Of a stretch of 33,381 nucleotides of DNA, positions 1-33,381 are shown in pieces. Within the stretch, counting starts at the first letter, position 1, and every line of letters begins with the position of its first letter. The DNA comes from Kribbia dieselivorans NBRC 106261 (GTDB lineage: Bacteria; Actinomycetota; Actinomycetes; Actinomycetales; Dermatophilaceae), in NCBI RefSeq assembly GCF_001552435.1, contig NZ_BCRE01000082.1, forward strand, positions 1 to 33,381, written 5' to 3'. The notes beneath the pieces were generated by a model that made no database searches, was not told the origin of the DNA, and saw only the letters and a list, made by a program, of their open reading frames with translations. The position numbers were made by a program, and so were the translations under genes.

Positions 1-2
1 CC

Positions 3-524
3 GGCGTGTTGGCCCTGGGTGGCGCCGGGGCCCTGGCGGCCACGGGTGTGGGGGGTCTGCTGCCGGCCGGCCCGGGGGCAGCCAGGGTGGCGGCGTCGTT
101 GACCTCGCCGTCGAGTTCCGCGCGCTCGTCCTCGTCTGCGTCCACGCCTCAAACGCGTTTCCGGCATACGGACACGGGCCGCCGATACTCCTGGTCGAGT
201 CTGGACCAGCAGGTCCGGGAGCAGTGGTCCGCCGACTCCCTCGACGCGCCGGCCCACACGGCGGACCTGCTCTTCACCCAGCAGGACGCCCGGGGGGTGA
301 CCACCGCGTCGGCGATCGACACACTCACCGAAGCCCAGCGATGTCTGGATCTGCTCGGGCAGTCGGTTCGCGGACCGGTGTGGGTCGACGAGGGGCGCCT
401 GGGCACCCGGGACGTCACGGTCATCGCCACGGGCAGTGCGCGCGCGGGGTGGACCGTCGCCGTGGTGGAGGGCGCGAACTGCGCTCCGATCGGCGCCGTG
501 CGGCAGGTGCCACCGGGTCGCTGA
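3..524 (+). CDS. C-terminal part of a membrane-anchored protein, possibly anti-sigma-factor-like (5' end outside window)
   Basis: The frame is open to the left window edge, so the GTG at 6 is probably internal and the gene is partial. What is visible begins with a Gly/Ala/Leu-rich hydrophobic stretch of about 20-25 residues that could be a membrane segment. A Ser/Ala-rich linker follows, then a soluble region of about 120 residues containing one pair of separated cysteines. I recognise no catalytic motif. In mycobacteria and relatives the gene just before trxB is a sigma factor/anti-sigma pair (sigM and its partner). The topology here, a membrane segment followed by a small outer domain, would suit the tail of such an anti-sigma protein. 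That assignment rests on gene order and shape only. A secreted or lipoprotein tail is equally possible. Confidence 0.55.
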   Translation, partial: GVLALGGAGALAATGVGGLLPAGPGAARVAASLTSPSSSARSSSSASTPQTRFRHTDTGRRYSWSSLDQQVREQWSADSLDAPAHTADLLFTQQDARGVTTASAIDTLTEAQRCLDLLGQSVRGPVWVDEGRLGTRDVTVIATGSARAGWTVAVVEGANCAPIGAVRQVPPGR

Positions 525-555
525 CCTCCCGCTCTCGACGTCTGGATCACCGTCC

Positions 556-582
556 GGGAACACTCCGGCCCTAGGATGGGTT
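556..582 (+). promoter_or_regulatory. Putative sigma-R/SigH-type promoter of trxB-trxA
   Basis: GGGAAC at 556-561 is followed after exactly 18 bases by GTT at 580-582. This matches the consensus of the actinobacterial thiol-stress sigma factor SigR/SigH (GGGAAY, 18-base spacer, GTT). In Streptomyces coelicolor the trxBA operon is a known sigma-R target, so position and target gene agree. The leader from here to the trxB GTG is about 65 nt. Confidence 0.7.
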
Positions 583-647
583 GATACGTGCAACCGCGCC
601 CGTGGGGCGTACCCCCGCACACCCGAAGCACCCGGAGAAGGACCCTC

Positions 648-1589
648 GTGACCACGCCCGACATCCGCAACGTCATCATCATCGGCTCCGGCCCGGCTGG
701 CTACACGGCCGCGCTCTACGCCGCCCGCGCCAACCTCGCTCCCGTCATCTTCGAAGGCTCCGTCACCGCCGGTGGCGCGCTCATGAACACGACCGACGTC
801 GAGAACTTCCCCGGCTTCACCGACGGCATCATGGGGCCGGACCTGATGATGAACATGCGCGGCCAGGCCGAACGATTCGGTGCCGAGATCATCACCGACG
901 ACGTCACCGAGGTCTCCCTCGACGGTGAGGTCAAGTCGGTCACCGACGGCACCGGCCGCACGTGGCACGCGCGCTCCGTGATTCTCGCGATGGGTTCGGC
1001 CTACCGCGAGCTGGGCGTCGAGAACGAGAAGCAGCTCTCCGGGCACGGCGTGTCCTGGTGTGCGACGTGTGATGGATTCTTCTTCCGCGATCAAGACATC
1101 GCCGTCGTCGGCGGTGGTGACTCCGCCGTCGAGGAGGCGACCTTCCTGACGAAGTTCGCCCGGTCGGTCACCCTCGTGCACCGTCGCGACGAGCTGCGCG
1201 CCAGCAAGATCATGGTCGACCGCATCAAGAACGACCCGAAGGTGAAGTTCGCCTGGAACTCCACGGTCGAGGCCATTCACGGAGACCCGAAGCTCACGGG
1301 CATCACGCTGCGCGACACGGTGACCGGGGAGACGCGCGAACTGCCGGTCACCGGCCTGTTCATCGCCATCGGTCACGACCCGCGCAACGAACTCGTCAAG
1401 GGTGTCGTGGACCTGGACGCCGAAGGGTATGTCGAGGTGCAGGGCCGCACGACCTACACGAACGTCCCGGGCGTCTTCGCCTGCGGTGACCTCGTCGACC
1501 ACAGCTACCGTCAGGCCATCACGGCCGCCGGTTCCGGCTGTTCGGCCGCCCTCGACGCCGAGCGCTGGCTCGCCACCCAGGGCGTCTGA
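648..1589 (+). CDS. trxB: Thioredoxin-disulfide reductase
   Basis: Cytoplasmic FAD flavoenzyme that passes electrons from NADPH to thioredoxin. The product of 313 residues has the usual length. It shows the N-terminal FAD-binding GxGxxG at about residues 13-18, the redox pair CATC at Cys138/Cys141, an NADPH-binding [10 protein letters not shown] followed by HRRDELRA, and the C-terminal FAD motif around [11 protein letters not shown] chose the GTG at 648 because GGAGAAGG (634-641) sits 6 nt upstream and the protein then starts directly before the first beta strand. The open frame extends upstream to 588, but that would add an unlikely Arg/Pro-rich extension. trxA follows 79 nt downstream, so the pair probably forms an operon. 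A sigma-R-like promoter lies upstream, which would place the system under disulfide-stress control. Confidence 0.97.
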
Positions 1590-1668
1590 GCCCGTATCGT
1601 CAGGGACGACCCACCCGACTGCCTGACCACCGACCACATCGATCCACCACGAACAAGGAAGAGAAACC

Positions 1669-1992
1669 ATGGCGACGAAGATCACCACTGACGCCACCTT
1701 CGAGCAGGACGTCCTGACCGGCGACAAGCCGGCCATCGTCGACTTCTGGGCCGTGTGGTGCGGACCCTGTCGTGCGATCGCTCCGGTGCTCGAGGAGATC
1801 TCGAACGAGTACGCCGACAAGATCGACATCTACAAGCTCAACACGGACGAGAACCCGCACGTCACCGCGGCCAAGGGCATCACGAGCATCCCGACCATGC
1901 ACGTCTACAAGGACGGCCAGCTCGTGAAGTCGCTCGTCGGTGCCATGCCGAAGCCGAAGCTGATCCGCGAGCTCGAAGAGTTCCTCAAGTGA
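1669..1992 (+). CDS. trxA: Thioredoxin
   Basis: Small cytoplasmic dithiol protein of 107 residues, reduced by the TrxB encoded just upstream and used to reduce disulfides in target proteins. The canonical active site WCGPC places the redox cysteines at 31 and 34, and the cis-proline loop is seen as TSIPT further on. Length and fold pattern are normal for thioredoxin 1. The ATG is preceded by AAGGAAGAG (1655-1663), a good ribosome-binding site. No separate strong promoter is evident in the 79-nt gap, so it is probably co-transcribed with trxB. The gene ends ahead of a tandem repeat and a strong hairpin that separate it from the convergent parB. Confidence 0.97.
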   Translation: MATKITTDATFEQDVLTGDKPAIVDFWAVWCGPCRAIAPVLEEISNEYADKIDIYKLNTDENPHVTAAKGITSIPTMHVYKDGQLVKSLVGAMPKPKLIRELEEFLK

Positions 1993-2090
1993 CTGAGCTC
2001 CTCGCATGACCGAATGCCTCAGGTGACGGAGCTTCATCTGACGAGTTCGACTCGCCAGCAGCGGTATTCGCACTGCTGAATGAGGAGCCG

Positions 2091-2165
2091 CCGAGTCACG
2101 AACGGCTGAGTCACGAACGGCTGAGTCACGAACGGCTGAGTCACGAACGGCTGAGTCACGAACGG
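2091..2165. repeat. Five tandem copies of a 15-bp unit
   Basis: The unit CTGAGTCACGAACGG is repeated head to tail five times (2091-2105, 2106-2120, 2121-2135, 2136-2150, 2151-2165). The first copy differs at one base (CCGAG) and the others are identical. The last five bases of the final copy form the start of the terminator stem that follows. The unit length is divisible by three, which creates a false repetitive minus-strand reading frame (AVRDS repeats). The array is intergenic between convergent genes. Confidence 0.95.
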
Positions 2166-2195
2166 CGCCGGACCCCGCAGGGGTCCGGCGCCGTT
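2161..2195. terminator. Bidirectional terminator hairpin between trxA and parB
   Basis: A perfect 16-bp inverted repeat (2161-2176 and 2180-2195) with a 3-base GCA loop and a very GC-rich stem. It lies between the convergent trxA and parB genes, 28 nt from the parB stop. There is no clear U-run on either side, as is common in actinobacteria, so it is called from the stem and its position. Confidence 0.85.
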
Positions 2196-2223
2196 CTGGT
2201 GCTCGCCTCAAGGCGCGCGTCGA

Positions 2224-3240
2224 TCAGTCCTCGAGGGCCAGGCCCATCTGGTCGACGATGCGGTGCAGGTCCTCGACCGAGGCGAACTCGATGGTCATGC
2301 GGCCCTTGCGCTGACCCATCTGGATCTTCGCGCGGGTGTCCAGGCGATCGGAGATGCGCGTGGCCAGGTCATCGAGTTCCGGATAGTGCATCGGGGCTCG
2401 GGGCGCCTGCCGCTTCTCGGGCGCCGAATCCCCGCCAAGCGCGACGATCTCCTCGACACTGCGCACCGACAGACCCTCGGCGACGATGCGCTGGGCAAGG
2501 CGTTCCATGCTGGCACCGTCGTCGAGCGCCAGCAGTGCTCGCGCATGGCCGGCCGACAGCACCCCGGCGGCCACGCGACGCGCCACCAGCGGGGGCAACT
2601 TGAGCAGGCGGAGCGTGTTGCTGACCTGCGGGCGGGAGCGACCGATCCGCGTGGCGAGCTCCTCCTGCGTGATCCCGAAGTCGTCGAGCAGTTGCTGGTA
2701 GGCCGCCGCCTCCTCGAGGGGATTCAGCTGGGTTCGATGCAGGTTCTCCAGGAGGGCATCGCGAAGGAGGTGGTCGTCCTCGGTCTCCTTGATGATGGCC
2801 GGGATCGTCTCCCGGCCCGCCTCTGCACTGGCCCGCCAGCGACGCTCACCCATGATGAGTTCATAGTGGACATCACCGTCTTGGGGAACCGGCCTGACCA
2901 CAACCGGCTGGAGGACGCCGATCTCGCGGATGCTGTGGACCAGTTCCGCGAGCTCGTCGGGATCGAAGACCGTCCGCGGCTGGCGCGGGTTCGGTCGGAT
3001 CGCGGTCAGCGGCACCTCGGCGAAGGTTGCCCCGGGGACGTCGGCCAGGCCTTGGGTCGCATCCGTCTCGACCGCCGTGGCGGACTCCACGCCGGCGTTC
3101 CCGTTCTCGCCGTCATCAGGCGGCGCGGCAGCGGTCCGCGCATCGGGCCAGAAGACATCAACCGGTCGTTCCGCCGTGGTAGGTGCCGATGGGATCAAGG
3201 CCCCCAGGCCGCGGCCCAGGCCGCGACGCTTCTCACTCAT
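2224..3240 (-). CDS. parB: Chromosome-partitioning protein ParB (CTP-dependent parS clamp)
   Basis: DNA-binding CTPase of 338 residues that loads at parS and spreads along the chromosome to build the origin segregation complex. The N-terminus RRGLGRGLGALIP is typical of the ParA-contacting end. A variable acidic linker follows. The CTP-binding ParB/Srx domain includes residues 83-90 (PNPRQPRT) and GERRWRA at 131-137. The helix-turn-helix that reads parS is at about 191-213 (QEELATRIGRS, VSNTLRLLKLP). The C-terminal 50 or so residues would form the dimerisation domain. The ATG has AAGGAA about 5 nt upstream. parA ends 48 nt before it on the same strand, so parA-parB is an operon. Four perfect parS cores lie in this window. 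Confidence 0.97.
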   Translation of the reverse strand: MSEKRRGLGRGLGALIPSAPTTAERPVDVFWPDARTAAAPPDDGENGNAGVESATAVETDATQGLADVPGATFAEVPLTAIRPNPRQPRTVFDPDELAELVHSIREIGVLQPVVVRPVPQDGDVHYELIMGERRWRASAEAGRETIPAIIKETEDDHLLRDALLENLHRTQLNPLEEAAAYQQLLDDFGITQEELATRIGRSRPQVSNTLRLLKLPPLVARRVAAGVLSAGHARALLALDDGASMERLAQRIVAEGLSVRSVEEIVALGGDSAPEKRQAPRAPMHYPELDDLATRISDRLDTRAKIQMGQRKGRMTIEFASVEDLHRIVDQMGLALED

Positions 3241-3288
3241 GTGGTTCCTTCGTACTCGGGCGTGCTGTGGTGGTCGCGTGGGTGTGCA

Positions 3289-4218
<930 letters not shown>

Positions 4219-4545
4219 GCGTCCACTCCATCGGCAGGCGTCGTCGACTGAGGCGTTGCGCCCTCGTCAGAAGCAGACGGCTCTGGTCTGGCATCCAGAC
4301 GTGGGGACTCGACGCCCAGCCAACCCACCGCACCCTCGCGTTCCGAGGATGGTGTGCGCTCATGTGTCGGCCACCCCAAGCCGGGGGCGACACCCAACGG
4401 ACCTTCAGACCTTACGGTCACGACTCACTCCTAGGCTTGATGACGGCCTGCTGGACCTTCCCCGCAGGCACGCGGCTGTCACTCTACTCGTCTCACGGAC
4501 ACCGTGAATCGTTCTCCACAGGGGCGGATCGGGACATTAGTCGAG

Positions 4546-4575
4546 AATCACACCGGTGTGTTTCACGTGAAACAT
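4546..4575. repeat. parS: Composite parS element, copy 1
   Basis: A perfect parS (TGTTTCACGTGAAACA, 4559-4574) is fused at its left to a second perfect palindrome, CACACCGGTGTG (4549-4560), sharing two bases. The whole 30-bp block 4546-4575 is repeated identically at 4662-4691, 116 bp away. ParB binding to the parS half is well founded. A second protein binding the left palindrome is only an inference. Confidence 0.93.
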
Positions 4576-4661
4576 TGATGCACCTAATGGGCTCACCCGC
4601 CTGTCCTCAGGCAACCCGTTCACCACACAACCCGGATCGGCCGGATCCATGTGACCAAGCA

Positions 4662-4691
4662 AATCACACCGGTGTGTTTCACGTGAAACAT
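4662..4691. repeat. parS: Composite parS element, copy 2
   Basis: Identical 30-bp copy of the element at 4546-4575: palindrome CACACCGGTGTG at 4665-4676, overlapping parS at 4675-4690 by two bases. The sequences flanking the two copies differ, so identity stops sharply at the element edges. Confidence 0.93.
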
Positions 4692-4748
4692 CCAACGCGT
4701 GAGACATCCGGGCGGCCCAAGGTCAATCGACCCCGGGCGCCTCGACCA

Positions 4749-5072
4749 TCATGCGGATGTACGGGCTCGTAGAGCGTCGATCAGTTGGTCAATCGTCGGA
4801 CTCCCGGCCAGCCCGCGCTCCGTGGGATAGATCCGGCAGGCGAGCTCGGTGACGCTCGCTCCGGAGGGAAACAGATCCTGGCCGTCCACCAGGAAGGTCG
4901 GGGATCCGCCGAACCCGCGGCGCGCCGCCTCCTCGCGGGAGGTGATGAGCACCAAGTCCACCGGTACCTCGACAAGGCCAAGCGTGTCGAGGGCCCGACG
5001 CGCCAGTCCCCCCGCCTCCTGCCAATTCGGGCAATCGGCGATATGCAGCACCTGAACGTCCACGTCATCCAT
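4749..5072 (-). CDS. Small thioredoxin-fold protein (single-Cys active site)
   Basis: Predicted cytoplasmic protein of 107 residues with a thioredoxin-like layout. A beta strand VQVLHIA leads into DCPNW (Cys14), a helix follows, and then FGGSPTFLVDG places the usual cis-proline at about 58 before the next strand. Only one cysteine stands at the active site (CPNW), so it cannot make a CxxC disulfide there. A second Cys (79) lies in the C-terminal helix. It resembles actinobacterial proteins labelled thioredoxin family, alkylmercury-lyase-like or DF family (seleno)proteins. I cannot name its substrate. I chose the ATG at 5072 because it starts right before the first strand and has a weak AGG upstream; the frame is open to 5273 but the extension is Arg-rich shadow sequence. 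It sits between rsmG and parA, where most relatives have nothing. Confidence 0.75.
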   Translation of the reverse strand: MDDVDVQVLHIADCPNWQEAGGLARRALDTLGLVEVPVDLVLITSREEAARRGFGGSPTFLVDGQDLFPSGASVTELACRIYPTERGLAGSPTIDQLIDALRARTSA

Positions 5073-5145
5073 TCTGCACCTGTCGCGGACCTGGGCTGGT
5101 GCGACACCATCCGCGGCCCGTCCCACGGCGCCTTCCCAGGCCCGG

Positions 5146-5907
5146 TCAGTCGGTGCCGGGCCGCTTTCTGCCCGAAGCGGAGGCGCCCCCGCCCGACCGG
5201 CGCGCCCGTGACGAGCCACCACGACCAGCCTTCGCCGCCGACGCCCGACCCGCCCGATGACCCGGTCGGCCACCCTGCAGACTGCCCACCGTCAGTTCCA
5301 TCGTCCATGTGGGTTCATCCACGATGCCCGCGCCCCACTGACGCACGCGGCCGGACTCCATGCCCAGCCCCGTCAGGGTCGCCCGCTCCTCGTCAAGTTC
5401 GGACTCGGCGCTGCGACCCTTCAGGGCGATCAACGTTCCGTGCGGCTCCAGGAGCGGGAAACACCAGCGGGCCAGCTTGTCGATGCGGGCCACCGCCCGG
5501 GCCGTGACCCATGACGCAGTCAACGATCCGTGGAACTCCTCGGCGCGGCCTCGATGGACCGTGACGTTGCCCAGGCCGAGCTCCTCCACGGTGGAGGACA
5601 GCCACTGCGTGCGCCGCAGCATCGGCTCGATCAGATGCACCTCAAGGTCCGCGCGAGCAATGGCCAGCGCCACCCCCGGCAGCCCGGCGCCGCTGCCGAC
5701 GTCGATCAGGCGCACCCCGTCGGGTAAGGCGGGAGCCACGACGGCACAGTTCAACACGTGCCGATCCCACAGGCGGGGCACCTCCCGCGGCCCGATCAGC
5801 CCATGGGAAACGCCCGTGTCCGCCAGGATCGCGGTGAAGCGCTCCGCGATCCCCAGGCGGTCACCGAAGACCGCGACCGCCGACCCTGGAGGACCCGGCA
5901 CGCTCAC
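5146..5907 (-). CDS. rsmG: 16S rRNA (guanine527-N7)-methyltransferase RsmG (GidB)
   Basis: SAM-dependent enzyme that methylates G527 in 16S rRNA; loss of function gives low-level streptomycin resistance in several bacteria. Family hallmarks are GPREVPRLWDRHVLNC, the SAM-binding DVGSGAGLPGVALA at about residues 69-82, IEPMLRRTQWL, and ALKGRSAESEL near the core end. I chose the GTG at 5907 because GGGGAGGAA lies 3-5 nt upstream. An in-frame ATG at 5940 (11 residues longer) has no ribosome-binding site. After the methyltransferase core the protein carries a Gly/Arg/Ala/Ser-rich basic tail of about 45 residues, which is disordered and not part of the usual enzyme. It is in line with jag upstream on the same strand. 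Confidence 0.94.
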   Translation of the reverse strand: MSVPGPPGSAVAVFGDRLGIAERFTAILADTGVSHGLIGPREVPRLWDRHVLNCAVVAPALPDGVRLIDVGSGAGLPGVALAIARADLEVHLIEPMLRRTQWLSSTVEELGLGNVTVHRGRAEEFHGSLTASWVTARAVARIDKLARWCFPLLEPHGTLIALKGRSAESELDEERATLTGLGMESGRVRQWGAGIVDEPTWTMELTVGSLQGGRPGHRAGRASAAKAGRGGSSRARRSGGGASASGRKRPGTD

Positions 5908-5954
5908 GGGTTCCTCCCCGCCCGGCGACGACTCGACCATGAATACGACGGGCG

Positions 5955-6674
5955 TCAGGCCGGAAGGACGACGACGTAGCGCCGGGGCTCGACACCGCTG
6001 GACTCCGACGCCAACCCGGCGCCCAGCACGACGTCGTGGACAACCTTGCGCTCGAAGGCGCTCATCGGTTCCATCGACACCGACTCGCCCGACTCCTTCA
6101 CCTTGCCGATGGCCTCATTGGCCAAGCCCACGAGCACCTCACGGCGGGCGGCACGGTGCCCAGCGACGTCGAGCATCAGCCGCGAGCGCTCGCCCGTGGC
6201 CGCCTGGACCGCCAGTCGGGTCAGTTCTTGGAGCGCCTCGAGGCACTTCCCGTCCTGTCCCACCAGTCGACGCGGCACGCGGCCGTCCTCGGAGTCGACG
6301 ATCGCCACGGTCGCGCGATCGCCGTCGATGCCCAAGTCGATGTCCCCATCAAGATCGGCAATGTCGAGCAGCGTCTCCAGGAAGTCCGCGGCCACTTCGC
6401 CCTCGCGCTCCAGACCCGCTCGGCGGGCGTTGCGACGCGGCGAGCCATCACCGGCAGCCCCGGCCTCGTCCTCGTCACCCCCGGCGGACTGGCCAGCGGC
6501 GTCCTCGCCAGTTGCGTCCTCGACAATCGCGTCATCGCCGCGGGCCTCGTCGGCGTCCTGCTCACCGTCGTCGACGCGCGCCGGCTCGCCCAACTCGCCC
6601 GCGTCACCGACGGTGACCTCGCCGTCCACCTGGTCGATCACGTCGACCTCGGGTGTGGTGCTCTCTTCGCTCAT
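5955..6674 (-). CDS. jag: Jag/KhpB-type KH-R3H RNA-binding protein
   Basis: RNA-binding protein of 239 residues found next to yidC in most Gram-positives (SpoIIIJ-associated Jag, KhpB). The first 80 or so residues are a strongly acidic, low-complexity region. The KH-II domain follows with the GxxG-like loop VGQDG at 138-142, and the C-terminal R3H domain shows the R-x3-H motif (Arg209, His213) followed by SSGVEPRRYVVV. The ATG has GAGGAGG directly upstream. The gene lies 90 nt after yidC and is followed by rsmG, all in one minus-strand run. In other Gram-positives KhpB acts with KhpA in RNA binding and cell-division control. That role here is by analogy. Confidence 0.93.
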   Translation of the reverse strand: MSEESTTPEVDVIDQVDGEVTVGDAGELGEPARVDDGEQDADEARGDDAIVEDATGEDAAGQSAGGDEDEAGAAGDGSPRRNARRAGLEREGEVAADFLETLLDIADLDGDIDLGIDGDRATVAIVDSEDGRVPRRLVGQDGKCLEALQELTRLAVQAATGERSRLMLDVAGHRAARREVLVGLANEAIGKVKESGESVSMEPMSAFERKVVHDVVLGAGLASESSGVEPRRYVVVLPA

Positions 6675-6764
6675 GCTGCCTCCTCGCTAGGGGGAGCCCG
6701 GCTCCCTCATGGGCCCGCCCCGAGGGGTGCGGAGCCCGAACATCTGTGTGGGCGCGGTGCGCCG

Positions 6765-7760
6765 CTACTTCTTCTTCTTGGAGCGCTTCTTGCTCACGGG
6801 TTGCTGCCGCTGGCCCGAGCGCTGCTTCTGCATGTGGTCGGTGATGACGTCCATGCGCTCATGGAATTCCTCGGCCACCTCTTCATCGTGCTTGAGCTCG
6901 ACGCGCTGCTCCGGAGTGTCGATCGGCTTGCCCCGACGCCGACGGCGCTCGTGCATCTCCTTCTCCGCCTGCGACCCCGGGGTCGGCATCCGACGGATCA
7001 CGTAGAACTGCTGCACCATCGACCAGAGGTTCGTCGTCGCCCAGTAGATGAGCACACCGATCGGGAAGTTCACGCCGGAGACGGCGAAGATGATCGGGAA
7101 GAGGTACAGCATGATCTTCTGCTGCTGCGCGAAGGGGTTGTCCAGCGCCGCGGCCGGCATGTTCTTGCGCATCAGCTGGTACTGGCTGTAGAACGTCGTC
7201 GCCGACATCAGCACGATGAGCAGGATCGTCACGATGATGACGTTGGTCGACCCGGCGCCCATGAACTTGTCGGAGAGCTGTGCGCCGAAGATCGCCGAAC
7301 TCTCGGCCTCGGCCGCGACCTCACGGGTGATCGGACCGATCGGCTTGATGTCGCCGGCCGCGATGCCCGAGAGCCCGTTGAGCACCCGGAACAGGCCGAA
7401 GAAGAACGGCATCTGCACGAGGATCGGCAGGCACGAGGAGAACGGATTGGTGCCCGTCTCCTTGTACAGGGCCATCGTCTCCTCGGTCATCGCCTGCCGC
7501 GACTCCGGATCCGTCTTGCCCTTGTACTTCTTCTGGATCGCCTGCATCTCGGGCTGGATGAGCTGCATCTTGCGCGAGGCGTGGATCTGCTTGACGAACA
7601 GCGGGATCATCGCGGCGCGCATGACCAGCACCAGACCGATGATCGAGAGCGTCCATGTCCACCCGTTGTCCGAGGGCATGCCGATGAGGGTGAAGAACTT
7701 GTGCCACCCGAAGGTGATCCAAGCGACGAGCCACTCGAACGGGTACATCAGGGTGCCCAC
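6765..7760 (-). CDS. yidC: Membrane protein insertase YidC/Oxa1
   Basis: Integral membrane insertase of 331 residues that helps proteins enter the bilayer alone or with SecYEG. Five hydrophobic segments are seen. The conserved arginine of the hydrophilic groove is Arg48 (VLVMRAAMIPL), followed by the long cytoplasmic helical hairpin (RKMQLIQPEMQAIQKKYKGK), PILVQMPFFFGLFRVL, and INFPIGVLIYW-like segment with TNLWSMVQQFYVIRRMPTPGS. There is no large periplasmic domain, as expected in Gram-positives. The Lys-rich C-terminus (KKRSKKKK) would contact ribosomes. I take the GTG at 7760 because AAGGAT lies about 6 nt upstream; the ATG four codons later lacks spacing. Confidence 0.96.
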   Translation of the reverse strand: MGTLMYPFEWLVAWITFGWHKFFTLIGMPSDNGWTWTLSIIGLVLVMRAAMIPLFVKQIHASRKMQLIQPEMQAIQKKYKGKTDPESRQAMTEETMALYKETGTNPFSSCLPILVQMPFFFGLFRVLNGLSGIAAGDIKPIGPITREVAAEAESSAIFGAQLSDKFMGAGSTNVIIVTILLIVLMSATTFYSQYQLMRKNMPAAALDNPFAQQQKIMLYLFPIIFAVSGVNFPIGVLIYWATTNLWSMVQQFYVIRRMPTPGSQAEKEMHERRRRRGKPIDTPEQRVELKHDEEVAEEFHERMDVITDHMQKQRSGQRQQPVSKKRSKKKK

Positions 7761-7821
7761 GGCGATCCTTCAATGTCGTGGAGGCAAGCCTCCGGGTCAG
7801 CGCCCCACCGGGACGCAGCGG

Positions 7822-8121
7822 TCAATGTGTGTGTCGATCCTCGGTCCTAGGACGGCCGAACCTGGGTCGATCTTCCCAGCGCGACGGCACGTGGTCCACA
7901 CCGCCCGCCGACCAGGGGTTGCACCTGAGCAACCGATGGCCGGCCAGCCAGGTTCCCTTCAGCGGCCCGAACCGCTCCAGGGAGGTCACAGCGTAGGCCG
8001 AACAACTGGGGTAGTAACGGCACGATTGCGGCAACAGCGGCGAAATGAGCAGTTGATAGCCCCGCACGAGGAGCACGAGCGGAAATGCCAGCCAGCCCTT
8101 CACCGTCGTCGGGCGCTGCAT
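7822..8121 (-). CDS. yidD: Membrane protein insertion efficiency factor YidD
   Basis: Small protein of 99 residues that assists YidC-dependent membrane insertion. The family signature is complete: LVRGYQLLISPLLPQSCRYYPSCSAYA followed by GHRLLRCNPWSAGGVDHVP (given here only as recognisable blocks around Cys37 to the C-terminal third). The frame is open far upstream, but the ATG at 8121 overlaps the rnpA stop (TGATG), so it is translationally coupled to rnpA and gives the normal length. yidC follows 61 nt downstream. Confidence 0.94.
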   Translation of the reverse strand: MQRPTTVKGWLAFPLVLLVRGYQLLISPLLPQSCRYYPSCSAYAVTSLERFGPLKGTWLAGHRLLRCNPWSAGGVDHVPSRWEDRPRFGRPRTEDRHTH

Positions 8122-8513
8122 CACGACACCTGCCCGGAATCGCCGGAGGCGTCCACCGCGGCGAGGCGCGGCAGCAGCTTGTTCAGCACCCGGTCGACAT
8201 CGGCCCCCAACTGGGCGTAACTCGCCTGCGCCGCCGCCGGGTTCGCGCGCACGACGAAATCCCCACCGGCCGGCAACACAGAGATCCGTTGGGCCAGGAG
8301 GGCGCGCAGGCGACGCTTGACGAGGTTGCGGGTGACGGCATTGCCCACGCCCTTGGACACGACAAAACCGACACGGGGCGGGCAACCCGCCCTCGTGCCG
8401 GTCATCGTGGTGTGGATCACGACGGTCGCGGATCCGGAGCGCAGTCCACGTCGGGAGCGCAGGGTCGCGGTGAAGTCCTCGCTCGCCCGGAGGCGATGGC
8501 GCGAGGGCAGCAC
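8121..8513 (-). CDS. rnpA: Ribonuclease P protein component
   Basis: Protein subunit of RNase P, 130 residues, which helps the catalytic RNA bind pre-tRNA. The start MLPSRHRLRASEDF is typical of the family. The RNR motif spans about residues 50-73 (GFVVSKGVGNAVTRNLVKRRLR). The start is a GTG at 8513 with GCGAGG immediately before it. This is close for a ribosome-binding site, so translation may depend on coupling to rpmH, which stops only 10 nt upstream. The stop overlaps yidD by one base. Confidence 0.96.
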   Translation of the reverse strand: MLPSRHRLRASEDFTATLRSRRGLRSGSATVVIHTTMTGTRAGCPPRVGFVVSKGVGNAVTRNLVKRRLRALLAQRISVLPAGGDFVVRANPAAAQASYAQLGADVDRVLNKLLPRLAAVDASGDSGQVS

Positions 8514-8523
8514 CCTCGCGACC

Positions 8524-8661
8524 TCAGACAGACAGCGCGGAGCGGCCCTTGGCGCGACGGTTCGCCAGGATGGCGCGACCGGCGCGGGTACGCATACGCA
8601 GGCGGAAGCCGTGCTTCTTGGCGCGACGACGGTTGTTGGGCTGGAAGGTGCGCTTGCTCAT
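8524..8661 (-). CDS. rpmH: 50S ribosomal protein L34
   Basis: Very basic ribosomal protein of 45 residues, starting [20 protein letters not shown] and ending in KGRSALSV, a textbook L34. The ATG at 8661 has GGAG 6 nt upstream. It is the first gene of the minus-strand run leading through rnpA to rsmG. A good promoter candidate lies about 140 nt upstream on the same strand. Confidence 0.97.
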
Positions 8662-8799
8662 GGTGTCTCCGTAGGGTGGGACGGCACGAACGCCGTTCTG
8701 GCTGCTCTCCCGGTCGCCATCGGAAACTCACGTCCTGCCTCGAAGCCACGGGGCTCCAGGGGTCATGGGCATGCGAAAGCGGCCGGAAGGCCGACGTCC

Positions 8800-8829
8800 A
8801 AGGTACGACAGCGCGGTCACGCAGGTCAA
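8800..8829 (-). promoter_or_regulatory. Candidate rpmH promoter
   Basis: On the minus strand TTGACC (-35, 8829 to 8824) and TACCTT (-10, 8805 to 8800) are separated by 18 bases, a good housekeeping-sigma match. The leader to the L34 ATG would be about 130 nt. The -35 is one arm of the palindrome GGTCAA-ACC-TTGACC (8824-8838). Confidence 0.6.
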
Positions 8830-8959
8830 ACCTTGACCACCCACGGCCGCAGCGCTGAACGCGGTCCACGTCACGGACGTGAATCGACCAGCATGGATCA
8901 GTGCGAAATGCAAGGGGAACGGACACGCCGAGATCGATGAAAATTGGGTCCGCCCCAAG

Positions 8960-8989
8960 TTGCCGCCAGCCCGTGGAACTTGTTAGCGT
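8960..8989 (+). promoter_or_regulatory. Candidate dnaA promoter
   Basis: TTGCCG (8960-8965), 18 bases, then TAGCGT (8984-8989). It lies about 130 nt upstream of the dnaA start and just before the DnaA-box cluster at 9029-9102. This is a moderate consensus match only. Confidence 0.45.
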
Positions 8990-9028
8990 CGGCCCTCACG
9001 GGTCCCGACCGCCACCGTACCCACAGTC

Positions 9029-9102
9029 TGTGGAGAATCGTGTGGACAACGGGATCTTTGCAGGTCAGGGGCCTGTAGCAACGGCTATGGGTCTGTGGAT
9101 GA
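9029..9102. promoter_or_regulatory. DnaA boxes in the dnaA leader
   Basis: Reverse-strand boxes: TGTGGAGAA at 9029-9037 (one mismatch), TGTGGACAA at 9041-9049 (perfect match to actinobacterial TTGTCCACA), and TGTGGATGA at 9094-9102 (two mismatches). They lie between the candidate promoter and the start codon, where DnaA binding would repress its own gene. Confidence 0.7.
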
Positions 9103-9120
9103 CCCGGAAAGGGCGCAAAC

Positions 9121-10680
9121 GTGACGACCATGGGCGGCACGGACGAGGACTTCGCCCAGATCTGGCACAACATCCTCGATACCCTCGATGCCGACGGCGT
9201 CCCGGTCACCGAGCGTGCGTTCCTCCAGTTGGGCAAGCTCGTCGGGTTGCTCGACGGCACCGCGGTGATCGCCGTGCCCAATGACTTCTCCAAGCAGTTC
9301 GTCGAGCACCGCCTGCGCCAACACGTCACCTCGGCCCTCTCGGCCCAACTCGGCAGTGAGGTCCGCCTGGCGGTCACCGTCGACTCCTCGCTGGCCGAGG
9401 GCGGTGACACCGACACCCAGCTGGCCTTCGACGACGATCCGGCCATCGATCCGCCGTCGGCGAGCGTGGCGACACCCCCAACCCCGACCGTGCTGCCCAC
9501 CGCGCCGCCAAACGAGGCGACCGGGCGCCCCGTCGACCCCGCCGCCCCGGCACCGATGAGCGCCGATCCCCTCCCGGCACCGTCGGGCGCCGGCGACTCC
9601 GGCCCGCACCGACACCGCGGCGCCGAGCAGCCCGAGCGCATCGAAGCGACCCGCCTGAACCCGAAGTACAACTTCGACACCTTCGTCATCGGCGCGAGCA
9701 ACCGCTTCGCCCATGCCGCCACCGTCGCGGTCGCCGAGGCGCCCGCCAAGGCGTACAACCCCCTGTTCATCTATGGCGGCTCGGGGCTGGGCAAGACCCA
9801 CCTGCTGCACGCGATCGGGCACTACGCGCGCAACCTCTACCCCCATCTGCGAGTGCGCTACGTCAACTCCGAAGAGTTCACCAACGACTTCATCAACTCG
9901 ATCCGCGACGACAAGTCCGCCAACTTCCAGGCGCGCTACCGTGAGGTCGACGTCCTGCTCATCGACGACATCCAGTTCCTCTCGGGCAAGATGCAGACGC
10001 AGGAGGAGTTCTTCCACACCTTCAACACCCTGCACAACGCCAACAAGCAGGTCGTCATCACCAGCGACGTGCCGCCCAAGCTGCTCTCCGGCTTCGAGGA
10101 GCGGATGCGGTCGCGGTTCGAGTGGGGTCTGCTCACCGACGTCCAGCCGCCCGACCTCGAGACGCGCATCGCGATCCTGCGCAAGAAGGCCATCCAGGAG
10201 CGGCTGCAGGTGCCCGCGGACGTCAACGAGTTCATCGCCTCGCGCATCGCGACGAACATCCGCGAACTCGAGGGCGCGCTGATCCGAGTCACCGCGTTCG
10301 CCAGTCTCAACCGGCAACCGGTCGACCTGGCGCTGGCGCAGATCGTGCTCAAGGACCTCATGCCCAATGAGTCCGCCAGCCAGATCACCAGCGCGCTCAT
10401 CATGGGTCAGACGGCCACGTATTTCGGCCTGACCATCGAGGATCTGCAGGGGTCGAGTCGCTCCCGCGTGCTTGTGACCGCACGGCAGATCGCGATGTAC
10501 CTGTGCCGCGAGCTGACCGATCTGTCCCTACCGAAGATCGGTCAGCAGTTCGGCGGCCGCGACCACACCACCGTCATGCACGCCGACCGCAAGATCCGCG
10601 GGCTGATGAGCGAGCGTCGCGCGATCTACAACCAGGTGACGGAGCTGACCAACCGCATCAAGCAGCAGGCCGCAAACTGA
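9121..10680 (+). CDS. dnaA: Chromosomal replication initiator protein DnaA
   Basis: AAA+ ATPase of 519 residues that binds DnaA boxes at oriC and melts the origin. Domain I is at about residues 4-90 (FAQIWHNIL to [10 protein letters not shown]). Domain II is a Pro/Ala-rich linker to about 175. Domain III begins with [13 protein letters not shown] and carries Walker [10 protein letters not shown] at 219-227 and Walker B LLIDDIQF at 279-286. Domain IV has the signature [14 protein letters not shown] around residue 481, which reads the box. I use the GTG at 9121 because GGAAAGGG lies 7 nt upstream. The 3' end overlaps the convergent epimerase gene by 23 nt. Confidence 0.98.
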
Positions 10681-11614
10681 CCTCCGGTGCCACCACGGCG
10701 ATCGCGGAGCGCAGCGTCTGCTCCCACGGCGTGGGCGCGAGGTCGAATCTCGCTTGGGCCGCGGTCGAGTCGATGACGAACGGAGTCTCGAACTGGTGCG
10801 CCGTCTCGCGCAGTGCCCACACCGTCGGCGCCACCAGCCCCATGGCCTGACGCGCCACCGCCGGCAGCACGATGAGTCGGGCCGGGGCCGTGCCCGCCAG
10901 TGCGGCAACGTCGTCGGCCAGCTGCCGCAGCGACCGCGGGGCAGCGGTGGGCACGTGCCACAGGCGGCCCCAGTCGTCGTCGCGCCCCTGGGTGATCACC
11001 GCGGCCGCCAATCGACCCAGGTCGGTCATGTCGGTCCAGCTGTGGGGCGCGTCGGCCCGCCCGCCGGGGAACATCGCGCGCCGGCCCTGGGCGACCGCCT
11101 TGACGACCAAGGTGTTGATGATGGCGGAATCGCCGTTCTCGCCGGTGTAGTCGCTCGCCCGCAACTCGGTCGCACGGTAGTGCCCGGCTGTGTGGTCGGC
11201 CAGCAGATCGGCCCACATCCGGGCGCGGACCTGCCCCTTGGCGCCGTTCGGGTGCTCGGGCGTGGTCTCGGTCATCGGCGCGGTCACCGGCCCATAGGGG
11301 TAGAGATTGCCGACGCTGATGACGTCTACTCCAGTGGCCCGAGCGGCGCTCCGGATCGCCGTGGCCATGGGTGGCCAGTCACGCTGCCACCGGTAGTACT
11401 GGGGAGGGTTGAGCGCATTGACGATGGTCGTCATGCCGGCGGCCGCGGCCGTGAGGGCGGCGGTGTCCGTGACGTCCAGGGCCAGGCGCTGCGCTCCGTC
11501 GAGGCCTCGGCGCCCGCTGCGGGAGGCGATGACGACCTCCTCGCCGGCCGCCTGCAGGTGCTCGGCGATGCTCCGGCCAGCCGATCCGGCCCCGAGGATC
11601 AGGTGTTTGCTCAT
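10658..11614 (-). CDS. NAD(P)-dependent epimerase/dehydratase-like protein (atypical SDR)
   Basis: Predicted cytoplasmic oxidoreductase of 318 residues. The N-terminus [20 protein letters not shown] carries the Rossmann GxGxxG at residues 8-13, followed by a conserved ALDVTD that would contact the cofactor. The middle has [12 protein letters not shown], reminiscent of the nucleotide-sugar epimerase family, but no clear YxxxK catalytic pair, so it is best called an atypical SDR of unknown substrate. I take the ATG at 11614 because GAGAGG lies 7 nt upstream; another ATG lies two codons earlier and the frame is open to 11704. Its 3' end runs 23 nt into dnaA. It is divergent from a TetR gene, with operator-like palindromes between them, so it is probably the regulated target. 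Confidence 0.85.
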
Positions 11615-11695
11615 GTTCATGCCTCTCACTGGTGGACTCCGCGGTGCCTCTCCCGGGCGTGCTGTGGTGTCGTGTGGTGTGCCGGAACCGCCCCG

Positions 11696-11778
11696 TGTGA
11701 ACACTGTTCACAGCCTCCAGTGAACAGTGTTCACAGCTCTGCTGTCAACCGGTTTCGGGAATCGCAGAACAGTGTTCA
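11696..11778. promoter_or_regulatory. Three-site operator between epimerase and TetR genes
   Basis: Three copies of the interrupted palindrome TGAACA-N-TGTTCA. Site 1 is 11696-11712 (17 bp, TGTGAACA-C-TGTTCACA). Site 2 is 11720-11734 (15 bp). Site 3 is 11767-11777 (11 bp core, weaker). Centres are 23 and 45 bp apart, about two and four helical turns. The adjacent TetR-family regulator is the natural candidate to bind them. Confidence 0.85.
11719..11748 (-). promoter_or_regulatory. Candidate epimerase promoter covered by operator site 2
   Basis: On the minus strand a perfect TTGACA (-35, 11748 to 11743) and TTCACT (-10-like, 11724 to 11719) are 18 bases apart. Operator site 2 covers most of the -10 and part of the spacer, and site 1 lies just downstream, so repressor binding would block initiation. 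Confidence 0.55.
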
Positions 11779-11799
11779 CTCCTGTGTCAGACTGGCCGG

Positions 11800-12543
11800 A
11801 TGCCGAGCTCCGTTCGCGATGACCTGATCGAGGTGGCGCACCGACACCTGGCCCAACACGGCGCCACCGGCCTGTCGTTGCGCGCGATCGCCCGTGACCT
11901 CGGGGTCGTGCCCTCGGCCCTGTACCGGCACGTCTCCGGGCGTGACCAGTTGCTCACCCTGCTCATCGTCGACGCGTACACCGACCTGGCCGAGACCGTG
12001 CTGGCCGGGGAACGGGCGTGCGCGCGCGACGACCACGCCGGTCGGTGGACGGCGATCGCCGACGGCATGCGGCAGTGGGCCATCACCCACCCCCATCGGT
12101 GGGGCCTGCTGTACGGCACGCCCGTGGCCGGGTACGACGCTCCGGCGTCGGAGACGACACCCCCCGGAACCGCCGTGCTGCAACTGCTGGCCCGACTCGC
12201 GGCCGACGTGGCGCAGGCGCGCGCAGCCTCAACGGATGACCGTGCCACCGCCGATGTCGACAGGGACACCGACCAGGACACCCACCGCCCGGCCGACCCC
12301 CAGTTGCCCGTCCTCGACCCGTCCGGTGGTCTGTTCTCCCAGGCGATGCTCGAGGAGTTCGTGCCCGACGCGCCGGCCGACCACATCGGAGCACTCGAGG
12401 TCGCCGACTGCCTCGTCCTGTGGTCCCTGCTCATCGGCTCGATCAGCAATGAGATCTTCGGGCAGTTCGGCCCCGACCTCACTCGCCCCGAGGACTTCCA
12501 CGCCCATGTCGTACGTCGCGGAGCACAACTCCTGGGCGTGTGA
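11800..12543 (+). CDS. TetR/AcrR-family transcriptional regulator (WHG-type C-terminal domain)
   Basis: One-component repressor of 247 residues. The N-terminal helix-turn-helix is at about residues 24-46 (GLSLRAIARDLGVVPSALYRHVSG), with the YRHV-type recognition helix. The C-terminal ligand domain includes WAITHPHRWGLLYGTPVAGY, a signature of the WHG (TetR_C_33-like) subgroup. A loop rich in Asp/Thr at about 145-167 looks like an insertion. No clear ribosome-binding site precedes the ATG, so it may be leaderless or weakly translated. It is divergent from the epimerase gene and most likely controls it and itself through the three palindromes in between. The ligand is unknown. Confidence 0.92.
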   Translation: MPSSVRDDLIEVAHRHLAQHGATGLSLRAIARDLGVVPSALYRHVSGRDQLLTLLIVDAYTDLAETVLAGERACARDDHAGRWTAIADGMRQWAITHPHRWGLLYGTPVAGYDAPASETTPPGTAVLQLLARLAADVAQARAASTDDRATADVDRDTDQDTHRPADPQLPVLDPSGGLFSQAMLEEFVPDAPADHIGALEVADCLVLWSLLIGSISNEIFGQFGPDLTRPEDFHAHVVRRGAQLLGV

Positions 12544-12551
12544 AACGGAAG

Positions 12552-13126
12552 TTCTCCACGGGTTGATCCACAGAATGTGGGTGAACCAACCCCCGTTCGA
12601 CATCTTCGGTCACCCCACGGCCATCTTCACGCAACCGAATCGTGACCGAATCCCGTTCTGCGGGGAAACCAGGGGCATCCGTTTGCATGATCGACCCGTT
12701 GTCCACAGATCCACAGGTTGTGGACAACACTGTGGAACCGCCATCTGCTGCGCCTGCGAGGTTCGCCACCCACACGGCATCCACACCGCCGCCTTGCAAC
12801 GGCAATCCCCCCTTCCCCCAATGTCCACGATGTGGCCGCCTGGCGGGCCAGATCCTCGCGCCCTGTGGACGTCCCCCGAGCGGCAGTGGGTTGTCATTCC
12901 CATCCCGTGGGGAAACCACCGGTCCTCGGTGGACGGGCTGTGGATGACGAATGACCACACACAACCGACAGTCGTCATCCACACCGTCGTCCACCCTGGT
13001 CTCCACACCCGCCGCATCACCGTTGACCTGCGTGATCCCCACTTCTCCACAGTGTCCACACCGCCTATGACCACGATGAATGACATCAAGGATCCATTGA
13101 GCCCCGAGGACGAGGGATGTGGACGG
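12552..13126. other. oriC: Chromosomal replication origin (oriC)
   Basis: The 720-bp gene-free region 12544-13263 just before dnaN holds about 15 DnaA-box-like sequences. The best are TTGTCCACA at 12699-12707 and its reverse at 12719-12727. One- or two-mismatch sites include 12821-12829, 12864-12872, 12939-12947, 12975-12983, 12999-13007, 13043-13051, 13052-13060 and 13118-13126, on both strands. Box density and position match actinobacterial origins, which normally lie between dnaA and dnaN. The stretch 13065-13100 is relatively AT-richer and could be the unwinding element, but it is not strikingly AT-rich. Confidence 0.92.
12699..12727. promoter_or_regulatory. Inverted pair of perfect DnaA boxes
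   Basis: TTGTCCACA (12699-12707), an 11-base spacer with a further partial box (GATCCACA), then TGTGGACAA (12719-12727). These are the only two consensus boxes in oriC and they face each other, so they are probably the high-affinity anchor. Confidence 0.85.
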
Positions 13127-13263
13127 CCAATTCTCCCAACCACTGCCGGTGGCATTAGGGTGAGAGCCCCACGGCTGCAGACCGGGACGATCCGATCTGC
13201 CGTCCCCCGCACAGCACCTCGCCGGCACCCCAGCGGTCGGCGGATCCATGAAGGCAGGTCATC

Positions 13264-14397
13264 GTGAAGTTCCGCGTCGAGCGAGACATCCTCACCGAAG
13301 CCGTCACCTGGGTGGCCCGCGGTCTGCCGGCACGCCCGCCGGTGCCGGTGCTCGCCGGGGTGCTCATCGACGCCCGCGACACCGGGGAGATCACCCTCTC
13401 GGCCTTCGACTACGAGACCTCGGCCCGCACCACCGTCCCGGCGGAGGTCGCCGAGGCCGGCACCGTGCTCGTCCTGGGTCGACTGCTGGCCGATATCGCC
13501 CGCAACCTGCCCAACAAGCCGATCGACATCGAGACCGATGGCAACAAGGTCGAGGTCACCTGTGGTTCGGTGCATTACTCGCTCCTGCAGATGCCGGTCG
13601 CGGAGTACCCGACGCTGCCGAGCTCGCCGACCCCGACCGGCACCGTCGAGGGCACGGTCTTCACCGAGGCGGTGGGCCAGGTCGCCATCGCGGCCGACCG
13701 CGGCGACACCCTGCCGATCCTCACCGGCGTGCGCGTCGAGGTCGACGGCGACACCATGACGCTGCTGGCCACCGACCGGTACCGCCTCGCCATGCGCGAA
13801 CTGACCTGGCAGCCGACGGCCAGCGACCAGAACGCCGTCGCGCTCATCCCGGCCCGCACGCTGTCGGAGACCGCGAAGACCCTCGGCGCCGTCGCCAACG
13901 TCGACATCGCGCTCGGTGACGCCGCCGGCGGGGACGGTCTGGTCGGGTTCGACGCGGGCCAGCGGCACATGACCTCCCGTCTCCTCGACGGTGACTACCC
14001 CAAGGTCGCCAAGATCTTCCCGAGCTCCTCCGAGACGGAGGCCGTCGTCGGCACCCACGAACTCGTCGAGGCGGTCAAGCGCATGGCACTCGTGGCCGAG
14101 CGCAACACCCCGGTGCGGCTGCGCTTCTCCGAGGGCCAGGTCGGCATCGAGGCCGGTACCGGCGACGATGCCCAGGCCTCCGAGGTCATCGAGGCCACCG
14201 TGCACGGCCCCGACCTCGAGATCGCCTTCAACCCGGCCTACCTCCTCGACGGTCTGGGCGCCCTGGGCCGCCAGTTCGCGCGCCTGGCGTTCACCGCTCC
14301 GCTCAAGCCGGCGCTCATCACCGGTCAGGACACCATCGAGGAGCCGGCCGACACCTCGTACCGCTACGTGCTGCAGCCGGTGCGCCTGGCCGGCTGA
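13264..14397 (+). CDS. dnaN: DNA polymerase III sliding clamp (beta subunit)
   Basis: Ring-shaped processivity factor of 377 residues that holds the polymerase and other enzymes on DNA. It begins MKFRVERDILTEAVTWVARGLPARPPVPVLAGVL, and the three-domain clamp pattern is seen through ATDRYRLAMRELTW in the middle and the C-terminal YLLDGL, ITGQD and YRYVLQPVRL. The end of the last block is the usual clamp tail that forms part of the peptide pocket. The GTG at 13264 has AAGGCAGG upstream. The gene lies immediately downstream of oriC. Its stop is followed after three bases by the ATG of a secreted protein gene. Confidence 0.98.
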   Translation: MKFRVERDILTEAVTWVARGLPARPPVPVLAGVLIDARDTGEITLSAFDYETSARTTVPAEVAEAGTVLVLGRLLADIARNLPNKPIDIETDGNKVEVTCGSVHYSLLQMPVAEYPTLPSSPTPTGTVEGTVFTEAVGQVAIAADRGDTLPILTGVRVEVDGDTMTLLATDRYRLAMRELTWQPTASDQNAVALIPARTLSETAKTLGAVANVDIALGDAAGGDGLVGFDAGQRHMTSRLLDGDYPKVAKIFPSSSETEAVVGTHELVEAVKRMALVAERNTPVRLRFSEGQVGIEAGTGDDAQASEVIEATVHGPDLEIAFNPAYLLDGLGALGRQFARLAFTAPLKPALITGQDTIEEPADTSYRYVLQPVRLAG

Positions 14398-14400
14398 GCC

Positions 14401-16146
14401 ATGCCGCGCTCCCTCACCGTGGCTCGATCGGCCGCAGTGGGCTGCCTCCTGGCCCTCGTCCTGGCCGTTCTGGTCGCCGCCACCCTCCCCGGCCCCGCGG
14501 CGGCCGTCACCACCCGGAGCGCGGTGGGCGTCACCGCGGTCGATCCGGGTCCGTCGGCACGCGTCGTCCCCGTCATCGCCGACGCCGCCTGGTCGATCTA
14601 CATGAACCCCCGGGTGCTGGCCACCGCGAAGGCCACATACATCGGCACGACCAGCACCCGCGGCGACATCGACATCACGCGGGTCGCGCACGGCGGCCAC
14701 AAGACGGACCACACCCGCCTCCAGCGGATCGACGCCGACATGGCTGGCCCGAAGACCCCCAAGAACGGGGTGAGCGCACTGGGTGGCACGAAGACCAGCG
14801 GGATCATGGACGATCACGCCTCCCCCGCGATCCTCCAGTTGCCCGACGGCCGGATCCTGGTGTCGTGGACCGGACACTCGACGATCCCGGTGCGCTACCG
14901 GATCTCGACCAAGCCCGACTCGATCACCTCCTTCGGTCCGGTGCAGACCCTGGCCGGCTCGGGCATCGAGAACCGCAAGGCGGTCTACACCCAGATCCAC
15001 CACCTTGCCGGGGAGACCTACCCGTACTGGGTCATCACCCGACTGCGTGAGTCGGACAATCGCGGCAACTGGTACGTCGCGCGCAGTCGCGACCTGGTGC
15101 GCTGGACCAAGGCCTTCCAATTGACGACGAACCCGTACCCGAAGGAGGTCACGAAGGGCTGGCCCTACATCAAGACCTCCTCGGACGGGCAACGCACGCT
15201 CGACCTCGCGCTGACCGACGGGGATCCGGCCAACCTGCGCACCAACAGCCTGTTCCACATCCGCTACCGCGCCGGGGCGTTCCACCGCTCCGACGGCACG
15301 CGGATCCGTACCCTGGGCCAGGTCATCGGCACGGGTGGAAAGACCCCGCGTCCCCTCGATCCGCGCAGCGGCACGCTCGTGCACGACGGCACGGCCGGTC
15401 AGGGGTGGGCCCGGGTCTACGACGTGCGAACCGGCGCCGGCGGTGAGGTCGCCATGGCGGCGACGGCGAACCGGGCCGGCACCCAACCAACGGAGTTCCG
15501 CTGGTTCGCCGCCGCCGACGGCGGTTGGAGCGGCTCGACGGTCACCTCCGGACCGCAGTGGCCCACCGGGTTCGAGCTCACTCCAGGGTTGTCGAACCGG
15601 CTCTACCTCATCCCGAACTCCGCCAGCACCGATGGCACCCAGCAGGTCCAGGAATGGGCGGCCCCGGACGACACGGAGTGGACCGGACGCACCGTCGCCA
15701 CCGCGCCGTCGGGCGAGTCCCTGCGCAACCCGGTCGCGCCCGTGGCGCCCACCCCCGCGGGGGTGCCGAGCGGACGCATCTCCGTGCTGTGGATGCAGGG
15801 GATCTACCACACCTACAACGACTTCAACACCCGGCTGATGATGGAGACCACCGGTCCCGCGCCGGTGACGTTGACGCGTTCGGTCAACACGACGGCGCGG
15901 AAGGGGTACGCCAACGTCACCGTGCGGGTGCGTCAGGGCGTCGACGGTCCGGGCGCCCAGGGCGTCACCGTGCGCATCGTGCGCACGACGAAGGCCGGCA
16001 CCTCACGGAGCGTCGTGACCCGCACGAGCCGCACGGGCCTGGCCCGCGCGAGTTTCTGGGCTCCGAAGGGCACCCGGGTCAAGGTCGACGTGCCGGCCCG
16101 TGACGGCTGGGGCTCGGCCGTCGCGAGTACCGTCGTAGTGCGGTGA
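14401..16146 (+). CDS. Secreted BNR-type beta-propeller-like protein with C-terminal Ig-like domain
   Basis: Predicted exported protein of 581 residues. Residues 1-36 form a clear Sec signal peptide (Arg-containing start, a long Leu/Val/Ala core, cleavage near AAA). The central 400 residues resemble the BNR_4 family: DDHASPAILQLPDGRILVSWTGH, a run of WYVARSRDLVRWTKAF, and repeated beta-strand blocks with Asp/Trp turns. Known BNR_4 members bind or cleave complex polysaccharides. The last 95 or so residues look like a small immunoglobulin-like/bacterial Ig sandwich. I see no cell-wall anchor, so it may be released. The ATG lies three bases after dnaN and has no ribosome-binding site of its own, suggesting coupling. 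A secreted glycan-related gene is unusual between dnaN and gnd. The polysaccharide role is an inference. Confidence 0.82.
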   Translation: MPRSLTVARSAAVGCLLALVLAVLVAATLPGPAAAVTTRSAVGVTAVDPGPSARVVPVIADAAWSIYMNPRVLATAKATYIGTTSTRGDIDITRVAHGGHKTDHTRLQRIDADMAGPKTPKNGVSALGGTKTSGIMDDHASPAILQLPDGRILVSWTGHSTIPVRYRISTKPDSITSFGPVQTLAGSGIENRKAVYTQIHHLAGETYPYWVITRLRESDNRGNWYVARSRDLVRWTKAFQLTTNPYPKEVTKGWPYIKTSSDGQRTLDLALTDGDPANLRTNSLFHIRYRAGAFHRSDGTRIRTLGQVIGTGGKTPRPLDPRSGTLVHDGTAGQGWARVYDVRTGAGGEVAMAATANRAGTQPTEFRWFAAADGGWSGSTVTSGPQWPTGFELTPGLSNRLYLIPNSASTDGTQQVQEWAAPDDTEWTGRTVATAPSGESLRNPVAPVAPTPAGVPSGRISVLWMQGIYHTYNDFNTRLMMETTGPAPVTLTRSVNTTARKGYANVTVRVRQGVDGPGAQGVTVRIVRTTKAGTSRSVVTRTSRTGLARASFWAPKGTRVKVDVPARDGWGSAVASTVVVR

Positions 16147-16267
16147 TTCGACGCTCCGGAGCATCGTACGGACCGACCGCGATACCGTCGCCTCCGCCGT
16201 GTGCTCCGATCCACTAACGTCGGACACAGCCACAATCACGGATCGTCATTGCGTCGAGGGAGTCACC

Positions 16268-17188
16268 ATGCAGTTGGGATTGATCGGTCTGGGCAAGATG
16301 GGCGGCAACATGCGCGAGCGCATCCGCCGTGCCGGCCATGAGGTCATCGGGTATGACCGCAACCCCGACGTGTCCGACGTCGCCGGTCTGGCCGACCTCG
16401 TCGGGGCGCTCGCCGCCCCGCGCGTGGTGTGGATCATGGTCCCGGCCGGGGAACCCACCCGCGCGACCGTGCGTGAACTGGCCGAACTGCTCTCCGCCGG
16501 CGACCTCGTCATCGACGGCGGCAACTCCCGCTTCACCGACGACGCGCTCAACGCGGCCCACCTCGGTGAGAAGGGCATCGGCTATCTCGACTGCGGCGTG
16601 TCCGGCGGCATCTGGGGTCTGGAGAACGGCTACGGCCTCATGGTCGGTGGGTCGGAGGCCGACGTCGAGCGGGCCATGCCGATCTTCGATGCCCTGCGCC
16701 CGGAGGGTCCGCGCGACGAGGGCTTCGTCCACGCCGGGGAGGTCGGTGCGGGTCACTACGTCAAGATGGTCCACAACGGCATCGAGTACGGCCTGATGCA
16801 CGCGTATGCCGAGGGCTACGAACTCCTGGAGAAGAAGGACATCGTCAAGGACGTGCCCGGGTCGTTCAAGGCCTGGAGCCGCGGCACCGTCGTGCGGTCC
16901 TGGCTGCTGGACCTCATGGTCAAGGCCCTCGAGGAGAACCCGGCCCTCGAGGATGTCTCGGACTACACCGCCGACTCCGGGGAGGGGCGGTGGACGGTCG
17001 AGGAGGCCATCGCGAACTCCGTGCCCATGCCGGTCATCAGCGCGTCGCTGTTCGCCCGCTTCGCCTCGCGCCAGCAGACGTCTCCGGCCATGCAGGCGGT
17101 CGCGGCGCTGCGCGGGCAGTTCGGTGGCCACCAGGTCATGACCGTCGCCGAGGGCGAGAAGTTGCGCGCGGAAGGCCACCAGGGCTGA
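16268..17188 (+). CDS. gnd: 6-phosphogluconate dehydrogenase (short, NAD-type, decarboxylating)
   Basis: Pentose-phosphate enzyme of 306 residues that converts 6-phosphogluconate to ribulose-5-phosphate and CO2. The dinucleotide fold starts GLIGLGKMGGNM, with DGGNSRF, YLDCGVSGGIWGLENGY and the catalytic block HYVKMVHNGIEYG (Lys166, Asn170). The length, about 300 rather than 470 residues, marks the GntZ/YqeC-like class, often NAD-specific. The ATG at 16268 has GGGAG 5 nt upstream. An in-frame ATG at 16199 is too early and adds unrelated residues. A weak TAACGT -10 lies at 16215-16220. recF follows after three bases. Confidence 0.95.
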   Translation: MQLGLIGLGKMGGNMRERIRRAGHEVIGYDRNPDVSDVAGLADLVGALAAPRVVWIMVPAGEPTRATVRELAELLSAGDLVIDGGNSRFTDDALNAAHLGEKGIGYLDCGVSGGIWGLENGYGLMVGGSEADVERAMPIFDALRPEGPRDEGFVHAGEVGAGHYVKMVHNGIEYGLMHAYAEGYELLEKKDIVKDVPGSFKAWSRGTVVRSWLLDLMVKALEENPALEDVSDYTADSGEGRWTVEEAIANSVPMPVISASLFARFASRQQTSPAMQAVAALRGQFGGHQVMTVAEGEKLRAEGHQG

Positions 17189-17191
17189 TAC

Positions 17192-18394
17192 GTGCATGTG
17201 CGGTTCCTCTCGGTCGCGGACTTCCGGAGCTATGAGGGCGCGGATCTGGCCCTGAGTCCGGGGGTGACCACGCTCGTCGGTCTCAACGGCGAGGGAAAGA
17301 CCAACCTCGTCGAGGCCATCGGCTATGTCGCGACCTTGTCGAGTCACCGGGTCGCGAACGACGCTCCGCTGGTGCGGTTCGGTGCCGAGCGGGCGACGGT
17401 GCGGGCCGCGGTCGTCCGTGACGGGCGGGAGTCGGTGGTCGAGTTGGAGATCACGTCGGGTCGGGCCAATCGGGCCCGGCTCAATCGCTCGGCGCTGACC
17501 CGACCCCGCGACGTCCTGGGTACGCTGCGCACGGTGCTGTTCGCGCCCGAGGACCTTGCGCTCGTCAAGGGCGACCCCAGCGAGCGGCGACGGTTCCTCG
17601 ACGACCTGCTGGTGCAGCGCCAACCGCGATGGGCCGCGGTGCGCGGTGACTACGACAAGATCGTCAAGCAACGCAACGCGCTGCTGAAGTCGGCCATGCC
17701 GGTGCTCTCGCGGCGGGGTCGTCGGGGTGGGCGGCGACCCGATCAGGCTCCGGTCGCCGACGAGGCCGCCTCGGCGTTGCACACCCTCGATGTGTGGAAC
17801 GACCATCTCGCCGCGGTCGGCGGCCAGCTGCTCTACGCCCGGCTGCGGCTGTTACGGGACCTCCAACCCCTGCTCGCCGAGGCGTACGGGCAGGTCAGCG
17901 CCGCGGATAGCGAGGCGTCGGCGGTCTACCGATCCTCGCTGCATGAGGAGGCCGCTGCGGCGCTCGCCGCGGGTGAGGTGCCCGAGCCCGATGAGGTGCG
18001 GGGGCTCATCCTCGAGTCCCTGGCCCGGGTGCGTGATCAGGAGATCGAGCGCGGGGTCGGCCTCGTCGGGCCACACCGTGACGACGTGGTGTTGACCCTG
18101 GGCGAGCTTCCGGCGAAGGGGTACGCGAGCCACGGAGAGTCGTGGAGCTTCGCCCTGGCCCTCCGGCTGGCGTCGTATCGCCTGCTGCGCCATGACCTGG
18201 GTGACGACCCGGTGCTGATCCTCGATGACGTCTTCGCCGAGCTGGACGTCGGTCGGCGCGACCGGCTGGCCGACATGATCGCCGACTGCGAGCAGGTCAT
18301 CATCACTGCGGCCGTGGGCGAGGATGTGCCCGACGCCTTGACCGGCGCACGGTTTCACGTGAAACACGGAACGGTCACGGGTGAGGTCGCATGA
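17192..18394 (+). CDS. recF: DNA replication and repair protein RecF
   Basis: SMC-like ATPase of 400 residues that loads RecA at gapped DNA together with RecO/RecR. Walker A is GLNGEGKTN at 30-38. The family block [24 protein letters not shown] follows at 117-140, and the C-terminal ATPase half carries the signature [16 protein letters not shown] and the Walker [13 protein letters not shown]. At about residues 169-191 there is a basic Arg/Gly-rich insertion ([13 protein letters not shown]) before the second lobe. The GTG at 17192 lies three bases after the gnd stop. The 3' end of the gene contains a parS site (18352-18365) and overlaps dciA by four bases (ATGA). Confidence 0.97.
18351..18366. 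promoter_or_regulatory. parS: parS site near the 3' end of recF
   Basis: GTTTCACGTGAAAC (18352-18365) is a perfect parS core, with the outermost left base G instead of T. It lies about 5 kb on the right side of oriC, while the other three sites lie 8-9 kb to the left, so parS flanks the origin. Confidence 0.92.
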
Positions 18395-19029
18395 CGGACG
18401 ACACCCGGCACGACACCCCGGACGACATGTCGCCCGAGACGTCGGCTGATGACACCCCGACCGATGAGACCCGGGCCGACGAAGGCTCAGGTGACGACGG
18501 CTCACGTGACGACACGGCGCTCCGTGACGCCGCCCGTCTCGAGGACGCCGCCCAGGCCGCGCTGAGCCGGGCACGTGCGGCCGCCCGGGCCAAGGGTCTG
18601 CGCCCGGGTCTCAAACCCCTGCGCCGTCGGGTGAGGAATCGGGCGACCCCGACCACACCCATGGACGGCACCCGCGACCCCCATCTCCTCGGCGATCAGC
18701 TGGATCGACTCGTCAGCGACCGCGGGTGGAAGGTCGACGTGGCGGTGGGGTCGGTGATGGGTCGCTGGCCCGAGATCGTCGGACCCGACGTCGCGGCCCA
18801 CTGCCAACCGGTGACGTTCGAGGCGGGGGTGCTCACGGTCCGGGCCGAGTCCACGTCGTGGGCCACGCAGATCCGCCTGCTCGCCAGTTCGATCCTCGCT
18901 CGCCTCGAGACGGAGATCGGACCGGGTGCGGTGACGGAGCTCCGGGTCAAGGGTCCGAATGCGCCATCCTGGTCGCGCGGGCCGCGTCGGATCAGCGATG
19001 GGCGCGGTCCGCGGGACACCTATGGGTGA
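18391..19029 (+). CDS. dciA: DciA-type replicative helicase loader (DUF721)
   Basis: Protein of 212 residues. The conserved DUF721/DciA domain runs from about 95 to 185, with [28 protein letters not shown] and the [11 protein letters not shown] block; these are the hallmarks of the helicase-operator DciA that acts with DnaB in bacteria lacking DnaC. The N-terminal 45 residues are Asp/Thr/Glu-rich and disordered; an Ala/Arg-rich helix at 50-80 precedes the domain. The ATG overlaps the recF stop (ATGA), so translation is coupled. recF-dciA is the normal actinobacterial order. Confidence 0.93.
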
Positions 19030-19139
19030 GCGGGAGCACACCAGCTGACCCCACGCGCGACCCTGACCTTGACGGATGTGTGTGGCACTGTTGAGGGGCG
19101 GCTCGTCGAGCCGTCTCTGTCAGCTGTTGAGGAAGGCCC

Positions 19140-19988
19140 ATGAACGACCGGATCGAACCGGATCCCGTGGACCCGTATTCGTCGTACTCGCCCATCCACC
19201 TGCCGGATGACGAGCCCGAAACCACTGAGATCCCCGCCCTGCGGGCGACCCCGCCGGAGACGCCGGAATCGCCGTCGGTCGGACACACCACGGAACTGCC
19301 CGTCGGGTCGACCCCCGAGGACGAGACGCAGCCGCTCGCCTCGTGGACCCCCGAGGAGGCGCCGCGTCACTCGGCGATCGGTGTCACGGCCGACCGGGCG
19401 ACCCCGCTGGCGATCATCGGGCTGGGGATCGTCGTCTCGCTGGTCATCCTCGCCATCGGTTTCGCCGTGCTGGCGTTCGGCCCGGAGGGGGACGATCAGC
19501 CGAAGAAGGCGACCGCGACCTCGAAGCCCCGGGTGACCTCGGATGACGGGCTGGACATGTCCAAGGCCTACACGCCGTCGAGCACGACGAAACCAGCGCG
19601 TTCGGCCGCCTCGACCTCGGCCCGGCGTTCGGTGTCGGCGTCACCCACCGCGACGAAGACCACGGCCAAGGCCACCGCGACACCCTCGTCGACGAGTCGG
19701 ACGCCCACGACGAAGACGACCCAGTCGCCCGACTCCGGCCTGAAGGCAGTGCCGGCCGGGGCGCAGCGATGCGGCACCGCCAGGTCCGGCATGGTGGCGG
19801 CCAGCGGAAACGCGCAGACGTCGTGTGCGTTCGCGCGCAAGGTGCGCCAGTATGCGGCCGCGCGCCCCGGGGATTCGACGATGCGCGTCAAGAGCCCGAC
19901 CACGGGGCTGTCCTACACCATGACCTGCACCAGCGGGAAGGTCCGCCGGTGCACCGGCGGCAACGGCGCGGTCGTCTACCTGAAGTAG
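19140..19988 (+). CDS. Single-pass membrane protein with outer Cys4 domain
   Basis: Protein of 282 residues of unknown function. A Pro/Glu/Asp/Thr-rich cytoplasmic N-terminus of about 88 residues leads into one hydrophobic segment (about 88-113). An outer Ser/Thr/Pro/Lys-rich stalk spans 120-200. A small C-terminal domain carries four cysteines at 211, 229, 263 and 271 (QRCGTA, TSCAFAR, YTMTCTSG, RRCTGGN), which could form two disulfides outside the membrane. Similar Cys-containing end domains occur in actinobacterial cell-surface proteins and some serine/threonine kinase homologues, but I cannot name a family with confidence. The ATG has GAGGAAGG upstream. It ends 6 nt before the convergent amidohydrolase. 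Confidence 0.85.
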   Translation: MNDRIEPDPVDPYSSYSPIHLPDDEPETTEIPALRATPPETPESPSVGHTTELPVGSTPEDETQPLASWTPEEAPRHSAIGVTADRATPLAIIGLGIVVSLVILAIGFAVLAFGPEGDDQPKKATATSKPRVTSDDGLDMSKAYTPSSTTKPARSAASTSARRSVSASPTATKTTAKATATPSSTSRTPTTKTTQSPDSGLKAVPAGAQRCGTARSGMVAASGNAQTSCAFARKVRQYAAARPGDSTMRVKSPTTGLSYTMTCTSGKVRRCTGGNGAVVYLK

Positions 19989-19994
19989 GGCGCC

Positions 19995-20888
19995 TCAGGC
20001 CTTCGCGCCGATGAGGCGTTGGCCGTTGTCCCAGCAGACCGCGCGCAGCCAGGCCGAACCGAGCTCGAGGTGCTCCAACGCCTCGAGCTGGTGCGGATAG
20101 CGGTAGGGGATGTTCGGGTAGTCCGAGCCGAGAACGACCTTGTCGCCGATCGCCGCGAGCCGGGGCAGGAGGTCACGCGGGTACGGGTTGGCCCGTTCGC
20201 TGAAGTCGGTGAACGACATCGTCGTGTCGAGGTGGACGTTCGGGTAGGCCTCGGCCATCTCGAGGAACGCCTCGTACTCGGTCAACCCCATGTGGGCGAT
20301 GACGAGGGTGAGGTTCGGGTGGCGCGAGAGCACCTGCCGGATCGGCTCGTCACCGGTGTGCGGGCCCGGCTCAGGTCCGGATCCACAGTGCGTCACGACC
20401 GGCACCCCGGCCTCGGCCAACTGACCCCACACCTTGTCCAGGTGCGGGTCGGTCGGGTCGAACGCGCCGACCTGGACGTGGCACTTGAACACCTCCGCCC
20501 CGGATTCCAGGGCCGCGCGCACATCCTCGACCGCACGCTCCTCCGCGAAGAACGTCGACGTGTGCGCGCAGTCGGGGTGGGCGGCGGCGAACTCGGCCGA
20601 CCACGCGTTGAGCCAGGCGGCCATCTCCGGTCGGTGCGGGTAGAGCATCGAGGTGAACCGCTCGACCCGAAGGGAGCGCAGCGCGGCGGTGCGCTCCTCC
20701 TCGCTCCCCTTGTACGTGATCGACCATTCCGGCATGCTCTCGCGCGGCGTGGCGAAGTACTGCCACACCTTGTTCAGCACGTTCTGGGGCATGAAGTGGG
20801 TGTGGATGTCGACCAGACCGGGGATGTCGTTGCGCGTCAGGAAGTCGTCGACGGCGACTCGGTCGATGGTCAGGGCAACTTCGTCCAT
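19995..20888 (-). CDS. Amidohydrolase-2 family metal-dependent hydrolase
   Basis: Predicted cytoplasmic TIM-barrel hydrolase of 297 residues. It begins with the metal-binding VDIHTHF (His29, His31), then EVFKCHVQV (Lys135), THCGSG (His167), VIAHMG (His199) and the final LGSDYPNIPY (Asp256). These are the expected positions of the metal and catalytic residues in the amidohydrolase-2 (decarboxylase/hydrolase) family. The substrate cannot be told from sequence. No strong ribosome-binding site precedes the ATG at 20888. It runs opposite to the recF/dciA genes and is convergent with the Cys4 membrane protein. The EEP gene lies upstream on the same strand, with a terminator-like hairpin between them, so they are probably separate units. 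Confidence 0.9.
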   Translation of the reverse strand: MDEVALTIDRVAVDDFLTRNDIPGLVDIHTHFMPQNVLNKVWQYFATPRESMPEWSITYKGSEEERTAALRSLRVERFTSMLYPHRPEMAAWLNAWSAEFAAAHPDCAHTSTFFAEERAVEDVRAALESGAEVFKCHVQVGAFDPTDPHLDKVWGQLAEAGVPVVTHCGSGPEPGPHTGDEPIRQVLSRHPNLTLVIAHMGLTEYEAFLEMAEAYPNVHLDTTMSFTDFSERANPYPRDLLPRLAAIGDKVVLGSDYPNIPYRYPHQLEALEHLELGSAWLRAVCWDNGQRLIGAKA

Positions 20889-20950
20889 GGCGGCGAGCCT
20901 AGCGGGTGTTCAGTTTCGTGCGGGATGGCCGTGCGCGGGCCATTCCGCTC

Positions 20951-20990
20951 GGTCAAGGGCGCAGGGACGCAGACGTGTGCGCCCTTGACC
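20951..20990 (-). terminator. Terminator-like hairpin after the EEP gene
   Basis: Perfect 13-bp inverted repeat (20951-20963 and 20978-20990, arms ending GGGCGCA/TGCGCCC) with a 14-base loop, 18 nt after the EEP stop on the minus strand. No U-run follows. Confidence 0.65.
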
Positions 20991-21007
20991 GTGGAGCAGC
21001 GGATGCG

Positions 21008-21832
21008 TCAGTGGTTCGACGACTGGCCGCGGGGCACGAGCAGGTCGGCAACCAGCGGTCGGTGGTCTGACGCGGATGCCGCGAGGTCGGTGCTGGGAAC
21101 CGCGGCACCGGTGATCGTCACGTTCGAGGTCACCCCAATGTGGTCGATCCGCGAGGTGGGACGCCCAGCCGGAAACGTCGGTTGGGTGTTGACCGTGGTC
21201 ACGCTCGTCAGGGCGTTCCACAGGGGTGCGATCTCCGGGGCGGTGGCCGGAGCGTTGAGGTCACCGAGGAGGATCTGCGTCGCGCCGGGACGCCGCTCGG
21301 CGAGGACGGCCAGCGTGTCGGACACCTGGAGGCGCCGCACCGTCGGGTCTGCGCGGTAGTCGAGGTGGGTCGAGTAGACGTGCAGGCGCGCGCCCTTGGC
21401 CTCGATGACGGCCTCGGCGAAGCCGGGGGCCGGTGCGGGGGTGGGATTGGCGTCCTGGGTCGACAGCCGGGTCAGGTCGTGGTTGATGAAGTCAACGATC
21501 GGGTACCGGCTCAGCACCGCCACCCCGAACTGCCGATTGGGTGCACCGGGCGTCGTGGACGGGAGGTCGTAGATCGGTGCGAACACGACGTGCATGCCGG
21601 TTCGGTCGGCGATCTCCTGCGCCACGTCGAGGTGGTTGCTGCGGGAACCCCAGTGAACATCCACCTCCTGCAGTCCGACGATGTCGGCATCGAGCTCGTC
21701 GATCGCGGACGCGATGCGGTCGAGGTCGAAGGCCCCGTCCATCCCCGCTCCGTAGCGGATGTTGTAGGTGGCGACCCGCAGCGAAACGGGTGGCGGATCG
21801 TCGATGCCGCGCGATGGCGGTGACCCACGCAT
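21008..21832 (-). CDS. Endonuclease/exonuclease/phosphatase (EEP) family protein
   Basis: Metal-dependent phosphodiesterase-like protein of 274 residues. All EEP motifs are present: TYNIRYG (Asn24), GLQEVD (Glu56), STHLDYR (His156), LGDLNA (Asp191, Asn193), RIDHI (Asp230) and SDHRPLVAD (Asp256, His257). The family covers nucleases, sphingomyelinases and inositol-phosphate phosphatases, so the substrate is open. No signal peptide or membrane segment is visible, so it appears cytoplasmic. The ATG at 21832 has only a weak GGG upstream. It stands on the minus strand between dciA and gyrB, away from the replication genes in function. Confidence 0.9.
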   Translation of the reverse strand: MRGSPPSRGIDDPPPVSLRVATYNIRYGAGMDGAFDLDRIASAIDELDADIVGLQEVDVHWGSRSNHLDVAQEIADRTGMHVVFAPIYDLPSTTPGAPNRQFGVAVLSRYPIVDFINHDLTRLSTQDANPTPAPAPGFAEAVIEAKGARLHVYSTHLDYRADPTVRRLQVSDTLAVLAERRPGATQILLGDLNAPATAPEIAPLWNALTSVTTVNTQPTFPAGRPTSRIDHIGVTSNVTITGAAVPSTDLAASASDHRPLVADLLVPRGQSSNH

Positions 21833-22071
21833 CCCGATCCCCTGCTCGGCGTGATTCGCCAGAACGGTCGACAGGGGTCAGAAGCGACCCCGTTGCACGT
21901 CGGGGGTCGTACCCAGTGGCCGAATCGCTCCCAGCGGCGCCGCACAGGGCTTGAGAGGCATGTGGCCGGGCCGCCGACCGGCTAGAATGCAGTGATGACA
22001 CGGCGCGGGCCTTGGGCACGCGCCGACGTGTGAGTGCGTTGAGGGCCACGCCAGTGCCTGACGCCGATTGA

Positions 22072-24222
<2,151 letters not shown>

Positions 24223-24285
24223 TCGAGAAGCCGACCGCACCCGCATCCGACCTTCACGAACACCCCCTGAGAGACAAGGGATCAC

Positions 24286-26868
24286 ATGACCGAGCAGCCG
24301 CCCGTCGAGCACGACCGGGTCGAGGTCGTCGACCTCAACACGGAGATGCAGCGCAGTTACATCGAGTACGCGATGTCCGTCATCGTCTCTCGCGCCCTGC
24401 CGGATGTGCGTGACGGCCTCAAGCCCGTGCACCGCCGCATCGTCTACGCCATGTACGACGGCGGGTACCGCCCCGACCGCGGGTACAACAAGTGCTCGCG
24501 CGTCGTCGGTGACGTCATGGGTCAGTACCACCCGCACGGCGACTCGGCGATCTACGACGCCATGGTCCGTCTCGTGCAGCCGTGGTCGATGCGCTACCCG
24601 CTCATCGACGGGCAGGGCAACTTCGGCTCGGCCGGCAACGACGGTGCCGCCGCCCCGCGGTACACCGAGTGCAAGATGGCCCCGCTGGCGATGGAGCTCG
24701 TGCGGGACATCCACGAGGAGACCGTCGACTTCGAGCCGAACTACGACGGCAAGACGATGCAGCCGACCGTGCTGCCGGCGCGCTTCCCGAACCTGCTCGT
24801 CAACGGCTCCTCCGGCATCGCGGTCGGCATGGCCACCCAGATCCCGCCGCACAACCTGCGCGAGGTCGCCGAGGCCGCCCGCTGGGTGCTGTCCAACCCC
24901 GACGCCTCGCGCGAGGAGACCCTCGACGCGGTCATGGCCCGCATCCCCGGCCCGGATTTCCCCACCGCGGGACGCATCCTGGGCCGCCGCGAGATCGAGG
25001 ATGCGTACCGCACCGGCCGCGGCTCGATCAAGATGCAGGCCGTCGTCGAGGTCGAGGAGATCCAGGGCCGCACCTGCCTGGTCGTCACCGAACTGCCGTA
25101 CATGGTCAACCCGGACACGTTGGCGCAGAAGATCGCCGAGATGACCAAGGAGGGTCGTTTGGCCGGCATCGCCGACATTCGCGACGAGACCTCCGGTCGT
25201 ACCGGGCAGCGCCTGGTCATCGTGCTCAAGCGCGATGCCACGCCCAAGGTCGTGCTCAACAACCTGTACAAGCACACCCAGCTGCAGACGACGTTCGGCG
25301 CGAACATGCTCGCCCTGGTCGACGGGGTGCCGCGCACCCTGCCCATCGACGCGTTCGTGCGGCACTGGGTCACCCACCAGATCGACGTCATCGTCCGGCG
25401 CACCCAGTTCCGCCTGCGCAAGGCCGAGGCCGACATCCACATCCTGCGTGGACTCCTCAAAGCGCTGGACATGCTCGATGAGGTCATCGCGCTGATCCGC
25501 CGCTCCCCCACGGTCGAGGAGGCCCGCGACGGCCTGATCCAGCTCCTGGAGATCGACGAGATCCAGGCCAACGCCATCCTCAACATGCAGTTGCGGCGCC
25601 TGGCGGCCCTGGAGCGGCAGAAGATCATCGACGAGCATGACCGGCTCGAGGCGATGATCACCGACTACAAGGACATCCTCGCCACCCCCTCCCGCCAGCG
25701 GGCCATCGTCGACGAGGAGCTCACCGAGATCGTCGACCGCTACGGCGACGAGCGCCGCACCCAGATCGTGCCGTGGAACGGCGACATGTCCGACGAGGAC
25801 CTCATCCCCGAGGAGAACGTCGTCGTCACCATCACCCGGGGCGGGTACGCCAAGCGCACGAAGAGCGACGAGTACCGCAGCCAGCACCGCGGTGGCAAGG
25901 GCGTACGCGGAGCGCAGTTGCGCGGCGACGATGTCGTCGAACACTTCTTCGTCACCTCCAGCCACCACTGGCTGCTGTTCTTCACCAACTACGGCCGGGT
26001 CTACCGCGCCAAGGCCTACGAGTTGCCGGAGGGGTCGCGCGACGCCAAGGGCCAGCACGTGGCCAATCTCATGGCCTTCCAGCCCGACGAACACATCTCC
26101 GAGGTGCTGGCCATCAAGGACTACACGGCCGCGCCGTACCTCGTCCTGGCCACGCGCAACGGTCTGGTGAAGAAGACCCGTCTGGCCGAATACGACTCTC
26201 CGCGCTCGGGTGGGTTGATCGCGATCAACCTGCGCGACGGCGACGAACTCGTCGGAGCGAAGCTCGTCTCGGGCAGCGACGACCTGCTGTTGGTCTCGCG
26301 CAAGGGCCAGTCGGTGCGCTTCCACGCCGACGACGAGCAGTTGCGGCCCATGGGTCGGGCGACCTCGGGTGTGACGGGTATGAAGTTCCGCAACGGAGAT
26401 GCGTTGCTCTCGATGAGCAAGATCGTCCAGGGCACGGAACCGGATGTCTTCGTCGTCTTCGAGAACGGCATCGCCAAGCGCACCCCGGTCACGGAATGGA
26501 CCGCGAAGAACCGCGGCATCTACGGCGTCGCCGTGGCCAAGATCGGCAAGGGCGACGAACTCGTCGGTGCGTTGACGTTGCTGCCCGAGGACGAGGTCAT
26601 GGTCGTCATGGAGAAGGGCAACGTCGTGCGCTCACGTGTCGACGAGGTCCGCTCGACCGGTCGCAACACCCAAGGCCAGATCTTCGCCGCTCCGGGAAAG
26701 AACGACTCGATCGTGGCGGTCGCGCGCAAGGTCGACACCGGTGAGACCGAGCCCGCAGAGAGTGGCGAGGCTGCCGAGCAGCAGGTTGACGGGGTACCGT
26801 CTGGGGAGGGCTCGACCGTTGACGGGCTCACGGACGGCGCGGACGACTCCACCGGAGGTCACGAGTGA
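24286..26868 (+). CDS. gyrA: DNA gyrase subunit A
   Basis: DNA-breaking subunit of gyrase, 860 residues. The catalytic tyrosine is Tyr126 in [10 protein letters not shown]. The quinolone-determining region [15 protein letters not shown] has the susceptible residues Ser87 and Asp91, equivalent to E. coli Ser83 and Asp87, so no resistance change is seen there. The GyrA box of the DNA-wrapping C-terminal domain is QHRGGKG. The last 50 or so residues form an acidic tail. AAGGG precedes the ATG. The stop overlaps the next gene's GTG by four bases (GTGA). Confidence 0.98.
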
Positions 26869-27353
26869 GCACGACAGGCGAACACGGCACCGCGATGCGT
26901 GGGGCGTCGGGGAGCGCGGCCAATCCGGCTCCGACGCGCACGCAACCCGCGCAGGCCACCAGGCCGGCCACACCGCGCTCCCGCCCGGCGGTGCGACGGG
27001 TCAAGTTGCTCGTCTCGCGGATCGACCCGTGGTCGGCGCTCAAGATCAGCTTCCTCATCTCGGTGGCCCTGGGCATCGCGATGGTCGTCATGGTCGCCGT
27101 GCTGTGGACGCTGCTGCAGGGCATGGGCGTCTTCGACCAGGTCAGCCGCATGATCGGCTCGATCGCCGGCAGCAGCGAGAAGCCGTTCGACATCATGGAC
27201 ATCCTGGGCTTCGGCCGGGTGCTGTCGCTGACGATCGTCATCGCGGTCGTCGACGTCGTGCTCATGACCGCGCTCGCGACGCTGGGCGCGTTCCTCTACA
27301 ACGTCTGCGCCAGTCTGGTCGGCGGTCTGCAGCTCACGCTGACCGACGACTGA
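26865..27353 (+). CDS. DUF3566 membrane protein
   Basis: Small membrane protein of 162 residues belonging to the actinobacterial DUF3566 family, which is nearly always encoded directly after gyrA. The N-terminal 40 residues are Ala/Thr/Pro/Arg-rich and cytoplasmic. [21 protein letters not shown] precedes the first membrane segment (about 58-82). A loop with [11 protein letters not shown] and [13 protein letters not shown] leads to a second membrane segment (about 118-145), and GALYN-like [21 protein letters not shown] closes it. The GTG start overlaps the gyrA stop and has GGAGG 6 nt upstream. The function is unknown. Confidence 0.93.
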
Positions 27354-27366
27354 TCCTGGGCGGCTC

Positions 27367-27399
27367 CCCCGGCTCGGCTCGTTTTGGAGCCAGCCGGGG
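27367..27399 (+). terminator. Terminator of the gyrB-gyrA-DUF3566 operon
   Basis: Hairpin with a 13-bp stem and a one-base bulge: CCCCGGCT plus GGCTC on the left (27367-27380), a 6-base loop GTTTTG, and GAGCC plus AGCCGGGG on the right (27387-27399). It starts 14 nt after the DUF3566 stop. No U-run follows. Confidence 0.7.
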
Positions 27400-27412
27400 C
27401 GTCGTGTAAGGT
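27384..27412 (+). promoter_or_regulatory. Candidate tRNA-Ile promoter
   Basis: TTGGAG (-35, 27384-27389), a 17-base spacer, then TGTAAGGT with the -10 TAAGGT at 27407-27412 and an extended TG. Transcription would start about 28 nt before the tRNA. It overlaps the right arm of the gyrase-operon terminator. Confidence 0.6.
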
Positions 27413-27446
27413 GAACCCTCGTGTCCACCGGTGTGGATAGCAATCC

Positions 27447-27523
27447 GGGCCTATAGCTCAGTCGGTTAGAGCGCTTCCCTGATAAGGAAGAGGTCACTGG
27501 TTCGAATCCAGTTAGGCCCACCA
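27447..27523 (+). tRNA. tRNA-Ile (GAT anticodon)
   Basis: A full cloverleaf: acceptor GGGCCTA/TAGGCCC, D-arm GCTC/GAGC, anticodon arm CTTCC/GGAAG around CTGATAA with anticodon GAT, T-arm ACTGG/CCAGT around TTCGAAT, discriminator A at 27520 and an encoded CCA (27521-27523). tRNA-Ile, and usually tRNA-Ala after it, is normal behind gyrA in actinobacteria. No tRNA-Ala is visible in the rest of the window. Confidence 0.97.
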
Positions 27524-27709
27524 CGGAGAACCCTCGACATCCCCCGAATCCGCAGGTTCGGGGGATGTTTCGTTTGTACCCATCTCCCAGTCACGCAGTT
27601 CGGCCCGGTAGGAATGCATGTGCTCGGGCGAAGTCGCTGCGATCTCCTGGCGAAGTCGGGCGAATCTCTCGTCCTTGTCACCGACGTGGCTGGCTCTGCT
27701 CGTCGTCAT
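27512..27709 (-). CDS. Possible small protein, 65 residues
   Basis: An ATG-started frame of 65 residues, with a charged helical middle (GDKDERFARLRQEIAATSPEHMHSY then RAELRDWEMG) and an acidic tail. It starts 28 nt downstream of the LuxR-type gene stop on the same strand. Its codons look reasonable and somewhat less GC-rich than neighbouring genes. Against it: only a weak AGG next to the ATG, and the 3' part reads antisense through the tRNA terminator and ends inside the tRNA 3' end. It could be a real short gene, a remnant, or chance. Confidence 0.35.
   Translation of the reverse strand: MTTSRASHVGDKDERFARLRQEIAATSPEHMHSYRAELRDWEMGTNETSPEPADSGDVEGSPWWA
27537..27568 (+). terminator. Terminator after tRNA-Ile
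   Basis: Perfect 12-bp inverted repeat (27537-27548 and 27557-27568, arms ACATCCCCCGAA and TTCGGGGGATGT) with an 8-base loop, followed by the T-rich TTCGTTTG. It lies 13 nt after the tRNA CCA end. A classic intrinsic terminator. Confidence 0.9.
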
Positions 27710-27737
27710 GCCTACAGGATGGCCCCTCGGAGACCGA

Positions 27738-28865
27738 TCAGCTGGCGGTCGAGGCGAACCAGCCGTTCGGGCCGACGTCCGTACCCATCCGCGGGACGTA
27801 CTGGTCGAAGTAGACGCGGGCGATGAGTTCGCGCCGACTGTGCACGGACGCCTTCTCGAACACCGACTTGAGGTGGTCCTGCACGGTGTACGACGACACA
27901 TGCAGCGCGGCGGCGATCTCCTTGGTGTCACTGCCCTGCAGCACCCGCTCGGTGACGGCACGTTCGCGCTCGGTCAGGTCGAACGCGGCCACGACGAGCG
28001 GCACGATCTCCGGTGGGCGCGCCTCGTCGATGGTGATGACGACGTCGCCGGTGCCGTGGCCGTTGCCGGCGTTCATCGGACTGGCATGCAGGGTGAACCA
28101 CATGCCGGTCCGAGTGCGAACCCGTGCCCGCGGTGGGTGGGCCTCCTCCCCGCGGGCGTACCGTCGGGCCGCGCCGACGAGGGCGGCGACCAGGCCCGTG
28201 GCCGCGGCCTGGGTCTCGGTGACCTTGAGTTCGGAGAGTCGTTGCTCGGCTCCCGCGCTCATCGAACTGATGGCATCGTCACGGCCAACGATGACGACGG
28301 CCGGCCCGCACGCCGGTGGCTGTGGGGCCTGCCCAAGCTGGCTGAGCAGCCCCAGCCGCAGGCCGATCGAAAACGTCTCGGACAACGCCGAGAGCAACGC
28401 CACCTCGGCGTGCGTGAAGGCTGGGTCGTTCCCGGCGCGGAACATCGCCGCCGCGCCCCACACCTGCCCCTGATCGCGCATGACGACGCGCAATTCGTCG
28501 GTGAACCCGTACCGCGGGCGCATGAAGTCGTTGAGCCGCGCCGATCCGGGGTCCTCGAGGCGCGTCCCCACGGCCGGTACGGCGCGGTGGGCCAACTCGC
28601 GGAACGCGGTGGGCTCGGTGTCGCCGTACTCTCGCAGCCCCCACTCGTGATCGTGGGCATCCTGGCCGTACAACGCGCCGAACTTCAGGGTGCCGGTGAG
28701 CAGGAGCGTCGATGGGTCGACGAGGGCGACGCAGGCGGCGGCGTGGGGTACCGCCCGGCCGATGGACGCCATCGCCTCGGCGAGGAAGGTCTCCACGTCC
28801 AGGCCCGCGCGGGCCACGACATCGACGTCGCGCAGCACACGCTGCTCGAGCAGGGCTCGTGTCAT
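27738..28865 (-). CDS. LuxR-type helix-turn-helix regulator with N-terminal GAF-like domain
   Basis: Transcriptional regulator of 375 residues. The N-terminal half (about 20-190) has the look of a GAF-like sensor (ETFLAEAMASIGRAVPHAAACVALVDP, then GAAAMFRAGNDPAFTHAEVALLSALSETFSIGLRL). A PAS-like middle follows, and the C-terminal LuxR/GerE DNA-binding domain is clear: LTERERAVTERVLQGSDTKEIAAALHVSSYTVQDHLKSVFEKASVHSRREL. There is no receiver domain, so it is not a standard response regulator. I chose the ATG at 28865 because it starts just before the sensor. A GTG at 28907 would add 14 residues; neither has a strong ribosome-binding site. It is divergent from the FAD-linked oxidase gene, its likely target. 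The signal is unknown. Confidence 0.88.
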   Translation of the reverse strand: MTRALLEQRVLRDVDVVARAGLDVETFLAEAMASIGRAVPHAAACVALVDPSTLLLTGTLKFGALYGQDAHDHEWGLREYGDTEPTAFRELAHRAVPAVGTRLEDPGSARLNDFMRPRYGFTDELRVVMRDQGQVWGAAAMFRAGNDPAFTHAEVALLSALSETFSIGLRLGLLSQLGQAPQPPACGPAVVIVGRDDAISSMSAGAEQRLSELKVTETQAAATGLVAALVGAARRYARGEEAHPPRARVRTRTGMWFTLHASPMNAGNGHGTGDVVITIDEARPPEIVPLVVAAFDLTERERAVTERVLQGSDTKEIAAALHVSSYTVQDHLKSVFEKASVHSRRELIARVYFDQYVPRMGTDVGPNGWFASTAS

Positions 28866-29051
28866 GAACTTCAGTGTGCCCCTGCCCGCGCCGAAGCGGT
28901 ACCCCACTTTTCTGGGGGAACACGCTCCCCGCTGCCGTGGCGGCCAGCTCTGCGGCGTCGCGGGATGGTCACCAGTGGGGGCCTCTCCCCACGCTGGACG
29001 GGTCGAGGAGACAACCCGTCACCCCGCCACCCATCCACTCAAGGAGATCCC

Positions 29052-30455
29052 ATGACGCAGTTGGCCCAGATCGTCGACATGATCACGCCGAAGACCACCG
29101 CCCGCCGCCTCGCCAAGCTGGCCCAGCGCTGCTCCGCCGTGCATCTGCCCGGCTCACCGGCCTACGACCAGGGACGATTCGCCTGGAACGTCGCCGTCGA
29201 CCAACGGCCCGGCGCGGTCGCCCTCCCCGAGACCATCGAGGACCTCTGCCACCTCGTGCGCCACGCCGGCAAACTCGGCCTGCGGGTGACCACCCAGACC
29301 ACCGGTCACGCTGCCTCGGTCCTCGCCCAACACGACCTGTCCGATGTCGTGCTCGTGCGCACCACCGCGCTGCGCGGGGTCCACATCGATCCGGCCCGAC
29401 GCATTGCCCGGGTCGAGGCCGGAGCGGTGTGGCAGGACGTCGTCGACGCCGCCGCGCCGCACGGTCTCGCGGCCCTGCACGGCTCCGCCCACGACGTCGG
29501 CGTCGTTGGCTACACCCTCGGCGGCGGACTGAGCTGGTACGCCCGCAAGCACGGCCTGGCCTCGAACAACGTCGTCGGGATCGAGCTCATCACGCCCGAG
29601 GGCGAGGTCGTGCGGGCCGATGCCCACCACCGAACCGATCTGTTCTGGGCGTTGCGCGGCGGTGGCGGCAACTTCGGCGTCGTCACGACGATCGAGATCT
29701 CCCTGCTGCCCATCGAGGACGTCTACGCCGGCATGATGATCTGGCCCCTCGACCGCGCTCCGGAGGTCCTGCGGACGTACGCCGCGTGGTCGGCGAGCGC
29801 GCCCGACGAGATCACCGCATCGCTGCGGTTCCTGCGCTTCCCTCCCCTGCCCGAGCTGCCCGACTTCCTCCGCGGGCGCAGCGTCGTCGTGTTCGACGGA
29901 GCCGTGCTGCTCGAGGACGACGAGGCCGAGGCGGTCATCGCCCCGCTGCGCGCCCTCGCGCCGGAGATGAACACGTTTGCCCGGGTGCCCGCGGCGACGT
30001 TGACCACCCTGCACATGGACCCGCCGCAGCCGACCCCCGGCGTCGGTGGCGGTATCGCGATCGACCGGCTCGACGACGAGGCGATCGAGGCGTTCCTGTC
30101 TGCCGTCGGGCCACAGTCGTCGACCGACCTGCTCATCGCCGAACTGCGGCTGCTCGGTGGGGCGCTCAGCCGCGTGCCGCAGGGAGCCGGAGCGGTGGAG
30201 GGCATCGAGGGCACCCACCTGGCCTTCGTCATGGCGGTGGCGCCGACGCCGGAGGTCGCGGCGGCCAGCGAAATCGAGGTCGAGCGCGTGTTGGAGATGC
30301 TGGCCCCGTTCGAGGCGCGGTGGCTGTTCCTCAACCTGGCCGATCGGCCGGTCGACGTCAGCCGGGCGTTCACACCGCCGACGTGGCAGCGGTTGCGTCA
30401 GGTCAAGGCTGCGGTCGACCCCGACGGCATGTTCCTGGCCAACCACGCCATCTGA
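29052..30455 (+). CDS. FAD-binding oxidoreductase (PCMH/BBE type)
   Basis: Flavin-linked oxidase of 467 residues. The PCMH FAD-binding fold is clear: VALPETIEDLCHLVRHAG, TTQTTGHAASV with His86 at the site that carries covalent FAD in relatives, then VEAGAVWQDVV, GSAHDVGVVGYTLGGGLSWYARKHGL and DLFWALRGGGGNFGVV. The cysteine that gives bicovalent FAD in many berberine-bridge-type enzymes is absent from the GSAHDVGVVG region, so attachment would be through one His at most. The C-terminal BBE tail ends DPDGMFLANHAI and lacks the usual N-Y pattern. The ATG has a strong AAGGAG 5 nt upstream. It is divergent from the LuxR-type regulator. The substrate is unknown. Confidence 0.92.
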   Translation: MTQLAQIVDMITPKTTARRLAKLAQRCSAVHLPGSPAYDQGRFAWNVAVDQRPGAVALPETIEDLCHLVRHAGKLGLRVTTQTTGHAASVLAQHDLSDVVLVRTTALRGVHIDPARRIARVEAGAVWQDVVDAAAPHGLAALHGSAHDVGVVGYTLGGGLSWYARKHGLASNNVVGIELITPEGEVVRADAHHRTDLFWALRGGGGNFGVVTTIEISLLPIEDVYAGMMIWPLDRAPEVLRTYAAWSASAPDEITASLRFLRFPPLPELPDFLRGRSVVVFDGAVLLEDDEAEAVIAPLRALAPEMNTFARVPAATLTTLHMDPPQPTPGVGGGIAIDRLDDEAIEAFLSAVGPQSSTDLLIAELRLLGGALSRVPQGAGAVEGIEGTHLAFVMAVAPTPEVAAASEIEVERVLEMLAPFEARWLFLNLADRPVDVSRAFTPPTWQRLRQVKAAVDPDGMFLANHAI

Positions 30456-30460
30456 TGTGA

Positions 30461-30502
30461 CGTGTGAGGAAGTGGTCACCCGGACGGCCACTTCCTCACA
30501 CG
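30461..30502 (+). terminator. Terminator-like hairpin after the FAD oxidoreductase
   Basis: Perfect 15-bp inverted repeat, CGTGTGAGGAAGTGG (30461-30475) and its complement (30488-30502), with a 12-base loop, starting 5 nt after the stop. No U-run follows. It could also act on the next gene, which begins 40 nt downstream. Confidence 0.7.
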
Positions 30503-30542
30503 CGCGCGGGAACATCCGGGAGCCGAGATTGTTGAATCCTGC

Positions 30543-31571
30543 ATGAAAAGCATTGGCTTTCTGAACTTCGGGCACTGGACGCCGTCACCGCACTCGCAGG
30601 TGCGCACCGGGTCCGACGCGTTGCTTCAGTCGATCGACCTGGCCGTCGCGGCCGAGGAGCTCGGTATCGACGGGGCGTACTTCCGCGTTCACCACTTCGC
30701 GCGGCAACTCGGATCGCCGTTCCCGCTCCTGTCCGCGATCGGCGCCAAGACCAGCCGGATCGAGATCGGCACCGGCGTGATCGACATGCGCTACGAGAAT
30801 CCGCTCTACATGGTCGAGGACTCGAGTGCCGCCGACCTCATCGCCGGTGGGCGACTGCAGCTCGGCATCAGCCGGGGATCGCCGGAGCAGGTCAAGGACG
30901 GCTGGCGGTACTTCGGGTACCAACCGGCAGAGGGTGACGACGCCGCGACGATGGCGCGCAAGCACACCGACGTCTACCTCGAACTGCTCGAGGGCCGGGG
31001 CTTCGCCGAGCCGAACCCGTCGCCGATGTTCCCCAACCCGCCCGGCCTGCTGCGGCTCGAACCGCACTCCGAGGGGCTGCGCCGGCGCATCTGGTGGGGT
31101 GCCGGCTCCGACTCCACGGCCAAGTGGGCGGCGGAGAAGGGCATGCACCTGATGAGTTCGACCCTCAAGAACGACGAGTCGGGTGAACCGTTTCACGTGC
31201 AACAGCGCACACAGATCGAGGTCTTCCGCGAGGCGTGGAAGGAGGCCGGTCACGCGTGGGAGCCGCGGGTGTCGGTCAGCCGGTCGATCATGCCGATCAC
31301 CACCAACGAGGACCGCGCCTACTTCGGGCACGAATCCAGCCGGAGCCGCGATGAGTTCGGCACGGTCGGTGGCGGCGAGGGCCGGGCCGTGTTCGGCCGC
31401 AGCTACGCCGAGGAGCCCGACAAGCTCGTCGAGGAACTCGCCGGTGACGAGGCCATCGCGGCCGCCGACACCGTGCTCCTCACCGTGCCCAACCAACTCG
31501 GCGTCGAATACAACGCGCACCTGCTGCGCTCCATCGTCGAGGACGTCGCCCCCGGCCTCGGCTGGCGCTGA
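30543..31571 (+). CDS. LLM-class flavin-dependent oxidoreductase (luciferase-like)
   Basis: Bacterial-luciferase-like TIM-barrel monooxygenase of 342 residues that would use reduced FMN or F420. Family features are FLNFGHWTP at the start, SIDLAVAAEELGIDGAYFRVHHFARQLGSPFPLLSAIGAKTSRIEIGTGVIDMRYENPLYMVEDSSAADLI, and GGRLQLGISRGSPEQ. The last block is the usual flavin-binding region. The substrate cannot be read from sequence. No clear ribosome-binding site precedes the ATG and the leader after the upstream hairpin is short, so it may be weakly expressed or leaderless. It ends one base before the convergent DUF2079 gene. A one-mismatch parS-like sequence lies inside it. Confidence 0.91.
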   Translation: MKSIGFLNFGHWTPSPHSQVRTGSDALLQSIDLAVAAEELGIDGAYFRVHHFARQLGSPFPLLSAIGAKTSRIEIGTGVIDMRYENPLYMVEDSSAADLIAGGRLQLGISRGSPEQVKDGWRYFGYQPAEGDDAATMARKHTDVYLELLEGRGFAEPNPSPMFPNPPGLLRLEPHSEGLRRRIWWGAGSDSTAKWAAEKGMHLMSSTLKNDESGEPFHVQQRTQIEVFREAWKEAGHAWEPRVSVSRSIMPITTNEDRAYFGHESSRSRDEFGTVGGGEGRAVFGRSYAEEPDKLVEELAGDEAIAAADTVLLTVPNQLGVEYNAHLLRSIVEDVAPGLGWR

Positions 31572-31572
31572 C

Positions 31573-33042
31573 CTACTGAATCGGCCCGCACTTGCGCGCA
31601 TCCGGACCGCGGAAGTGCGGGCTGCGGTACAACACGAGGTCACCGCGCTCCATCACCTTGACGTACCCGCGCGCGATCACGTCACGTTCGACGTCGGCGA
31701 CCGGACCGACCTCGAAACTCGGCTCGATCTGGCTGCGGTCGAGGGCGATGAAGTCGGCGTCGTGGCCCAGATGGGTCGGTACCGACGTGCGGTTCGTGCG
31801 GTTCAGTTGCGGCACGAGACGGTCGTCGACCTCGATGCACGTGTTGGGCGGGATAGCCGCCACGATCGCCGCCTGGTCGCGCATGTGCGGGGTCAGGGTC
31901 ACGACCTCGGGCCGGATGATGCGGTAGAACGGCCACATGTAGCGGTCGACGACGATCCCTACGGCCGGCAGGGCGATCAATCCGGCGAGCCAGAGCGAGA
32001 TGAACCGGCGGTTTCTGTGCAAGCCCAGCCGCCGCGCTCCGTCAATCGCCGCGAGAAAGAGGATCGGGTAGACGACCGCGGAGTAGTGCAACTCGGTCGT
32101 CCAGATCATGTACCGGCTCGACCAGAAGCGCTGCGCCAGGAGCGGCGCGGCGAGCAGCACATACGGGGAGCGCAGTGGCAACAGGAGCAGGGGCACGAAC
32201 AGCCAGGCGAGGGTCACGGCCTTGACCGACGGGGTGACAAAGAGGGCGATGGCGTCCCACGGGCGGGTGAGGATCGCGGTGAGGGCGCTGATGAGGTCCG
32301 GGCCGAGGGCGTCGTAGGTCCAGTACGCGAACTCGCCGCTGGGGTTGAAGTGCGGCAGGACGACGTAGGTCGCGAACACGTACATTGCCGGGCCGGCGAT
32401 GGCGAGCACGATCGCCGGCCAGCGCGGGGCGCGGAAGGCGCGGACGATGGCGATCATGACGACGAGGAGCCCCATATCCTCGCGGACGAGCAGGAGCGCA
32501 GCGCTGGCGGCGAGGAGTTGGATGTCGCGGCGGCGGTCGAGGGCGTCGATGATGACGACGAGCAGCGGCACCGCGAACGCGACCTCGTGGAAGTCGAAGT
32601 CGATCAGGCCCTGGATCGGCCAGGACACGCCGTAGCCGATGGCGGCGAGCGAGGCCGCCAGGCGCCCCATGTGCCGCTCGACGAAGCCGTGGACGAGCAC
32701 GACGGAGATTGCGACGAGGCCGGCCTGGGCGATGAGCAGCGTGCGCGGGTCGTTCCAGATCCAGTACAGCGGCGCGAGGGTGACGAGGATCGGGTGGAAG
32801 TGGTCGCCGAGCAGGTTGTAGTCCGGGCCCTTGAGGGCGACGTACGGCGGGCGGAAGTGCGCGTAGTGCATGACCGCCTGGTCGAAGATGCCCAGGTCGT
32901 AGCCGGAAGTGAGGAACTGCCGGTAGCGGCTGACGGCGTACAGCGCGTAGAGGGCGAAGAAGGTCAGGCCGATGACTGCCCGCGGGTGGCGTTTGAGGTC
33001 GGGTCGACGCAGGGTCGGTCGACGTGTGGCGGGGGCAGACAT
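31573..33042 (-). CDS. DUF2079 multi-pass membrane protein
   Basis: Integral membrane protein of 489 residues. About ten hydrophobic segments are spread from residue 22 to about 385, followed by a soluble C-terminal portion of about 100 residues. Conserved blocks such as YDLGIFDQAVMHYAHFRPP, LLGDHFHPILVTLAPLYWIW, DFDFHEVAFAVPLL and LVREDMGLLV are typical of DUF2079. Members resemble GT-C glycosyltransferases, with acidic and His residues facing the outside (DFDFHE, GDHFHP). That function is inferred from family resemblance. I use the ATG at 33042 with AGGA about 9 nt upstream; the frame is open to 33324 but the extension reads antisense to the DLW-39 gene. Divergent from the next gene. Confidence 0.9.
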   Translation of the reverse strand: MSAPATRRPTLRRPDLKRHPRAVIGLTFFALYALYAVSRYRQFLTSGYDLGIFDQAVMHYAHFRPPYVALKGPDYNLLGDHFHPILVTLAPLYWIWNDPRTLLIAQAGLVAISVVLVHGFVERHMGRLAASLAAIGYGVSWPIQGLIDFDFHEVAFAVPLLVVIIDALDRRRDIQLLAASAALLLVREDMGLLVVMIAIVRAFRAPRWPAIVLAIAGPAMYVFATYVVLPHFNPSGEFAYWTYDALGPDLISALTAILTRPWDAIALFVTPSVKAVTLAWLFVPLLLLPLRSPYVLLAAPLLAQRFWSSRYMIWTTELHYSAVVYPILFLAAIDGARRLGLHRNRRFISLWLAGLIALPAVGIVVDRYMWPFYRIIRPEVVTLTPHMRDQAAIVAAIPPNTCIEVDDRLVPQLNRTNRTSVPTHLGHDADFIALDRSQIEPSFEVGPVADVERDVIARGYVKVMERGDLVLYRSPHFRGPDARKCGPIQ

Positions 33043-33142
33043 GGCGCCGATCCTAAGCCGCGTGCGTGGGTGCTCTCGGCGCGCGGCGAGTCTGGGCGTG
33101 GTTCGATGGACGTGAACCTGACCAACCGAGAAGGAGCGTGTC

Positions 33143-33381
33143 ATGAAGGTGCTCAACCGCTTGCTGTTCGTCGGTGCCGCTGCTGTCGTGGCGTCGATCG
33201 TCAAGAAGAACATGGACCGTAAGAACGCCGAGGCCGACCTGTGGGCGACGGCGACGGACAGTGCGGCGCCGGCTGCTCCGGCCGCGCCGACGACTCCCTC
33301 GGCGCCGGCGTCCGAGGCGGGCACGGGCGGAGCGTCGTCGCCCGAGTCCGCGGTCGATGCGGCGGCGGGTGACGTGGCGGG
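33143..33381 (+). CDS. DLW-39 family protein with Ala/Pro-rich extension (3' end outside window)
   Basis: Starts MKVLNRLLFVGAAAVVASIV, a short hydrophobic helix that could be membrane-anchored or a short tether, followed by KKNMDRKNAEADLWATATD. The DLW motif gives the actinobacterial DLW-39 family its name; these proteins are normally about 40 residues and are encoded near gyrA and tRNA-Ile/Ala. Here the frame continues past the family core into an Ala/Pro/Ser/Thr-rich stretch and is still open at the window end, so the protein is longer than usual. AAGGAG (33131-33136) gives a good start. The function is unknown. Confidence 0.85.
   Translation, partial: MKVLNRLLFVGAAAVVASIVKKNMDRKNAEADLWATATDSAAPAAPAAPTTPSAPASEAGTGGASSPESAVDAAAGDVA

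Follow-up and report, generated by a model that had tools for sequence, protein, structure and literature searches.

A divergent TetR/SDR gene pair between dnaA and oriC in Kribbia dieselivorans: anatomy, operators and distribution

The dnaA–oriC–dnaN locus

The window (the whole stretch of DNA analysed, 33,381 nucleotides from Kribbia dieselivorans NBRC 106261) carries a TetR gene and a divergent SDR gene placed between dnaA and oriC, and the gene coordinates agree with the original prediction that such a pair splits the dnaA–oriC–dnaN order. The features, in order of position, are:

9121..10680, + strand: dnaA (Pfam Bac_DnaA and Bac_DnaA_C; TIGR00362 DnaA, 521.9 bits), left flank
10658..11614, − strand: Rossmann-fold SDR of the extended type (‘NAD-dependent epimerase/dehydratase’), 318 aa; PF01370, 31.9 bits
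11697..11711, no strand: operator palindrome GTGAACACTGTTCAC, perfect; extra SDR-proximal copy
11720..11734, no strand: operator palindrome GTGAACAGTGTTCAC, perfect; designated site A, its start 45 nt from that of site B
11743..11748, − strand: putative SDR −35 TTGACA, absent from the promoter scan results
11765..11779, no strand: operator site B CAGAACAGTGTTCAC, imperfect, 2 mismatches to the pattern; TetR-proximal
11788..11793, + strand: putative tetR −10 CAGACT, 6 nt ahead of the ATG, which would mean a leaderless mRNA
11800..12543, + strand: TetR-family repressor gene, TetR_N and TetR_C_33, both domains over Pfam cut-offs; nearest solved relative by sequence, Rv1816
12544..13263, no strand: oriC interval, 720 bp, with DnaA boxes; length inside the range of insert-free relatives
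13264..14397, + strand: dnaN, right flank

The insert of ~1.9 kb is fully occupied by the SDR and TetR genes, and owing to it the dnaA stop and the start of the oriC interval lie 1,863 bp apart, in line with the predicted spacing of about 1.9 kb. As had also been noted, the SDR gene runs head-on into dnaA; its 3′ end (stop at 10658) shares the last 23 nt of dnaA (end at 10680) because the SDR stop codon sits within the dnaA 3′ end. Exact DnaA boxes occur in the oriC interval at 12699–12707 and 12719–12727, with sites carrying one mismatch at 13043 and 13052. Among 21 compared loci, the oriC interval measured 586–752 bp with an insert (n = 10) and 633–854 bp without one (n = 11), and DnaA-box variants were present in the interval of each locus, insert-bearing or not.

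Repressor, enzyme and operators

The TetR protein has an N-terminal TetR_N domain (PF00440, 32.8 bits; cut-off 24) and a C-terminal domain assigned to PF13305 (61.3 bits; cut-off 26.8), an organization shared with Rv1816 of M. tuberculosis (PDB 5d1r) and SCO4313 (PDB 2oi8), both of which combine TetR_N with a C-terminal ligand domain. With phmmer, the window TetR matched Rv1816 (E = 9.1e-41) best over residues 6–158, with a second short stretch at 201–228, while TetR profile A2 matched it over positions 4–229 of 236 (E = 2.9e-71), i.e. with homology over nearly the whole profile; the TetR profile matched SCO4313 at a comparable extent, with E = 2e-40. A search of the open-licence PMC literature returned no papers on SCO4313. 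Rv1816 is described in a review as binding lauric and palmitic acid, with DNA binding reduced by palmitate, and as bound to several mmpL regions and kasA (PMC6463170). Whereas the review reports several target regions for Rv1816, the exact operator consensus of the window TetR occurs at one genomic place. In its gene tree the window TetR has a long branch, so a change of ligand relative to Rv1816 is possible.

For the SDR, homology places the start at 11614, the 348-aa open reading frame that reaches 11704 being merely the longest reading. The structure model (pLDDT 95) superimposes on MoeE5 6kv9 with Z = 30.0 and an rmsd of 2.5 over 285 residues, and the glycine-rich N-terminal Rossmann NAD(P) motif is present, with G8, G10 and G13 invariant. 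Extended SDRs (GalE, MoeE5 6kv9, 2pk3) share the whole fold at 12–19% identity among the matches listed; they have their own Ser/Tyr/Lys triad, in contrast to N103/K126/R130 in the window SDR. Aligned by HMMER with 6kv9 and 2pk3, the window SDR lacks both the catalytic YxxxK, with K126 in place of Tyr and R130 in place of Lys, and the catalytic Ser/Thr, where N103 is found instead. K126 and R130 are invariant in alignments A1 (29 sequences) and A3 (33 sequences) and N103 is nearly so. The predicted ‘epimerase’ thus held for the GalE-like fold and failed for the catalytic residues; it is a fold name only, because these residues are replaced. The protein is presumably similar to subgroups of atypical SDRs whose function is unknown (CDD ‘SDR_a3’), a label for which no papers were found in the open-licence PMC literature.

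The three matching palindromes predicted for the common promoter region were recovered, two perfect and one imperfect. When up to 3 mismatches to the pattern were allowed, the window gave 3 matches compared to 0.58 expected; genome-wide, a limit of 2 mismatches gave 6 places, 3 of them at the pair, and a reversed control pattern gave 1. The exact consensus has no other occurrence in its own genome, so the regulator looks local. At least two sites matching RWGARCANTGYTCWY (≤2 mismatches) were present in 104 of 109 intergenic regions, or 86 of 91 after duplicate removal, the motif having been drawn from the same sequences; 0.02% of mononucleotide shuffles of the intergenic regions reached at least two RWGARCANTGYTCWY sites. 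Layout in the window is unusual: there is one site more than normal, site B is imperfect and TTGACA lies away from it, whereas a TTGAC-, TTGAT- or TTGCT-like sequence stands beside site B in 60 of 86 distinct regions. The tetR −10 motif occurs in 8 of 91 regions across relatives, a count too crude for use.

A candidate SDR promoter consists of TTGACA (11748–11743), a 17-nt spacer and a poor −10, GTTCAC (11725–11720), inside the 11720 palindrome. The suggestion that a palindrome covers the epimerase promoter is plausible on this −10 position, against which a consensus scan found no sigma-70 promoter. A gene divergent from a TetR regulator is usually its target. Like such regulator-target pairs in general, the window pair has a short common promoter region, palindromes and one enzyme target, and it is set apart by its location between dnaA and oriC.

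Distribution of the pair and occupancy of the slot

The dnaA–dnaN interval was compared across 149 genomes of what we take to be the family of the compared genera, Dermatophilaceae; three lacked a dnaN match and in two (G045 and G065) dnaA was not on the contig of dnaN, so that 144 remained. A TetR/SDR pair occupied the slot between dnaA and oriC in 20 of these, from nine genera, with 111–278 nt between the divergent starts. In three others (G032, G007 and G086) the same kind of TetR was accompanied by an F420-dependent reductase, and unrelated genes occupied the slot in seven more. This census rules out an insertion private to this genome, and equally a family-wide conserved position, the finding that had been named as refuting an insertion. 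What stands of the predicted insertion is that the pair adds to the usual arrangement of the family, because 113 of 144 genomes have only 485–1,089 bp between dnaA and dnaN.

Outside the slot, the pair was located in 17 other fetched family loci and occurs across Actinomycetota. Of 406 named loci, 80 were kept; dnaA and dnaN were absent from the fetched flank (up to 6 kb) in 65, and the remaining 15 are 15 of the 20 slot genomes and add no cases. The two genes were divergent in all 20 slot copies, in all 17 of the family loci elsewhere and in 66 of the 80 named ones. This widespread divergence, together with the conserved operators and the uniqueness of the exact consensus in its own genome, supports the view of a self-contained regulated pair.

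In genus g2, a related TetR/F420-reductase pair lies 3.0–4.6 kb past the dnaN 3′ end (TetR in 7 of 9 genomes; reductase partner in all 3 genomes checked). The F420H2-dependent quinone reductase (PF04075) pairs share with the window pair the slot or its vicinity, the TetR kind and the operator motif, and differ in the enzyme, an unrelated family that stands in for the SDR. Searches of the open-licence PMC literature for a TetR between dnaA and dnaN, a TetR with a divergent epimerase and the operator core gave nothing on the pair among the matches listed.

Origin and role of the pair

The favoured explanation (probability roughly 70%) is that the pair belongs to an autoregulated repressor-enzyme type widespread in Actinomycetota and sits in the slot without a role in replication control; on the best reading it is an ordinary unit for detoxification or redox chemistry that came to occupy the slot in a few lineages. 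A TetR dimer would bind two to three of the intergenic palindromes, site B overlying the −35 region of tetR and the A sites overlying the SDR −10 and start region; in this genome it would repress itself and a single redox enzyme, probably with no further target. Release of TetR would come from a small ligand, probably hydrophobic or fatty-acid-like, and the SDR may use NAD(P) to act on that ligand or a related compound, by a mechanism other than the classical Tyr-Lys. The location of the pair, past the dnaA stop codon and ahead of oriC, would reflect, as proposed here, a slot that has taken in genes in several lineages of Dermatophilaceae.

Alternatively, the slot pair may be old in the family, having arrived once (or moved between genera by homologous recombination at dnaA/oriC) and mostly been lost, which would make it no recent arrival here; this is a tenable, if somewhat doubtful, possibility. 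The dnaA+dnaN species tree (96 genomes), built by a quick method that gave long-branch warnings, shows a scattered pair with at least five changes, and the slot lacks it in the sampled genomes of the nearest genera (g49, g37, g38 and g12), both of which speak against great age. Gene trees used 25 of the 80 named loci (32 of 80 for alignment A3), excluding L144, a broken copy, from the TetR tree and L135, which has an internal stop, from the SDR tree. They conflict on the window: its SDR clusters with copies from outside the slot (SH-aLRT 91, not starred), again at odds with an old slot pair, and its TetR with genus g2 (support 82). AU tests left unrejected a single clade of all slot copies (SDR p = 0.318; TetR p = 0.146) and a clade of the window, g33 and g42 (p = 0.29 and 0.192), as an old pair would predict. 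A sixth test was superfluous because the 20 TetR rows already formed one side of a branch (support 64). Independent arrivals, although suggested by the trees, were dropped as a firm claim, since all five tests that yielded a p-value (0.318, 0.48, 0.146, 0.29 and 0.192) leave a single clade unrejected. The same SDR stop codon inside the dnaA 3′ end in the window, L098, L099, L105 and L106 also favours common descent, yet the conserved dnaA tail would give any same-frame SDR that stop, and the Terrabacter group has another junction, with dnaA and SDR 47–321 nt apart in 14 of 15.

That the location itself is functional, tying the pair to dnaA or the origin through antisense SDR reading into dnaA or origin-proximal dosage, is unlikely, and the sequence analysis yielded no evidence of a link to dnaA expression. 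The recurrent use of the slot (20 + 3 of 144 genomes), the nearby pair of genus g2 and a consensus scan that found no terminator-like site between the convergent dnaA and SDR ends point towards such a tie, but the pair also lies away from the origin in the 17 other family loci and in the 65 named loci with neither dnaA nor dnaN in the fetched flank, 14 of 20 slot genomes have no SDR/dnaA overlap, and unrelated genes occupy the slot too. Moreover, eight of ten slot inserts checked hold no DnaA-box variant, the other two (both g42) holding one each. Very improbable indeed is that the palindromes arose by chance or serve another regulator, the genes being mere neighbours. The scan passed no promoter and 1 of 100 window shuffles gave as many loose matches (3), as chance would allow; against this, the operators are kept over distant families with both arms changing together (GAGCA/TGCTC to GAACA/TGTTC), and the exact consensus is unique in the genome.

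Two labels that would lead annotation astray are corrected, the enzyme being without classical epimerase residues and the pair not a private origin insertion. Given the operator motif and an apparently single-target regulon, the pair may provide an inducible switch for actinobacteria once the ligand is known. While the pair itself is ordinary, the slot is occupied repeatedly, at times with a different enzyme under the same TetR kind, and this reuse with two types of enzyme may indicate that location is important. A bolder and rather unlikely extension is that the Dermatophilaceae dnaA–oriC gap is a recurrent docking site for one TetR/operator circuit whose redox enzyme can be exchanged, being either an F420-dependent reductase or an SDR that lacks the classical triad. 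Independent arrivals would have filled this site more than once, and the circuit would have been retained for early-replicated, high-dosage placement or for the convergent overlap with dnaA. The dnaA–oriC slot is a natural case for why some genes settle beside an origin.

Recurrence of the pair between dnaA and dnaN

The divergent TetR/epimerase pair that the original prediction placed between dnaA and oriC was confirmed, and the module is real:

9121-10680, plus strand, dnaA
10658-11614, minus strand, gene for a short-chain dehydrogenase-fold protein (SDR, the 'epimerase')
11800-12543, plus strand, TetR gene
720 bp, oriC interval, with DnaA boxes
13264-14397, plus strand, dnaN

The SDR stop codon falls within dnaA, so the two genes overlap by 23 nt in the window, and the promoter region common to SDR and TetR carries two perfect palindromes and one imperfect palindrome. 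Two DnaA-box-like sites directly upstream of dnaA (9029-9049, minus strand; TTCTCCACA and an exact TTGTCCACA) would fit dnaA autoregulation. On the 3′ side of dnaN are genes for a BNR-repeat protein (PF15892, 14401-16146), a 6-phosphogluconate dehydrogenase-like protein (gnd-like), and a RecF/RecN/SMC-domain protein; the BNR-repeat gene, lying between dnaN and the gnd-like gene, is therefore one more gene in the origin gene cluster.

In a family sample of 149 genomes, dnaA and dnaN were on one contig and strand in 144, with a distance of 485–1,089 bp in 113 of these. The TetR/SDR pair occupied the gap in 20 of the 144 genomes, from nine genera (window counted; carriers include Terrabacter, Humibacillus, Intrasporangium, Terracoccus, and Pedococcus), with the same orientation in all 20. 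The position thus recurs in some of the family and is neither universal there nor unique to the window. Three genomes (G032, G007, and G086) had in the gap a TetR homologue divergent from an F420H2-dependent reductase gene (PF04075). Seven had other genes there: an MFS transporter in three, accompanied by TetR in one of them; polyhydroxyalkanoate genes in two; and a Sap-like protein and a response regulator in one each. The TetR in the gap of genome G003 is of another type (TetR_C_11), with a divergent MFS transporter (locus L117, 2113-4299). Two genomes of genus g28 have polyhydroxyalkanoate synthase and hydrolase-type genes on the strand opposite dnaN (L122, 2517-6266; L123, 3047-9736), with an AMP-binding enzyme also present in one of them. 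The 1,382-bp gap of genome G013 had no ORF above our filter.

In seven of nine genomes of genus g2 the TetR match lay on the other strand, 3.0–4.6 kb past the dnaN 3′ end, partnered by a PF04075 gene in all three loci read and adjoining a DciA gene in genome G105. Locus L126 of this genus (1783-3110) has a TetR/F420-reductase pair with the same kind of operator next to DciA, at ~4 kb past dnaN.

Distribution and history of the pair

Elsewhere than between dnaA and dnaN, the pair was found at 17 other fetched family loci. The copy in genome G104 is broken (L144, 2569-3877; two in-frame stops in the SDR, TetR shortened). Among the best 80 of 406 SDR relatives from a scan with one genome per species, 66 had a divergent TetR within 600 bp and 15 had dnaA and dnaN inside the flank; the contigs of these 15 are those of genomes already counted among the 20 above. 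Order-wide, the SDR was detected (E ≤ 1e-40) in 41 of 297 genomes, with TetR on the opposite strand at 25 of the 28 loci examined (window's counted); dnaA was within ~1.5 kb only at the window's locus among these 28, which do not include L069 and L074, two known dnaA-dnaN loci from the same search. The TetR/SDR module is of a common kind.

A dnaA+dnaN tree (96 genomes, quick method, long-branch warnings) required at least five changes for the pair in this position, or seven with the F420 version counted, and the sampled genomes of the window's nearest genera were without the pair there. In the SDR tree, 15 of the copies at this position made up a Terrabacter-group clade and four a g33+g42 clade, while the window stood alone, adjoining copies from elsewhere (SH-aLRT 91). 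The TetR tree grouped the window with g2 TetRs (support 82, long branch) and placed the g8 TetRs of the F420 version among copies from elsewhere (support 98). A single clade of dnaA-dnaN copies was not rejected by AU tests. The window's copy and those of g33 and g42 all end at one and the same stop codon inside the dnaA tail. This argues for common descent or exchange, though conserved dnaA sequence could also account for it. The insert starts directly at the dnaA stop codon in genera g1, g33 (SDR copies), and g42.

The SDR, its regulator, and the origin

The AlphaFold2 model of the SDR (mean pLDDT 95) best matched solved extended SDRs (6kv9, MoeE5: Z 30.0, rmsd 2.5, 285 residues), with GalE-type chains scoring alike. 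The fold is common to these enzymes and the window SDR, whereas in HMMER alignments with 6kv9 and 2pk3 the catalytic Ser falls on N103 and the Tyr and Lys of YxxxK fall on K126 and R130, both invariant in the two SDR alignments. The 'epimerase' label therefore holds for the fold, and classical SDR chemistry is probably absent. By sequence, the closest solved relative of the TetR is Rv1816, which, according to a review (PMC6463170), binds lauric and palmitic acid, with palmitate lowering DNA binding; by analogy, the window TetR may respond to a hydrophobic ligand.

In relatives, the SDR-proximal operator reads GTGAGCANTGCTCAC or GAGAGCANTGCTCTC and the TetR-proximal operator AAGAGCANTGCTC, with start-to-start spacing mostly 48–54 nt; in some relatives, Nonomuraea and Actinomadura among them, it is 34–35 nt. 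The window operators carry paired changes, G to A and C to T in both arms. Of 109 intergenic regions, 104 had at least two sites (86 of 91 deduplicated) compared to 0.02% of mononucleotide shuffles, a measure of conservation rather than an independent test because the motif itself derives from these sequences. The remaining five had none (L134, L144) or one (L135, L166, L176). In the window's own genome the exact consensus occurs at this locus only, and up to two mismatches gave six places, three of them here (reversed control pattern, one).

If the tetR transcript is leaderless (CAGACT 6 nt 5′ of the ATG), the TetR-proximal site (11765-11779) spans roughly −35 to −21. Of 86 distinct two-site regions, 60 have a TTGAC-, TTGAT- or TTGCT-like sequence directly beside this site on the SDR strand; the window has none there, and for its sole TTGACA on that strand (11748-11743) the −10 position falls within the 11720 palindrome. 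Promoter and terminator scans of the window supported none of these promoter assignments, which are therefore ones that we infer. TetR at the operators would repress both promoters, and the site and promoter geometry is compatible with this.

The oriC interval measured 586–752 bp in 10 loci with an insert compared to 633–854 bp in 11 without, with a common DnaA-box layout, clearest inside genus g33, and looks intact. The effect on dnaA that the original prediction put forward found support here only in the geometry of the locus.
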